DNA of 64,000 nucleotides, taken from NCBI GenBank assembly GCA_028875055.1, contig JAPPGG010000044.1:62001-126000 (forward strand), given 5' to 3'. Below the pieces are notes generated by a model that ran no database searches, was not told the origin of the DNA, and was given only the letters and a program-made list of their open reading frames with translations. Shown in pieces: positions 1-64,000 of the stretch (positions are counted from its first letter, which is position 1; every line of letters begins with the position of its first letter). This DNA comes from Chloroflexota bacterium (lineage in GTDB: Bacteria; Chloroflexota; Dehalococcoidia; Lucifugimonadales; UBA3495). The translations under genes and the position numbers were made by a program.

Positions 1-2168
1 GCCTCGAGCAGTTCCGGGTCCTGGGACAGGTGGGCCAGCACCCGCAGTTCGATCTGGGAGTAGTCCGCTGAGAACAGCACCCATTCGGGGGCGCCCTCGG
101 CGATGAAGGCGCTGCGCACCTGGCGCCCCACCTCGGTGCGGATGGGGATGTTCTGGAGGTTGGGGTCGCTGCTGGACATGCGCCCGGTGGCGGACCCGAC
201 CTGGTTGTAGCTGGTATGTATCCGGCCCGTGTCCGGGTCAATCAGTTCCGGAAGAGTGTCCACGTAGGTGGACTTGAGCTTGGATACCTGGCGGTATTCG
301 AGGATCTTGTCCACCACAGGATGGAGGCCCTTCATGTTTTCCAGGGCATTGGCGTCGGTGGAGTAGCCGGTCCTGGTGCGGCGGGTCTTGGGCAGGCCCA
401 GTTCGTTGAAGAGGAGGTCGCTCAACTGCTGGGGCGAGTTGATATTGACCGAGTGGCCGATGGTCTCGTACAGCTCCAGCTCCGCGCGCTGCATTTGCTC
501 GTTCAGGTCGCGGGACATTTCGTGGAGCATGCCCTCGTCCAGCCTTATGCCCCGTCGCTGCATCTGAACCAGCACCGGAACGAGGGGCATTTCAATGTCG
601 TGCATCAGGGCGGGCAGTTTTTCCTGATTCGCGATCAGGGGTTCCAGCCTGCCCCTCAAGCGGGCAGTCATGTCGGCGTCGGCCGCGGCATAGGGGATGG
701 CGTCCTCGATGGGCACCTGGTCGAAGGTCTTCTGGCGGGCGCCGCGACCGATGAGGTCGGTTATCGGCTGCATCTCGACGCCGAGCACATCGAGGGAAAG
801 GTTCTTGAGCCCAAGCTGGCTGCGGCTGAGGAGATGGGCGGCCACCATGGTGTCGAAGTCCACGTTGCGGACATTGATGCCGTAGTTGGCCAGGACCATC
901 ATATCGAAGGTGGCGTTGTGCGCGCTCTTGGCCAGGTCGGGGTCTTCCATGAGGGGCTTTACCCGGGCCAGCACCTCTTCCATGGGAAGCTGGCTGCCTT
1001 CCCGGTGACCGACCGGGACGTACCAGGCCCGGCCGGGCTGGGTGGCAAAGCTGATGCCAACCAGTTCCGCCTGCATCTGGTTCAGGCTGGTGGTCTCGGT
1101 GTCGAAGGAGAAACCGCCGGCCTCCCGAAGTTCCGAGAGCATCTGCTCAAGCTGGACCGCGCTTTGGACGGCAATGTAGTCCACAGCCTCCTGCGCGGTT
1201 TCAGGAGTAGATTCCACCGGGACGTCTCCCGCCTGGGGGTCCCAAGTTGGGGTGGGCAGGCGGGGAATGACACTGTGAAATTCCAGCTCGGTCAGGAAGG
1301 AGACAACCCGCCCCCGGTCGTAGGCGCCGGACCTGGCCTCGTCGAGGGAAAGCTCAACGGGGGCTTCCCGGGAGATGGTGGTGAGCTCGCGGTTCTTGAA
1401 GGCCCGTTCCCGGTTCTCGGACAGGGACTGCTTAACGCTGGGCGGCTTGACCTCGTCAAGGTGCTCGTAGATGCCCTCCAGGGAGTGGAAATCGCTGAGG
1501 AGGGCGATGGCCCGTTTCTCGCCCACACGGGGAACCCCGGGGATGTTGTCCGAGGTATCGCCCAGGAGGGACTTGAAGTCGGGCTGCTGGGCGGCGGTCA
1601 GCCCGCCGTACCGGTCGGCCAGTTCCGCTTCGTCGTAAACCTTCCGGTCCTGGATGCTGTAGGAGAGGTCCACCCGCACGCGGGGGGAGATCAACTGGAA
1701 AGTATCCCGGTCGCCGGTCAGGATGACGGTATCCAGTCCCTGCTCTTCGGCCTGGCGGCAGAGGGTGCCGATAAGGTCGTCGGCCTCAAAACCCGCCAGT
1801 TCGAAAATGGGGACACCAAATGCCTGCATCAGTTCCTTGACCCGGCCGAACTGGGGCCGCAGTTCAGGCGGTGTGGGCTCGCGCTGCGCCTTGTAGTCGG
1901 GGAACATCTCGTGGCGGAAAGTAGGGGCCGAGGTGTCGAAAGCAATGGCGACGTGGGTGGGCTTCCAGTCCTGCAGGGCCCGCAGAAACACGTTGGTGAA
2001 ACCGTACACGCCGGTAACATCCTCGCCGGTGGAGGAAACGGTCAGGTGCCGCTGGGTGGAAATCGCCCGAAAGGAGCGGTGCACCATGGCGTGCCCGTCC
2101 ATGATCATCAATAGGGGTTGGGCGGAGGCGGACTCGAAGAGGGGCATTGCCGCAGTTTCCTGGGCCAT
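1..2168 (-). CDS. polA: DNA polymerase I (3' end cut off by window edge)
   Basis: The minus-strand frame is open from an ATG at 2168 to the window edge (722 codons visible) and is missing from the ORF track because it is incomplete. The N-terminal third is a 5' nuclease/FEN domain beginning LLMIDGHAMVHRSF-like, with the GDTSDNIPGVPRVGEK helix-hairpin-helix segment. It is followed by a DEDD-type 3'-5' exonuclease domain with an intact FDTETTSL motif, so proofreading is probably active. The polymerase domain begins before the cut and shows GRMSSSDPNLQNIP and motif A DYSQIELR close to the edge. The role is Okazaki-fragment maturation and repair synthesis. The rest of the fingers and motif C lie outside the window. 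An internal Met seven codons in is an alternative start. Confidence 0.96.
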   Translation of the reverse strand, partial: MAQETAAMPLFESASAQPLLMIMDGHAMVHRSFRAISTQRHLTVSSTGEDVTGVYGFTNVFLRALQDWKPTHVAIAFDTSAPTFRHEMFPDYKAQREPTPPELRPQFGRVKELMQAFGVPIFELAGFEADDLIGTLCRQAEEQGLDTVILTGDRDTFQLISPRVRVDLSYSIQDRKVYDEAELADRYGGLTAAQQPDFKSLLGDTSDNIPGVPRVGEKRAIALLSDFHSLEGIYEHLDEVKPPSVKQSLSENRERAFKNRELTTISREAPVELSLDEARSGAYDRGRVVSFLTELEFHSVIPRLPTPTWDPQAGDVPVESTPETAQEAVDYIAVQSAVQLEQMLSELREAGGFSFDTETTSLNQMQAELVGISFATQPGRAWYVPVGHREGSQLPMEEVLARVKPLMEDPDLAKSAHNATFDMMVLANYGINVRNVDFDTMVAAHLLSRSQLGLKNLSLDVLGVEMQPITDLIGRGARQKTFDQVPIEDAIPYAAADADMTARLRGRLEPLIANQEKLPALMHDIEMPLVPVLVQMQRRGIRLDEGMLHEMSRDLNEQMQRAELELYETIGHSVNINSPQQLSDLLFNELGLPKTRRTRTGYSTDANALENMKGLHPVVDKILEYRQVSKLKSTYVDTLPELIDPDTGRIHTSYNQVGSATGRMSSSDPNLQNIPIRTEVGRQVRSAFIAEGAPEWVLFSADYSQIELRVLAHLSQDPELLE

Positions 2169-2647
2169 AACAGGCACCTCGTTATAAGCAATCAGGTGGC
2201 CGACGGCAGTCGACCCCCCGGGGCATTCCGATGGGCGGGAGGAATTTCCTGCATTATACAACAGGCCGGTTACCCGCAATCGCGCTCAGTGCGCCACCTT
2301 GGGACGGGCAGTTGAGGTACCGGGAAAAGGGTGGGGGAGAACGACTTGCCTTTCCCCAGCGGCATGGCAGGGTAAACTGCGTGGAAGAGTCTGGAATCCA
2401 ACATACCAGCGTGCTATCGGACCCGAAACCGGGCTGAGGACCAGGTTTTCAGGCCCTTCGGCAGGCTCAGGACGACATGACCATTGTTTCTCAGGGCGGC
2501 ATGACCACTGTTTAAGGTATCAGCCCCCGGTCAAGGCCCGATTGCCCTGAGTGGGGGTGGGCCCCGTGGTTCTTGTTAGAGGTCAACGTGCTACAATGTC
2601 CTGCAAATCGGCAAGGGGCCCGGTGGGCCCTGAGATGGAAGACGAGC
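2169..2647. other. Intergenic region between divergent polA and the FmdB genes
   Basis: About 480 bp with no credible gene. The listed plus-strand ORFs here are low-complexity readings without family features. It must hold the promoters of polA (leftward) and the zinc-ribbon operon (rightward), but I see no convincing -35/-10 pair. A short imperfect direct repeat lies at 2468-2513. Confidence 0.5.
2468..2513. repeat. Short imperfect direct repeat
   Basis: Two 22-bp copies (cores CATGACCATTGTTT and CATGACCACTGTTT) lie 24 bp apart with three mismatches. They are preceded by CCCTTCGGCAGGCTCAGGAC, a string resembling dispersed intergenic repeats common in environmental genomes. It may be the edge of such a repeat family; function unknown. 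Confidence 0.4.
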
Positions 2648-3028
2648 ATGCCCATTTACGAATATCGGTGCGAAGACTGCCAGCACCTGAACTCGGTGCT
2701 GGTATATAGCTGGTCTCAGGACAAGGAGCGGACCTGCGCCCGATGCAACGGCGCGAATCTGAACCGCCTGATATCGCAGTTCACCATGAGGCGCTCGTGG
2801 GGAGATAGCCTTAACTGGGCCCCCAGCGGCGAGACCATGCGGGACCTGAATGAAGACGATCCTCGGAGCGTCGACCAATACATGGGGCGAATCAAGCAGG
2901 AAATGGGAGGGCAGGTTACTTCCGACTTTGAAGAGATGCGTCGGGAGATAAAGGAGGGCCCACGGAATTTTGATGCCCCGGGCGGGCACGGGCACAGCCA
3001 TGGGGATGGCCACGGGCACAGCCACTAG
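2648..3028 (+). CDS. FmdB-type zinc ribbon protein with His-rich tail
   Basis: 126 aa from the ATG of MPIYEYRCEDC; the ORF-track start 25 codons upstream is not supported by homology. The FmdB/CxxC_CxxC zinc ribbon occupies residues 1-45, with CEDC and CARC as the two metal knuckles. The remainder is charged and ends in a Gly/His-rich tail (GHGHSHGDGHGHSH) that could bind Zn or Ni. Family members are small regulatory or accessory proteins of unclear role. It is first of two tandem paralogues (next one 33 bp away) in an apparent operon running into thiE. Confidence 0.85.
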   Translation: MPIYEYRCEDCQHLNSVLVYSWSQDKERTCARCNGANLNRLISQFTMRRSWGDSLNWAPSGETMRDLNEDDPRSVDQYMGRIKQEMGGQVTSDFEEMRREIKEGPRNFDAPGGHGHSHGDGHGHSH

Positions 3029-3061
3029 TAGAGCAGTCCGGCGCAGGAGGTACCGGAACCA

Positions 3062-3403
3062 ATGCCCATTTACGAATACCGCTGCGGAGACTGCAAACAA
3101 CTTTCATCCGTCTTTGTCCGCTCCATCGGAGCGGAAATTGACCCGGTATGTTCGTACTGCCAGGGGCGGGACATGCAGAGGCGTATGTCCTCGTTTGCGA
3201 TGGGAAAAACGACGCAGGGGGTCCACGAACAGTTTCCCGCCCTGGGAGGTGGTTCCGCCCTGGACTACTACAGCGACCCCCGCAACATTGGTCGAAACGT
3301 GGAAGAGAGTTTCCAGCGCCACGGAATGGAAATGCCCGACTCGGTCAGGGAGAACATTGCCGCGGCGCGGGAGGGCTCCCTCCCGAAGGACCTGGATATA
3401 TGA
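3062..3403 (+). CDS. FmdB-type zinc ribbon protein
   Basis: 113 aa, start ATG of MPIYEYRCGDC behind a GGAGGT-like ribosome-binding site. The N-terminal zinc ribbon has CGDC and CSYC knuckles. The C-terminal half is acidic and polar and lacks the His-rich tail of the upstream paralogue. The two proteins share the MPIYEYRC start, so they probably arose by tandem duplication. The stop codon overlaps the candidate start of thiE (ATGA), consistent with co-translation. Function is not known beyond probable zinc binding. Confidence 0.85.
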   Translation: MPIYEYRCGDCKQLSSVFVRSIGAEIDPVCSYCQGRDMQRRMSSFAMGKTTQGVHEQFPALGGGSALDYYSDPRNIGRNVEESFQRHGMEMPDSVRENIAAAREGSLPKDLDI

Positions 3404-4374
3404 CAACACCAATCAGCGTGCCGGACCTGCTTTTCAACACTTTCCTGGGCGGTATTCTTAATCTGACCTACTCTGAATCGCCGCTGGAGGGCGACGGTCA
3501 ATGCGTGTCAAGATTGAAGGAAATTGTGATGGAGCTGCCAGGGAAGATTGAAATTTTTGACTCTCCATTGAGTCTTGGGGCAGCGCTTTCCCTGGCCGAT
3601 TCGACGTTGGTTTCCCTGGAGACCATTACTGCGCTGGGGGGCAGCGACCTGATACCTGCAGAGTCCGCTGCGGAGCTTTCGAGTTTGCTGGCTGAATTGT
3701 CGGCCCAACTGGGCGCCGCGCTGCGGCAGCAAAAGGCGGACAGTGTAAGGGGCCTGTACGTCATCATTGACCCTGAGGTGACGGGAGGACGGGAACCGCT
3801 GGAGATTGCCCAGGCTGCCGTTCGAGGCGGAGCCAGGATGTTGCAATTGCGGGACAAACTGCGGGACAAGGGCGAAATCCTTCCATTAGCACAGGACTTG
3901 CAGGCCCTGTGCGAGGCCAGCGACGTGCTGCTGATAGTCAACGATCACGTGGACCTGGCTGCGGCAGTGGGTTCAGGCGGGGTGCACGTGGGGCAGACCG
4001 ACCTGCCAGTGGCCCAGGCGCGGCAGGTGCTGGGGCCGGAACAGGTGCTGGGCCGCTCCAACCGGGAGATTCACCTGCTGGTGGAGTCGCAGGAAATGGG
4101 GGCCGACCACGTGGCGTTTGGCGCAATTTACCAGACCACGACCAAGTCCGGCGGTCGCGGGCCCCAGGGTCCGGAGAGACTAAAGGAGGCGAGGGAGGTT
4201 ACCCACGTGCCGCTGGTAGCCATCGGGGGAATAAATGCGGCTAACGTGGGACCGGTCATCGAATACGGCGCTGACGCAGTGTGCGTAACCGCCGCGGTGG
4301 GACTGGCCCCGGAACCGGAAGCGGCGGCAGCCGAAATGGTTGAGGCCATAAGGCAGGCGGGAGGGAAAGTATAG
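3400..4374 (+). CDS. thiE: Thiamine-phosphate synthase with N-terminal extension
   Basis: The C-terminal ~205 residues are a complete ThiE TIM barrel joining HMP-pyrophosphate and thiazole phosphate in thiamine synthesis. Visible motifs are MLQLRDK, VNDHVDLA, GGVHVGQTDLP, the TTTKSGG substrate loop and VAIGGI. Before the barrel lies a ~110-residue Leu/Ala/Ser-rich segment that I do not recognise; it lacks the features I would expect of the ThiD2 domain seen in some ThiE proteins. The start at 3400 overlaps the previous stop (ATGA) with GAAGGA nine bases upstream. An ATG at 3529 with AAGGA upstream is a good alternative, giving 281 aa. The next gene starts on the last base of the thiE stop codon. 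Confidence 0.9.
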   Translation: MTTPISVPDLLFNTFLGGILNLTYSESPLEGDGQCVSRLKEIVMELPGKIEIFDSPLSLGAALSLADSTLVSLETITALGGSDLIPAESAAELSSLLAELSAQLGAALRQQKADSVRGLYVIIDPEVTGGREPLEIAQAAVRGGARMLQLRDKLRDKGEILPLAQDLQALCEASDVLLIVNDHVDLAAAVGSGGVHVGQTDLPVAQARQVLGPEQVLGRSNREIHLLVESQEMGADHVAFGAIYQTTTKSGGRGPQGPERLKEAREVTHVPLVAIGGINAANVGPVIEYGADAVCVTAAVGLAPEPEAAAAEMVEAIRQAGGKV

Positions 4375-5015
4375 TGCCCTCTGATTACAGCGACGACCTT
4401 TCCCGCATTGCCGCGGGGGCTGTAGAATCCCTGACCCGGCGGCACCAGGCCCGGGAACAGGCCTTGGCAGTATCCCGCGAGGTCATCCGGTTCTCGGCTA
4501 ACGCTATTCGCGCCGTTCACCGGGGCGACTTTGACGACGCCCGGCAACTGATTGACCGGGCCGGTCAGCGCCTGCAGGAGACCCGTCACATACGGGATGA
4601 AAACCCGGAGATCTACTATGCCGGCTTCCTTTCCGACGCAAGAAAGGAATTCACCGAGGCAAGCATCACCCTGGCCGTAATTTCACGGTCGGACATTCCT
4701 GACCCGGACGCAATCGACGTGGACGCTCCGTCTTACCTGAACGGCATGGCGGAAGTCATCGGGGAACTCCGGCGCTACATCCTTGACGCCCTGAGGCGAG
4801 ACTCCTCGGACCATTGCGAGGAGTTCATGGATGTGATGGACGAGATCTATGGCATCCTGGTTACCATCGACTTTCCGGAAGGGGTGACCGGGGGGCTGCG
4901 CAGGAGCACTGACGCCATGAGGGGAGTGCTGGAGCGGACCAGGGGAGACCTGACCATTTCCCTGCAGCAACGTCGCCTGGAGCGGCGGCTGGCTGACATG
5001 GAAAAGCAGTCATAG
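4374..5015 (+). CDS. Translin family protein
   Basis: 213 aa, all-helical, starting with GTG at 4374 that shares one base with the thiE TAG. The hallmarks are RDENPEIYYAGFLSDARKEF-like text in the first half and FPEGVTGGLRRSTDAMRGVL followed by ERTRGDL near the end, typical of the prokaryotic translin/haloacid-related family. Eukaryotic translin binds single-stranded nucleic acid and forms an RNase complex with TRAX; the bacterial role is not established. Tight coupling to thiE suggests co-expression but not necessarily a thiamine function. Confidence 0.85.
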   Translation: MPSDYSDDLSRIAAGAVESLTRRHQAREQALAVSREVIRFSANAIRAVHRGDFDDARQLIDRAGQRLQETRHIRDENPEIYYAGFLSDARKEFTEASITLAVISRSDIPDPDAIDVDAPSYLNGMAEVIGELRRYILDALRRDSSDHCEEFMDVMDEIYGILVTIDFPEGVTGGLRRSTDAMRGVLERTRGDLTISLQQRRLERRLADMEKQS

Positions 5016-5090
5016 GAGAAACGGCCTGCCGGATTTCCCGCCGAACCATGCCTTCAGACCGGCGGCGCAGGCAACAAGGAGCATGTGGCC

Positions 5091-5912
5091 TTGCCAGAAG
5101 CACGAATCTCATTTCTGGGCACCGGGGCGGGGAATTGCATCCACCGGGCCCACACCGCAATAGTACTGGACTGCCCGGACGGGACCCGGCTGCTGCTGGA
5201 TGCCGGGTCGGGAAATTCAGTCCTTCGCAATGGCGCAATGCTGGGATTTTACGCGGAGGACTTTGAACACGTCCTGTTGTCCCACCGCCACGGCGACCAC
5301 ATGGGCGGCCTGCCCCACATACAGGGCCGGCGGACGCAAATAGCCCCCGACGCGGACCCGCTGGTGGTACACAGCCTGGAGGAGTCGCTGGTTGGGCTGC
5401 AGAGCCTCTTCAGGGCCGTCAGCATTACCCACCGGGTGGACCAGGACAGCGTTACCACCACTGAAGGGAACCGGGTGGTTGCCTGGGACCCGGTGGAAGT
5501 AGGGCAGTGGATTACGCTGGGCGGGGATACCCGCGCCTCCTGCTTTCCGGTTGATCATATAGGCGGGGCCGCCGGCTGGAGGGTGGAGACAGGCGGGTTG
5601 ACCATTGTGTTCTCCGGAGATACGAGATACAGCGAGAGCCTGGTCGAGGCTTCGCAGGGCGCCGATGTGCTGATCCACGAAGCCCTGGGCACCGACGACG
5701 ACCGGGAGGGGGCCGCTCGCAGGGGCCACTGCACCGCCGCCGAGGCCGCGCGGGCCGCCGCCCGGTGCGGAGCGGGACAGCTCATCATCACCCACATAGA
5801 CACTCCTTTTCACCTCAACACCGAGGTATTGGCAGCCGAGGCCCGTACCTGTTATGACGGACCTGTATCGGTAGCCGATGACCTTTGCATAACTACTGTC
5901 AGCAGCCACTAG
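5091..5912 (+). CDS. MBL-fold metallo-hydrolase (ribonuclease Z-like)
   Basis: About 273 aa with a metallo-beta-lactamase fold. The N-terminus FLGTGAGN is RNase Z-like, the metal motif SHRHGDHMGG supplies HxHxDH, and FPVDHIGGAAG, FSGDTRYSESL and ITHID supply further metal ligands. The long exosite arm of true tRNase Z is not evident, so tRNA 3' processing is possible but unproven; a phosphodiesterase role is an alternative. A TTG at 5091 lies nine bases after AAGGAG and is preferred over the ORF-track GTG at 5085, where the spacing is only three bases. Confidence 0.85.
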   Translation: MPEARISFLGTGAGNCIHRAHTAIVLDCPDGTRLLLDAGSGNSVLRNGAMLGFYAEDFEHVLLSHRHGDHMGGLPHIQGRRTQIAPDADPLVVHSLEESLVGLQSLFRAVSITHRVDQDSVTTTEGNRVVAWDPVEVGQWITLGGDTRASCFPVDHIGGAAGWRVETGGLTIVFSGDTRYSESLVEASQGADVLIHEALGTDDDREGAARRGHCTAAEAARAAARCGAGQLIITHIDTPFHLNTEVLAAEARTCYDGPVSVADDLCITTVSSH

Positions 5913-5992
5913 CGCATCCGGGAAAGACAGCCCTATAGTTTTCGCAGCTTACAAGCCAGGCCCGGCCCAAAGCCGGCGCCGGAGGAGTTGCG

Positions 5993-7513
5993 ATGCTTGC
6001 CAAGAGTCAGACCTGCGCCGTTGTTGGACTGGACGGGTTCATAGTCCAGGTAGAGGTGGACATATCCAACGGGCTGCCCGCTTTTAACATAGTGGGACTG
6101 CCGGACACCGCGGTGCAGGAAGCCCGGGAGCGGGTGAGGGCCGCGCTGCGGAACAGCGGCTGCGAGTTTCCCATGCGGCGCATTACGGTCAACCTGGCGC
6201 CGGCGGACCTCAAGAAGGCGGGGCCGGCGTATGACCTGCCCATCGCCGCGGGAATACTGCTCAGCTCGGGACAGATTGATCTGCCCTCTGAACCTTCCAT
6301 GTTCCTGGGAGAACTCTCCCTAGACGGTAGTCTGAGGCATACCAACGGCGTTCTGCCCATGGTCTCGGTGGCCCGGGAGCAGGGTTTCAGCGCAGTTTAT
6401 GTTCCGACCAAGGATGCTGCGGAAGCGGCGCTGGTGGAGGGGATTCGGGTCTATCCGGTTCCCACACTGGCTGCCCTGGTGCGGCACCTGCTGGGCGAGA
6501 CGCCAATTGATCCGATACCCTTCAGCGGGATGCCGCAGGGCTCCGGCGCGGGATCCAGTGGATGCAATCTTGCCCACATCAAGGGTCAGGAACATGCCAA
6601 GAGGGCACTGGAGGTGGCGGCTGCGGGTTTCCATAATATTCTCTTCAATGGACCACCGGGCAGCGGCAAGACCATGCTGGCCAGGTCCCTGCCCTCAATT
6701 CTTCCCCAAATGACCGCAGAGGAAGCCCTGGACGCTACCAAGATCTACAGCATCAGCGGCGCTCTGCCGTCGGACTGCCCGCTGATTGCGGAGCGGCCCT
6801 TCCGTGCGCCTCATTACAGTATTTCCAATGCCGGGCTGGTGGGAGGCGGGCGCAGCCTGAGACCCGGCGAAATCACGCTCAGCCACCGGGGGGTGCTGTT
6901 TCTGGACGAACTGCCGGAATTTGACCGTACCGCGCTGGAGTCCTTGCGCCAGCCCCTGGAGGATAAAGTAGTCACCATCAGTCGAGTCTCAGGGTCGGTG
7001 ACCTACCCCGCCAGCTTCATGCTGGTTGCGGCGCAAAACCCATGCCCGTGCGGCTATTACTCGCACCCCCGCAAGGAATGCACCTGCAGCAGTTCGGTGG
7101 TAACCCGTTACCAGAAGCGAATCAGCGGCCCGTTGATGGACCGGATTGATATTTTTGTTGAAGTACCGCCGGTGGAGTATGAGAAGCTGGTGGAGGAGGA
7201 AATGGCAGAGGACTCGGAAGAAGTGAGGAGGCGGGTGGAGAAGGCCCGGGAGGTTCAGGCGGGCCGATTCGAGCAGGGAACCGTGCATTTCAACTCAGAA
7301 ATGGGAGCAGCCGAGGTGTGGAAGATCTGCAACCTGGACAATGCCGCCCGAAGCCTGCTGCAGACTGCGACCAACCAGTTGAACCTGTCGGCCAGGGCGT
7401 TCCACCGTATAGTGAAGGTGTCCCGCACAATTGCCGACCTGGACGAGTCGGAAACGATCGGGGTGAGCCACCTGGCCGAGGCGCTGCAATACCGTTCACG
7501 GGGGCTGAACTGA
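5993..7513 (+). CDS. comM: YifB/ComM-type Mg-chelatase-like AAA+ ATPase
   Basis: 506 aa, start ATG five bases after GGAGGAG. The N-terminal ~190 residues form the ChlI/Lon-protease-like domain (GLPDTAVQEARERVRAAL). The AAA+ core has Walker A FNGPPGSGKTMLARSLPSIL and the FLDELPEF Walker B. A Zn-type cluster NPCPCGYY...CTCS sits in the sensor region, and there is a C-terminal Mg-chelatase subunit domain. In naturally transformable bacteria ComM is a hexameric helicase promoting branch migration during integration of donor DNA. The gene stands alone, convergent with aroA. Confidence 0.93.
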   Translation: MLAKSQTCAVVGLDGFIVQVEVDISNGLPAFNIVGLPDTAVQEARERVRAALRNSGCEFPMRRITVNLAPADLKKAGPAYDLPIAAGILLSSGQIDLPSEPSMFLGELSLDGSLRHTNGVLPMVSVAREQGFSAVYVPTKDAAEAALVEGIRVYPVPTLAALVRHLLGETPIDPIPFSGMPQGSGAGSSGCNLAHIKGQEHAKRALEVAAAGFHNILFNGPPGSGKTMLARSLPSILPQMTAEEALDATKIYSISGALPSDCPLIAERPFRAPHYSISNAGLVGGGRSLRPGEITLSHRGVLFLDELPEFDRTALESLRQPLEDKVVTISRVSGSVTYPASFMLVAAQNPCPCGYYSHPRKECTCSSSVVTRYQKRISGPLMDRIDIFVEVPPVEYEKLVEEEMAEDSEEVRRRVEKAREVQAGRFEQGTVHFNSEMGAAEVWKICNLDNAARSLLQTATNQLNLSARAFHRIVKVSRTIADLDESETIGVSHLAEALQYRSRGLN

Positions 7514-7593
7514 GCGGCCGAGTCTTTTGATCTCAGCTCAACAGAACAGGCGGAATGGTCGGAAGCGGCGCATGGCCACTCCCGCCGGACCAG

Positions 7594-7623
7594 AGGCGGG
7601 AATTACCCCCGGGGTTCCCGCCT
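7594..7623. terminator. Bidirectional terminator hairpin between yifB and aroA
   Basis: AGGCGGGAA and TTCCCGCCT form a perfect 9-bp stem, with an inner CCCC/GGGG pairing. It lies between two convergent genes. There is no strong T-tract on either side, so it may be partial or Rho-assisted. Confidence 0.5.
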
Positions 7624-7685
7624 GAGGGAGGGCAACGGTTGAATCCCATTCCGTCAGCACAGTTCAATGCCATCCAGCGGACCTA

Positions 7686-8966
7686 TTACTGGGGGAGAAT
7701 GGCCTTGAAATTGTCGAAGTACTCCGGGAAGGTCTTGGAGACACACCCGGGGTCGAGGATGGTGATTTCGGCGGTACCCAGGGATGCCAGGGAGAAGCTC
7801 ATGGCCATGCGGTGGTCATTGTAGGTGGAGATTTCGGCCGGCTGTATCTGGCGGGGAGGGTCAATTTCCAGGAAATCGGGACCCTCGACCACCTGGGCGC
7901 CCACCTTGCGGAGTTCCGTGGCCATGGCCGAGAGCCGGTCGGTCTCCTTTACGCGCCAGTTTCCGATGTTGCGGATGATGGTCTTGCCTTCAGCAAACAG
8001 CGCGGTAACGGCGACGGTCATGGCGGCGTCGGGAATGTGGTTAAGGTCCAGGTCCAGGCCCTTGAGGCTGCCCCGGGAGACTTCAATGAAGTCAGCGCCC
8101 CGCCGCACCACCGCGCCCATCCGTTCGAGAATCCCGGCGTGCTGAACGTCGCCCTGGATGCTGTCGGCGCCCACGCCATTGACGCGCACAGTGCCGCCGA
8201 GGATTGCCGCCGCCGAAAGAAAGTAACTGGCGGAAGACGCGTCGCCCTCTACGAGGGCAGTGCCGGGGGACCGGTAAGCCTGCCCACCGGGAACATGGAA
8301 GGCGCGGTAGTTGTCGTTGTCCACCGATACGCCGAAGCGACGCATGACGTCGATGGTCATGTCGATGTAGGGTCTGGATACGAGGTCCCCAATGATTTCG
8401 ATCTGCAGCGCCTCCTGAGCGAGGGGGGAGGCCAGCAGGAGAGCGGTGAGGTACTGGCTGGATACATTTCCGCGAATGGATACGCTGCCTCCGAGAAGTC
8501 CGCTGGCGCGGATTCTAAGGGGAGGGTAGCCCTCCTGTCCTTCGTAGGAAATGTCGGCCCCGAGCTGGCGCAGGGCATCGACCAGGTGGGCGATGGGACG
8601 TTCCAGCATACGTGGTTCGCCCGTAAGAGTGAATTCGCCCTCGCCCAGGCAGAGGGCGGCGCACAGGGGACGAATGGCGGTGCCGGCATTGCCCAGGAAC
8701 AGATCGGCGCGACTTGCCGAGAAGGGTCCGCCCGGGCTTTTCACCAGGCACCTGGCGCCCTCGTCGAAAAATGAGAGGCCAATGCCCAGGGTTTCCAGGG
8801 CGGTGGTCATGTGCTGGGTGTCGTCGCTTTCCAGGAGGTTGCGGACCTCGGTGGTTCCGCTGGCCAGAGAAGAAAGCAGAAGCAAGCGGTTAGACAGGCT
8901 CTTGGAACCGGGAAGCTGGATGACGCCATCTACTCTGCCGGGGGGCTTCAAGGTCAGGGATTCCAT
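7686..8966 (-). CDS. aroA: 3-phosphoshikimate 1-carboxyvinyltransferase (EPSP synthase)
   Basis: About 426 aa. Transfers the enolpyruvyl group of PEP to shikimate-3-phosphate, the sixth step of the shikimate pathway. Visible signatures are [20 protein letters not shown] (substrate-binding Lys/Ser), [12 protein letters not shown], the catalytic-Asp segment [30 protein letters not shown] and [18 protein letters not shown]. The length is normal for the family. The ATG at 8966 has GAGG at good spacing; the ORF-track GTG two codons upstream overlaps that site. No other aromatic-pathway gene is adjacent. Confidence 0.96.
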
Positions 8967-9148
8967 TGGCACCTCGCAGGGGTTTGAGCCCAGAATACCG
9001 ATTGTTTCAAGGGTTGGAGGAAAGGGTATTCAGCTACGGCGAATTTTGACATCGCACGGGTAACAATGTAGCATATCAGTCGCCGGCCTCATTGAAATCT
9101 GGCCGTAAGAAACCAACCAATCACCGAGAAACACAAGAGGGACAATCC

Positions 9149-11470
9149 GTGGCAGACGAACAGACGGCAAATCAGGGGGACGCAACTCACAAGTCCCCCC
9201 TAACACCCCCAAAGGCTAATCCGGCCTTCGCCCGCGCCCTTGATGAACTGGTGTCCCTGGCCAGGCAGGGACACAAGAGTGACTCCCTGAATTTTAACCC
9301 CTCCGATGAGTGGCTGGTCAATAACATGCCGGTATTCCAGGGCATGTCAGGCGAAGATCAGACCAGGGTGCTGGCGGAAGCCAGCGCCATCGAGAAAGAG
9401 AGTGAAGCAGCGAACTCGGCGGGCCGGGCCGCGACCAAGGCATGGCCCGGCGTGGCAGTCAAGCTGGACAGCGGCGGCATAGGCTTTTTCAGCCAGCTGG
9501 GAGTTGTCCGCAGGCCCGACCTGACCCAGTACTACGTGGACGGTTTCACCCCCAACCGGGACGCCCTTTCCTTCAGCGAAGAGAACCAGGCGCTGTTCAC
9601 CGAGGTGTTTGAGTGTATCGTCGCCAGGCTGCGGGAACACCTGGCTTCGGGGCAGACGATAATTCAGACGGACCGTCAGATCTGCGATGCTCCAGGCCGT
9701 TCCTTCCATGCAAGGCAGCTTCTGTTTGGCGTGGACTACCTTCAGCTTCCCTACATGTGGCGTCAGCTGACCTTTGAACTGCCTGAATCGGAACGAACAG
9801 AGACTCCCGACATAATGGAAGTTTCCATACCCCACTGGTTTGATGACCTGGGAATGCCCGAAGACCTGAAGACACGGTTGAAGGAGATGGGCATAAACCA
9901 GCTGGTGTTCAAGGCTCCCACCAAGGGCCTTTCCCTGCACCTGGGCTTTGATTACGTGGGCGAGCACAAGATGGGGCCGCTTTCCATCGCCATGCACCAG
10001 GTCAAGCAGAACAACGGAATTGCCATACAGGCGGCGCTGAGCCTTTCCCGCATCCGGACCATCGCCGGGGCCATGTCCAACACTGCGCTGATTACTGTAG
10101 GCCCGTCGCTGCACGGCAAGAGTACCCTGACGATTATGATCGAACTGGCCAACAGCCAGTTGGCAGGGGTGCTTGGGCTGGCCACAGACCCCGAGGAAGG
10201 GGTTTACCCCATGAACGATGATATCGTGCTGCTGCAGCCGTTGCGGGAGCCGATAGTTTCCGACCGGGAAGGCAACCGGTTCACCATATCCCACAGCATT
10301 GATGGGACCGAGAACAATTTCTATGCCATGCCCTTTGGCCTGAACGAGGCGGACGACCCCATCACCTTTGACGCTGTGCGGGGGTCTGCAACGGAACCAA
10401 ATCCCCAGGAGACCCTGGAGAACGTTCCGGTGGTCTTTGGGGAGAAGGCCGGGGACGCCGCGCCCAACTTCCTGGAGAACCCGGTCCGCAACATGCGCGT
10501 GACACTGTCCCGCCGCAGGCTGCTGGCTCGCAAGGGAGTGGGCGGCCTGATCGAATCCATAACCGGCGGCAAGCTGGCAGATTCGGTCCACGTGCCCATG
10601 GAGTTCACCGACCGCATCTTCTGGCAGGAGGTAATGCGGCAGAATACCGTAATTCCTCCCCTCCGCCGGTTGAGCCTGGAACAATACATACGGGTGCTGA
10701 TGTATGGAGAAGCCGTCCAGATGGGCGCGGCTATCGGAGCAATTGGCCGACCATACGTTGAGTATTTCTCTGACCCGTTCATCATCGGGCTGGAAGATGA
10801 GAACGCCAACCTGATGTACCATATTCTCCAGCAGTTGGCCTGGGGCGGCATGCCACAGGAATACTATGTGTTTAACACGGGAGGAATCGGCGCCGACAGC
10901 AACGAGGAGGCCAGCGGGGCCAACTACCGGAAGATTCCCCGCGAACTGACCCTGATGCTTCAGGAAGCGCTGCTCCGCGATGCCATAAAGTTCGAGTATG
11001 ACCCGATTCTACGGTCGGAAGTCGGCGTGGCGATAGTCAATGCCCAGGGCGACGAACTGGTGGACCTGAGAAAGGAGTGGCTGCCGCAGCGAATTTACGG
11101 CGATGAGGACTATACGGCGCGGGTGCTGGACCTGAGGCGGCGGCGCTATTACGGACGAGATGCCCAGGACAAGGCCGGAATTCTGCGCTACACCAAGGTC
11201 AACAGCGCATTAATTGATTTGGCAGATATCCCCGCCCCTGCTACGGAGCGGGAGCTCGCCTGGCTGCTTTCCTTCTTCTGGCATGTTGACCAGTCATATT
11301 GCTCTCTGGAAGAATTGACCGAGCATATCGGAGAGGGTCAGCGGCCGTTGACCCACCTGCTGCGGGAGTTGCAGGACAAGTATGAGTCGGGACTTTCGCA
11401 GGGTCTGGAAGTCAGCGAAAGCGGCAGGGCCGCAATGTCAATATTGGGGCTGACGCAGTCCCAAGAGTAG
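9149..11470 (+). CDS. Large divergent phosphoenolpyruvate carboxykinase (ATP)-like protein
   Basis: 773 aa from a GTG at 9149 seven bases after AGAGGG; the listed upstream ATG gives a non-conserved leader. Residues from about 300 onward follow the PEPCK(ATP) layout in order: a P-loop GPSLHGKST, a DD pair in YPMNDDIVLL, an ENPVRNMRV segment like ENTRVxY, VIPPLRRLSLEQY like the PPVSKLTPEQ element, and FNTGGIG before the C-terminal mixed domain. The MHCSAN-type metal/His motif normally just before the P-loop is not evident and a ~300-residue N-terminal region is extra, so classical PEPCK activity is doubtful. A related PEPCK-fold kinase or sensor is possible. It is followed by the DUF3090/SCO1664 pair on the same strand. 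Confidence 0.65.
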   Translation: MADEQTANQGDATHKSPLTPPKANPAFARALDELVSLARQGHKSDSLNFNPSDEWLVNNMPVFQGMSGEDQTRVLAEASAIEKESEAANSAGRAATKAWPGVAVKLDSGGIGFFSQLGVVRRPDLTQYYVDGFTPNRDALSFSEENQALFTEVFECIVARLREHLASGQTIIQTDRQICDAPGRSFHARQLLFGVDYLQLPYMWRQLTFELPESERTETPDIMEVSIPHWFDDLGMPEDLKTRLKEMGINQLVFKAPTKGLSLHLGFDYVGEHKMGPLSIAMHQVKQNNGIAIQAALSLSRIRTIAGAMSNTALITVGPSLHGKSTLTIMIELANSQLAGVLGLATDPEEGVYPMNDDIVLLQPLREPIVSDREGNRFTISHSIDGTENNFYAMPFGLNEADDPITFDAVRGSATEPNPQETLENVPVVFGEKAGDAAPNFLENPVRNMRVTLSRRRLLARKGVGGLIESITGGKLADSVHVPMEFTDRIFWQEVMRQNTVIPPLRRLSLEQYIRVLMYGEAVQMGAAIGAIGRPYVEYFSDPFIIGLEDENANLMYHILQQLAWGGMPQEYYVFNTGGIGADSNEEASGANYRKIPRELTLMLQEALLRDAIKFEYDPILRSEVGVAIVNAQGDELVDLRKEWLPQRIYGDEDYTARVLDLRRRRYYGRDAQDKAGILRYTKVNSALIDLADIPAPATERELAWLLSFFWHVDQSYCSLEELTEHIGEGQRPLTHLLRELQDKYESGLSQGLEVSESGRAAMSILGLTQSQE

Positions 11471-11562
11471 AGAGATTAAAGCCGGCTGGAGCATCTGCCG
11501 GCGAATCCTTGCCAGAGGCGGGCATCGCACGTTGCCGGCCAATGATGGAGCCATGACAAGCT

Positions 11563-12099
11563 ATGAGCATGGAACCAGGCAGCATCGCCTTTAGACTGGG
11601 GACCGTCTCCCGGATTGTGGCCGAGACTTTCGGAGAGCCGGGGAAGCGGACCTTCAGACTGGTGCTGGAATCGGGGCGGGCCACCTCTCACGTCTGGCTG
11701 GAAAAGGAGCAGCTTTTCCAGCTGGGGACCGGCCTTAAGGAAGCGGTGGACAGGCAGACCGAGTCCGACAGGGAGAAGGGCAGCGCTCCCATCGAGCCCG
11801 GCTGGGATGGCGACGATACCCTGATAGAGTTCAAGGCCAGGGCCCTTTCTGGGCGGCATGACCCGGACACCAACTCCTTTTACCTGCAGGCCCAGGGAGA
11901 CAGTGACGAGCAGTCGGAGGAAGAAGCGCCTTCCGTGAGTTTCTGGATTACTGTTGACCAGGCAGCGGTGCTGGCCGACGAGAGCCTGCGCATATGCGCC
12001 GCCGGCCGACCGATCTGCTTTCTGTGCGGCCTGCCCATTGACCCGAGCGGCCATGTATGCCCCCGCGCGAACGGCCACGCCGTATTTGAAACAGGTTAG
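11563..12099 (+). CDS. DUF3090 family protein
   Basis: 178 aa. It opens with a beta-rich domain, has an acidic middle (SDEQSEEEA), and ends in a small cysteine knuckle CFLCGLPIDPSGHVCPRANGH that looks like a zinc site. It matches the DUF3090/TIGR03847 family, which I recall as a member of a conserved uncharacterised trio in Actinobacteria together with the SCO1664 family. Here it lies directly before that partner (50 bp) and 92 bp after the PEPCK-like gene. The molecular function is unknown. Confidence 0.8.
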   Translation: MSMEPGSIAFRLGTVSRIVAETFGEPGKRTFRLVLESGRATSHVWLEKEQLFQLGTGLKEAVDRQTESDREKGSAPIEPGWDGDDTLIEFKARALSGRHDPDTNSFYLQAQGDSDEQSEEEAPSVSFWITVDQAAVLADESLRICAAGRPICFLCGLPIDPSGHVCPRANGHAVFETG

Positions 12100-12149
12100 A
12101 CCTGCCTCCCCCGGGTCCATCTCCCTGAGGGTCTTGAAGGACGAACCAG

Positions 12150-12854
12150 GTGGCATCAGACCAGAGTAACGGCGACGTTCTCCGGAATGGAGAATTTCAG
12201 ACCTGCGAACTTACCCCCCTGGGCTCCAACTACACCTTTGTGGCTTCCCTGCAGCTGGGCGACCAGACCGGGCAGGCCATCTACAAGCCCCGAGATGGGG
12301 AAGTTCCTCTATGGGACTTTCCCAGGGGCACACTCTACAAGCGGGAATACGGGGCCTACCTGCTTAGCGAGGTGCTGGGCTGGAACTTCATACCCCGCAC
12401 CATTATCCGGGAAGGGCCCTACGGCATAGGGTCGGTCCAGCAGTACGTGGACCACGACCCGCGGATGAACTACTACACCCTGAGTGACGGCGATGCCGAA
12501 GACCTGCGGATGATCTGCTGTTTCGACCTGGTGGCGAACAACACCGATCGCAAGGCAAATCATGTCCTGGTCGATGAGAAGGGCAAGCTGTGGGGAATAG
12601 ACCAGGGGCTGACCTTCCACTCGGACACGAAGATACGAACGGTCATCTGGGACTTTGGGGGCGAACCCATTCCCGAGGCCTATCTTTCGTCGCTTTCCAC
12701 TTTGCTGGGGCAGTTCATCAACCCGGGCGGCACGTTCAAGGAATTGCTGGACCTGCTGTTGCCCGAAGAAGTGACGGCCCTGCAAAAGCGCATTCAATGG
12801 GTGCTGTCGGAAAGGGCCTTCCCGGGAATACCGGGGCGCCGGCGCCGACATTAA
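12150..12854 (+). CDS. SCO1664 family protein (PI3/4-kinase-like fold)
   Basis: 234 aa, GTG start preceded by AAGGACG. Features recalling the family and distant phosphatidylinositol-kinase similarity are AIYKPRDGE (candidate nucleotide-binding Lys), YKREYGAYLLSEVLGW, a catalytic-loop-like DLVANNTDRKANHVL and GIDQGLTFH resembling a metal-binding DxG. Family members are conserved in Actinobacteria and some Chloroflexi and are uncharacterised. Adjacent to its usual partner DUF3090, suggesting a shared pathway. The phosphomutase that completes the actinobacterial trio is not next to them here. Confidence 0.8.
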   Translation: MASDQSNGDVLRNGEFQTCELTPLGSNYTFVASLQLGDQTGQAIYKPRDGEVPLWDFPRGTLYKREYGAYLLSEVLGWNFIPRTIIREGPYGIGSVQQYVDHDPRMNYYTLSDGDAEDLRMICCFDLVANNTDRKANHVLVDEKGKLWGIDQGLTFHSDTKIRTVIWDFGGEPIPEAYLSSLSTLLGQFINPGGTFKELLDLLLPEEVTALQKRIQWVLSERAFPGIPGRRRRH

Positions 12855-12965
12855 CCTGCCTCTTGTTTCGGTGAATCTCCGGCTAACCGGTAAGGGTTTC
12901 CCCACGGGCAGTTAAGCGGGGTTGAAGCGGCGGGCAGAAACGGAGTAGTAACATCCCCGCGAGAA

Positions 12966-12986
12966 CCAGGGATGGTAACTCCCTGG
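12966..12986. terminator. Weak hairpin between convergent genes
   Basis: CCAGGGA/TCCCTGG with a 7-nt loop lies between the convergent SCO1664-family and HAD genes. There is no T-tract, so terminator function is uncertain. Confidence 0.25.
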
Positions 12987-13047
12987 GAGGGTTCCGGCTA
13001 CCGTTAAACAGGCGTTAATCCCTACCAATCAATACGTTCCTGTTGGC

Positions 13048-13713
13048 CTATTTGCTTCCCCCTGCCAGCAGGGAGAGGTTAAATTCCTCCAGGGTTTCGA
13101 GTATTTCGTGGGCCTGGCTGACGTCAAGGTTGCGAGTGTAGTCGGTGCGCACGGCGATGGTGTAAGCGCCTGATGCTACGGCGGCGGAAATCCCGATGGG
13201 GGAGTCCTCGATGGCGATGCATTCTTCGGGTGGCACTCCCAGGGCTTCTGCAGCCTTGATGTAAATGTCAGGCTCGGGCTTGCCCCGGGTCACATCGTCT
13301 CCCCCCAGGACAGCGTCGAAGGCTCCGGTCAGGCCGATGGCATTGAGCTTCAGGTCCACCCACATATGCAGGGAAGAGGAAGCCACGGCCTTGGGGAGTC
13401 CCCGGTCCCTGCAAATTTCCAGCAATTGCCGCACGCCTGGCTGGGGCTCCAGTTCTTCCTGCATGACCTGACGAACGATGTCATCGTAGCGGGAGATGTA
13501 CTCTTCGGCCGGCAAAGGGAGAATCCGGTGGATTTTCAGCTGTCGCCAGGTCTCCCCGATGGTGGTGCCTATGAGAAATTCCTCGTTTTCCTGCTCCGAA
13601 ACCGGTTCGACGCCCTCCTGCACCAGGAGGCGGTTGATGGCGCTGAGGAAGAGGGGTTCGCTGTCAACCAGGACGCCGTCCATGTCAAAGAGAATTGCGC
13701 GGTATGTCGCCAT
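13048..13713 (-). CDS. HAD-superfamily phosphatase, beta-phosphoglucomutase-like
   Basis: 221 aa. HAD motif I FDMDGVLVDSEP, motif II ASSS, motif III GKPEPDIY and motif IV IEDSPIGISAA are all present, with a small helical cap between residues 15 and 80. This is subfamily IA, like beta-phosphoglucomutase or sugar/phosphoglycolate phosphatases. It sits 268 bp downstream of modC on the same strand and may have its own promoter. The substrate cannot be told from sequence. Confidence 0.88.
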   Translation of the reverse strand: MATYRAILFDMDGVLVDSEPLFLSAINRLLVQEGVEPVSEQENEEFLIGTTIGETWRQLKIHRILPLPAEEYISRYDDIVRQVMQEELEPQPGVRQLLEICRDRGLPKAVASSSLHMWVDLKLNAIGLTGAFDAVLGGDDVTRGKPEPDIYIKAAEALGVPPEECIAIEDSPIGISAAVASGAYTIAVRTDYTRNLDVSQAHEILETLEEFNLSLLAGGSK

Positions 13714-13981
13714 ATTTTGACTGTTCTCCTGCCTTTATTGGGTTTGTTTAGCCTTGCCGGTCAGGTTATTGCCAGCTGCTCCAGAAATTCAGGCTTCGGT
13801 TCGAGCCATGCTTTTGTTGCATTTTCCGTTCAGGCAGAGGCTGGCTGCCATAACCGAAGTAATGGCAAGCCACGTTATTCGCGCTGTGCCGCTTGGATGG
13901 CCCCGCAATTATGGACCGACAAGGCAGCCACGAAGGGACCCACCTTGTCCGGTAGCGGCGCCGAACCACCGGAGACAAGGC

Positions 13982-15109
13982 TCAGTCCCTGACCAGGAAA
14001 CAGGAAGAAGCCTTGAAAACGGCCCACAAGCTGTCGCCGGACCGGATGCCCATCTCGTTCAGGGAGGTTCCGGTTATGTGGCAGCTAAGGTCCAGTCCGC
14101 CGCAGTCCAGGGTTACCTGGTAGCCCGGCGGACGCAGCCTCACGTCGGAGACCACGCCGGGCAGTCGATTGCGGGCGGAGGAACCACGAGGTTCTGAGTC
14201 TGCCAGGATAATGTCGGAAGCGCGGATGCCCACGGTTACCTGGTCGCCCTGAACGACGTCGGACAGGGGAACCTCCAATGGGGGCGAGCCACCGTCCTGC
14301 CGGGCGCAGACCATTGTACCGTCCTGTGGCTGGACCGAGGTTACAACCATAGGAATCAGATTTTCCACGCCAACCAGCCTGGCCACCCGACCCTGGCCTG
14401 GCTGTCCCAGCATCTGCAGGGGATTGCCGGCGGCGCTCACCTGCCCATTGTCAATAATCTGCACCTGGTCCGCCATGCTTATGGCCTCTTCAATGTCGTG
14501 GGTTACCAGTATGGCCGGAATGGCGGCATCCCGCAGCTTTTCCCGCAGTTCGCTCCGCAGGGTTCTGCGAAGTTCGATGTCCAGGGAACTGAAGGGTTCG
14601 TCGAGGAGCATCAACTCCGGGCTGGGGGCCAAGGCGCGGGCCAGCGCGGCGCGCTGCTGCTGTCCGCCGGAGATTTCGCCGGGCCGACGGTGTTCCAGCC
14701 CATTGAGCTGGAACATTTCGACCAGTTCGGCAACGCGAACCCGGCGACCATCTGGAGTGGCTCGGGCAAGACCATAGGCAATGTTGCCGGCCACCGTGAG
14801 GTGGGGAAAGAGGTGGTGTCCCTGGGTGAGGAATCCAACCCGACGCCGGTGAGGCGGAACAAAGAGACCGCTGGCGCTGTCGAAGACCATCCGGTCGCCA
14901 ATCCTGATGGAGCCCTCCTGCGGGCGCACGAGGCCGGCGATGGCGCGGAGGAGAGTGGTCTTGCCGGCGCCGGAGGGTCCGAAGAGGGTCAGCAGCTGGC
15001 CGGCTTCAACTTCCCACTGGGCAGCCAGGGAGAACTGTCCCACGCGGTAACTAATCCAACCGCTGGACAGTCGCGACGTATCCTGGCGGGTATCGGGCTG
15101 GTTCGTCAT
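13982..15109 (-). CDS. modC: Molybdate ABC transporter ATP-binding protein
   Basis: 375 aa. An ABC ATPase with Walker A GPSGAGKTTL, signature ISGGQQQRAALARAL, Walker B LMLLDEPFSSLD and switch His (VTHDIEEA). The C-terminal ~120 residues form a TOBE-type regulatory/anion-binding domain. It overlaps modB by four bases (ATGA), so translation is coupled. With ModB and ModA it forms a high-affinity oxyanion importer; molybdate is inferred from the ModA-type binding protein, while tungstate is hard to exclude. It would supply metal for molybdopterin enzymes, none of which is encoded in the window. Confidence 0.92.
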   Translation of the reverse strand: MTNQPDTRQDTSRLSSGWISYRVGQFSLAAQWEVEAGQLLTLFGPSGAGKTTLLRAIAGLVRPQEGSIRIGDRMVFDSASGLFVPPHRRRVGFLTQGHHLFPHLTVAGNIAYGLARATPDGRRVRVAELVEMFQLNGLEHRRPGEISGGQQQRAALARALAPSPELMLLDEPFSSLDIELRRTLRSELREKLRDAAIPAILVTHDIEEAISMADQVQIIDNGQVSAAGNPLQMLGQPGQGRVARLVGVENLIPMVVTSVQPQDGTMVCARQDGGSPPLEVPLSDVVQGDQVTVGIRASDIILADSEPRGSSARNRLPGVVSDVRLRPPGYQVTLDCGGLDLSCHITGTSLNEMGIRSGDSLWAVFKASSCFLVRD

Positions 15110-15960
15110 GGCGCGGCCTGCCAGCGGTCGCGGGTGATGATTGCCAGGGCCACGAGGACCACCAAGGCCAGGGCCAGCAACATCAGTGAAAGGGCAATGG
15201 CGGTGTCCAGGCTGGTTTCCATGGCTGCCATTATAGCCAGAGGCATGGTCTGGGTCTTGCCGGTCAGGTTGCCGGCAAACATGATGGTGGCGCCAAATTC
15301 AGAGAGGGCCCTGGCCCAGGCCAGCGCAACTCCGGTGAGCATGGCCGGGGCGGCCAGGGGCAACGTAAGTCGGCGAAAGGTCTGCCAGGGGGACAGGCCA
15401 AGAGTCAGGGAGTTTTCCTCGTAGGCCCTGGGTATCGCCTGGAAGCCCAGCTTGGCAGAGCGAACATAGAAGGGTGCGGCGACGAATATCTGGGCAAATA
15501 TGACGGCGGCGGTGGTGAAGGGCAGGGAGATTCCCAAGCCGGCAAGGGCTGGGCCCAGGATGCCCTGGCGACCGAAGGCCAGCAGCATCGCCACGCCGGC
15601 CACTACGGGGGGAAGGATTATGGGTAGTTCCACCAGCTGGTCCACAACCCTGGTAATCGGGGACCTGCTGCGAGCCAGGAACAGGGCAAAGGGTGTTCCC
15701 ACCAGAAGCACGACGATTATGGTGACCGCGCTGGTGACCAGGGAGAGGCGCAGAGCAAGGAGGGCTGGCTGGCTGACCAACGCTCCAAGAGGGTTGTCCT
15801 GCTGGAATGCCTTGACCAGGAGGGCAAGGATAGGAAGGCAAATAAAGAGGACGTAAATGGCGGAGGATATGGCCCCGATGGGGACTCCGTTACCCCAGGC
15901 GTCCGATTGATTACGCGAAAGGAAGTGCTTCAACAGAATGGCTCTGGCACGGGAATACAT
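15106..15960 (-). CDS. modB: Molybdate ABC transporter permease
   Basis: 284 aa integral membrane protein with about six hydrophobic helices. The cytoplasmic EAA-type loop is recognisable around YEENSLTLGLSPWQTFRRLTLP, which docks onto ModC. PFYVRSAKLGFQAIP and the LSEFGATIMFAGN segment are typical of ModB/CysT-like permeases. The ATG directly abuts the modA stop codon and the gene's own stop overlaps modC. A slightly long polar N-terminus precedes the first membrane helix. Confidence 0.92.
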   Translation of the reverse strand: MYSRARAILLKHFLSRNQSDAWGNGVPIGAISSAIYVLFICLPILALLVKAFQQDNPLGALVSQPALLALRLSLVTSAVTIIVVLLVGTPFALFLARSRSPITRVVDQLVELPIILPPVVAGVAMLLAFGRQGILGPALAGLGISLPFTTAAVIFAQIFVAAPFYVRSAKLGFQAIPRAYEENSLTLGLSPWQTFRRLTLPLAAPAMLTGVALAWARALSEFGATIMFAGNLTGKTQTMPLAIMAAMETSLDTAIALSLMLLALALVVLVALAIITRDRWQAAP

Positions 15961-16974
15961 TCACCGGATATCGGGGTCGCCGGACCGGATGCCGCTGGGT
16001 GGACCAAATCCGTGGTTGCCGAGAATATGCTGCCCCTTTTCCGACAGCAGGAACTCGATGAACCGGTTTGCTGATACCGTCCTGGCAAGCGGGGCGACGG
16101 GATACGTGGCCTGGACCGACAGTGAATCCGGCAGTTCCACCACACGTACTCCCCGGGAAGTGTACTCGGTTAAAGCATCGGTAGCGTAGGTTATGCCGCC
16201 GTCCGCTTCGCCCAAGGCAACCTTCTGGGCCACGCCGCGAACGCTGGACTCCCGGGAGACCACATTGGCGAACAGGTTTTCAACCAGATCCGGTCCCAGG
16301 GACGGGTCCTCTGCTATTTGCTCCATCAAGGCCTCCGAGTATCGGCCAATGGGGACTTGCGGCTGACCAAGGACGATTTTCCTGCCGGGCTGGGAAAGGA
16401 GACTGAGTTGGCGGGCAAAGCCTCCAACCATTCCTTGTGTTTTTGGGTCTTGCAACGCCGAGCCCTCCGCTGGATTTCCGACTTCAGCAGCTAACAGCAG
16501 AACCAGCCGGTTGCTGGCAAAGGTGGTTGGGTTGCCGGCGAGCAGGCCCTTCTCCTGAAGGGCGTCCATTTGAGCCCAGTCGGCAGAGGCGAAAACGTCT
16601 GCCGCCGCGCCGTGTTCCAATTGTGTCCGCAGGCGCTGGCTTCCATCGAAGTTAAGGATAACCCGATTGCCGGGATAGTTGGACTCGTATGCTTCGGAAA
16701 TCTCCTGGAAGGCAGTCGCCAGCGAGGAGGCGGCAAACACGGTTATCGCGTCCTGTCTTCCGTTAAGGTTTTCGCCCGCCTGGCCGGCCTCCGCGCTGGA
16801 CTCTGGGGACGAGCAGGCTACGAGGCCCAGGAACGAGGCTGCCAGCACGCAGGCCGCCACTGCCTTACACCAGGAACCGTTGGTCGTTGCCGCAGAGCGC
16901 CAAGTGCTCCGGGAGGTCAAGGAACTAGACCTGGAAGGAACGCTTCGGTCCGCGATAACGGGTGGAGTATCCAA
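15961..16974 (-). CDS. modA: Molybdate ABC transporter substrate-binding lipoprotein
   Basis: Up to 337 aa. A hydrophobic signal ending LGLVAC is a lipobox, so the protein is probably a membrane-anchored lipoprotein. The mature domain starts with ITVFAASSLATAF and contains GSQRLRTQLEHGAAADVFASAD, the usual ModA anion-binding framework. The start is uncertain: the TTG at 16974 gives a ~33-residue polar leader before the signal peptide, and its Shine-Dalgarno is weak. A promoter ends about 24 bp upstream, implying a very short leader. First gene of modABC. Confidence 0.9.
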   Translation of the reverse strand: MDTPPVIADRSVPSRSSSLTSRSTWRSAATTNGSWCKAVAACVLAASFLGLVACSSPESSAEAGQAGENLNGRQDAITVFAASSLATAFQEISEAYESNYPGNRVILNFDGSQRLRTQLEHGAAADVFASADWAQMDALQEKGLLAGNPTTFASNRLVLLLAAEVGNPAEGSALQDPKTQGMVGGFARQLSLLSQPGRKIVLGQPQVPIGRYSEALMEQIAEDPSLGPDLVENLFANVVSRESSVRGVAQKVALGEADGGITYATDALTEYTSRGVRVVELPDSLSVQATYPVAPLARTVSANRFIEFLLSEKGQHILGNHGFGPPSGIRSGDPDIR

Positions 16975-16997
16975 TTCACTGAAAGCACGGCCCGAAT

Positions 16998-17026
16998 ATT
17001 CTAGATTTGACGGCCTCCACCGTCAA
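16998..17026 (-). promoter_or_regulatory. Candidate modABC promoter
   Basis: On the minus strand TTGACG is followed after exactly 17 nt by TAGAAT, 24 bp before the modA TTG. This would place transcription start near 16991. The -35 box and spacer are covered by the palindrome at 17007-17026. Confidence 0.55.
17007..17026. promoter_or_regulatory. Palindromic operator candidate overlapping the mod -35 box
   Basis: TTGACGG-CCTCCA-CCGTCAA is a perfect 7-bp inverted repeat with a 6-bp spacer, lying across the -35 region and spacer. This is the expected position for a repressor site. It does not resemble the E. coli ModE consensus. Confidence 0.45.
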
Positions 17027-17080
17027 TTTGAAGCCGCGGCCCGCCGGGGCGATGGCGCAGCGGTTTGCCCGCTGGAGTGA

Positions 17081-17100
17081 GGAAAAGAACGTTCTTTCCC
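17081..17100. promoter_or_regulatory. 14-bp perfect palindrome upstream of modABC
   Basis: AAAGAACGTTCTTT is perfectly symmetrical, and the flanking GG/CC extend it to 20 bp with one mismatched pair. It lies about 110 bp before modA and is a candidate protein-binding site. The spacing excludes the Gram-positive LexA box. Confidence 0.4.
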
Positions 17101-17537
17101 TCCAGGTGATCCTATTGGACCCTATTTTGTACTGGTGTGATTTATGGCGAGGGAGGAAGGGGACCCGCCCTTTTGGCTTGGATGTCGCCATTGCGCTGGT
17201 TCCTGGGACGGAAGCGCTGGTGGCGGCGACGGGCAGGGAATTAATGGGTTCCAGTGCATCTGTTCCATCTTAAGGGTGGTAATGCGCCAGGGGAAGGGGA
17301 GAATGACCGCGGTCGGCGCTTGCGAAGCAACGGGGATCGCCGATGAAAATATCGAGGCGCGGGGTGTTCAGGCGCTGACGGGCCCAAGGGGCAGTCGGAT
17401 ACCAATTGTCAGCAGGAGAAGTTTTCCAGCAACCGCCACCGGTGCCGAATGGGCATCCCAGGCCTGAAAGGCGATGGAAGCTCGGTGAAGGATTTCGCAC
17501 GGCTCTGGGCAAATGGGCGAAAGTGTGCACAAAAGCT
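17101..17537. other. Non-coding stretch between modA and the DUF11 gene
   Basis: Together with 16975-17100 this makes about 560 bp upstream of modABC. The ORFs listed here look spurious: short, Arg/Gly-rich and without motifs. I see no RNA gene or riboswitch that I can support. Confidence 0.4.
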
Positions 17538-17561
17538 ATGGGGCCCCAACCGGGGCCCCAT
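17538..17561 (-). terminator. Terminator hairpin downstream of the DUF11 gene
   Basis: ATGGGGCCCC-AACC-GGGGCCCCAT is a perfect 10-bp stem; on the minus strand it is followed by AGCTTTTGTG. It is the second of two tandem hairpins after the stop codon at 17622. Confidence 0.6.
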
Positions 17562-17578
17562 TGTAGTTGAATCCATGC

Positions 17579-17604
17579 CCGGGAGCCGGTTGAACGGCTC
17601 CCGG
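17579..17604 (-). terminator. First tandem hairpin after the DUF11 gene
   Basis: CCGGGAGCCG-GTTGAA-CGGCTCCCGG is a perfect 10-bp stem, 18 bp beyond the stop codon. Together with the next hairpin it forms a double terminator. Confidence 0.6.
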
Positions 17605-17621
17605 CTCTATGACGTTCCAGT

Positions 17622-20318
17622 TTAGCGCTGGACGATGGTGGTACCTTCCTGAGCCGTGATGGGCTGGCCGAACTCGGCGTACCTCAGGGTGGCAGAGGCG
17701 ACCACGTCACCGGCGCTTACTGCCTCAACTGTGACCGTGTATTCGAGCTCACCACCGGCTTCCAGCGACGGGACTGCGGTGTAGGTTACCGTGCCGCCGG
17801 AAATGGTGCCGCCTGCGGCTGTGATTATGGCGAACTGGGCCGGTACGGTAACCGTCAGCCTCACGTCAGTCATCGGGGAATCGTCGCTCTGGTTGGTAAT
17901 GACTACCGTGTAACTGCCCTCTTCACCGACGCCCATGGGGTCAACGCCGTCGATGATACTCAGGTGCGCCGCCGCGGCCGCCAGGATCTGGATATTCAGC
18001 ACAGCGTCAGCAGAGGCTCCCTCAGCCGAGGTGACGTTGGCGGTGTTAATTACGGCGCCAACGGACTCGCCACGCAGGGTGACATTTACGTCCACCGTAG
18101 CTCCGACTGCCAGGTCGCCAATGGACCAGGTCACTACCCCGTCGGCTTCCTGTCCGCCGTTGTCGCTGGACACGTAGGACATTTCGGCCGGGATATTGTC
18201 GGTTATGGTCACGTCCGTCAGGTTAGCCGTACCCGTGTTGGTGGCGGAAATGGTGTAGGTACGCTCGCCGTCCACGTACAGGGCCGAGCCGCCGGACTTG
18301 GCCAGGCTTACGGCAGGTACGAGGACACCAATAGTGGCGTCGGCGGTTACCGTCACGCCCCGCTCGGTAGCAGATACGGTGTTAGTAAGCGTCCCGCCAA
18401 CGGTGGAGGTGGCGTTGATCGTAATGTTGGCCGTGCCACCGGGTTCGATGGCTGCGATGGTCCACTGGAGGCTGCCGTCCGCACCTACGCTGGCCTCGGG
18501 TTCGGCAGTAACGTTCTGGAACTCGAGGGGCAGCGCGTCCACGACCGCCACGTTGGTGGCAGTAGCGTCGCCGTTGTTGGTTACGGCAATGGTGTAAACG
18601 GTCGGCTGACCCAGGATGGGAGCAGCGTTATCGGCCGTCTTGGTAATCGACAGGTCCGACCTGGTAACCAGAGTCGTGGCCTGGGCAGAGGCGGTGGCGC
18701 CCTCATCGGACAGAACGTTGGCCGTGTTGACCACCTCCCCCGGGTCGCCGGTAGTCGCTACCAGGGTGACTGTAGCCGTAGCCTCGGAGTCCAGGGACTC
18801 GATCAGCCAGCTAACCCTGCCGTCGGCCCCAACCGCCGCCTCGGGTGAGCTGGACACATAGGTCAGGCCCAGAGGCAGGGTGTCGGTGAGAACGATGTTG
18901 GTCAGCGCGCCGGCGCCGTCGTTGGTAACGGTGATTTCGTAGGTCACGTCGTCGCCGGAGACGGTTTCCGTGGGACCGCTCTTGGCCAGCTGGAGGGAGC
19001 CAGGAATGACGCTGGTAAGCGAAGTGTCCTGGCCGGTGATGCCCTCAACAGAGACGGCGGTGGCGGTGTTAATCTGCTCGCCCACGTTGTTGGCGGACAG
19101 TACCATGGTGACTTCCACGGAGGCTCCCGGAGCGATGTCGCCCAGGCTCCAGGTAATGGTGCTGCCTGCAGCGCTGGCGGCTTCGGGAGTAGAGCTGACG
19201 AAGGTCAGGCCCTGGGGCAGTTCGTCGGTAAGGGTGACATTGGTAGCCGTGGAGTCCCCGCTGTTAGTGACGGAGACGCTGTATTCGGCGGTCTTCCTCA
19301 GACCCAGGCTGGGAGGACCTTCCTTGTTGACTTCGAGGGTGGGCGACTGCCACTGCTTGGTGTGGGTGTGGCTGAACATCGTCTTGTTGGTGCCGGCTTC
19401 CAGGACCTGGATATAGACCTGGTTGTCGCCGATGGCGGGTTCAACCTGCTGCAAGGTTACGACGGTTTCGCCGTTGGCGTTGGTAGTGGTGGCCGCAGCC
19501 TGTCCCACACCATCAAGGGTGGCGGCGGGGTCTGCGTCCACAACCGACCAGGCCACGTTCACGTCGGCAATGGGGGAGCCGTCGGTTACCTTGCTGACCC
19601 TGACCAGCATGGGGTGATCCGTGCCGACAAGATTGACGGCGTCGGAGGGGAACTCGACGCTCATATCCACCCAGTGCTTGACCGCGAAGACCTTGTGGGT
19701 ATCGTTATCAACGATCTGGGGGACGAAAGCCGTCACGTCGGTATCGCCGGGGCGGGTTGCCGTGATGGTCAAGGTTGCCTGACCACTGTCGTCGGTCATA
19801 ACCCGTCCGAAATAGTTGTCCACTTTGCGAGGGTTTTCCCCGCCCAAGGAAACAATGTCGCCAACGGCTTCATCGAACCGATTGAGGAAAACCTCAACCT
19901 CGACACCAGTGGCGGGGGCGCCATCTGCGCCGTTAACGGTAACGGTGAAGGTGTGCTGGTCGAAAATGGAATTCCAGTCCTCAACCGGGCTGATGCTCAC
20001 CGAGGTGGGAGCGGGGCCCTCGGCCTGGGGAACGGACGTCTTTTCAATAGCTGCCGGGGACTGATTCTCAACCAGGTCGGCCCGGGTATCCTGTTCGAGC
20101 CTTAGTTGGGGGAACCTGGTGTAGGTGGCCACCGAAGCGGTGGCGGGGGGCTCGTCAGTGTCGGGGATCAGGTGGGGAGAGTCAATTTGATTCACTATGC
20201 CAGGCGCGCTGGAAGGGGATGATGTGAGGAGCATACTGCCGGCCACAACTCCGGCCAAAGCAAGCACGGCAAAAATGCCAATCATCCAATGGACGCTTTT
20301 AAACATAGACAGGTTCAT
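17622..20318 (-). CDS. Secreted or surface protein with DUF11 repeats
   Basis: 898 aa. A single hydrophobic segment at residues ~10-33 could be a signal peptide or an N-terminal anchor. Residues ~100-330 look like two immunoglobulin/Big-1-like domains (DGAPATGVEVEVFLN, then DGSPIADVNVAWSV). Then come about five DUF11 repeats of ~110 residues, each with a YTIxVTNxGDxxATNV-type strand, LPxGLTYVSSxPEA and a WSIGDLxPGAxVxVTV-type strand, built of Thr/Val/Ala-rich beta strands. Such proteins form cell-surface stalks, adhesins or S-layer material. No C-terminal sorting signal is evident. The start codon follows AGGAAGG. It is isolated and divergent from rpoB. Confidence 0.85.
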   Translation of the reverse strand: MNLSMFKSVHWMIGIFAVLALAGVVAGSMLLTSSPSSAPGIVNQIDSPHLIPDTDEPPATASVATYTRFPQLRLEQDTRADLVENQSPAAIEKTSVPQAEGPAPTSVSISPVEDWNSIFDQHTFTVTVNGADGAPATGVEVEVFLNRFDEAVGDIVSLGGENPRKVDNYFGRVMTDDSGQATLTITATRPGDTDVTAFVPQIVDNDTHKVFAVKHWVDMSVEFPSDAVNLVGTDHPMLVRVSKVTDGSPIADVNVAWSVVDADPAATLDGVGQAAATTTNANGETVVTLQQVEPAIGDNQVYIQVLEAGTNKTMFSHTHTKQWQSPTLEVNKEGPPSLGLRKTAEYSVSVTNSGDSTATNVTLTDELPQGLTFVSSTPEAASAAGSTITWSLGDIAPGASVEVTMVLSANNVGEQINTATAVSVEGITGQDTSLTSVIPGSLQLAKSGPTETVSGDDVTYEITVTNDGAGALTNIVLTDTLPLGLTYVSSSPEAAVGADGRVSWLIESLDSEATATVTLVATTGDPGEVVNTANVLSDEGATASAQATTLVTRSDLSITKTADNAAPILGQPTVYTIAVTNNGDATATNVAVVDALPLEFQNVTAEPEASVGADGSLQWTIAAIEPGGTANITINATSTVGGTLTNTVSATERGVTVTADATIGVLVPAVSLAKSGGSALYVDGERTYTISATNTGTANLTDVTITDNIPAEMSYVSSDNGGQEADGVVTWSIGDLAVGATVDVNVTLRGESVGAVINTANVTSAEGASADAVLNIQILAAAAAHLSIIDGVDPMGVGEEGSYTVVITNQSDDSPMTDVRLTVTVPAQFAIITAAGGTISGGTVTYTAVPSLEAGGELEYTVTVEAVSAGDVVASATLRYAEFGQPITAQEGTTIVQR

Positions 20319-20656
20319 TTGTACCTTCCTAGTTCAGGATTGTGAGTAGCTGGTGTAAGCAGGGTCTGCGCTGGCAAAGGTGTGGATGTACCCGGCGGCA
20401 CAGAACTGTGATCGCAATTTGAGCATTGCGAATTTCGACAGAGAGATTTTTACATCGCAGTTATGGAAAGTCAAGGGGTACCCTATCTCAAGACGGCGCC
20501 TTTCGAATATTGTGGAGGACTTGTTCCCTATTCAATCGGTAGGAAGAATTCCGCATTGGGCGGCTGGCTCCACCTGGGGATTTACCACCACCGTCGCCCA
20601 GCGCCCACAAGGGGTGGGGGAGGTTTGAAACAGCTTGAAATTGAGCGCAGCCGGTG
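20319..20656. other. Intergenic region between the divergent DUF11 gene and rpoB
   Basis: AT-richer than its surroundings, with no credible ORF. It holds a small inverted repeat CGCAAT-TTGAGC-ATTGCG (20413-20430) and presumably the promoter of the DUF11 gene, for which I see no clear consensus. Confidence 0.4.
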
Positions 20657-20684
20657 TTGACAAATTGGAGGAGGCCACTATAAT
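20657..20684 (+). promoter_or_regulatory. Consensus promoter of rpoB-rpoC
   Basis: TTGACA and TATAAT, both perfect hexamers, are 16 bp apart. Transcription would start near 20691, giving a ~128-nt T-rich leader before rpoB. This is among the strongest sigma-70-type promoters in the window. Confidence 0.8.
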
Positions 20685-20818
20685 GGCAGGTTACCGAGTA
20701 TGCCTCAAACACCTTTTTTTGCTCATCTTCCGAAGCAAAATTCTGACCCTAGTTCCACTTTGTCCATTTTTTCCGGCCACTAGTCCCCATCCTGCGTTTG
20801 CATAAAGGAGAATGGCGT

Positions 20819-23800
20819 ATGGCTACGACTCCCGTGTCCAACGGGCATGACAACGGTATTGCCACTGGAGCCGGTTCCGCGGCGGCCAGGGTAAAATCCT
20901 ATGCCCGCATTCCAGAAGTGCTGGACGTCCCCCACCTGATATTGAGCCAGGTCCAGTCATTTGACTGGTTCAAGACCGATGGCCTGGCGGAGGTATTCAA
21001 AGAATTTTCCCCCATTACCGACTATACGGGCAAGAAATACGAGCTTCACTTCCTGGAGCACACCTTCGAGGAACCGAAGCTTTCACCCATTGAGTGCAAG
21101 GAACTGGAGAAGACTTACTCCCAGCCTTTGACGCTGAAGGCCCTGCTCATAAAGATGGAGACGAATGAGAGGCTGGAGCAGGACATCTTCATGGGCGAAA
21201 TTCCGCTGATGACGGAGCACGGCACTTTCATTATTAATGGCGCCGAGCGGGTTGTAGTCAGCCAGCTGGTTCGCTCCCCCGGCGTTTACTTCAAGCATGA
21301 CAAGTCGGCCACCCCGGACCGCAACCTGTGCGTGGCGCAGGTTATTCCCTCCCGCGGGGCATGGCTGGAATTCGAGACCAGCGTCAAGGACATCCTTTCC
21401 GTAAAGGTGGACCGCAAGCGGCGGGTTTCGGTAACCACGTTCTTCCGCGCCCTGGGTGTCACCAGGGATGAGATAGTCGAGAAGTTCGCCGACGTTGATA
21501 CCGACGAAAGGCACCAGTACATACAGACAACGCTGGAGCGGGACCAGGCTTCGACGGAACGGGACCCGCACTTCCGCGAGGACGACCTGAGAAACCTGTG
21601 GGAGTGGCTGAGGCCGGAGCAGGACTTCGATATCGAAACGGCCCGGCAGATTGCCTCTGCCCAGCTGGAGCTTTACCGGCGGCTGCGGCCCGGCGAGCCT
21701 CCCAGTGTGGAGAACGCCAGCAACCTGATACGGGCGTCCTTCTTCGATCCCAGGCGGTATGACCTGGGTCGGGTGGGCCGGTACAAGTTTAACCGGCGCC
21801 TGAGCATTGGCGAGCGCGGCGACCAGCGCACCCTGAGCCTGGAAGACATGCTGATGGTGGTGCGCAACCTGATCCTGGTGAACCGGGGTGAAGAGCGGGC
21901 AGACGACATTGACCACCTGGGCAACCGGCGGGTCAGGGCCGTGGGAGAACTGGTGCAGAACCAGGTCCGGATCGGCCTTTCCCGCATGGAGCGCATGGTC
22001 AAGGAAAAGATGACCCTGGTGGATGTCGAGGAAGTGGCGCCCCGTGGACTGGTCAACGTCCGCCCGGTGGTGGCTGCCGTCAGGGAGTTCTTCGGCGGAT
22101 CGCAGTTGTCCCAGTTCATGGACCAGACCAACCCGCTGGCGGAACTGACTCACAAGCGCAGGCTTTCCGCCCTGGGACCGGGTGGTCTGTCCAGGGAACG
22201 CGCCGGATTCGACGTGCGCGACGTTCACTTCTCCCACTATGGCCGTATCTGCCCCATTGAGACACCTGAAGGGCCGAACATCGGGCTGCTGAGTTCCCTG
22301 TCGTCCTATGCCAGGACCAATCCTTACGGGTTTATTGAATCGCCATACCGCCGGGTATTGAAGTCCATTCCCAATACGGCGGCTGACCTGGAGGGTCGCA
22401 CGGTAACCGAAGACGTGCTGGGCGAAGACGGCAAGGTGCTGGTTGCCAGCGGAAAGAAGCTGGGCCGAACCAACCTGAAGGCTGTCAAGGCTTTGCCTGA
22501 GGGAACAATGCTGCGGGTGAGGCCCTATGTGGCCGGCGGGCCCGAGCATGTGGAGTATATGTCGGCTGACCGGGAGGAGAACTTCCGGATTGCCCAGGCA
22601 AACTCGGAGCTGGACGAGCTGGGACAGTTCATTCACGACCGGGTGGAAATCCGGTTGGGGGAGAACTACATCCAGGACTCGCCGGACAACGTGGACCTGA
22701 TGGATGTGTCGCCGATGCAGATTATGAGCATTTCGGCGGCGCTGATTCCCTTCCTGGAGCATGATGATGCCAACCGGGCCCTGATGGGCTCCAACATGCA
22801 GCGGCAGGCTGTGCCCCTGCTCCGCCCCAGCGTTCCGGTGGTAGGCACCGGCATTGAAGAAAGGGTTGCGCGGGACAGCGGGCAGGTGGTGCTGGCCCGG
22901 GCTACGGGCGTGGTAACATCGGTTACCGGACTGGACATTGTTGTCACCGACGCCGATGGAAGTGACTATCACCATTACCTGGAGAAGTTCAGGCGCACCA
23001 ACCAGGGCACCTGCTTCGACCAGCGCACCATCGTGCAGAAGGGCGACCGCGTGGTATTGGGCGATACGCTGGCGGACAGTTCTTCCACCGACCAGGGGAA
23101 GCTGGCCCTGGGCCAGAACGTGCTGGTGGCCTTTATGTCGTGGGAGGGCTACAACTACGAGGATGCCATCATCATCAGCGAGAGGCTGGTGAAGGACGAC
23201 CAGTTTACTTCCATCCACATTGAGAAGCATGAGATGGAGGCCCGGGAAACCAAGCTGGGTCCTGAAGAAATCACCAGGGATATACCCAACGTTGGCGAAA
23301 CCAGCCTAAGGGACCTGGACGAGCGCGGGATCATTCGCGTAGGCGCGGACGTGGGGCCCGGGGACATCCTGGTGGGCAAGGTTACCCCCAAGGGCGAGAC
23401 GGAACTGACGGCCGAGGAGAAACTCCTCAGGGCGATCTTCGGTGAGAAGTCGCGGGACGTTAAGGATACTTCGCTGCGGGTGCCCCACGGGGAGCGCGGA
23501 AAGGTCATTGACGTCAAGATCCTGAACCGGGCCAACCGGGATGACCTGCCGCCCGGAGTCAACGAGGCGGTGCGCGTCTGGATTGCCCAGACCAGGAAGA
23601 TTTCGGTGGGCGACAAGATGGCCGGCCGGCACGGAAACAAGGGCGTGGTTTCGCGGATATTGCCGGTGGAGGATATGCCCTTCCTGGCCGATGGCACCCC
23701 GGTGGATATGATCCTGAATCCCATCGGCGTACCTTCGAGGATGAACCTGGGCCAGGTGCTGGAAACGCATCTGGGATGGGCGGCCCGCGGGCTGAACTTC

Positions 23801-24615
23801 CGCGCCCAGACGCCGGTGTTCGACGGCGCAACGGACGCCTCAATTGAGGACTCGCTTTCTCGCCTGTGGTTCGCGGAGGAGTCGGGGGCCATCAACGGGG
23901 CACCCACGGACTGGTCGCCCGAGATTGAGTTCAGCCGGATCGAGGGCTGGCTTGAGGAACGGGGATACGATGCGGACCGGCTGTTCAACGAGAACGTGCG
24001 GGGCGAGGCGCGGGAAGCCTGCCTGCGCATCTGGCTGAAGGAGCAGGCCGGTATTGACGCCGACAAGATGGAACTGGAAGAGATGTACGAGGAAGCGCTG
24101 CGGGCCCACCGGGAGCGGCAGATTGCGCCTCCGATCTTCGGCAAGTTCCAGCTTTACGACGGCCGGACCGGGGACGCCTTCGACCAGCTGGTGACCGTGG
24201 GCAGCATTTATATGCTCAAGCTGATCCACCTGGTGGAGGACAAGATTCACGCGCGGTCCACCGGACCCTACTCGATGATTACGCAGCAGCCCCTGGGCGG
24301 CAAGGCCCAGTTCGGCGGCCAGCGGTTTGGTGAAATGGAAGTGTGGGCCCTGGAGGCCTACAGCGCGGCCTACAACCTGCAGGAGGTATTGACGGTAAAG
24401 TCCGACGACGTGGCCGGCCGGGTAAAAACCTACGAGGCCATCGTCAAAGGGGAGCCCATTGGTCAACCCGGTGTTCCGGAGTCCTTCAACGTGCTGCTCA
24501 AGGAGTTGCAGAGTCTCGGCCTGTCCGTGGAGCTGCTGAACGAGGAGGACCGGCCTTCCCTGATGGACGGAATGGGTGACGAAACTGAGCTATACGAACC
24601 ACTGGAGGCGATTTA

Positions 24616-24616
<1 letters not shown>
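20819..24616 (+). CDS. rpoB: DNA-directed RNA polymerase beta subunit
   Basis: 1265 aa. The start is the ATG eight bases after AAAGGAG; the ORF-track TTG lies upstream of that site. Core motifs include the rifampicin-pocket region [20 protein letters not shown] with the usual Asp, His and Ser residues, so target-based rifampicin resistance is not predicted. Also present are [53 protein letters not shown] and [20 protein letters not shown] at the C-terminus. The upstream neighbour is not rplL but a divergent DUF11 gene, so the ribosomal-protein part of the usual operon is elsewhere. The stop overlaps the rpoC start by one base (TAATG). Confidence 0.98.
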
Positions 24617-28836
<4,220 letters not shown>

Positions 28837-28870
28837 CTCAAGCTGCAACGGGGGCGCCGGTTTACCGGAC

Positions 28871-29839
28871 ATGAAGGGTCAACCAGACCTTTCCGTTGAA
28901 CTGGCGCCTACCCATTCCCGGGGCCTTCTTCTCAAAAACCCCGTAATGGTTGCCTCCGGTACTTTCGGGTACGACGGTTACGGGCGGGGCATCCCCCAGG
29001 AAATGGACCTCTCCCGACTGGGGGCGGTCATCCCCAAGACCTTCACCCGCTACCCCCGCGAAGGAAATCCCGAACCCCGCTGGTACCCGGAGTCGTACCG
29101 GGTCGCCCGTGAAACCGGTGAGCCGGTGCTGCTCAATGCCATCGGGCTGACGAACCCGGGAATTGAGGCGGGAGTCAGGGAAGTAGCCCCCCAATGGGAG
29201 TCCTGGAACGCGACCATGCTGCTGAGCATGTCGGGTGAGAGCGTAGGGCAGTTTGGCGAGATGGCGGCCATGGCCCAGGGAAAGCCGGGGTTTTCGGCGA
29301 TTGAGTTGAACCTGAGCTGCCCGAATGTGGAGCAGGGCGACCTGTTCAGCTACAGCGCTGAAGGGACCTACAGGGCGGTGGACGCAGTGAAGCGACACGC
29401 CGAGGTTCCGGTGCTGGCCAAGCTGGCTCCCAACGTGCCAGACATTGCGCCCATAGCCAGGGCTGCCGTGGAGGCGGGTGCTGACGCGCTGACCATTTGC
29501 AATACCATTCCCGCCATGACTATCGACGTGGAATCCCGCCATCCGACGCTGGGTAACATAACCGGGGGGCTTTCCGGACAGGGACTGCATCCGGTGGCGG
29601 TGGCCCTGGTTTACCGGGCGGCCCAGGCGGTCAGTGTGCCCATCGTTGGCGTGGGAGGTGTCTTTACGGCCAGGGATGCCCTGGAGTTCATTCTGGCCGG
29701 AGCGACAGCCGTGCAGGTGGGGAGCGCGAACCTGGCAGACCTGTGGGCCCCCTTCAATGTGCTGGACGGTATCAGGTCCTACCTGGGGGAGAGAGGTATC
29801 GGCGATATCAAGGAGTTGATCGGGGCGATGGAAGCCTGA
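28871..29839 (+). CDS. pyrD: Dihydroorotate dehydrogenase, class 1 (PyrD catalytic subunit type)
   Basis: About 322 aa TIM-barrel flavoprotein oxidising dihydroorotate to orotate in pyrimidine synthesis. Visible features are NPVMVASGTFG, AIGLTNPGIEAG, ELNLSCPNVEQGD with the catalytic Cys of class 1 enzymes, VLAKLAPNV and the FMN phosphate site GVGGVFTARDALEFILAGATAVQVG. Class 1B enzymes pair with a PyrK Fe-S/FAD subunit, which is not adjacent here. ATGs at 28823 and 28829, overlapping rpoC, are possible starts, but homology begins near MKGQPDLSVELAP. It is probably co-transcribed with rpoBC and is followed by a strong hairpin. Confidence 0.93.
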   Translation: MKGQPDLSVELAPTHSRGLLLKNPVMVASGTFGYDGYGRGIPQEMDLSRLGAVIPKTFTRYPREGNPEPRWYPESYRVARETGEPVLLNAIGLTNPGIEAGVREVAPQWESWNATMLLSMSGESVGQFGEMAAMAQGKPGFSAIELNLSCPNVEQGDLFSYSAEGTYRAVDAVKRHAEVPVLAKLAPNVPDIAPIARAAVEAGADALTICNTIPAMTIDVESRHPTLGNITGGLSGQGLHPVAVALVYRAAQAVSVPIVGVGGVFTARDALEFILAGATAVQVGSANLADLWAPFNVLDGIRSYLGERGIGDIKELIGAMEA

Positions 29840-29874
29840 CGCCGATCAAACGGGCCAATCAAATGGAATGAATT

Positions 29875-29903
29875 AAGGGGAGGGCTGCATTGGCCCTCCC
29901 CTT
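29875..29903. terminator. Bidirectional terminator between pyrD and clpC
   Basis: AAGGGGAGGGC-TGCATTG-GCCCTCCCCTT is an 11-bp perfect stem between two convergent genes, with T-rich sequence on the plus side (TTTCTGGTTT). Confidence 0.75.
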
Positions 29904-29943
29904 TCTGGTTTGGGGGCGAGTGTCCCCTGTAATGCCGGTGGGG

Positions 29944-32391
29944 TTATTCCGCGACTGCGGCCACTTCCGTTTTGGTGAGGGACAGGGCATCGTCGCCCGC
30001 GTCAACCACCAGGTGGTCGCCAGTCCGGAACTCGCCGGACAGTATCCCCCTGGACAGCGGGTTTTCCAGGTGGCGCTGTATGGCCCTCCGCAGGGGCCTG
30101 GCGCCGTACACCGGGTCGAAGCCCTCGTCGGCCAGCCAGTTTGCCGCCGCCGGGGTCAACTCGAAGGTAATGTCCAGGTCGTCCAGCCGCTGGGCCACGT
30201 CATTTACCATCAACCCGACTACCTGAACTATCTGTTCGAGGGTCAGCGGGTGGAAAACGATGGTCTCGTCAATGCGGTTCAGAAACTCCGGCCGGAATGC
30301 CTGCTTCAACGCTTCGCTCACCGATTTTTCCAGCGCCTCCCGTTCGCTGTCGGCTGAAGGGTGCGTGGGGTTGAATCCCACACCCGGGCGGTTCAGGTAG
30401 CCCGTTCCCAGGTTGCTGGTCATAATTATGACCGTGTTTCTGAAGTCCACGGTCCGGCCCTGGCCGTCCGTCAGCCGGCCATCCTCCAGGATCTGCAGCA
30501 GGATGTTGAAGACATCGGGGTGGGCCTTTTCGATTTCGTCGAAGAGGACAACCCGATAGGGACGGCGGCGGACGGCTTCGGTCAGCTGGCCGCCTTCATC
30601 GTACCCCACGTAGCCCGGGGGCGCGCCCACCAGGCGTGATACGGTGTGCTTTTCCATGTACTCGGACATATCCAGCCGCACCATGTTGTCCTCGTCGTCG
30701 AAGAGGAACTCGGCCAGGGCCCTGGACAGCTCCGTCTTCCCCACGCCGGTGGGGCCGAGGAAGATGAAGCTGCCGATGGGACGGCGAGGGTTGCTCAGGC
30801 CGGAGCGAGCCCGACGGATGGCCTCGGAGACCGCGCGTACCGCTTCCTCCTGGCCCACCAGCCGCTGGTGCAGGGTTTCCTCCATGTGGATCAGGCGGTC
30901 GGCCTCGCTCTCCAGCAGGCGACCGGACGGGATGCCGGTCCAGCTGGAGACCAGGTCGGCGATGTCCCTTTCGTCCACAATCATGTCAACCTTGCGCTCT
31001 TGCCTGAGGTTGTCCTGCTTCTCGCGGAGTTCTTCCTCCAGGCGCATTCGTTCCGTTCGCAGCTGGGCTGCCTGTTCGTATTTGTTGCGCTGGGCGGCGG
31101 CATCCTCCTGGTCGGACAGGCGGCGGACCTGTTCCTCCAGCTCATGGCAGTCGGGAGGAAAGCCTTCGGCATCGATGCGCACCTTGCTGGCGGCCTCGTC
31201 AATGAAGTCGATGGCCTTGTCGGGCAACTGCCGACCGGTGATGTACCGGTCGCTGAGGCGGGCCGCGGCGACGAGGGCGTCGTCTTCAATCTTAACCTTG
31301 TGATGGGCCTCGTAACGGGGCCGCAGGGCCCTGAGAATCTCCACGGTTTCTTCGACGCTGGGTTCGTCCAGGTAAACCGGCTGGAAGCGGCGTTCCAGGG
31401 CGGCGTCTTTTTCAATGTGCTTCCGGTACTCGTCGAGGGTGGTGGCCCCGATGCACTGAAGTTCTCCCCGCGACAGGGCGGGCTTCAGGAGGTTGCTGGC
31501 ATCCAGCCCGCCCTCGGCGGCGCCGGCGCCCACCATAGTGTGGATTTCGTCCAGGAACAGGATGAACTCGCCCTGCCCCTGCTTTACCTCGTCCATTACC
31601 GCCTTGAGCCGTTCCTCAAATTCACCTCGGAACTTGGAGCCGGCAACCATGGCGCCCATGTCGAGAGCCAGCACCCGCTTGCCCTTCAGTGAATCGGGCA
31701 CGTCGCCGCTGGCAATACGCAGCGCCAGTCCTTCAACGATGGCGGTCTTGCCGACGCCGGCCTCGCCGATGATTACGGGATTGTTCTTCTTGCGGCGGGT
31801 AAGGGTCTGGGCCACCCGCCGGATTTCGGTTTCGCGTCCGATCACCGGGTCCAGCTGGCCCTTGGTGGCCAGCTGGGTCAGATCAATGCTGTACCTTTCC
31901 AGGGAACGGTACCGGCTCTCCGCTCGCCGGTCATCCACCCGGTGAGCGCCGCGGACGGTGGTCAACGCCTGATAGACCTGCTCCTGGTCGATCTTGAACT
32001 CCTGCACCAGCCGGGCGGAATCGCCCTGGGGCTCCCTGATGGCCGCGATGAAGAGATGCTCGACGCTGATGAAATCGTCCTTAAGCCTGCGGGACTCCTC
32101 CTGGGCCGTATCCAGCAGGCGCTGAATGCGGGGAGTGGTGTAGATCTGCCCGGCCTGATTGGCCAGCTTGGGCGAAGCTTCCAGCAGCTGTTCCAGGCGG
32201 GCCCGGAAGGCCGGGACGGAAATGCCCAGGTGTTCCAGGATGCGGGCCGGAATTCCCTCTTCCTGGTTCAGCATGGCCAGCAGTACGTGCTCCACGTCCC
32301 ACTGGCTGTGGCGGTAGGTCCGCACCAGCTCCTGGGAGTCCTGGATAACCTGTTGAGCCTGTTCGGTAAAGTCGTCTGATCGCAATGTCAT
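29944..32391 (-). CDS. clpC: ClpC-type AAA+ unfoldase, ClpP partner
   Basis: 815 aa. The start is the ATG six bases after GGAGGT, seven codons inside the listed ORF. There are two N-terminal Clp repeats (to ~145), an AAA-1 domain with [15 protein letters not shown], and a short middle domain containing a UVR-like [12 protein letters not shown], which argues for ClpC rather than ClpB. AAA-2 carries [20 protein letters not shown] tripeptide in the AAA-2 loop (RPGVGFNP) is the ClpP-docking element. The protein unfolds substrates for ClpP. It lies 111 bp after hspR in an apparent dnaJ-hspR-clpC heat-shock operon. Confidence 0.92.
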
Positions 32392-32408
32392 AGTCTCACC
32401 TCCGGGGT

Positions 32409-32454
32409 CCATCCCAGGGGTCCCAGGGCATTTGCCCGCCGCCCCTGGGGATGG
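32409..32454 (-). promoter_or_regulatory. Two-tier hairpin next to the clpC ribosome-binding site
   Basis: In the hspR-clpC gap CCATCCCAGGGG pairs with CCCCTGGGGATGG (one bulged base), enclosing an inner GGGC-ATTT-GCCC hairpin. On the transcript it ends about six nt before the GGAGGT Shine-Dalgarno. It could be an attenuator, processing signal or translational control element. Confidence 0.45.
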
Positions 32455-32502
32455 CGATGACTAATGTCTGAATATTGCCTTTCTTCGAGTTTATCGGTCC
32501 TC

Positions 32503-32859
32503 TTATCTGAACTGCTGCCTTGCAGCAGGGGAAGGGGCATCAGTGCGTGGCCGGAGCGAGTCGATGGTGTCGTTGAGGCTCCTGATTTCCTGTTCGAGCT
32601 CCTCAATGCGGGCCATAAGCTTCAGGGCCACCTCGGCTCCGGCCAGGTTCATACCCAGGTCTTCGGTAAGAGTCTTTATGCGGCGGAGGCGCTCAATGTC
32701 CGCCTCGGAGTAGAGCCGCTGACGGCCGTTGGAGCGAGAAGGCCAGATGAGGCCGACCCGCTCGTAATACCGCAGGGTCTGGGCGTGAAGCCCGACCATC
32801 CGCGCGGCAATGCTGATAACAAAGCAGGGTTCCTCGGAGTTATTTCTCTGAAACGTCAT
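32503..32859 (-). CDS. hspR: HspR-type MerR-family heat-shock repressor
   Basis: 118 aa. A MerR-type helix-turn-helix with [30 protein letters not shown] is followed by [21 protein letters not shown] and a C-terminal coiled coil ([18 protein letters not shown]). HspR represses dnaK/dnaJ/clp genes at HAIR sites in Actinobacteria and some other phyla. The start overlaps the dnaJ stop by four bases, the usual dnaJ-hspR arrangement. Autoregulation is likely, since the operon promoter lies in the intergenic region holding a HAIR-like site. Confidence 0.92.
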
Positions 32860-33761
32860 GATTGCACCTTCGCGCTGCCCCGCAGGTCTTTCAGTTTGCG
32901 GAACAGTTCCAGTTCCTCGGGGGTCGGGTCGCTGGGCAGCACCGCCTTGACCGTGGCGTAGAGGCTGCCCCTGTTGCCGGACTGGTTCAGTTGCGGCATG
33001 CCCTGGCCGGACAGCCGGAACCGGCGGCCATTCTGGGTGCCCGGCGGAACGGTCAACGCCACCCTGCCCGTCAGGGTGGGGACGGTAACTTCCGCGCCCA
33101 GGACCAGGTCCTCTACGGGTACATCTATCTCCGAGTAGAGGTCGCGGCCCTTTCGTTCAAAGCGGGGGTGGTCGATGACCGTGACGGAGAGATAGAAGTC
33201 ACCATCGCCTCCGCCGGCCGGTATGTGTACTCGGGAACCCGTGTCCACGCCGGGAGGGACCTTCACCTCCAGCCGGCGGCCATCGGGCAGATTTACCGTT
33301 CTGGTGGCGCCCTCGGCGGCTTCGGACAGGGTGATATCCACCTGGTACTGGGCGGGCGGCTGCCGGTGAGAGGGGCGGTCGGAACCGAAATTGTTGAACA
33401 GCCGGTCGAACAGACCGTCGCCGCCAAGGCCGCCCAGGTCGAAGTCCACACCGCCTGGACTGCCGAAGTCGCCGTTGGTGTAGAAATGGAACCCGCCGCG
33501 GCCGCCTCCCCGGGCTTCCGCCTGGTCAAGCTCGTCGGCATGCATCCAGCGGTCGCCATACTTGTCGTATTTGCGGCGTTTCTCGGCGTCGGAAAGGACG
33601 GAATGGGCCTCGTTGACCTGCTTGAATTTATCCTCGGCGCCAGGGTCGCCCGGGTTGACGTCCGGGTGATACTGGCGGGCAAGCTTCCGGTAGGCCTGCC
33701 GGATGTCCTTATCGCTGGCGTCGCGAGAAACGCCCAGGAGTTCGTAATAGTTTGTTGCCAT
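32856..33761 (-). CDS. cbpA: DnaJ/CbpA-type J-domain chaperone without zinc finger
   Basis: 301 aa from the ATG six bases after GAGGTG. The J domain at residues 1-70 has the HPD tripeptide ([16 protein letters not shown]) needed to stimulate DnaK ATPase. A Gly/Phe-rich linker follows. The C-terminal substrate-binding beta domains contain [18 protein letters not shown] and [19 protein letters not shown]. The CxxCxGxG zinc repeats of full-length DnaJ are absent, so this is the CbpA/type-II class, as usually linked to hspR. First gene of the dnaJ-hspR-clpC operon. Confidence 0.92.
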
Positions 33762-33799
33762 AATGTTCACCTCTGAGAGGTGCTTCCCTTGATGGTTGA

Positions 33800-33828
33800 A
33801 TTATAACGATATACAAGAATAGTGTCAA
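33800..33828 (-). promoter_or_regulatory. Consensus promoter of dnaJ-hspR-clpC
   Basis: On the minus strand TTGACA-N17-TATAAT: both hexamers and the spacer are perfect. The transcript would start about 30 nt before the dnaJ ATG. Confidence 0.8.
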
Positions 33829-33856
33829 TGAATATTATTGGTCGAGACTAAAGATA

Positions 33857-33885
33857 TTGACAAAAGCCACTCAACTATTTATGAT
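33857..33885 (+). promoter_or_regulatory. Promoter of the small heat-shock gene
   Basis: TTGACA-N17-TATGAT on the plus strand, divergent from and close to the dnaJ promoter. The predicted start near 33892 lies just before the HAIR-like repeat. Confidence 0.7.
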
Positions 33886-33897
33886 GGTTTCAGTGGA

Positions 33898-33918
33898 CTT
33901 GATATAGAGCATATCAAA
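33898..33918. promoter_or_regulatory. HAIR-like operator candidate for HspR
   Basis: CTTGATA-N7-TATCAAA keeps the half-site outline and the 7-bp spacing of the HAIR consensus (CTTGAGT-N7-ACTCAAG). It sits just downstream of the predicted hsp20 start, where a bound repressor would block transcription. The match is partial. Confidence 0.5.
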
Positions 33919-33962
33919 GCTACTGCAAAACACAAGTCAATTACAATAGCAGGAGGATCGCT

Positions 33963-34442
33963 ATGATGGTACAGCGCTGGGACCCCTTCAGAGAAATGCG
34001 GTGGATGCAGGAAAATATGAACCAGATGCGGCGGGGCTTCTCGCCGGCCGCAGGCGGGAACGGCGGAACTGCCGGCTGGGCTATTCCCCTCAACGTGGTC
34101 CAGGACGATGAGAGCATCGTGGTGTACGCTTCGATGCCCGGGATTGATCCTGCGGACCTGAACGTGACCGTTGATAACGATGTCTTGACCATCCGAGGTC
34201 AGACCGCCACCGAAGGCGAACGGAAGGAAGGCAATTACCTGATGCGGGAGATGCACACGGGTTCGTTCCAGCGGTCGCTGAGGCTTCCGGACACCCTGGA
34301 TGTGGACAAAGCCCAGAGCAGCTATGACAACGGGGTGTTGACCATTTCCCTGCCGAAGGTCGAGGCCAGGCAGGCGCGCCAGTTGCCGGTCACGGTAGGC
34401 GCCAACGGGCATTCAACTGAAGGCGAGACATCCGAAGAGTAG
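33963..34442 (+). CDS. Small heat-shock protein (Hsp20/alpha-crystallin)
   Basis: 159 aa, ATG six bases after AGGAGG. The N-terminus WDPFREMRWMQENMNQM is typical of the family. The alpha-crystallin domain (~residues 42-140) contains DDESIVVYASMPGIDPADLNVTV and YDNGVLTISLPKVEA. A C-terminal IxI-type anchoring motif is not obvious. It is an ATP-independent holdase keeping denatured proteins refoldable. It is divergent from dnaJ-hspR-clpC, in an AT-rich spacer with two strong promoters, so it is probably co-regulated by HspR, and it is closed by an excellent terminator. Confidence 0.93.
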   Translation: MMVQRWDPFREMRWMQENMNQMRRGFSPAAGGNGGTAGWAIPLNVVQDDESIVVYASMPGIDPADLNVTVDNDVLTIRGQTATEGERKEGNYLMREMHTGSFQRSLRLPDTLDVDKAQSSYDNGVLTISLPKVEARQARQLPVTVGANGHSTEGETSEE

Positions 34443-34465
34443 TCCCGCCACACGGCAGCCACGCA

Positions 34466-34497
34466 CGAGGGGCCCATCAGGGCCCCTCGGTTTTTTT
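34466..34497 (+). terminator. Rho-independent terminator of hsp20
   Basis: CGAGGGGCCC-ATCA-GGGCCCCTCG followed by G and seven T residues: a textbook intrinsic terminator 23 bp after the stop codon. Confidence 0.93.
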
Positions 34498-34883
34498 GTG
34501 GCGAATTGACCCGCAAGAGACTTCTATCCTGGGTATTCCTGATGCCAGAGAGGGTCTGCAGTCCGACTCTCTTCCGTTACCGTGTCAGCGGCGGCCACCG
34601 TTTGGCGATGCCGCTTGGCAGATACGCGCTCAGATGCTTGGGCCAGGCACGGCGTAACCTTCGTCGGAGCAAGATGACCCTACGGCTGAAGATATCTGTG
34701 AAGGGTAGATAGTCGCAGGGGCCCGGAACGTTTCAAACCGGGCTGCGCCAAGAGCGAGCGAGTCTGACTCTGCATACGGGGCACGCGCGGCAGGGATTCC
34801 TGGATGCCGGCGAAACGAGGAATGACGGTTGTCTGGCAGGGAAACCCCGTCATCCCTGAGCTTCTGCGTCAAAGGCATTTAAC
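34498..34883. other. Non-coding stretch with a degenerate palindromic repeat
   Basis: No credible gene. GGAATGACGG at 34819 and CCGTCATCCC ending at 34856 form a near-perfect 10-bp inverted repeat. It resembles the GGAATGACGG/CCGTCATTCC palindromic repeats dispersed in many environmental genomes, and may be a decayed copy of such an element. Confidence 0.4.
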
Positions 34884-34912
34884 TTGTTAGCGGTAAAGGA
34901 AGGTGCTACAAT
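34884..34912 (+). promoter_or_regulatory. Promoter of tRNA-Asn
   Basis: TTGTTA-N17-TACAAT, ending 43 bp before the tRNA; a reasonable sigma-70-type promoter at the right distance. Confidence 0.55.
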
Positions 34913-34955
34913 CTCTTAGCTGTCCGGGGCCACTTCCCGGACCGGGTTCACTCAA

Positions 34956-35030
34956 TCCCCAGTAGCTCAGCGGTAGAGCGGGCGGCTGTTAACCGCTAGG
35001 TCGCAGGTTCGAATCCTGCCTGGGGAGCCA
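34956..35030 (+). tRNA. tRNA-Asn (GTT)
   Basis: A 75-nt cloverleaf. The acceptor stem TCCCCAG/CTGGGGA pairs perfectly, the D-loop region is AGCTCAGCGGTAGAGC, the anticodon loop CTGTTAA has GTT at 34988-34990, and the T-arm is GCAGGTTCGAATCCTGC. The discriminator is G and the CCA end is encoded. It reads asparagine codons AAC/AAT. No integrated element follows it. Confidence 0.97.
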
Positions 35031-35177
35031 CATTTTTCCCACCCTGTTTTTCCAGCTACCAGGCGATTTGCCGGTGAAGCTTTGCCCGTTTCCAGGCTGG
35101 CGGGCTTTGTGCCGGTGGTTGGCCCCGGAATTCTGCGTGGCAGCGCCGGGGCCGAGTGTAAATTCTCCAGTCCGCCT

Positions 35178-36110
35178 TTAGTCGGCAGGCAAGGGTCGGG
35201 ACTGGCGGCCGGGGCCGCCGGCGCTCTCGCGAATGTCCCTGGCCGTTGCCTCGTCCACGCCCCTGGGCCAGCGCCGCTTGAGCGGGTCGGTGACCGTCAG
35301 GTTGAAGCTGCCAACTCCCTCGACCCCAACTTCGATGGTGTCGCCGTCCTGCATGGCGCCGAGGCCCTGGTGGTTGGTGCCCATGAACAGGACGTCGCCG
35401 GGGCTGATTTCCTCGATAGACGCCACGTACTCGATGGACTCGGCTATGGAGTGGGCGAGGTCGTCGGTGTTGTAGTTGACGCGCAATTCTCCGTCAACAC
35501 TAAGGGTGATCTGCAGTTTTTCGGGGTCCGCGATCTCGTCTTTGGTCACGATGCAGGGGCCCATGGGGCAGAAGGTTGGGTGGGACTTGTGCTCCGCGAT
35601 GGGAAGGGTGTTCGGGACGCGGCCTCCGCTGCCCCCTGGCATGCGCGCTGATACGTCCACACCGGCCGTGAAACCAAAGACGCAGTCCATGGCCTCCGAG
35701 GCAGGGATGTCCTTTCCGCCCCGGCCAAATACCAGGACGAGTTCCGCCTCGTGATGAAAGATGTTGGCATCGACATCGGGCAGGACGACGGCGCCGCCCG
35801 GGTTCAGAATGCTGTGCAGCCTCTTGATGAAACCCCACATCGGGGAAGGCTCCCGGGCGCCAAACTCACGGAAGTTGCCGCCCATGCAGAGGATCTTGTT
35901 GGGACTGGGCAACGGCGCCCGCAGTTGCGCTCCGGCGACCGTCGCGCCGGTTGATGCACGGTGTTCCAGCTGGGACTTCAGGTCGTCGTAATTGGTGATA
36001 AGGTGGACCATGGCTTCCTGTCCGCCGCCGGGACACAGGTCCCCAACGTCGATAACGCCGGCATCGGTCAGGATTCCGGGCTGGTTGTCGTTGTACATAA
36101 CGAGCTTCAT
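35178..36110 (-). CDS. Fumarylacetoacetate hydrolase (FAH) family protein
   Basis: 310 aa starting at MKLVMYND, which follows GGAGGAAGCA; the listed ORF runs 28 codons too far upstream. The C-terminal FAH fold has NKILCMGGNFREFGA, the metal-binding Glu/Asp triad around FHHEAELVLVFGRGGKDI and FGFTAGVDVSARM, and LAHSIAESIEYVASIEEISPGDVLFMGTN. Family members hydrolyse or decarboxylate 2-hydroxy-dienoates or acylpyruvates in aromatic catabolism. No pathway partner is adjacent, so the substrate is unknown. It is convergent with tRNA-Asn. Confidence 0.88.
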   Translation of the reverse strand: MKLVMYNDNQPGILTDAGVIDVGDLCPGGGQEAMVHLITNYDDLKSQLEHRASTGATVAGAQLRAPLPSPNKILCMGGNFREFGAREPSPMWGFIKRLHSILNPGGAVVLPDVDANIFHHEAELVLVFGRGGKDIPASEAMDCVFGFTAGVDVSARMPGGSGGRVPNTLPIAEHKSHPTFCPMGPCIVTKDEIADPEKLQITLSVDGELRVNYNTDDLAHSIAESIEYVASIEEISPGDVLFMGTNHQGLGAMQDGDTIEVGVEGVGSFNLTVTDPLKRRWPRGVDEATARDIRESAGGPGRQSRPLPAD

Positions 36111-36446
36111 TGCTTCCTCCTTACTGGCCGTGTACTGCGAGGATTTGCTGGGTAGCGTACTAGGTACAGGAGCCGACCTCAAGCCCTGAAGCATCTGCGG
36201 GAGACAGGGATGTTAAGCGCTTGCCTGGATTGCCGGTTCGCTACGGGTTGGAAACCAAGCTGCCCCCCACCGCAATCAGCGTTGCGGATCCTGGAGGCCC
36301 GGTCCGGGTGGCATAGAGCTGGGGAGCGAGGGTGGTTGCAGCAACCATTTCAGGCGGTTACGCTGGTGGCTCAGGCCGCCCACCGGCAATGGCAGCGAAG
36401 GGCGTCCGGTCCCGCGCTGGAACGATGCCGAAGGGAGTTCAGGTCA
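36111..36446. other. Intergenic region between the divergent FAH gene and SDMT
   Basis: About 335 bp. The in-frame upstream extension of the methyltransferase ORF (ORF track start 36210) lacks family similarity and a ribosome-binding site. No clear promoter or RNA is seen. Confidence 0.4.
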
Positions 36447-37289
36447 ATGTCCCAGAGAGACGTCAATGCTATCGTTTCCAACACCCGCGCCTATTACGAC
36501 GGTCCCGCCGACGAAATCTACCGGACCATCTGGGGAGACAATCTCCATCTGGGTGTTCCCTGCGGCGACGAATGTCCCCACCCGGAAGCGATGCAGCACA
36601 CCAATGAAATTATGGCGGGCGCGGCGCCGCTGGGACCGGACTCTCGGGTGCTGGACCTGGGCTGCGGCTATGGTTCTACGGCGCGATACCTGGCTGCCAA
36701 CTTCGGATGCCAAGTTACCGGAACCAACATCAGTGAGAAGGAACTGGACCTGGCCCGCCAGCGGGCATCAGGGGCGGGCCTGTCCCACCTGTTAACCTTT
36801 GAATACGAGGACTTCCATCGCCTGGCCTGCGCGGACGGATCGTACGACGTGGTCTGGAGCCAGGAAGCGTTCCTGCACGCGGCGGACAAGAACGCGGTCT
36901 TGTCGGAATGCCGCCGGGTCCTGAAGCCGGGGGCAACCCTGATTTTTACGGATGTCCTGGTGCGCCGGGACACCCCGGCAGCGGACAGGGCGAGAATTTA
37001 CGACCGGGTACAGTCGCCGGACATGTGGGACCTGGATGATTATCGGGCAGCCCTTTCCCGCCTGGACTTTTCAATAGCCAGGGAGGAAGACTGGTCGCGG
37101 CACGTTGCCCGCTCCTACAGATGGGTGCGCGATCGGCTACGCGAGAACCGGGCAGCGCTGCTGCCTCGAATTGGGGCGGACACCATTGACCGTACCCTGG
37201 AGGCCCTCTCTTTCTGGGTTGATTCGGCCAATGCGGGATACATCGGCTGGGCCATGTTTGTGGCAGGGAAACCTGCTCACACAGCCTGA
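36447..37289 (+). CDS. Sarcosine/dimethylglycine N-methyltransferase-like (betaine synthesis)
   Basis: 280 aa. It opens RAYYDGPADEIYRTIWGDNLHLG, the signature-like start of SDMT enzymes that carry sarcosine through dimethylglycine to glycine betaine. The Rossmann SAM site is VLDLGCGYGSTARYLA, followed by NISEKELDLAR, WSQEAFLHAADKNAVLSE and VLKPGATLIFTD, all matching the SDMT pattern. The gene immediately downstream matches the partner GSMT, which makes the assignment stronger than for a stray methyltransferase. The start at 36447 is chosen from homology; a GGGAG-like site precedes it. Confidence 0.78.
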   Translation: MSQRDVNAIVSNTRAYYDGPADEIYRTIWGDNLHLGVPCGDECPHPEAMQHTNEIMAGAAPLGPDSRVLDLGCGYGSTARYLAANFGCQVTGTNISEKELDLARQRASGAGLSHLLTFEYEDFHRLACADGSYDVVWSQEAFLHAADKNAVLSECRRVLKPGATLIFTDVLVRRDTPAADRARIYDRVQSPDMWDLDDYRAALSRLDFSIAREEDWSRHVARSYRWVRDRLRENRAALLPRIGADTIDRTLEALSFWVDSANAGYIGWAMFVAGKPAHTA

Positions 37290-37326
37290 AAAGGTTGAAG
37301 CAGGGCAAAATTAAGGGGAATCACTT

Positions 37327-38097
37327 GTGACGGAGACCAACAACACGCCGGTCCCCAGGGACCTGTACAAGGAGCAATATTCGCCTGAATTCGCCGGCCG
37401 GTGGGACGAGCTGATCGACTGGCAGCGAAGGGCGAAGGCGGAGAACCATTTCTTTCGGGACATCCTGAGAGGGCACGGGGTTGAAAGGGTGCTGGATATT
37501 GCCTGCGGCACCGGCTACCACGCCGTCACCCTGAGGGCCGAGGGATTCCAGGTCACGGCGTCCGACGGCGCGCCAAGCATGCTGGTCCGGACCGAGGAAA
37601 ACGCCAGGCGCTTCGGAATCGACGACCTGAGGATTGTCGAGGCCGAGTGGACCAGGCTGGGGGAGGTCTTCGGCGGTGAGGAATTCGACGCAGTGATTTG
37701 CCTGGGAAACGCGTTCACCCACCTGTTTGATGAAGGGGACAGAGTCAAGGCCCTCAGCGAGATATACCGGCTGCTCACGAGGGACGGCATCGCCATAATT
37801 GACCAGAGAAATTACGACGCCATCCTGGATAACGGTTTTTCCAGCAAGCACCAGTCCTACTACCTGGGGGAGACGGTTGCGGTACGACCGGAGGAATTGA
37901 GGGAAGACCTGCTGACCATGCGGTACGAGTACGATGATGGCGAAGTCCACTTCCTGACTATCTGCCCCATCCGCCAGGAGTACGTGACCAATCTGCTGCT
38001 GGGAGCCGGCTTTCGCAGCGTCAAGCGGTATGGAGACTTTGCGCAGGACTACGACTTCTATGAGCCCGATTTCGTGATACAGGTGGCCACGAAGTGA
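37327..38097 (+). CDS. Glycine/sarcosine N-methyltransferase-like (betaine synthesis)
   Basis: 256 aa, GTG start seven bases after AAGGGGA. Family features are WQRRAKAENHFF, VLDIACGTGYHAVTL (SAM site), ASDGAPSML, ICLGNAFTHLFDEGDR, IDQRNYDAILDNGFSSKH and YGDFAQDY near the C-terminus, all close to GSMT enzymes of halophiles. GSMT methylates glycine to sarcosine and dimethylglycine, and the upstream SDMT completes betaine. The pair is 37 bp apart and so probably an operon. Betaine is a compatible solute, so this fits a saline habitat. Confidence 0.82.
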   Translation: MTETNNTPVPRDLYKEQYSPEFAGRWDELIDWQRRAKAENHFFRDILRGHGVERVLDIACGTGYHAVTLRAEGFQVTASDGAPSMLVRTEENARRFGIDDLRIVEAEWTRLGEVFGGEEFDAVICLGNAFTHLFDEGDRVKALSEIYRLLTRDGIAIIDQRNYDAILDNGFSSKHQSYYLGETVAVRPEELREDLLTMRYEYDDGEVHFLTICPIRQEYVTNLLLGAGFRSVKRYGDFAQDYDFYEPDFVIQVATK

Positions 38098-38268
38098 GGG
38101 GGAGATGACCGCCGAACTCGGGCAATCTTCTTGAGACCCGGCGGACTGTGGCGGTCGCTTCGGCAGGCTGGGGCGGCACTGGCGCCATATTGGGTGGGCC
38201 CGCGCGGTACGGAACTGGTCGCGGTGCGGAATGGGTCAAAGAAGACATATCCCTCCGGGGCGGCAAAG

Positions 38269-38337
38269 TTGACAACGTCCTTGCGCCGTGCTGGAATGGC
38301 CCTAACCTGAGTTTGCGGCAAACTATAGCAATAGTTT
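38269..38337 (+). promoter_or_regulatory. Promoter-like element with downstream palindrome
   Basis: TTGACA-N17-TGGAAT (38269-38297) is followed by AAACTAT-AGCA-ATAGTTT (38320-38337), a perfect 7-bp inverted repeat around the expected early transcribed region, 20 bp before the beta-propeller gene. It may be promoter plus operator; the -10 box is weak. Confidence 0.4.
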
Positions 38338-38357
38338 CGCCGGTAGAAGGGGGAAGT

Positions 38358-39407
38358 ATGACTACCCAGGAGACCAGCAACGGCAAGTGCTACGTCTATG
38401 TGGGCCTGGCCGGAGAAACCGCCCCGGGCAGGGTCATCGCCAGCGGCCTGTATCGCATGGCCGAGGGCGACGACGGCTGGGAACTGCTCACCAACGGCCT
38501 TCCCGACTCGCCCGCCATCCGGGCCATAGCAATACATCCCGGGAGGTCCGGCGCCGTATTTGTGGGCACCCAGGACGGCCCCTACCGCAGTGAAGACCAC
38601 GGCGACCACTGGGAAAAGGTGAATGTTCCGGACCACGGGCTGCCGGTATGGTCGCTGCTCTTCCACCCCCGAGACCCCAACGTAATGTTCGCGGGGTACG
38701 AGTCCTCGGAGATATACCGGAGCGACGACGGCGGGGAGCGCTGGCAGCAACTGCCGGTGAGCGTCCGCTTTCCTGAGGTGACGGTGGGCCCCGGCGCCAA
38801 TCTGGCCAAGCGGGTGCTGCAGATCGCCGGCGTTTCCTCCAACACCGATGAGCTGTACGGCGCCATCGAGGTCGGAGGGATTATTCGTTCCCAGGATGGC
38901 GGTGAACACTGGGAACAGCTCAGCCACGGGCAGTACGTCAATGACGACCCGGTGGATATGCACGGGGTGCTGACCAGCAGCTTCCGGCCTGGCAATGTTC
39001 TCGGCATCGGCCGTGCCGGAATGTTCCGGAGCACTGACAAGGGCGACCACTGGGCCAGGGTCCAGATTGACGCTCTGAACGAAAAGGGTCAGACCTACTG
39101 CCGCCAGATTCGTGAAGTACCGGGCGACCCTAAAACCATCTGGGTTGCGGGCGGCGCCAATTTTATGAGCGACCTGGGCGCATTGTTCCGGAGCCAGGAT
39201 GGCGGCGTGACCTGGGACCGGGTCGAGACCGGTTTCCAGGCCAACAGCACCTTGTTCGGACTCGCCTTCAACCAGAGGCAGCCGAGCACCATGTTCTGCG
39301 CTTCCAGCAACGGACAGGTCTGGGGGAGCGGCGACGGCGGGGAGACCTGGACCGACCATCCCCTGCCTGAGGGGGCGCGCCAGGTCTATTCCATGGCCTG
39401 CGGATAG
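38358..39407 (+). CDS. BNR/Asp-box beta-propeller protein (sialidase/VPS10-like)
   Basis: 349 aa from ATG after AAGGGGGAAGT. It has several Asp-box repeats of the SxDxGxxW type: YRSEDHGDHWEKV, YRSDDGGERWQQ, IRSQDGGEHWEQL, FRSTDKGDHWARV, FRSQDGGVTWDRV and SGDGGETWTDH. This predicts a six- or seven-bladed propeller. No signal peptide is seen, so it is probably cytoplasmic. Such proteins bind ligands or carbohydrates; sialidase catalytic residues are not apparent. Often annotated as a glycosyl hydrolase without evidence. Separate from the betaine pair by ~260 bp and its own promoter-like element. Confidence 0.8.
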   Translation: MTTQETSNGKCYVYVGLAGETAPGRVIASGLYRMAEGDDGWELLTNGLPDSPAIRAIAIHPGRSGAVFVGTQDGPYRSEDHGDHWEKVNVPDHGLPVWSLLFHPRDPNVMFAGYESSEIYRSDDGGERWQQLPVSVRFPEVTVGPGANLAKRVLQIAGVSSNTDELYGAIEVGGIIRSQDGGEHWEQLSHGQYVNDDPVDMHGVLTSSFRPGNVLGIGRAGMFRSTDKGDHWARVQIDALNEKGQTYCRQIREVPGDPKTIWVAGGANFMSDLGALFRSQDGGVTWDRVETGFQANSTLFGLAFNQRQPSTMFCASSNGQVWGSGDGGETWTDHPLPEGARQVYSMACG

Positions 39408-39420
39408 AATTGCAGTGGAG

Positions 39421-39462
39421 GGGCGGCGCAACCCGGGGCAACCGCGCCGCCCGTTTCTTTTT
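39421..39462. terminator. Terminator of the beta-propeller gene
   Basis: GGGCGGCGC pairs with GCGCCGCCC and is followed by GTTTCTTTTT. It lies between convergent genes and fits an intrinsic terminator. Confidence 0.8.
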
Positions 39463-39502
39463 CCGTACGCAACCCATGCCGGCCAGCAAGCGCTGCAGGG
39501 GA

Positions 39503-40207
39503 TTACGTCAGCAGGCGTTCGGCCAGCCCGTAAAAGTCTTCCACGATGATGTCGGGCTGGTACTCCGAGTCCTCGGTGGGAAGGTTGTAGCGGTTCACGT
39601 AGCCTCCCCTGAAGCCGCAGGCCTGGGCCCCAAGAATGTCGAAGGCGTGGGCGGCTACCATCATTATCTCCCCGGGTTCGCACTGCAGGCTTTGCGCCGC
39701 CTTCCGGTAGATGCCCGGTGAAGGCTTGAAGGCCCCAACCTGGTCCACGGATATTATTGCGTCGAATCCCACCGGCACGTTCTTGCCCAGCAGCTCCTCC
39801 AGGTACCACTGTTCCCCGTTGGACAGGGCTACCAGCTTGTACCTGGCGCCCAGCCTCTCCAGCCCCTCCACCGCGTCGGGATACGGTTGCAGGTCCATGT
39901 AAACCTGCATGAACTCCCGCACTCCATCGGCCGTATGGCTGACGTTGTGCTTCTTCAGGCAATAGACAAAGGCGCGGCGGCAGGTCTCCAGGTAGCCGCT
40001 GTGGCCCAGCATCAGCAGGTTGTCCTGGTATTGCTCGGTGCGCTGGCGTTCCCGCCACTCCGCATAGAAGGCCTGGCCCGAGAGGTTGGACCCACTGGTC
40101 GCCAGGAATTCACCGGCCGGGCCGGCGAGACTGCCCGTCAAGTCCATGACGGTGCCGAATATATCGAAAGTAAGGAACTTGACCCGGTCCAGGGATTGGG
40201 TCGCCAT
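39503..40207 (-). CDS. Haloacid dehalogenase type II (HAD superfamily)
   Basis: 234 aa, ATG after GGAGGG. The motif I nucleophile is in TFDIFGTVMD, motif II is VALSNG, the motif III Lys is in AFKPSPGIYRKAAQ, and the C-terminal AAHAFDILGAQACGFRGGYVNRY element is the one typical of L-2-haloacid dehalogenases. The cap domain lies at ~17-100. The family hydrolyses 2-haloalkanoic acids to hydroxy acids, though many members act on other substrates. The gene is isolated. Confidence 0.85.
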   Translation of the reverse strand: MATQSLDRVKFLTFDIFGTVMDLTGSLAGPAGEFLATSGSNLSGQAFYAEWRERQRTEQYQDNLLMLGHSGYLETCRRAFVYCLKKHNVSHTADGVREFMQVYMDLQPYPDAVEGLERLGARYKLVALSNGEQWYLEELLGKNVPVGFDAIISVDQVGAFKPSPGIYRKAAQSLQCEPGEIMMVAAHAFDILGAQACGFRGGYVNRYNLPTEDSEYQPDIIVEDFYGLAERLLT

Positions 40208-40581
40208 ACTCTAGCCCTCCTTTTGAACTGTGCTGAACTCTTTAGCCTGGTGGCACCTTGGGGACGAAAGCAGAGAGTTTCGCACCTGCGCTGATGTTGG
40301 TTGGTAACCGGCGATGGCATTGACTGGCGTGGAGCCCGCCGCTCAACGCGGGAAGCCGATTGCTGGACAAGATACTAAACCGGCTCTAAAGGGCAGGACC
40401 CCAGGGCGAGGGGGATGGTCAAAGGCGGAAACAACCGGGATAACTGAGAGCCGTTGAATTTCGTTGATTGGCCCGTAGCCGCCGGGACTGGCGGCGCACG
40501 GGAGCGGAGCAGAAACAAGATGTGGAGGCCACGAAACTCGCGGCCTCCATTCCCGCGCCGGCGTCGCCACGGAGGACCAGG
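40208..40581. other. Intergenic region with terminator hairpin for the next minus-strand gene
   Basis: About 370 bp without a gene. TGGAGGCC at 40523 and GGCCTCCA ending at 40549 form an 8-bp stem, 32 bp beyond the stop of the membrane-protein gene; the minus strand then reads CTTGTTTCTG. This is probably its terminator. Confidence 0.5.
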
Positions 40582-41016
40582 TCAGGAGTCTCCGGCATGC
40601 TTCCACATGTGGCAGCCGGTAATCCCCAGGATGAGGGGCAGCAGGGTATCTACAACGGCCCAGATGACCCAGGACTGGTGGTTTCCGTCCAGGTAGTCGG
40701 TGCCATTGGCCAGCAGGGCGAACCAGTTGTGCAGGAAAAGAATGGAGACACCGGCGGTAACAAAGAAGGCCACGTTGGCCTCGAAGTAGCCGCGAGTCAC
40801 GCCGTCACTCTCGTCGCCAGCATCCACAGCTTTCTTTCGCGAATAGTTGTAGTACAACCCGGCTGCCAGGCCGATGAGCATCAGCACGTCCAGCGCCAGC
40901 CACACTCCCATGACGTCTATGGTGTCCAGCAGGAAGTTGTTGATGATGAAGAACACCGCCACCGCAATTGCCAGTAGCATCAGGTAAGCCCCTGCCAGCT
41001 TCAGCAATCCAGCCAT
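40582..41016 (-). CDS. Small four-helix membrane protein, function unknown
   Basis: 144 aa with four predicted membrane spans at about residues 5-27, 36-56, 78-103 and 115-137. A charged loop (SRKKAVDAGDESDG) lies between spans 2 and 3. It starts with ATG after an AGGAGG-type site (AGGAGGTTTT). I do not recognise a family and no catalytic motif is visible. It is monocistronic, with a hairpin after its stop. Confidence 0.75.
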   Translation of the reverse strand: MAGLLKLAGAYLMLLAIAVAVFFIINNFLLDTIDVMGVWLALDVLMLIGLAAGLYYNYSRKKAVDAGDESDGVTRGYFEANVAFFVTAGVSILFLHNWFALLANGTDYLDGNHQSWVIWAVVDTLLPLILGITGCHMWKHAGDS

Positions 41017-41308
41017 AAAACCTCCTGTTTTCCGCGTTTCCGCAGGTTGGTTGGTTTAGGGGGACGTGGTTTCCGGAGGAGGCCCGGAGTTAACGCCGTA
41101 CCCTTCCGCCTATCCAGCATAGCACGATGGCTGACATCTGGTTCTGCCACAGGCAAACCTTCACTCAGTTTTCCGTGCTCTCGAACGTAGGCGGCCTGCC
41201 ATCAAGGTGTGGCCCCGGTTGCGTATGGCCAGAGGCCAGACTAAACTGTGCACCAATCGGTAACCCTGGGCGCCTTCCCTGGCGAATCGGCCATCAGGAG
41301 CGGGAATA

Positions 41309-43093
41309 ATGACGACTTCCACCAATAGCCATACACCCGGCAGTCAGGGGCCTTATTCCCACCGGCCCATCGTCTGGGGTACCAGGGGAATGGTCGGAGG
41401 AGGAACGCAGCTGACGGCCCAGTCGGGAATGCGCATTCTCTGGCAGGGCGGCAATGCCGTGGATGCGGCGGTGGCCTCGGCCCTTTCCGCCGGCGTAATG
41501 GAGCCGACGGCCCATTACACCCTGGGCGGCGAAGTGGCGTTTCTCTTTTATGACCGTGCCAGCAAGGCGGTGCGGTCCGTGGTAGGGCAGGGCTGGGCCC
41601 CACGGCGAGCTACCATTGACCATTATATGGAGCAATGGGGGGAGATTCCCCCGGGCGTACTGAGTACGACAGTGCCCGGAGTGATCTCGGCGCTGCTGAC
41701 CATGCTTGGCGAATACGGGACTATGTCCTTTGGGCAGGTGGCGGAAAGCGCGCTGCACTTTGCCGGCAAGGGGTTTCCGGCCTACCAGCTGTTTGTGCGT
41801 ACCGTGGCTACCCCGGACCGGGTGGCGAACCTGCGAAAGCATCCGGAGTCGTCGAAGGTATTCCTTCCCAACGGGCAATTGCCCGAGCTGGGTTCGCTTT
41901 TCGTCCAGGCAGACCTGGCCCGCACCATTGCACTGATGGCGCAGGCCGAACAGCAGGCTCTGGCACAGGGAGGAACCAGGTCAGCAGGCATCCAGGCGGC
42001 CCGGGATGTGTACTACAAGGGCGACGTGGCCCGCCGCATGGTCAAAGCCCTGCAGGACCTGGGAGGACTGTACGAATACGAGGACTTTTCCGAGTACGAA
42101 TCTCCCCTGGAAGAGCCCATATCCGTCACCTACCGGGGTTATCAGGTCTTCACCAACCGCTCCTGGACCCAGGGAATCAGCCTGCTGCAGACTCTGGCAA
42201 TTCTTGAAGGGTTTGACCTGGCGGCCCTGGGACATAACAGCCCGCAGGCCATTCACCTGCAGGTGGAAGCCCTGAAGCTGGCCTTCGCCGACCGGGAGCG
42301 GTACGTGGGAGATCCGGCCTTCGTGGACGTGCCCTTCGATGGTCTGTTATCAAAGGAATATGCGGCCCTGCGCCGGACATTGATTGATCCCAGCAGGGCT
42401 CAAACAAGCTATCCGCCCGGCGATCCCCGCAAGTTGCTGGCAGTGGACCCAACTTACGTGGCGCAGGCCCCCAGCCAGGAGCCAATGGCCGTGGGCGGAG
42501 ACGGCGACGGAACGACTTACCTGGCCACGGCGGACTCCGCCGGGAACCTGGTTTCGGTGACCCCCAGCAGTTTCGGCGCCCTGGCCCAGGGAATGGTGCT
42601 TGGAGACACGGGAATCCTGGTGAATTGCCGGGGCTGCTACTTCTGGCTGGATGAGGACAATCCCAATTCGCTGGCGCCCCGGAAGCGGCCGCGCACAACT
42701 CCTTGCACCTTCATCATTCTGAAGGACGGGGAACCCTTCATGACCCTGGGAACTCCGGGAGGAGACAGTCAGCCCCAGAGCAACCTGCAAACCCTGTGCA
42801 ACGTGGTCGATTTCGGGATGAATGTTCAGGAGGCTGTGGAGGCCCCTCGCTTCTGCGGTTACAGTTTCCCTCAGTCTCCCTGGCCGCACGAGGAGTATCC
42901 CAACCTGCTAGAGCTGGAAGGGCGGGTCGGCCAGGACCTGGTTGATGGCCTGAACGACCGGGGCCACCAGGTCCAGGTCATCGGTCCGTGGGGCGTACCC
43001 AACGGATTTACGCCCATACTGGTCAATGGGGTCGAAGGCGTTTACCACGGCGGCGCCGACCCGCGCAAGGAATCGGTGATGCTGGGGTGGTAG
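41309..43093 (+). CDS. Gamma-glutamyltransferase family protein
   Basis: 594 aa Ntn-hydrolase. The N-terminal part includes GGNAVDAAVASALSAGVMEP, typical of GGT. The autoprocessing/catalytic threonine is predicted at about residue 402 in DGDGTTYLATADSAGN. The small-subunit region includes CTFIILKDGEPFMTLGTPGGDSQPQ. No signal peptide is evident, unlike classical periplasmic GGT, so a cytoplasmic acylase or glutathione/gamma-glutamyl-amine hydrolase role is possible. It starts a same-strand run with an epimerase, two deacetylases and an amidohydrolase. Confidence 0.9.
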   Translation: MTTSTNSHTPGSQGPYSHRPIVWGTRGMVGGGTQLTAQSGMRILWQGGNAVDAAVASALSAGVMEPTAHYTLGGEVAFLFYDRASKAVRSVVGQGWAPRRATIDHYMEQWGEIPPGVLSTTVPGVISALLTMLGEYGTMSFGQVAESALHFAGKGFPAYQLFVRTVATPDRVANLRKHPESSKVFLPNGQLPELGSLFVQADLARTIALMAQAEQQALAQGGTRSAGIQAARDVYYKGDVARRMVKALQDLGGLYEYEDFSEYESPLEEPISVTYRGYQVFTNRSWTQGISLLQTLAILEGFDLAALGHNSPQAIHLQVEALKLAFADRERYVGDPAFVDVPFDGLLSKEYAALRRTLIDPSRAQTSYPPGDPRKLLAVDPTYVAQAPSQEPMAVGGDGDGTTYLATADSAGNLVSVTPSSFGALAQGMVLGDTGILVNCRGCYFWLDEDNPNSLAPRKRPRTTPCTFIILKDGEPFMTLGTPGGDSQPQSNLQTLCNVVDFGMNVQEAVEAPRFCGYSFPQSPWPHEEYPNLLELEGRVGQDLVDGLNDRGHQVQVIGPWGVPNGFTPILVNGVEGVYHGGADPRKESVMLGW

Positions 43094-43154
43094 GCCGATT
43101 CGACCGGGGCCGGGGCTTAATCAGTAGGGACTAACGGCAAAAGGGAGAGTGGAT

Positions 43155-44135
43155 ATGGCAACCCTGGTGACGGGCGGCACCGGTTTCGTGGGGTCCAATA
43201 TTGTCAGAGAACTGGCGGACCGGGGCCACGAGGTAGTCAGCCTCGACGTCAGCGCCGCGGACACCCTTAACCGGGACTACCTGGGCGACCTGGAGTCGCG
43301 GGTAACCTTTGTCGAGGGCAGTATTCTCAGCCCATCGGACCTGGAGTCCTTGCGGCAGTCGTACCGAATTGACAAAATTGTCCACGCGGCCGTATTCACG
43401 GTCAATCGGGTTGACCTGGAGACTGCCCGCAGCCGGGATATTGTTGAGATCAACGTTGCCGGGACGGCCAACGTACTGGAGATGGCCAGGAACATCCGGC
43501 CCGAGCGGTTTATCTACATCAGCTCCGGCTCAATGTACGGCATGGCCCGGGCGTCGGACCAGTACTTCAACGAGGATGACCCCTCCAGGGCCGACACCCT
43601 TTACGGCATGACCAAGGCTGCCAGCGAGGCCATTACCCAGCGCTTCGGCGAACTCCACGGTTTCGCCACCGCCAGCCTGCGCCTGAGCACCCCGTACGGA
43701 CCCATGGAGCGGGTTACCGGGCACCGGGACAATATGTCCATACCTCACCAGTGGACGGGGCGATTGCTGAGGGGCGAACCCATAGCCATAGATCGTTCTG
43801 ACCCCGGCCGTGATTTCACCTACGTCCTGGACATTGCTTCGGGCATAGCGACGGTGGTAGATGCCCCGGAGCTACCCCACGATCGGTACAATATCACCAA
43901 CGGAGTGTGGGTAACCGGCCAGCAAATTCAGCAGGTCTTGTCTGAACTCTATTCCGACATAAAGCTGGTGGAGCACGGGGCTGAACCGGTGTCCAATGTC
44001 AGCACTTCTCCTTCCCGGGGCCCGCTGTCCGGCTACCGTCTCTGGCACGATTTTGGCTGGACACCCCGGTATGATCTGGCTTCAGGCCTGAAGCACTATG
44101 TAGAGTGGCGGAAGGAATCCGGATTCCTGGATTAA
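43155..44135 (+). CDS. NAD-dependent epimerase/dehydratase (extended SDR)
   Basis: 326 aa from ATG 43155, seven bases after AGGGAG; a GTG two codons earlier is less well spaced. The nucleotide-binding motif is VTGGTGFVGSNIV and the catalytic Ser/Tyr/Lys elements are ISSGSMYG and YGMTKAAS. RFIYIS, RLSTPYGP and the C-terminal DFTYVLDIASGI match sugar-nucleotide epimerases. The exact sugar or lactone substrate is unknown. It sits between the GGT-like and deacetylase genes and may act in the same catabolic route. Confidence 0.88.
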   Translation: MATLVTGGTGFVGSNIVRELADRGHEVVSLDVSAADTLNRDYLGDLESRVTFVEGSILSPSDLESLRQSYRIDKIVHAAVFTVNRVDLETARSRDIVEINVAGTANVLEMARNIRPERFIYISSGSMYGMARASDQYFNEDDPSRADTLYGMTKAASEAITQRFGELHGFATASLRLSTPYGPMERVTGHRDNMSIPHQWTGRLLRGEPIAIDRSDPGRDFTYVLDIASGIATVVDAPELPHDRYNITNGVWVTGQQIQQVLSELYSDIKLVEHGAEPVSNVSTSPSRGPLSGYRLWHDFGWTPRYDLASGLKHYVEWRKESGFLD

Positions 44136-44218
44136 TCCCAGTCAACCGGATAAAGCAAAGAGTCCCTTCTCCCCGTCCTCGGGGTCGTCAGGGGCATTCT
44201 TGAATCAGGAGTTAAACA

Positions 44219-45142
44219 ATGGCACTGCCGCCGGATCGAATAGATTACCTGCCCATCACAGACCGTCCGGTCATCAAGTGGCCCAACGACGCCAGGGTTG
44301 CGCTGTGGATATCCCCCAACGTCGAACACTACGAGTACCACCCGGTCAATGAGGGCGTCCGCAATCCCTGGCCGCGCACCCCCTATCCCGACGTCCAGCA
44401 ATTCTCCTACCGGGACTATGGGAACCGAATCGGGTTCTGGCGCATGCTGGAGCCGCTGGACAAGCACGGCATTCGCTGCTGCATTTCCCTGAACCTCGCG
44501 GTCCTGGAACACTTTCCCGAAATCGCCGAGGCCATGATGGAGCGGGACTATGACTACATGAGCCACGGCATTTACAACACCCGCTTTCTTTACACCTACA
44601 GTGAAGACGAGGAGCGGGAATTTTACCGGGACTGCATCGAAACGCTGAAGCGTCACACCGGCAAACCCCTGAAGGGAATGCTGGGACCGGCCATTTCCGG
44701 CACCGTCAGCACCCCGGACCTCATGGCCGAAGCAGGTCTCATCTATCACACCGACTGGTTCCACGACGATCAGCCCACGCCCATCAAGGTAAATGCTGGC
44801 AAGCTGATCTCCGTGCCTTACTCGATAGAGCTGAACGATTCATCGGTGGTGCGGGACAACCACTATAGCGCCGCCTACTTTGCCGACATCTGCAAGGCCC
44901 AGTTCGACCAGCTTTACGAGGAGGGCGCGGAGAGCGGCCGGGTGATGTGCATTGCCCTGCATCCCTTCATCATCGGCCAGCCCCACCGGGTGAAATACCT
45001 GGACGACATCCTGTCCTACATAATGTCCCATGATGGCGTATGGCAGACCACCGCCGACGAAATCGCCGATTATTACATTGAGAACTATTATGACGAGGCC
45101 ATGGCCCACGCCCAGCGTCTGGCTGAAGCGTCTGGCCGTTAA
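44219..45142 (+). CDS. Polysaccharide deacetylase family protein (allantoinase/PuuE-like)
   Basis: 307 aa. It starts with a WPNDARVALWISPNVEHYEY strand and has GNRIGFWRMLEPLDKHGIRCC, the metal-site-like YMSHGIYNTRF, LGPAISGTVSTPDLMAEAG and a C-terminal CIALHPFIIGQPHRVKYLDD, all typical of the NodB-fold group that includes PuuE allantoinase and other C-N hydrolases. These act on small amides rather than polymers. Followed 93 bp later by a paralogue, with a small hairpin (CAGGAGG/CCTCCTG, 45163-45181) between them. Confidence 0.85.
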   Translation: MALPPDRIDYLPITDRPVIKWPNDARVALWISPNVEHYEYHPVNEGVRNPWPRTPYPDVQQFSYRDYGNRIGFWRMLEPLDKHGIRCCISLNLAVLEHFPEIAEAMMERDYDYMSHGIYNTRFLYTYSEDEEREFYRDCIETLKRHTGKPLKGMLGPAISGTVSTPDLMAEAGLIYHTDWFHDDQPTPIKVNAGKLISVPYSIELNDSSVVRDNHYSAAYFADICKAQFDQLYEEGAESGRVMCIALHPFIIGQPHRVKYLDDILSYIMSHDGVWQTTADEIADYYIENYYDEAMAHAQRLAEASGR

Positions 45143-45235
45143 ACGCTTGTTTCAGGAGGTCCTTCCTCCTGGACCGGGGAAGGTCAAAATGGGGGTGAAT
45201 TGTACCCCCGATGGCGCCCATAGGGAGAATAAAAT

Positions 45236-46147
45236 ATGCCTGCCCAACGTACCTTCGGTATGGACCATCCTCACCACGAATGGTCCCCGCTCATCAGCCG
45301 CCCTGCCCTGCGCTGGCCCAACGGAGCGGCGGTAGCTCTTTGCGTGGTAATTCCCCTGGAACATATGGAGTGGCAAGCCCCGGAGGGCAGCTTCCAGGTT
45401 GCCCGTCTGGCCGGTGGGTCTGCCCCACGGGATTTCCCGGACTACGCCCGCCTGTCCCACCGCGAATACGGGCACCGGGTCGGCATTTTCCGCTTGCTCG
45501 ATGTTTTGGAAAAGCACGGCGTTCGGGCCACTATCGCCATGGATGCCATGACCGCTGAACACTATCCATACCTGGTCCGCCACTGCCTTGATAGGGGATG
45601 TGAAATTATCGCGCACGGCATTTCGGTCACCCGGATGATAACCAGCAACATGTCGGAAGCCGAAGAACGCGAATACATCCAGGCTTCCCTGGACGCCTTT
45701 CGTTCAGCCACGGGTACACAACCCCGGGGCTGGTTCGGGCCGGAATACGGCGAGTCCGACCGGACCCCCCAGTTGCTGGCTGAGGCCGGCCTGACCTACG
45801 TATGCGACTGGGCCAACGACGAACAGCCCTACCCTATGACTACCGGCGAAAGCCCCTTCTTTGCCCTGCCCCTGATGTACGAACTGGATGACGTGGTTTC
45901 CATATCCCATAAACTTATGCCCGTGTTTGAGTACGAGAAGATGCTGGGCGAGAGTTTCGATGTCATGAGAGAGGACGGCGCAGCTACCGGAAGGCTGATG
46001 GCGATAAACTGGCACCCCTGGCTGGTGGGACAGCCCTTCCGCATCGGTTCCGTGGACCGGGCCCTTTCCCATATGATGAGCCAGGGCGGTGTCTGGTCCG
46101 CCACCGGCTCCGAGATAATTGACTGGTATCAACAGCAGTCCACCTGA
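45236..46147 (+). CDS. Polysaccharide deacetylase family protein (paralogue)
   Basis: 303 aa, co-directional with the previous gene and sharing its layout: RWPNGAAVALCVVIPLEHMEW, YGHRVGIFRLLDVLEKHGVRAT, IIAHGISVTRM, WFGPEYGESDRTPQLLAEAGLTY and INWHPWLVGQPFRIGS. The two proteins clearly descend from a duplication but have diverged around the predicted substrate pocket, suggesting different amide substrates. The downstream amidohydrolase starts 11 bp after its stop, so they are probably translated from one message. Confidence 0.85.
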   Translation: MPAQRTFGMDHPHHEWSPLISRPALRWPNGAAVALCVVIPLEHMEWQAPEGSFQVARLAGGSAPRDFPDYARLSHREYGHRVGIFRLLDVLEKHGVRATIAMDAMTAEHYPYLVRHCLDRGCEIIAHGISVTRMITSNMSEAEEREYIQASLDAFRSATGTQPRGWFGPEYGESDRTPQLLAEAGLTYVCDWANDEQPYPMTTGESPFFALPLMYELDDVVSISHKLMPVFEYEKMLGESFDVMREDGAATGRLMAINWHPWLVGQPFRIGSVDRALSHMMSQGGVWSATGSEIIDWYQQQST

Positions 46148-46158
46148 GGAGGCGCCGC

Positions 46159-47709
46159 ATGGCTTCTTCACTGATTCGTGGCAGATACCTGCTCAGCCCA
46201 ACCTCCAGCGGGGAAACGGCGTCGCTGTATGACGCGGCGGTGTACCAGGAAGACGGCGTGATTCGGGAAGTTGGCCCCTGGGATGATCTGCGGGGCCGGT
46301 ACCAGCCCGATGAGCAAATGGGCGGAATCGACTACGCAATCATTCCCGGACTGGTGAATTCCCATCACCACGGTCGGGGAGTCACAACCCTGCAGATGGG
46401 CACCTGCGACGACGCCCTGGAATTGTGGATCCTGGACGGCTGGGGCCGCCGCTCCTACGACCACTACCTGATGACCCTCTACACCGCGCTGAACATGCTG
46501 GAGTCCGGTACTACGACGGTGATGTATAACCATCCCCAGACGGCCACCGCCACCCTGAGGGAAGATGCCGATGCCGTGCTGCAGGGTTTCCGAGATGCTG
46601 GAATGCGGGTGGCATTTTCCAGCTACTTTCGAAACCAGAACCGCGTAGTTTACGCTGCCGACCAGGACTTTCTTGCCGGTCTGCCGGCGGACCTGGCCGA
46701 GGGTGTCAACCGTCACCTGGCAGCCACCGACATGACCGACGACGAGTATTTTGCCTTCTTTGCCGAGATGTACGACCGCTACAACTCGGACCCTTCCGGC
46801 AAGGTCAGGGTGCTGCTGAGCCCCAGCAACGTGCAGTGGAACACGGACGAGTTTCTGCAGCGCACCCGGGAAACGGCATTGCAGTACGACACGCCAATTC
46901 ACATGCACCTGGTGGAGAGCAACTACCAGAAGGCCTTTGGATTGAGGACCTGGGGCAAGACGCCGGTGGAACACCTGCATGACCTGGAGTTCCTGGGGCC
47001 GGGGCTATCCTGCGCCCATGCCGTGTGGCTGACGGAACGGGATATCGACCTGCTGGCCGGAGCGGGGGCCACGGTGTGCCACAATGCCAGTTCCAACCTG
47101 CGACTCAAGAACGGCATCGCACCGGTGAATCCCATGCTGGCCCGGGGGCTGAATGTGGCCATGGGGACCGACAGTACCGCCCTCAACGATGATGACGACC
47201 TACTTCAGGAAATGCGCCTGGTAAGCAAGCTGCATCGCCAGCCAGGCATTGGCGCGGCGGCGATTACCTCCGAGCAGGTGCTGGCCATGGCAACCGCCAA
47301 CGCGGCCGCTCCCACGGGGTTCGCCGGGGAAATCGGGGCGCTGGAACCCGGGCGCAAGGCCGACATGTTGCTGGTGCGGCTATCGGACCTGGAGGACCCT
47401 TACCTGGAGGTCAACCTGCCGCCACTGGAAGCAGTGCTGGGCCGAGCCAGAGCCCGGGATATTGCGAGCGTAATTGTTGATGGAGAGGTTCTTACGCGGG
47501 ACGGTGTCCACCAGCGGGTAAACAAAGACCAGATACGGGGCGAACTGCGGGAACAGCTGGCCCGCCCCGTGGAACCTCAAACCCTGGAAACCCGCCGCAT
47601 GGCCGCCAGGCTGCGGCCCTATGCCGAGGAGTTTTACCGCGGCTGGGCCGACGAGTCGGGTGGCCCACCTGCAGGACCGCCCCATTACGTTTACAACAGC
47701 AGGACCTGA
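46159..47709 (+). CDS. Metal-dependent amidohydrolase (MTA/SAH-deaminase or chlorohydrolase-like)
   Basis: 516 aa. It follows the amidohydrolase TIM-barrel metal pattern: HxH in IPGLVNSHHHGRG, His in IHMHLVES, His in LSCAHAVWLTE and Asp in AMGTDSTALNDDDDLLQEMR. The small beta domain around EIGALEPGRKADMLLVR is typical of the subtype III family that includes 5-methylthioadenosine/S-adenosylhomocysteine deaminases and triazine hydrolases. Here it lies in a cluster with two allantoinase-like enzymes, so a nitrogen-heterocycle degradation role is inferred. A strong terminator hairpin follows. Confidence 0.9.
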   Translation: MASSLIRGRYLLSPTSSGETASLYDAAVYQEDGVIREVGPWDDLRGRYQPDEQMGGIDYAIIPGLVNSHHHGRGVTTLQMGTCDDALELWILDGWGRRSYDHYLMTLYTALNMLESGTTTVMYNHPQTATATLREDADAVLQGFRDAGMRVAFSSYFRNQNRVVYAADQDFLAGLPADLAEGVNRHLAATDMTDDEYFAFFAEMYDRYNSDPSGKVRVLLSPSNVQWNTDEFLQRTRETALQYDTPIHMHLVESNYQKAFGLRTWGKTPVEHLHDLEFLGPGLSCAHAVWLTERDIDLLAGAGATVCHNASSNLRLKNGIAPVNPMLARGLNVAMGTDSTALNDDDDLLQEMRLVSKLHRQPGIGAAAITSEQVLAMATANAAAPTGFAGEIGALEPGRKADMLLVRLSDLEDPYLEVNLPPLEAVLGRARARDIASVIVDGEVLTRDGVHQRVNKDQIRGELREQLARPVEPQTLETRRMAARLRPYAEEFYRGWADESGGPPAGPPHYVYNSRT

Positions 47710-47749
47710 TAGCCAGGCCAAGGGGCCGGGAGGCCAAACGAAACGAAAG

Positions 47750-47773
47750 GGGACGGGAGATAATTCCCGTCCC
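47750..47773. terminator. Bidirectional terminator
   Basis: GGGACGGGA-GATAAT-TCCCGTCCC is a perfect 9-bp stem between the convergent amidohydrolase and dioxygenase genes. The minus-strand side reads CCTTTCGTTTCGTTT. Confidence 0.7.
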
Positions 47774-47836
47774 GTTGCTGTTTCCGGACTGTCTTGCCTC
47801 ACCGGAGGGACACCGGAGAGACCTCGGCTGACCACA

Positions 47837-48832
47837 TTACTCCCAGGTGGCGAAGCCCATGGCGCAACCGGTCCCGGCCGGCGACCGGTAGCAGGGGACG
47901 TAGTCCACCACGTCCATATCCAGGTGTTCGGTGGCGCCGGTCACCACGATCCAGTTGCGTATTTCCGAACTGCCGGAGTTGATCTTTTCCCGGGGCAGGG
48001 CCATCAGCTGTTCCATGCTCTTGGCTTTCATTCCGGCCAGCGCGGCCTGGTCCAGTTCCTCGTCCACAACGAAGTGGCTGAGGCCGCCGGAAGCCAGGAT
48101 TCCGACACGGATGTCGCTGGGCCAAGATTCTATGGCGTCCTTCAACGCCCGGCCCAGGTTGTAGCAGCGCCTGGGCGTGGGCTGGTTGGGCGGGTAGTAG
48201 GTGTTCAGCATTATGGGCACCGTGGGGATGATGGCATCGGTCATCAGGCGATTGTACACGTAGCCAAAGGCGTGGCCTATGCCTCCCCTGGCGCGACCTC
48301 CCCGCCTGGAATCGAGGAAGCTGGAGCGTCCCACGTCAAATTCCGCGTCCATCAGGGACTCAATAATGTGGCGGCCCAGGGCGGAGTCGGTTGGGACCTC
48401 CCGGTCTTCGGTGTTGTATCCAATGAGATGCTGACCGCCGGTTGAAGGTCCCGCCTCGTGGCCCGCGACCTTGACCTGTTCTCCCCAATAGACACAGAAG
48501 GCGGGCATGTTGTCGTCCAGCAGGTATTCCTGCTGGTCGTCGCCCACCATTACCAGCACATCCAGGTTTGCGTCATACAGTTTCCTGGACAGGTGGGCGA
48601 TGGCCCGCTGGTTTTGCTGGTGCCGTTTTTCGAATTTCTCCGGGGTGATCTCTTTTGCGATCCGATTCGCGTCGCAACGGGCCAGCAACTCCTCGAAATT
48701 GGAAGTGATGCCGTCGGTCCCTATCAGCTCAATATGGCCCTTGTCCCGTTCCCCCCGGGCGGCCCAACCATCAGCGGGAGTGCTCAACTGGGGGCTATGG
48801 GACGAGGCCAGCCCCAAAACCAGATCTGCCAT
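47837..48832 (-). CDS. Class III extradiol dioxygenase (LigB-like)
   Basis: 331 aa. It starts MADLVLGLASSHSPQL with the LigB-type metal-binding His region, has LVMVGDDQQE, VPIMLNTYYPPNQPTPRRC, ILASGGLSHFVVDEELD (His of the catalytic centre) and NWIVVTGATE near the C-terminus. The family cleaves catechol-type rings such as protocatechuate at the 4,5 bond using Fe(II), although some members act on other substrates. No alpha subunit (LigA) is adjacent. Possibly linked functionally to the FAH-family gene at 35 kb. Confidence 0.85.
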   Translation of the reverse strand: MADLVLGLASSHSPQLSTPADGWAARGERDKGHIELIGTDGITSNFEELLARCDANRIAKEITPEKFEKRHQQNQRAIAHLSRKLYDANLDVLVMVGDDQQEYLLDDNMPAFCVYWGEQVKVAGHEAGPSTGGQHLIGYNTEDREVPTDSALGRHIIESLMDAEFDVGRSSFLDSRRGGRARGGIGHAFGYVYNRLMTDAIIPTVPIMLNTYYPPNQPTPRRCYNLGRALKDAIESWPSDIRVGILASGGLSHFVVDEELDQAALAGMKAKSMEQLMALPREKINSGSSEIRNWIVVTGATEHLDMDVVDYVPCYRSPAGTGCAMGFATWE

Positions 48833-49072
48833 TTTGTAACTCCTTTTTGCCAGGCGTTTGGCCGGTAACGGCCCACCTTAACTTCGTTGGCCCACCCGCG
48901 CCTGCTCCGCAACCGGCCCAATTCCTGGTGGTTTGCCGATTGGTCTGTCATATCCGGTAGTGTACGTTCCAACCGAGTTTCGATGCAATATGGCAGACGG
49001 GCTGGCATAATTAACCAGCATTCGCCCCTATCATACGGTCGCCAGTTGCATGGCCGGACCAGGAGACTCAAC

Positions 49073-49477
49073 ATGCGAGCCCTCAGCATCCGGCAGCCCT
49101 GGGCCTGGCTGGTGGTAAACGGCTACAAGGACATCGAGAACCGCACCTGGAGCACGGAATTTCGGGGCAGGATCTACGTCCATGCCGGGCAGCGAATGGT
49201 ACCCGATGATTATCCCGAACAGCGGGAATATATTGAGGCAGCGGGCATTGTCATCCCTTCTCTGCTGGCTCGAGGGTCAATAATAGGGGAGGTGACCATC
49301 ACCGGTTGCCGGTCTGCCAGCGACAGCCCCTGGTTTTGCGGGCCTTACGGGTTTCTTTTGGAGGATCCCGTGGCGTACGAAACTCCGGTTCCTTACCGGG
49401 GCCAACTGGGATTCTTTGCAGTGGACGAGAATTTTATCGGCCAGGTGGGTTCGGCCACGGAATATGGGAAAGAATAG
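49073..49477 (+). CDS. ASCH-domain protein
   Basis: 134 aa, ATG after AGGAG at seven bases; the listed ORF has a long spurious extension. The ASCH fold is recognisable from MRALSIRQPWAWLVVNGYKDIENRTW, GRIYVHAGQ, IIGEVTITGC and a C-terminal PYRGQLGFFAVD. ASCH domains are thought to bind RNA or modified nucleosides; the related YqfB is an acetylcytidine amidohydrolase. It is adjacent to, but probably unrelated to, the DUF805 pair that follows two bases after its stop. Confidence 0.85.
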   Translation: MRALSIRQPWAWLVVNGYKDIENRTWSTEFRGRIYVHAGQRMVPDDYPEQREYIEAAGIVIPSLLARGSIIGEVTITGCRSASDSPWFCGPYGFLLEDPVAYETPVPYRGQLGFFAVDENFIGQVGSATEYGKE

Positions 49478-49478
49478 G

Positions 49479-50108
49479 ATGGGACAGGTTCGGCCCGGTC
49501 CAGCGGCCTCAAGGCCGATGATGTCGTTGCCCCAGTCGGTCGGGCAATGCCTCCGCAAATATGCCGCTTTCAGCGGACGCGCCACCCGCGCCGAATTCTG
49601 GTGGTGGGCGCTGGCCTGCTACCTGGCCATTGTCGTGTTGACGGTATTTGACGGCGTACTGACCGCGTTTCTTGTTGCCCTGGGAGTCCCGTTCTTCAGT
49701 CCCCTGGGATTGCTCCTCGCAGCTGGCGTATTTCTTCCGTCACTGGCTGTCGCCGTGCGGCGGCTTCATGACATTGGCAAGAGCGGCTGGTGGCTGCTGG
49801 TTTGGTACGCCATACAACTGGCCGCATCCCTGGCGATGCTGGTTTCCGTCTTTGTTCTGCTCTTCCTTCCGGTATTTGGCGCTATGGGAGGCAATGGATT
49901 CCTGGAAGACTTGAAGGGGTCCAGCGGGGCATTATTGATCGCTACTTTGCTGGTTGTTTCCGTGTCGGTGGCCGCAATGGCGCTGGTGGGCGTCTGGGCG
50001 CTGGTCTGGCTGGCAAGACAGGGCGAAAGATTTCCTAACAGGTATGGCGAGGACCCCAGGGCGTGGAATACTGAGGCCTCGAATGCCGGAGATATGGGCC
50101 TGCCATAA
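49479..50108 (+). CDS. DUF805 membrane protein
   Basis: 209 aa starting two bases after the ASCH stop; the ATG of MMSLPQSV at 49518 is an alternative. It has the DUF805 core: CLRKYAAFSGRATRAEFWWWALACYL, several hydrophobic helices and the LAVAVRRLHDIGKSGWW loop. Inner-membrane protein of unknown function. It has a longer third hydrophobic stretch than its neighbour and ends in a polar tail (RFPNRYGEDP). Confidence 0.85.
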   Translation: MGQVRPGPAASRPMMSLPQSVGQCLRKYAAFSGRATRAEFWWWALACYLAIVVLTVFDGVLTAFLVALGVPFFSPLGLLLAAGVFLPSLAVAVRRLHDIGKSGWWLLVWYAIQLAASLAMLVSVFVLLFLPVFGAMGGNGFLEDLKGSSGALLIATLLVVSVSVAAMALVGVWALVWLARQGERFPNRYGEDPRAWNTEASNAGDMGLP

Positions 50109-50213
50109 CGATTGGGCAAACCCTCCGGCCGCCCAACCCCCACTGGGGCAAGTGGATGAAGAGCCGCTTAACGGTTAGAATAGCCATTGCACCAAGCCTT
50201 ACCGAGGAAACCC

Positions 50214-50825
50214 ATGCAGCAAGGCGCCGCAGGCCAGCCCAAACCAATGATGACCATTCAGGAGTCGGTCAAAACCTGCCTCCGCAAGTATGCCGACTTC
50301 AGCGGCAGGGCAACCCGCGCTGAATTCTGGTGGTGGGTTCTGGTAACTGCCCTGGTCAGCTTTGTCATTAACGCAATTGAGAGCGCGTTTGGGATTTTTG
50401 GAGGGAGGTTGTTGCCCATCCCTTATTTCATAGGCATTGATCCCCTCAGTACTATCTATACTCTGGCCATATTGCTTCCCGGGCTTGCCGTGACGGTCCG
50501 ACGCCTTCACGACATTGGAAGGACGGGGTGGTGGCAACTGGTCTGGATAATGATCGCCCTGGCCGGCTTCATTCCGGTGGCATCGGGCATTGCCCTTTCG
50601 GTGACATCGTTGATTTCCAGCGGTTCCGGTTGGAACGCGCTGGGCGAACCCGCCTTCTGGATTCCTGTTGCCATTGGTTTAGGGCTTTCGGCGCTGGTGT
50701 GGTTGGGGTTATTTGTCTGGTGGCTTATCTGGATGGTGACGCCAGGCCAGCCTGGCCCCAACATTTATGGTCCCGACCCCAGGGTGTGGCCCCCTGAGGC
50801 TTCGCCACAGGCGGACGTTTCATAA
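50214..50825 (+). CDS. DUF805 membrane protein (tandem paralogue)
   Basis: 203 aa, ATG after GAGGAAACCC. It shares CLRKYADFSGRATRAEFWWWVL and LAVTVRRLHDIGRTGWWQL with the upstream gene and ends with the same style of GPDPRVWPPE tail. It clearly arose by tandem duplication. Multi-pass inner-membrane protein; function unknown. Confidence 0.85.
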   Translation: MQQGAAGQPKPMMTIQESVKTCLRKYADFSGRATRAEFWWWVLVTALVSFVINAIESAFGIFGGRLLPIPYFIGIDPLSTIYTLAILLPGLAVTVRRLHDIGRTGWWQLVWIMIALAGFIPVASGIALSVTSLISSGSGWNALGEPAFWIPVAIGLGLSALVWLGLFVWWLIWMVTPGQPGPNIYGPDPRVWPPEASPQADVS

Positions 50826-50861
50826 ACTCTGCCCCTTTGAAAATTCGGTTGGAGACAAGCA

Positions 50862-51272
50862 ATGCCAAAAGTAATTCCGGTATCTGATGAACTGAGCCAG
50901 CCTTTCTGGGACGCGGTGAACCAGCGACGCCTGGCGCTGCAATACTGCACGGCGTGTCAGAAGCTGCAGTACCCTCCCCAGGCGGCTTGCCAGGTCTGCG
51001 GCTCTGCCGACAGGCTGGAGTGGAGGGACGTGGAGGGCAAGGGTCACATCGCGACCTACATCGTTATTGAGGATGGCCGCCTCAACCGGCGAATGCCAGA
51101 CCAGCCGTACAATCTGGCCCTGGTTACACTGGATGAGGACCCGACGGTCAATTTTTACTCCAATCTCCCCGGAGTGCCGGCCTACCAGGCGCCAGTTGGG
51201 GCTGCCGTGGAGTTGACCTTTGAAGAGGTGGCGCCGGGCCAGCTGATACACGAGTGGCAGGTGGTGAAATAG
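50862..51272 (+). CDS. DUF35 Zn-ribbon/OB-fold protein, thiolase partner
   Basis: 136 aa. An N-terminal helix leads into a rubredoxin-like ribbon with CTACQKLQYPPQAACQVCGS, then an OB-fold (HIATYIVIEDGRL...YNLALVTLDEDPTVNFYSNL). DUF35 proteins typically form complexes with thiolase-like proteins, possibly as acyl-CoA binding partners. The thiolase-like gene starts 89 bp downstream, consistent with a two-subunit enzyme. Confidence 0.9.
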   Translation: MPKVIPVSDELSQPFWDAVNQRRLALQYCTACQKLQYPPQAACQVCGSADRLEWRDVEGKGHIATYIVIEDGRLNRRMPDQPYNLALVTLDEDPTVNFYSNLPGVPAYQAPVGAAVELTFEEVAPGQLIHEWQVVK

Positions 51273-51361
51273 ACTGCGCCCCCAGTCAGCCAGTTCAGCG
51301 GGGACGACTCCCGGGCCGTCCGGTTCACCAGACATAAAGACAGATCTCGAAAGGAAGGATA

Positions 51362-52678
51362 ATGACCAGCAGCAATGATTTTCGATGGCGCCGGGACACG
51401 GACGGGCTGGGTGTTTGGGAACACCGGGGCAAGGTGGCCATCGCCGGCTACGGCCATTCACCCGTGGACCGGCGCTGGGACGGCGTTAACCTGGATGCCA
51501 CGGTGGGCGCCTACACCATGTTGGCTATCGAAAGAGCTTTGGAACAGGCCGGAGTAACCATTGACCAGGTGGACGGTATCGTCTGTTGCGACAGCCACAT
51601 TGCCGGCGGCAGCGGTGGCTCTGCTTCCCAGTGGGCTCCCCGACCCTACTTCGACCCGCCCTACGACACCGAGTACGGGCTGACCCTGGTCAATGCCCAG
51701 TGGCTGATCAACACTATGGGCTTCAAGAACGTCAGGTTCGCCCCCACCGGCGTGCCGACAATCGGCGAAATGATGGGGATGGCCTCGCAGGCCGTGGGCG
51801 ACGGCGTCTGCAACACCTGCCTGGTCATCTATCCCACCGGCAACCTGGAGGGACGGTACCGCCGTGGCGGCGAGAATGCCGACGACTACGCCCGGGGCGC
51901 GCGCCAGTGGACCGTGCCCTGGGGAAATCACGGAGGTAACGACTTCATAAATATCTTCCCCCACAACCAGTACTGCCTCAAGTACGGCGGAGAGCATGAC
52001 GACCTGGCTCCCTTTGTGATCAACCAGCACAAGAACGGGATGCTCACGCCCTGGGGCTTTAACTACAACAACGGCATCGAGCCAATCTCGGTGGAGGACT
52101 ACCGGACTTCCCGGTACATTCTGAATCCGCTCCGTATCTGGGACTGCGACCGCCCGGTGAATGCCTCGGCGGCCTACCTGTTCACCACCGCCGAGCGGGC
52201 GCGGGACATGAAATCCCAGCCCGTTTATGTGTTGAATCACTCCCAGCATAACTTCCGGTTCCGCACCACCCAGCCGGACCTGGATGAGGTGGAAATGTGG
52301 ACCGACCGGCAGGCAGCCCGCATGTACGAAGGCGCCGGGCTGGGCCCCGCCGATGTGGACATCTTCAATCCCTACGACGGCTACTCCATAATGACCCAGT
52401 TCTTCCTGGAAGGTTTTCAGTGGCACGGGGTGAAGCGCGGCGATGCCTTCGCCTTCTACGCGGGAGACATCAGCGTCAAGGGCCCCCACCCCTTCAGTTC
52501 CAGTGGCGGCAACCTGGGCAATGGCCGGACCCGCACCGCCATGTACACCGACAGCATAGAGCAGTTGCGGGGGACCGCCGGAGACCGGCAGGTAACGGTA
52601 AGGGCGGAAACGGCCCTCTGCGCCTTCACCACTCCCAGCAGCGGTGGATGGCTGATGCTGGGGAAGCATCCGTCGTGA
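51362..52678 (+). CDS. Thiolase-like protein (lipid-transfer/acetyl-CoA acetyltransferase family)
   Basis: 438 aa, ATG after AAGGAAGG. Thiolase-fold features are VAIAGYGHSPV, a VDGIVCCDSH strand, MASQAVGDGVCNTCLV, GPADVDIFNPYDGYSIM and SSSGGNLGNGRTR in the C-terminal catalytic loop. The usual nucleophilic cysteine context of degradative thiolases is not obvious, as in SCP2/lipid-transfer-type homologues. It is paired with the DUF35 protein. It probably acts in sterol or other acyl-CoA side-chain degradation, or has a non-canonical condensation role. Confidence 0.85.
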   Translation: MTSSNDFRWRRDTDGLGVWEHRGKVAIAGYGHSPVDRRWDGVNLDATVGAYTMLAIERALEQAGVTIDQVDGIVCCDSHIAGGSGGSASQWAPRPYFDPPYDTEYGLTLVNAQWLINTMGFKNVRFAPTGVPTIGEMMGMASQAVGDGVCNTCLVIYPTGNLEGRYRRGGENADDYARGARQWTVPWGNHGGNDFINIFPHNQYCLKYGGEHDDLAPFVINQHKNGMLTPWGFNYNNGIEPISVEDYRTSRYILNPLRIWDCDRPVNASAAYLFTTAERARDMKSQPVYVLNHSQHNFRFRTTQPDLDEVEMWTDRQAARMYEGAGLGPADVDIFNPYDGYSIMTQFFLEGFQWHGVKRGDAFAFYAGDISVKGPHPFSSSGGNLGNGRTRTAMYTDSIEQLRGTAGDRQVTVRAETALCAFTTPSSGGWLMLGKHPS

Positions 52679-52724
52679 CACAAAAGCGCCTGGATGAATA
52701 CGTACAAAGGAGAAAAACCGGAAA

Positions 52725-53072
52725 TTGACCAGACTCATCAGTTTTGACATAGATGGCACCCTGGAAGTGGGCGACCCGCCCGGGTGCATTACCCTGGACA
52801 TGGTCCGCGCCGCCAAGGAGAGCGGGTGCATAGTTGGCAGCTGCTCCGACCGCACCGTCAGCAACCAGCAGCGCATCTGGGAAGTCGCTGGCATAGATAT
52901 GGAGTTCACGGTGCTGAAGCACCAGTTGGACTCGGTCAAGGAAAAGTTTCGGGCCGAGGACTATTACCACATAGGGGATACGGACCTGGACCGGCAATAT
53001 GCGGAACGGAACGGGTTCCATTTCCTGCTGCCCGACGTGGAAGTGGCGCAACTCTGGGAAGGTGACAATTAG
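52725..53072 (+). CDS. Minimal HAD-fold hydrolase
   Basis: 115 aa with a TTG start after AAGGAG. All four HAD motifs are compressed into a capless domain: FDIDGTLEVGDPPG (DxD), SCSDRT, a downstream Lys and HIGDTDLDRQYA. It is unusually short for HAD phosphatases, like the C0-capped group. Its end overlaps the start of the TrmH-type methyltransferase by eleven bases, so the two are translationally coupled. Substrate unknown. Confidence 0.8.
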   Translation: MTRLISFDIDGTLEVGDPPGCITLDMVRAAKESGCIVGSCSDRTVSNQQRIWEVAGIDMEFTVLKHQLDSVKEKFRAEDYYHIGDTDLDRQYAERNGFHFLLPDVEVAQLWEGDN

Positions 53073-53832
53073 GGACCGCTCCGGTTACCAGGGCCTGATT
53101 GACCGGTACCGCAAGGCCCGCAGCGACTCCTCGCTGGCGGTGCTGGAGGGGTTTCACTCCCTGAAACATGCTCTCCGGTTCAGGGCAACCATAGTCGAAA
53201 CCGTTTCCTGTGATTCAGGACAACTCAGTAGCCTGACTGAATCACTGGCGCCGGACCTCATCGGCGTCCTGGAAAAGGGGGCGACCCAAGTCCCGGAATC
53301 CATTTTCAAACAGCTCTCCCCGGTGCCCCCGTACACGGGCGTCATCTCGCTGGCCCGGCGGCCTGCGTTCGACCTTGCTCGACTGGAGAATCCGGCTCCC
53401 CTGGTGCTGCTGGAAAACCCCCGAAGTCACGGCAACGCAGGGGCGGTGATACGGGTAGCGGCGGCGGCCGGCGCCTCGGGAGTGGTTACGACAGGGGAAC
53501 ACGATCCCTGGCACCCTTCCGCGCTGGTGGGGTCAGCCGGGCTGCACTTTGCCCTGCCCGTGGTCCGCATTTCCTTGCCGGCCCTGGGTGAATGGCCAGA
53601 GTACCTGGCGTCCAGGCAACTGATTGCCGTGGACCCGGAGGGAAGCCCCCTGGAACCGGGCTCGATTCCAGAAATGAGTGTCCTGGCCTTCGGGACAGAG
53701 CGGGACGGGTTGAGCGGCAGGCTGCTGGATGCCGCTCACCGCAGGATAGCCATCCCAATGGAGCCGGGCGTTTCCAGCCTCAACCTGGCCACGGCGGTGG
53801 CCGTTGCCCTGTACACCTGGAGGCTGGGATAA
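53062..53832 (+). CDS. TrmH/SpoU-type RNA methyltransferase
   Basis: 256 aa from GTG 53062, inside the end of the HAD gene; the listed upstream ATG gives an unrelated leader. An N-terminal substrate-binding-like domain (~1-95) precedes the SPOUT trefoil-knot domain. The knot elements are recognisable: LVLLENPRSHGNAGAVIRVAAAAGA, LAFGTERDGLS and IPMEPGVSSLNLATAVAVALY. The likely activity is 2'-O-methylation of rRNA or tRNA with SAM; the exact site cannot be told. Confidence 0.88.
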   Translation: MTIRDRSGYQGLIDRYRKARSDSSLAVLEGFHSLKHALRFRATIVETVSCDSGQLSSLTESLAPDLIGVLEKGATQVPESIFKQLSPVPPYTGVISLARRPAFDLARLENPAPLVLLENPRSHGNAGAVIRVAAAAGASGVVTTGEHDPWHPSALVGSAGLHFALPVVRISLPALGEWPEYLASRQLIAVDPEGSPLEPGSIPEMSVLAFGTERDGLSGRLLDAAHRRIAIPMEPGVSSLNLATAVAVALYTWRLG

Positions 53833-53840
53833 GGGAGCCG

Positions 53841-53864
53841 TTCCCGGCTGAATCGGTCCGGGAA
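53841..53864. terminator. Hairpin between convergent genes
   Basis: TTCCCGG/CCGGGAA, 7-bp perfect stem with a 10-nt loop between the trmH-type and enolase-superfamily genes; no T-tract. Confidence 0.4.
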
Positions 53865-53877
53865 GGGGACGGACCAA

Positions 53878-54975
53878 TCAGGCGATTCTCACCTTTTCCA
53901 GGGCTTCCAGGTCAAACTGCACGCCGTGGCCCGGGTCTTCGGTGGGGGTGAACCTGCCATTCTCCGGGAGTACCGGGTTCAGGATATAGCCGGTATTGTT
54001 CAGGTTAAGTGTAGGCAGGTGTTCGACCAGGTAACCGTTTGCCGCCCCGCAGCACAGGTGCATGGATATCTCCTCCACCAGGTGCGGCGCCATGGGCAAG
54101 TGGTAGGCGTCGGCCACTCGGGCGATGCGCATCCAGGGAGTTACTCCGCCTACGCGGCACACGTCGGCCTGTACGAACTGCACGGCGCCCCGCTGGAACA
54201 GGTCCAGAAAGCCCTCGGGCATCCATTCACCCTCGCCGGTGGCCAGGGAGGCGTTCACCGTTCCGCTCAACCTCTCGTAGCCGGCGTGGTCCTCGGCCAG
54301 GATGGGTTCCTCCAGCCAGAACAGGTTGAACTCCTCCATCGCCCGGGCCCGGGTGATGGCCTCCCCCACCGACCACCGCTGGTTGGCGTCCACCATCAGG
54401 GGAGTGTAGGGTCCGATGGCCTGGCGCACGGCCCGAAGGCGGTCCAGGTCCTCACCCATTCGTTCCCGGCCGATTTTGATCTTGACGCCCCAGTAGTCCT
54501 GGTCAACAAAGTTGGTGACCTGGTCCAGCAGGTCTTCGGTGGAATAGGCCAGGTCCAGGCCGCTCCCGTAGGCGGGAACGCTGTCCCGGTAGCCGCCCAG
54601 GATGCGAAACAGGGGCTTGCCCGCGGCCTTGCCCGCCACGTCCCACAATGCAATATCCAGGGGCGCCAGGGCCACGGTGGTCAGGCCGGACATAGTGATG
54701 TTGGGGAAGACGCTCTTCCACATGCGCTCGTAAAGGCGCTCGATGTATTCGGGGTCCTCGCCGACCAGCCGAGGCGCCAGGAGAGTGTCAATGGCTTCCT
54801 TCATGCCGCGGCCGCTGGTGCCGTGGCTGTAGGTCCAGCCAACGCCTTCAATGCCCTCGTCGGTATGGACGCGGGCCATCAGCAGGCTGGTGGCGTCAAT
54901 CTGCTGGGTGGAATTGGACAGCCCCGGCTGCCGCTGGATGCGATAGAGGGCTGTTTCTATCTTCTCAATACGCAA
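53878..54975 (-). CDS. Mandelate racemase/muconate lactonizing-type enolase-superfamily enzyme
   Basis: 365 aa. The N-terminal capping domain is followed by a TIM barrel with KIKIG (catalytic KxK), metal ligands in LMVDANQRW, FWLEEP and TGEGEW, and a His in MAPHLVEE, a mandelate-racemase-group arrangement. It abstracts a proton alpha to a carboxylate; probable substrates are sugar acids or hydroxy acids. Expanded families of this type are a recognised trait of SAR202 Chloroflexi. The gene is isolated, convergent with the methyltransferase. Confidence 0.9.
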   Translation of the reverse strand: MRIEKIETALYRIQRQPGLSNSTQQIDATSLLMARVHTDEGIEGVGWTYSHGTSGRGMKEAIDTLLAPRLVGEDPEYIERLYERMWKSVFPNITMSGLTTVALAPLDIALWDVAGKAAGKPLFRILGGYRDSVPAYGSGLDLAYSTEDLLDQVTNFVDQDYWGVKIKIGRERMGEDLDRLRAVRQAIGPYTPLMVDANQRWSVGEAITRARAMEEFNLFWLEEPILAEDHAGYERLSGTVNASLATGEGEWMPEGFLDLFQRGAVQFVQADVCRVGGVTPWMRIARVADAYHLPMAPHLVEEISMHLCCGAANGYLVEHLPTLNLNNTGYILNPVLPENGRFTPTEDPGHGVQFDLEALEKVRIA

Positions 54976-55149
54976 TGTTAGTCTCCTGGCGCCGGACGGC
55001 CTTCACCGGTAACTTAACCCGGGAGAAGCCGGAATTCGGACCCCTTCCTGTAGCAAGGCGCAGGTCCACAACAAGTCCTCCGGGTTCCTGATTTAAACCG
55101 GAGCTGCGCTACCAACCCGATGCGGGCAAACAGGGTTCGGCTAGCCCGA

Positions 55150-56010
55150 TTATGCCGGCGCGCCGGCCGGGGCCAGGCAGCGAGCGATGAAATTCTTGAT
55201 CAGGCCGGTGGCCCGGTCAGACTCGGGCCCTGGCATGTTGCCAAAGCCGTGCACTTGGTCCTGGAAATATTCCACCTGGATATCCCCGCCGGCGGACCGG
55301 TAAGCTTCCTCAAACCGCTGGGGGATGGACAGGGGCACGTTGTCGTCCCGGGTCCCCTGGATTATGAGGGTTGGCGGCAACACGACCTTTTCGGCCCGTT
55401 CCAGGATGTGCTGGGGGTTGCCCTCTTTCATGGCTTCCTGGTCGAGGAAGTAGGCCTCGGAGGAAGCGGCCAGCCGTTCGTTATTGGAGTCCTGGGCGTA
55501 GAGGTAGCGGGCGTAGGGGTCCAGAACCGGCCAGCAGCAAACTGTGTAGGCCACCGACGCGTCCTGGCTTTCGCCCTCCGGCAGTTGCAGCGCAACGTAC
55601 CTGGAGTCGCCGGGTCGCATGGCGGTCAGCATCAGGGTATGGCCGCCGCTGGAGCAACCCATGCCGCCCACTGTGTCCGGGTCGGCGTTGAACCGGGCTG
55701 CGTTGGCCTTCAGCCAGCGGATGGCGAAGTTGGTATCCTGCACCTGGGCAGGGTACGGATGTTCGGGAGACAGGCGGAAGTCAATGGCCGCGACAACTAT
55801 GCCGCTAGCGGCGAGGGCGCGGTTCATGACCTCGTCGGCGGTGCGGTCGCCCCGGTTCCATGCGCCGCCATGGACATCCACCAGGGCGGGGAAGGGACCG
55901 TCGCCCTGGGGCTGAAATATGGTGACCATCCATGGAGCCGTTCCGTCGTTTCGGTATTCCAGCTCGTTGACGTTTACTTCGTGCTGCTGGGAGGGATTGT
56001 AGTTGACCAT
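55150..56010 (-). CDS. Alpha/beta-hydrolase (HSL/carboxylesterase-like)
   Basis: 286 aa. The oxyanion motif is DVHGGAWNRGDR, the nucleophile elbow GCSSGGHT, the acid GTRDDNVP and the His QVHGFGNM, so the catalytic triad is complete. The short HGG-type entrance marks the hormone-sensitive-lipase/BD-FAE group of esterases. No signal peptide. It lies 24 bp downstream of the selenoprotein glutaredoxin-DinB fusion on the same strand and may be co-transcribed with it. Confidence 0.88.
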   Translation of the reverse strand: MVNYNPSQQHEVNVNELEYRNDGTAPWMVTIFQPQGDGPFPALVDVHGGAWNRGDRTADEVMNRALAASGIVVAAIDFRLSPEHPYPAQVQDTNFAIRWLKANAARFNADPDTVGGMGCSSGGHTLMLTAMRPGDSRYVALQLPEGESQDASVAYTVCCWPVLDPYARYLYAQDSNNERLAASSEAYFLDQEAMKEGNPQHILERAEKVVLPPTLIIQGTRDDNVPLSIPQRFEEAYRSAGGDIQVEYFQDQVHGFGNMPGPESDRATGLIKNFIARCLAPAGAPA

Positions 56011-56034
56011 TGTCTTTTCCTTTGGGAGCGGCGT

Positions 56035-56799
56035 TTAGATCAGCGCTTCCGGTGTGAATATTCCGTCCATGTCTTCGGCGGTAGCCCGGTCCTCAGGTGT
56101 AACACCCAGGCTGGTCTCCATGAACCAGTACACCTGCTTGAGGTGGTGAGTGCTGTGGCTGATGATGATGTTCAGCAGCTCCACCACGGTTACCTCGCCC
56201 CCGTAGTGTGCGGGAACGACGCGGTCGAAGGCCTCGGTGTTGTCGCTGTTAAGGAAATCCACAATGTCCTGGATGACGCCCTCGGCATATTCTGAGATTT
56301 CCTCGGGGGAGTTGACGCCAATCAGCCTTTCGCGGCAGGCCTGCATGTCGTCGGTAGTCATGCTGCCCGTCCGGTGGCTGATGTAGGCCAGTTCCGGGAA
56401 TGACATAATGTGGACAATGGTGTCCCGCAGGGTTTCGGGCCGCCAGGCGACCGGTTCCTTCAGCTGGTCGGGGCTTAGCTGCATGGTGGCACGGATGGCC
56501 GCATGAAGTATCCGGTCGTACTTGTCAGCCAGCCAGCTGGTCCTGCCGGACAAATCCACCTGGGCGTCCAGCTTTAGCGAGGCAATCAGTTTGCGGGGGA
56601 AGTAGCCGATGATGATCTCATAGTCATCAATCACGGTCACCGGGGCCGATTTCACCCCTCGACTTTCCAGGTACTGCTGGGCCGCGGGTTCGCTGGCGAT
56701 GTCGTGGTGCTCATACTGAACACCGTTGGACGTCAGGAACTCTTCCAACGTCCGGCAGCTGAATCAACCAGGGTTGGTGTAAACGTGAACGCTTGTCAT
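56035..56799 (-). CDS. Predicted selenoprotein: glutaredoxin (UxxC) fused to a DinB-fold domain
   Basis: 254 aa read through one in-frame TGA (56764-56766) as selenocysteine. The ATG at 56799 follows GGAGA. Residues 1-75 are a glutaredoxin: VHVYTNPG-U-FSC with Sec at residue 12 exactly where the first active-site Cys sits, and the cis-proline motif SAPVTVID. The ORF track starts only after the TGA and so loses the active site. Residues ~80-254 form a DinB-type four-helix domain ending with HSTHHLKQV, a metal-binding-like His cluster. DinB proteins include bacillithiol and mycothiol S-transferases, so a thiol-transferase coupled to a selenothiol is plausible. A SECIS-like hairpin follows the TGA. 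Confidence 0.85.
56728..56766 (-). promoter_or_regulatory. bSECIS-like element with Sec TGA (glutaredoxin-DinB)
   Basis: Ten nt after the TGA, GGACGT pairs with ACGTCC; after a single U / UG internal bulge, GGAA pairs with TTCC around a GAG loop at 22-24 nt from the TGA. The position, the bulged U and the loop G resemble the E. coli fdhF element. Confidence 0.65.
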
Positions 56800-57025
56800 A
56801 CTGTTTCTCCGGCTGGGTCTGTATTGATGCCAGAATAGCGGAATCGCCGGGTTGCCGCAAGCAAGGGACAGGCGAGGAGTACAGGGCTCGCGTAGTGCCT
56901 CTCGCCGCCGCGCTCCTGGATGGCGGCGGTATAGTATAATTGGCGGGCACAGACCCCCGGAGTTTTCGGGAGGCCAGCCCCCAGGGGGCGGCCATCCGCC
57001 ACCGAGTTGTCAGGAGCAACCAGAC

Positions 57026-57988
57026 ATGGATGAGGAAATCCTGGTACTCGACCAGAAACCCAATGCCCGCTTCCTTATAGCGGGCTGGCGCCGCCAGTGG
57101 TCCGATGGCGGAGGCATATCCAGCGGGCTTCCCCAGTATCTCATTGACCAGTTTGGGGCCACGAAGATAGGGCAGATGGGGAAGTCCATCGAGTCCCTCT
57201 GCTACCCCTTCCAGGTTGCCGGCACCCATGATTCCTACCGGCCGGCCTGCGCCTTTGACGAAGGACTGCCCAGCGTTGCCATGCACTGGGACAATGACTT
57301 CTACGACGCGGGCAGCGGCCTGATTATTTTCATGGGGGAAGAGCCGTGGTTCGAGATGGACCTGTACGGCCAGGCCTTTTTCCAGGCGGTCCGGGAGCTG
57401 GGTGTGGAGCAGACGGTAACGGTGGAGGGCTACAACGGCCCCGCGCCCCCTGACCTGGAGCGGCGGGTAGGGTGCGTGTACAGCCGGGCCGATATGAAAG
57501 AGGACCTGGAAAAGTTTGGCATCCAGTTTTCCAGCTACGGCAGCGGCGGAAGGCAAGGGCCCACCGTGGGGATGGCCCTGGTAAATATGGCCCATTTTTC
57601 TCATCCGGACCTGAGGGTTTTCCGGCTGGGAGCCATGGCGCCCATGTATCCCTTTACCACCCAGGGCAACCGCCAGGTGGGCATAGTGACGGACTACCGG
57701 TCATTCTTCGACATCATGCGGCGAATCAAGGCCATGTTCGGCCTGGACATTGACCTGACCGACCTGGAAACGAGGGGGAATGTGGAGTCGCAGCGGCTGC
57801 AGGAGACGCTGGAACGCATTTCAAACTCCAACGCGGAAGCCAAGGGCATTATCGATAAGGTGCGGGAGGACTACAGGTTCGAGCCCTTCCGGAATCCGGT
57901 GGACATAGACCAGGGATTGGGACGGGCGCTCGATGATATATTGCGCAATCTTCCTGACTCCCCGGAGCAATCGGAGGAGCGGGGTTAG
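57026..57988 (+). CDS. PAC2-family protein
   Basis: 320 aa, ATG preceded by AGGAG; the listed start is 58 codons too early. An ATP-grasp/proteasome-assembly-chaperone-like PAC2 fold is suggested by FLIAGWRRQWSDGGGISSGLPQYLI, LIIFMGEEPW and GMALVNMAH, followed by an acidic C-terminal region. In Actinobacteria PAC2 proteins accompany proteasome genes, but none is present here. Divergent from the selenoprotein glutaredoxin-DinB gene across a ~225-bp spacer with a TATAAT box (56935) lacking a clear -35. Confidence 0.75.
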   Translation: MDEEILVLDQKPNARFLIAGWRRQWSDGGGISSGLPQYLIDQFGATKIGQMGKSIESLCYPFQVAGTHDSYRPACAFDEGLPSVAMHWDNDFYDAGSGLIIFMGEEPWFEMDLYGQAFFQAVRELGVEQTVTVEGYNGPAPPDLERRVGCVYSRADMKEDLEKFGIQFSSYGSGGRQGPTVGMALVNMAHFSHPDLRVFRLGAMAPMYPFTTQGNRQVGIVTDYRSFFDIMRRIKAMFGLDIDLTDLETRGNVESQRLQETLERISNSNAEAKGIIDKVREDYRFEPFRNPVDIDQGLGRALDDILRNLPDSPEQSEERG

Positions 57989-58054
57989 TCCGGCTGTCCG
58001 AAACTGTCCCAGCCTAAGTCACCGAAATTTCAACAGACATATCGGAGGATCCAA

Positions 58055-58837
58055 TTGCGCCTTGAGGGAAAAACCGCGCTGATAACCGGGGCCAGCCGGA
58101 ATATAGGACGTGAGACGGCCCTGACCTTTGCCCGGGAGGGGGCCGACCTGGCCCTTTCCTCGTTGCAGAGCCCCCAGGAACTGGAGGAGGTTGCCGCCGA
58201 GTGCCGGGAGCTGGGGGTCAGGACTTTCACGGCCACCGCGGACATTGCGGAGGGAGACCAGTGCCGGAAGCTGGTTGGAGACGCCGTGGATGCCCTGGGG
58301 AAAATCGATGTGCTGGTCAGCAACGCAGCCGTCCGTCCCCACCATCCCCTGCTCACCGTCACCGATGAAGACTGGCACCGGGTGTTTGCCATAAACCTGC
58401 ACTCCACCTTTTACCTGTCCAAGGCGGTGTTGCCGGGCATGATGGAACGGGAGACGGGCAGCATTATCGGGATAGGTGGTATGGCGGCCATAACGGGACG
58501 GCCCGATACCTCAACGGTTACCGCCGCCAAGACCGGGCTGTGGGGTTTCATACGCGCCGTTGCGGCGGAGTTTGCCCAGTACAACATCCGGGCCAACATG
58601 GTAAACCCCGGGACTATCGATACTTCCCGGCGCAATCCCGAATGGTTCGCCAGGGAGTCCCGGCGCCCGACGGGGACCGACGATCAACTGCGCCGTATTC
58701 CCCTTGGCCGCCAGGGCACCATCTACGACATTGCCAACGCCTGCCTCTTCCTGGCGTCCGACGAGTCTTCTTACATAACGGGTGACCAGCTGAACGTGGT
58801 AGGCGGGCGGTACATGGTGGCAGCCCCTTCCGACTAG
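58055..58837 (+). CDS. SDR-family oxidoreductase with a non-canonical active site
   Basis: 260 aa, TTG start after GGAGGATCC. The Rossmann fold is clear: ALITGASRNIGRETA, LVSNAAVRPHHPLL and VNPGTIDTSRR. The catalytic YxxxK is not conserved: in TSTVTAAKTG the Tyr position is Val although Lys remains, and the Ser strand reads IGIGGMAA. Either the enzyme uses different chemistry or it is a non-catalytic SDR. Located between PAC2 and RidA on the same strand. Confidence 0.85.
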   Translation: MRLEGKTALITGASRNIGRETALTFAREGADLALSSLQSPQELEEVAAECRELGVRTFTATADIAEGDQCRKLVGDAVDALGKIDVLVSNAAVRPHHPLLTVTDEDWHRVFAINLHSTFYLSKAVLPGMMERETGSIIGIGGMAAITGRPDTSTVTAAKTGLWGFIRAVAAEFAQYNIRANMVNPGTIDTSRRNPEWFARESRRPTGTDDQLRRIPLGRQGTIYDIANACLFLASDESSYITGDQLNVVGGRYMVAAPSD

Positions 58838-58891
58838 CCCGACGATGCCATCAATCCCGGGCCGCTTTCCCGTAAGAGTGGAGGTTGAACA

Positions 58892-59308
58892 TTGGCAGAC
58901 ACTGAACGAAAGGTAGTGAGCACCGATCTGGCTCCCGCGCCGCTGGGCGCCTACTCGCAGGCCATCAGGGTTAAGGCGGGTGAGTTGCTCTATATTGCGG
59001 GCCAGGTGGGCGTGGACAGGGACGGCAACCTGCCGGGGGATGGCGGGATGGCAGCGCAAACCCGCCAGGTGTACGAGAATTTGCGCGGCATTCTGGATTC
59101 CGTGGGGGCGTCATTCAGCGACGTGGTGGAGTTTACCACCTACGTGGTGGGCCGCGAGTCGGTGCAGCCCTTCATGGCCGCCCGGGCCGAAATCTTTCCC
59201 TCCCTGTTTCCCGACGGGGACTATCCGCCCAATACCCTGCTGGTAATCAGCGGGCTGGTGAGGGAGGAGTTCCTGGTGGAGATCAAGGCGGTCGCCGCCC
59301 TGCCCTGA
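58892..59308 (+). CDS. RidA/YjgF family protein
   Basis: 138 aa, TTG start after GGAGGTTG. RidA features: APAPLGAYSQAIRV, LLYIAGQVGVD, QVYENLRGIL and PPNTLLVISGL, with the active-site Arg equivalent probably altered (LVREEFLVEIKAVA lacks the usual RxxxEIE). RidA deaminates reactive enamine/imine intermediates and some members act as redox-regulated chaperones. It precedes the hypothetical gene and the selenoprotein FTR on the same strand. Confidence 0.85.
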   Translation: MADTERKVVSTDLAPAPLGAYSQAIRVKAGELLYIAGQVGVDRDGNLPGDGGMAAQTRQVYENLRGILDSVGASFSDVVEFTTYVVGRESVQPFMAARAEIFPSLFPDGDYPPNTLLVISGLVREEFLVEIKAVAALP

Positions 59309-59349
59309 AGTCGATTTCGTGAACATTACCGTAAGGACATGCAATTGGG

Positions 59350-59691
59350 GTGAATGAACTAAACCAGCTTCCCTCCGAATCCGATCCGGCTACCCTGGAG
59401 GCAATTCATGGGTTGTTCCAGGAAGCCGTTGCCGACGATTCTTCCCTCTCTCTTCTGAGGGGCTTCAAGGTGGACTTTTCCGGAAATCCGGACTTCCACA
59501 AAGTTTACCTGGCAGTCCGGTGCCACTGCGGCACTGCCGGTCTCATCAGCGTTGAGGTCGCCATGGACAAGACGTTTCCCCAAGTGAGGGAAGCTATGCC
59601 CAGCCTTCTCGAAAACGTTCAGATCAAGGCCGCCATGTTCAGGAATATGTCCTGCGAAATGCACACTCGAATGAGACAAGGTAAGATATAA
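59350..59691 (+). CDS. Hypothetical protein upstream of the selenoprotein FTR
   Basis: 113 aa, GTG start with GGGG nearby. I recognise no family. It has an alpha/beta composition with a CHCG motif in LAVRCHCGTAGLISVEVA and two later cysteines (one in RNMSCEMH), so metal binding or thiol chemistry is possible. It lies 82 bp before the FTR gene and just after RidA, on the same strand. A TATAAT box overlaps its last codons (59687) and could help drive the FTR-Grx pair, but lacks a -35 box. Confidence 0.6.
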   Translation: MNELNQLPSESDPATLEAIHGLFQEAVADDSSLSLLRGFKVDFSGNPDFHKVYLAVRCHCGTAGLISVEVAMDKTFPQVREAMPSLLENVQIKAAMFRNMSCEMHTRMRQGKI

Positions 59692-59773
59692 TATAGGCGT
59701 TATAACCACTTGCGCGCAGGCTTCCCTGATTTCTACACATGACAGCCGGCAAGTTTACCAGGGGGAACCCGGA

Positions 59774-60193
59774 TTGCAGCGAAAATTGACCTTTGAACAG
59801 GCCCTGAAGGGGGCCAAGGCCTTCTCAGAAAAATATGTGGAGCGCGGACCTTACGAATTTTTCCCGGAGCCGGAGGTAGTCGAGGTGGTACAGCAGGGGC
59901 TGGCCGAAAACCAGGTTAACCACGGTTACCGCTACTGCCCTTGAATGCCCCTGAGCGGCGATCCCGTTGAGGACCGCAAAAAGATCTGCCCCTGCGACCG
60001 GCACCACGAAGACATTAAGCGGGACGGCTTTTGCATTTGAATGTTCTTCGTAAGCGAAGAGTTTCTTCGCAAGTATGAACAGGGCGAGGACTTTGTCCAG
60101 ACCATTGATGAAGCGGTTAAGCCCGGAGAAGGCCTGTTTGACCAGGACTACCAGTCCAAGGCCGACTTCAAGGGTTCCCAGGAAAGCTCCTAG
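59774..60193 (+). CDS. Predicted selenoprotein: ferredoxin:thioredoxin reductase catalytic subunit with two Sec
   Basis: 139 aa from TTG 59774 (AGGGGG-like site upstream), read through two in-frame TGAs as selenocysteine. The spacing is that of bacterial FTR: RYCPU-14 residues-CPC-12 residues-CIU, with family text such as PLSGDPVEDRKKICPC and a GFCIUMFF C-terminal motif. In plant FTR the cluster ligands are Cys55/74/76/85 and the active-site disulfide Cys57/Cys87. Here the equivalent ligands Cys55, 72, 74 and 87 are all kept, while both redox residues become Sec57 and Sec89. Missing from the ORF track because it splits into pieces under 60 aa. The predicted role is to pass electrons from ferredoxin to the downstream glutaredoxin. 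Confidence 0.9.
59942..59977 (+). promoter_or_regulatory. bSECIS-like element at Sec57 of FTR
   Basis: TGA at 59942-59944. Ten nt later GCGG pairs with CCGC and, after a CGA bulge, TCC pairs with GGA around a CGTTGA loop at 21-26 nt from the TGA. Confidence 0.55.
60038..60070 (+). promoter_or_regulatory. bSECIS-like element at Sec89 of FTR
   Basis: TGA at 60038-60040. GCGAAGA-GTT-TCTTCGC is a perfect 7-bp hairpin with the loop 21-23 nt from the TGA and a G at its first position. An overlapping alternative, TTCTTCG-TAAG-CGAAGAG, could compete. Confidence 0.6.
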
Positions 60194-60235
60194 TTTTCCG
60201 ACCAACTATTCCGGTAGGTTCAAGGAGATCTGTAA

Positions 60236-60472
60236 ATGGACATCACCGTTTATACTTCCGCTGGTTGAGGCCCCTGCCACATGGTGAAAGTGTATCTTTC
60301 ACGCAAGGGACTGGAATTCACCGAAAGAAACGTATCTGAGGACCAGGACGCGCTGGACTCACTGCTGGCCCTGGGAATCCGGAGCACGCCGGTGACCGTT
60401 ATCGGCGATCAGAATGTGGTGGGATACAGCCCGCCCAAGCTGGAAGCCGCCATCAAGGCAGCCAGCGCCTGA
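60236..60472 (+). CDS. Predicted selenoprotein: glutaredoxin with UxxC active site
   Basis: 78 aa from the ATG eight bases after AAGGAG, with one in-frame TGA (60266-60268) as Sec11. VYTSAG-U-GPC places Sec at the first active-site cysteine (U-G-P-C) and STPVTVIG holds the cis-proline; this is a compact single-domain glutaredoxin/NrdH-like protein. The ORF track reports only the 63 residues after the TGA, so ordinary annotation would miss the catalytic residue. It begins 43 bp after the FTR stop, so the pair is an operon. Probably the electron acceptor of the selenium FTR. Confidence 0.88.
60266..60302 (+). promoter_or_regulatory. bSECIS-like element at Sec11 of glutaredoxin
   Basis: GTGAAAG-TGTAT-CTTTCAC is a perfect 7-bp hairpin with the loop 23-27 nt from the TGA and a GU in the loop. 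CCCT/AGGG can add a lower stem. Confidence 0.6.
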
Positions 60473-60579
60473 CCGCTCAGCAGCATTGCAATGACGAATG
60501 GGCAACCCGCATCGTAATTCCGGCTCAATGCCGGAGTCACGGGTGATTGCAGGCCCACCGATTCCGAGCGGTTGAACTG

Positions 60580-61017
60580 CTAGTAAAAGTCCTGCTTCCG
60601 AAAGTGGTCAACGACGGGTTGCATTATCTGGTCGTACAGCCGCTGACGGTCCTTCCAGCGAAAGAAGAGCCACCTCACCAGGAAGGGGGCGCCCTTGGAC
60701 TTGGGTTGCCACGTGATAATCCACTCCGTTCCGGCTGAAGTCGGGGTGAAAGTGTCGGTGCGGTCGGCCCAGTCAGAGTCCAGGTGCTTCATATCCCGCA
60801 GGTGCGGCGGTTCGAAAGTGTAGAGCAGGCGGGCCTCGACTCCCTCGCTATTGGTGCTGCAGAAAGTGTAGTCCCGGCCGTCCTGGTGCTCCAGCCGGCC
60901 ATACTTGGATTCAAGCTGGCGGTTGTCGGGCGCGCCTTGCGCCGGATAAGAAGTCACGTGGGTAAAGACTGCCGCCGGCTCCGCAGGCACCTGGGCTGAA
61001 ATAGTGATCTTGGGCAT
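60580..61017 (-). CDS. SRPBCC-family protein
   Basis: 145 aa with the helix-grip START/Bet v1-like fold: ITISAQVPAEPAAVFTHVTSYP, a central strand block and a long C-terminal helix (FRWKDRQRLYDQIMQPVVDHFRK). Such proteins bind hydrophobic ligands or act as cyclases/aromatases; there are no residues from which to guess the ligand. Convergent with the glutaredoxin gene; a weak hairpin TCCGGC/GCCGGA (60519-60535) lies between them. Confidence 0.82.
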   Translation of the reverse strand: MPKITISAQVPAEPAAVFTHVTSYPAQGAPDNRQLESKYGRLEHQDGRDYTFCSTNSEGVEARLLYTFEPPHLRDMKHLDSDWADRTDTFTPTSAGTEWIITWQPKSKGAPFLVRWLFFRWKDRQRLYDQIMQPVVDHFRKQDFY

Positions 61018-61082
61018 TTGTTCCTCAAGGGTGCGCCCGCGACAGGCGCACCCCTTTGCTTTCCGGATGGTTGGCGAAGTCG

Positions 61083-62039
61083 TTACCGCCGGAAATTGGG
61101 AATAACCTCGTTTGCCATGATTTCCATCTGGCGGTAAAGCCCGGCAGCGTCGGGGGAAAGGAAACCGAAAATAAAGTCCCTCACTCCGGCTTCTATTCTG
61201 TCCTCAATCCCCTTGATACAGTCCTCGGGCGTGCCGGTGAGGCACAGGGCCTGGGCGATGTCCTCCGCGCTTCTCTCGGGAGTGACGTAACGCTGGCCCA
61301 CGTGGGCAACGGCGGCGGCCAGGGCCTCCGACTTATCCGTTGCGATGGCGGTGGGCTGGTTCAACCCCCAATGGAAGCCCGTCAAGTCGCGGCCGGCCTC
61401 CTGGGCGATGCTGCGAACAGTATCGTTGGTGGCCTTCAGGCGGCGCACCGTAAAGAGGTAGGGGTACCAGCCATCCCCCAGCAGCGCCGCGCGGCGCATG
61501 GCGGGCTCGCTCCGGCCGGCTACCCAAATGGGCGGATGAGGCTGCTGGTGCGGTTTCGGCAGCAGGGTAACGTCCTCGAAGTCGAAAAATCGGCCGTGGT
61601 GCGTCACGTGCTCTTCGGTCCACAGGCGCTTCATCACTTCCAGCATTTCGTCGGTGCGGCGACCCCGGGAGTTCACGGGGATTCCCAGGGAATCAAACTC
61701 GATGCGCGTTCCCCGTTGACCACTGATGCCAATGCCGAAGTCCAGCCGCCCCCCGGACACCACGTCAAGGCTGGTGACCAACTTGGAGAGCATGATGGGA
61801 TGATAGAGGGGAGCAATGACTATTCCCGTCATCACCTGGAGGGTCCTGGTGGCGCCGGCGGCGGCTGCCATCATAGGGATGTTCATCAGGGTTGGCCGGG
61901 GTGGATTCCCATCCATTACGTGCTCGCCGGTGGTTATCCGGTCAAAGCCCAGTTCTTCGGCCTTCCGGGCAAACTCCACCACGTCCCAGTAGTTCTCCAC
62001 GGTGAAATTGCAGCCAAAGGTAATTTGAGGCGTAGTCAT
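61083..62039 (-). CDS. LLM-class F420/FMN-dependent oxidoreductase
   Basis: 318 aa starting at MTTPQITFGCNF after GGGAGATGTA; the listed ORF is 78 codons too long. Luciferase-like TIM barrel: YWDVVEFARKAEELGFDRITTGEHVMD, TGIVIAPLYHPIMLSKLVTSLDVVSGGRLDFGIG, the family's RGRRTDEMLEVMKRLW and PPIWVAGRSEPAMRRAALLGDGWYP. It probably reduces or oxidises a small substrate with F420 or FMN. Two or more such genes are common in this lineage. 43 bp of spacer separates it from the SRPBCC gene on the same strand. Confidence 0.9.
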   Translation of the reverse strand: MTTPQITFGCNFTVENYWDVVEFARKAEELGFDRITTGEHVMDGNPPRPTLMNIPMMAAAAGATRTLQVMTGIVIAPLYHPIMLSKLVTSLDVVSGGRLDFGIGISGQRGTRIEFDSLGIPVNSRGRRTDEMLEVMKRLWTEEHVTHHGRFFDFEDVTLLPKPHQQPHPPIWVAGRSEPAMRRAALLGDGWYPYLFTVRRLKATNDTVRSIAQEAGRDLTGFHWGLNQPTAIATDKSEALAAAVAHVGQRYVTPERSAEDIAQALCLTGTPEDCIKGIEDRIEAGVRDFIFGFLSPDAAGLYRQMEIMANEVIPNFRR

Positions 62040-62356
62040 TACATCTCCCGGACAAGAGGCTATTGTTCCCGAAGCGGGCCAAAAAGTTGCTGCGGGTATT
62101 TTAAGGGGAGGGGTTTGGAGTAGCAAATGCCGGCCGGGTGCGTTCCCGAATTTCCAGTTGCCGGCTTTTTCAGATGGGAACGGCAAGAGCCGGGAGAATC
62201 CACGAACCTCCCTGCCCCTGGCCTGGCTTGCAGCCCCGCCGCCAACCTCGCTGATTTGGTACTGGCCAGCCAATGAAAGGGCTGGCCAGTACCCACGTTG
62301 CCAGTTGCGGCGTCGCGTGGCCGGGCAGGATATCTATCGGTTTTCTGGCAGGGAGG
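62040..62356. other. Intergenic region with a long hairpin after the DUF3179 gene
   Basis: About 317 bp with no gene. GGTACTGGCCAGCC-AATGAAAG-GGCTGGCCAGTACC (62258-62293) is a perfect 14-bp stem, about 64 bp after the DUF3179 stop. No T-tract follows on the minus strand. It is a candidate terminator or protein-binding palindrome. Confidence 0.5.
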
Positions 62357-63802
62357 TTATTGGCTTTCCTGGACCACCATGGTATCGGGGCGGAAAGCCG
62401 CCCAGGCAAACCAGAAATGATTTGCGTGGACCACGGGAGTCAGCTGGCTGCCGGCCAGGGCTCCGGCAACGCCCTGCCCGAAAATGTTCCAGCGAGTGCC
62501 GGTCTCCTTGTCCACGAAATCATCGCCCTCCGCGGCAAAGGTCAGCGCCCGATCGTCCAGGGTTCTCAGAAAGATGCCGGTTGAGCCCACTTCCCGGGAA
62601 CTGGCTATGGAACGCTGGTCCAGGGCGGAGCGGGCGCCGGGCTTGAAAAATACCGTCAGGTCTTCCCCTTCGATGGTGTGGTGGACAACCCTCGCTTCTT
62701 CCAGGAAGGCGAAGGGGAAGGCAACCGCCTTGTCCCCCACGGTAACGGCTGCAACCCGTTCCGTTGCGACCAGCCGGTCGTCCTGTTCCCCGGAAAACAG
62801 GAAGGGCGACCTGCCGAACTCATCATAGCCCACGTAGGGGTTGGCGCCGTAGTTGCGACTGTGGCCCGTGTCCCTGGACAGTACCTGCGCATCCGGGTAG
62901 GTGGCCTTGAAGTCCTGCCAGGCCACCAGAACTGCGGGCAATATGTCCAGCCGCGCTCCCGTCAGCTCACCCACAATGGCCTCCCCCGTCAACTGCTGCC
63001 ACCAAGACTGGGTCTGGCGGTCCCACATTATCAGGTCGCTGTTTCGCAAGTTGCCGGAGACGCCGAAATCGTAAACCTCGCCGTCCAGGCGACGGTCGAA
63101 AGCAATGGCGCTGTTGCAGAGGGGGCAGAAGGTGGCGGCCACCGGCACTCCGGACAGGGTGTCGTTGACGATTTCGTGCCACGTCAGGATTTGCAGGGGA
63201 TAGGCCTTGGCCGCTCCGCCGATCTCCAGGGCAATGACCGGTTCCTTTTCCTCCAGCCAGTCGTCCGCTTCCTCCACTGTGACGAACCTGGGGTCGTCGA
63301 TGGGAGGTATGCCATCCCTGGGAACTCCCCCCGAGAATATTTCACTGTAGGGGACGCTGCGCTTGCTGAAGTCGGTCTCCCAGACGCCGACATTGATTCG
63401 GGCACGCCGGAGCTCCTCTTCCCAGTCCTGGTCGTCCATAACAACCGGTTTCGTTGAGGTTGGCGCGGGCGCCGCCCCGGTCGGAGTAGCAGCCTGGACC
63501 GGCCTCTCCCGGGGCGTGGGGGCAGCGGTCGGGACTTTTGTAGCCTCCTGGCTTACGCCCTCGACTGCAGCGACTGTCGGGACTGCCTCGGCCAAGGGCG
63601 AAGGGGCCGGGGAAGGTGTGTCGGTGGCGGCCGGCGAAGTTGCCGGAGCCTGCGAAGGCTGCTGGCTCTCAGTGGTTGGCGCGGCGTCGGTCCCGTCGGG
63701 TTGTTCGGCCGGCGGGGCGGCGTTCCCACACGCTATGGTGAGGGCGACGGACAGGACAATGATGGGAATGGTCCAAAGAATCTTGGTGGAGAGAAGGCGC
63801 AT
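62357..63802 (-). CDS. DUF3179 lipoprotein
   Basis: 481 aa. An N-terminal hydrophobic segment ends with LTIAC, a lipobox, so it is probably lipid-anchored on the outer face of the membrane. A Pro/Ala/Thr-rich linker (~25-115) precedes the DUF3179 domain, recognisable by AYPLQILTWHEIVNDTLSGVP, CPLCNSAIAFDRRLDGEVYDFGVSGNLRNSDLIMWDRQT and WWQQLTGEAIVGELTG. It has a CPLC motif that could bind metal or be redox-active. Function unknown. A strong hairpin lies downstream of it. Confidence 0.9.
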   Translation of the reverse strand: MRLLSTKILWTIPIIVLSVALTIACGNAAPPAEQPDGTDAAPTTESQQPSQAPATSPAATDTPSPAPSPLAEAVPTVAAVEGVSQEATKVPTAAPTPRERPVQAATPTGAAPAPTSTKPVVMDDQDWEEELRRARINVGVWETDFSKRSVPYSEIFSGGVPRDGIPPIDDPRFVTVEEADDWLEEKEPVIALEIGGAAKAYPLQILTWHEIVNDTLSGVPVAATFCPLCNSAIAFDRRLDGEVYDFGVSGNLRNSDLIMWDRQTQSWWQQLTGEAIVGELTGARLDILPAVLVAWQDFKATYPDAQVLSRDTGHSRNYGANPYVGYDEFGRSPFLFSGEQDDRLVATERVAAVTVGDKAVAFPFAFLEEARVVHHTIEGEDLTVFFKPGARSALDQRSIASSREVGSTGIFLRTLDDRALTFAAEGDDFVDKETGTRWNIFGQGVAGALAGSQLTPVVHANHFWFAWAAFRPDTMVVQESQ

Positions 63803-63906
63803 TTGATGCCTCGTCGGGGGTTTCCTGGTGAGTGACGGTGGTGAGTCGTCCTGGTATCTAATACGATTCTAGGGCAGGGCTGGATTGAGCTCGCATTTCG
63901 AGGTAG

Positions 63907-63928
63907 CGCCGGCAAGCCTACGCCGGCG
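63907..63928. repeat. Short GC-rich hairpin near the right edge
   Basis: CGCCGGC-AAGCCTAC-GCCGGCG is a perfect 7-bp inverted repeat about 105 bp upstream of the DUF3179 start. It resembles small dispersed palindromic repeats; no other element is seen in this last 200 bp. Confidence 0.35.
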
Positions 63929-64000
63929 ACTATGGGTCGTCAAGCCGGCCCCAGCGTATCGCACCGGAAGAAATGGGGTTAGAATGTAGCAGAATTCCAG

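Follow-up and report, generated by a model that had tools for sequence, protein, structure and literature searches.

Organization of the locus

The window, by which we mean the whole stretch of 64,000 nucleotides that was analysed, lies in a genome of 3.75 Mb that is 98% complete and whose relatives are MAGs of the SAR202 cluster and Dehalococcoidia. The host, a marine bacterium, belongs to the SAR202 group. The genes and features at the locus are, in window coordinates:

7686..8972, minus strand: aroA (EPSP synthase), next to the PEPCK-like gene and divergent from it; the own genus and the sister genus share this arrangement
9046..9074, plus strand: sigma-70-like promoter match TTGACA-17-TAGCAT upstream of the PEPCK-like start; a consensus match only
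9149..11470, plus strand: PEPCK-like protein of 773 aa with a GTG start, a member of the SAR202 ~770-aa family (open reading frame, profiles, orthologues, fold)
11563..12099, plus strand: DUF3090 family protein, 178 aa (PF11290, E 1.6e-27, 96.8 bits, over the gathering cut-off of 27)
12016..12060, plus strand: CFLC...HVC (CxxC..HxC), a putative metal-binding site at the C-terminal end of the DUF3090 protein, read from the sequence
12150..12854, plus strand: SCO1664 family protein, 234 aa, PI3/PI4-kinase-like (TIGR03843, 240 bits, over the cut-off of 172)

The stretch 9149-11470 encodes a real gene, and its product is a PEPCK homologue. A chance open reading frame can be excluded because the sequence is strongly conserved, with full-length orthologues of 54-94% identity in 75 of 250 genomes of the order (matches were obtained in 79, and four carrying a shorter form were left out). 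A simple count against three close relatives gave a dN/dS of about 0.04-0.09; in two of the three comparisons the synonymous sites were almost saturated. Upstream lies aroA, whose product, EPSP synthase, is a consumer of PEP. A search of the locus against Rfam gave no match.

That the protein is a divergent PEPCK homologue, as had been proposed from the letters of the DNA, is borne out by sequence homology, the Pfam profile and the predicted fold, which all agree. The Pfam PEPCK_ATP profile matched at 5e-8 and 32.5 bits, which passes the gathering score of 26.5, and the NCBIfam PEPCK subfamily NF006821 matched at 1.3e-42 and 146 bits, far under its cut-off of 369; no match to TIGR00224 was reported in the NCBIfam profile search. 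When the PDB was searched by sequence, neither the protein nor its profile returned a PEPCK. A profile-profile comparison of the family with PEPCKs gave an E value of 6.6e-38 across 467 columns. An AlphaFold model built with 26 orthologues as input had a pLDDT of 84 and a pTM of 0.86. When this predicted fold was compared with the PDB by Foldseek, the 35 top matches were all ATP-PEPCKs (E 4e-22 to 2e-19), with a maximal TM of 0.74 by target length.

The protein is 233 residues longer than E. coli PckA. The excess had been placed at the N-terminus, at about 300 residues, but the alignment of E. coli Arg65 with Arg121 leaves only about 56 there, and the other ~177 are divided between insertions inside the protein (~90) and an extension at its C-terminus (~87). 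A fold search of the PDB with the extension found nothing significant:

11153..11467, plus strand: C-terminal extension, residues 669-773, conserved and helical; no PDB match by fold

Active-site residues

The active site was examined with a MAFFT alignment and an independent profile-profile alignment, which were in agreement; reference residues follow E. coli PckA numbering.

9509..9511, plus strand: Arg121, equivalent to E. coli Arg65 (substrate carboxylate), invariant (alignment)
9953..9973, plus strand: Y-V-G-E-H-K-M, residues 269-275, with the Tyr207 and Lys212 equivalents retained, a new invariant His273, and Met275 in place of Mn ligand Lys213 (alignment, motif count)
10028..10030, plus strand: Gln294 in place of Mn ligand His232, invariant (alignment, profile-profile, motif count)
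10100..10123, plus strand: P-loop GPSLHGKS, residues 318-325, invariant, with Leu and His in place of E. coli PckA Gly251 and Thr252 (alignment)
10217..10222, plus strand: Asp357-Asp358, equivalent to Asp268-Asp269 (metal/phosphate aspartates; alignment)
10328..10330, plus strand: Met394 in place of Lys288, Met or Val across the family (alignment)
10496..10498, plus strand: Arg450, equivalent to E. coli Arg333, invariant (alignment)

The half of the active site that handles ATP and phosphoryl transfer is complete. The P-loop and Asp-Asp pair that the earlier note had recognised were found as GPSLHGKS and MNDD, both invariant in the family, so that the P-loop lysine and the aspartates are in place together with the equivalents of Arg65, Tyr207 and Arg333. 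In the MAFFT alignment the equivalents of Arg65, Tyr207, Lys212, Ser250, Lys254, Asp268, Asp269, Arg333 and Thr455 were retained in all 28 PEPCK-like sequences. The two Mn ligands tested, Lys213 and His232, are not. The MHCSAN-type motif, whose absence had been suspected, is indeed missing, with Gln at the position of E. coli His232. Lys213 was replaced by Met and His232 by Gln in 77 of 77 complete PEPCK-like sequences at all loci, counted as His-Lys-Met with Gln at +19, although the pattern by which some of these loci had been retrieved included this very motif; the same replacements were seen in 26 sequences obtained by motif-independent whole-protein searches. Lys288 is Met or Val in 28/28 aligned sequences, and Thr252 has become His in the family alignment. 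His232 and Lys288 are catalytic residues in PEPCK. In rat PCK1 the residue equivalent to Lys213, Lys244, coordinates Mn, and when it is blocked at most about 1% of the activity is left (PMC7948413).

Such losses raise the question of whether the protein catalyses anything. A pseudoenzyme or nucleotide sensor would bind ATP and act through protein contact without catalysis, and the disappearance of three residues important in PEPCK catalysis would fit it. Pseudoenzymes usually lack the P-loop lysine or the aspartates, which counts against this possibility, as every phosphoryl-transfer residue is invariant here across sequences of 54-94% identity and the dN/dS is only about 0.04-0.09. We therefore regard a pseudoenzyme as unlikely; the retention of the phosphoryl-transfer residues (P-loop Lys324, Asp357/358 and Arg450) under strong selection makes an enzyme the likely alternative.

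A second explanation, that of a neofunctionalised kinase, is a good deal more serious, and we consider it a real possibility. Such a protein would have kept ATP binding and phosphoryl transfer, lost the decarboxylase chemistry, and would phosphorylate some other carboxylate-bearing small molecule or a protein, as HPr kinase does with the same fold. The replacement of two Mn ligands and of Lys288 in every member, next to invariant phosphoryl-transfer residues, is what would be expected of it, as are the conserved C-terminal extension and the insertions. The retained equivalents of Arg65, Tyr207 and Lys212, all on the substrate side, speak against it.

Relatives and distribution of the family

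In common with ATP-PEPCK (PckA, PF01293; E. coli PckA, PDB 1AYL/1AQ2) the protein has the fold, the P-loop, Asp268-Asp269, Arg65, Tyr207, Lys212, Arg333 and Thr455, but it departs from the E. coli enzyme at Lys213 (Met), His232 (Gln), Lys288 (Met/Val) and Thr252 (His); when aligned by structure, the two are about 14% identical. Closest by profile is a short divergent PEPCK subfamily (NF006821, PRK09344.1-3) of ~500-555 aa found in Chloroflexota and on haloarchaeal plasmids, which has the YxGExK motif in common with our protein but not the long C-terminal extension. Lys213, His232 and Lys288 are all retained in the 13 sampled ~540-aa forms and, judged by eye, in a haloarchaeal plasmid relative, unlike in the PEPCK-like protein. 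All four examples of the ~555-aa SAR202 form have Met213 as in the ~770-aa protein but keep His232 and Lys288. With GTP-PEPCK (PF00821) only the general fold is shared.

The ~770-aa family is all but confined to SAR202 Chloroflexota. No orthologue was detected outside the order when 250 genomes, sampled evenly from the phylum, were searched. A scan of 84,980 species for short exact motifs, a requirement that could have let more distant branches escape, gave 78 loci, and with two exceptions these carried the label SAR202, Dehalococcoidia or Chloroflexi. The two exceptions by title, from Deltaproteobacteria (L182) and Planctomycetales (L194), are both MAGs. In the protein tree the stem branch of the family is as long as the branch to canonical PckA, a degree of divergence that again favours a neofunctionalised kinase. 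Our literature search found no paper on the family, and the SAR202 genome papers treat gluconeogenesis only generally.

Metabolic context

Profile searches of the own genome detected no canonical ATP-PckA, GTP-PEPCK (PF00821), PPDK, PEP synthase or malate synthase, leaving the PEPCK-like gene as its only recognised PEP-forming candidate. This counts for a role in the PEPCK niche. It is not proof, because PPDK is present too in 32 of the 75 genomes with the gene, as a kinase of another substrate would allow, and dozens of related genomes are without any known PEP-forming enzyme (up to 82 genomes of the order, some perhaps not sampled, have none of these enzymes). For the same reasons complementarity with PPDK or PEP synthase was discarded as a functional test, being not discriminating.

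Two PEPCK forms, the PEPCK-like one included, did not occur together in any genome of the order (75 against 4 + 2 + 3 genomes). This zero overlap is weak statistically, with about 2.7 expected and p about 0.04 when phylogeny is not corrected for. All four genomes that have the ~555-aa form belong to the same family as carriers of the PEPCK-like gene, and none of them has the ~770-aa form. In genus g176 the PEPCK-like gene lies between a quinone oxidoreductase (QOR) gene and a SAM-GreA gene, and the same QOR/SAM-GreA interval holds a ~555-aa PEPCK on the opposite strand in four genomes from three further genera, although in one of these the contig stops short of the far flank and in another no oxidoreductase was detected. 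Direct descent of the ~770-aa from the ~555-aa form, suggested by the shared change of Lys213 to Met and the common interval, was rejected; because the tree does not join the two forms and their orientations differ, displacement is likelier. An exchange with a PEPCK in the same interval and the absence of co-occurrence both argue against a neofunctionalised kinase, but the ~555-aa form is not a certain standard for PEPCK activity, since Lys213 is lost there too.

In 14/14 genomes of genus g162 the gene immediately downstream of the PEPCK-like gene encodes malate synthase A (TIGR01344, 724 bits), an adjacency that counts for the PEPCK niche and against a kinase of another substrate. Its weight is reduced by the link being limited to one genus and by the own genome having no malate synthase. 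Order-wide co-occurrence with malate synthase was not discriminating and was set aside; the informative part is the adjacency in that genus.

Proposed function

Our best explanation, which we hold tentatively and at a little below an even chance, is that the protein is an ATP-dependent PEPCK-fold phosphotransferase working in the PEPCK niche, on oxaloacetate/PEP or a closely similar dicarboxylate, and that its second-metal site has been remodelled. A changed substrate is nearly as likely. The fold, the profile match, the catalytic residues kept in 28/28 sequences and the purifying selection count for the PEPCK niche; the loss of Mn ligands Lys213 and His232 and of Lys288, seen beside the effect of blocking Lys244 in rat PCK1, counts against it. 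The displacement with a PEPCK, the absent co-occurrence and the metabolic context lean towards oxaloacetate/PEP, and the rebuilt metal site leans away.

If the PEPCK-niche reading is correct, ATP-Mg would sit on the P-loop and Asp357, and the acceptor or donor of the gamma-phosphate would be an oxygen of an enolate or carboxylate bound by Arg121, Tyr269 and Arg450. Gln294 and Asp358, with the new invariant His273 and/or His322, may then take over from Lys-His-Asp as a metal site that is weaker or has moved. In broader terms, it is possible, and we put it forward with some reserve, that the family is a branch of the PEPCK superfamily, peculiar to one lineage of abundant ocean bacteria, which has abandoned the canonical Lys-His-Asp Mn site and kept phosphoryl transfer, and which either carries out the PEPCK reaction on a rebuilt site (Gln294, Asp358, His273, His322) or performs a new phosphotransfer reaction.

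Gluconeogenesis branches at PEPCK, and the Mn site of this enzyme is regarded as essential. Two of the three Mn ligands are replaced without exception in widespread marine bacteria, some of which have no other recognised PEP-making enzyme; is the metal site dispensable, or has the reaction changed? Since the defining metal ligands were tested and are absent, the protein should not be filed as PckA. Genes of the ~770-aa family should accordingly not be annotated as PckA, nor should gluconeogenesis be inferred to be absent from these genomes.

The DUF3090-SCO1664 pair

The two downstream genes adjoin each other in the known order. TIGR03843, TIGR03847 and TIGR03848 are an associated trio of families; here the DUF3090 protein scores 92.7 bits against TIGR03847, under the cut-off of 117, and no TIGR03848 partner over the cut-off was found in the own genome, where the best match reached 100 bits against 204. 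The CxxC..HxC motif has been described for the DUF3090 family (PMC9425974), and in actinobacteria a link between SCO1664 and mshC has been described (PMC4255298). DUF3090 and SCO1664 had been said to travel together, and this holds well across the order, where TIGR03843 occurs in 209/250 and TIGR03847 in 210/250 genomes, mostly side by side.

It had also been implied that the PEPCK-like protein and the pair form a joint phospho-transfer pathway. All three genes are on the same strand, with gaps of 92 bases between the PEPCK-like and DUF3090 genes and 50 bases between DUF3090 and SCO1664; no strong terminator separates the PEPCK-like gene from the pair in the own genus, and the SCO1664 protein resembles PI3/PI4 kinases and DUF3090 has the CxxC..HxC motif. 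Against this, the pair adjoins the PEPCK-like gene in only four genomes of the own genus (G000, G423, G424, G425) and one of a sister genus (G443). In about 57 other genomes with both, a hand count of those with readable coordinates, they lie 10 kb to >1 Mb apart or on different contigs, which in a fragmented genome does not exclude proximity. In the single-contig genomes G438, G439, G440, G284 and G296 the distance is about 200 kb or more. Of the genomes that lack the PEPCK-like gene most have the pair, well over a hundred in the order. Hence the joint pathway is not supported and, already disfavoured, is in our view highly improbable; a conserved operon of the three genes was likewise rejected outside the two sister genera, the genes being apart elsewhere. 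The earlier note had named two findings that together would tell against it, a canonical PckA elsewhere in the genome and no conserved linkage with the pair: the second was observed, and the first was not. The pair would rather be an independent unit that has come to adjoin the PEPCK-like gene in this lineage. The genus of G443 is sister to the own genus in the PEPCK-like protein tree as well.

Neighbouring genes in the window

Upstream of the PEPCK-like gene the following features were identified:
4374-5015, + strand, bacterial translin/TRAX homologue (phmmer, Pfam)
5085-5912, + strand, metallo-beta-lactamase-fold gene
7686-8972, - strand, aroA (EPSP synthase, PEP-using)

The product of 4374-5015 matched the Archaeoglobus AFTRAX protein (3zc1) in phmmer at 1.8e-23, and its Pfam Translin score of 19.6 bits was below the cut-off. 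The homologue is separated by 69 bases from the metallo-beta-lactamase-fold gene downstream, and both the adjacency and the order of the two genes are kept in the window's own genus and its sister genus. It is possible that the two form an RNA-processing unit. Common to the same two genera is the divergent transcription of aroA and the PEPCK-like gene.

One feature lies further downstream:
17622-20318, - strand, probable surface protein of 898 aa carrying DUF11 repeats

PEPCK forms in related genomes

In the shorter, ~555-aa PEPCK form found at four related loci (L094, L095, L207, L208) a single Mn ligand is altered (Lys213 to Met), making this form a natural intermediate for probing the PEPCK metal site. 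The interval between the quinone oxidoreductase and SAM-GreA-like genes holds two distinct PEPCK forms, depending on genus, which point opposite ways (L085-L088, L094, L095, L207-L209). In the related genome G418 (L078 17091-19200) the SAM-GreA-like gene is followed directly by the DUF3090-SCO1664 pair, which lies 10 kb from the PEPCK-like gene. On a Haloarcula plasmid (L213 3815-5320) a short PEPCK form is flanked on both sides by 3-dehydroquinate dehydratase genes, with a malic enzyme gene close by.
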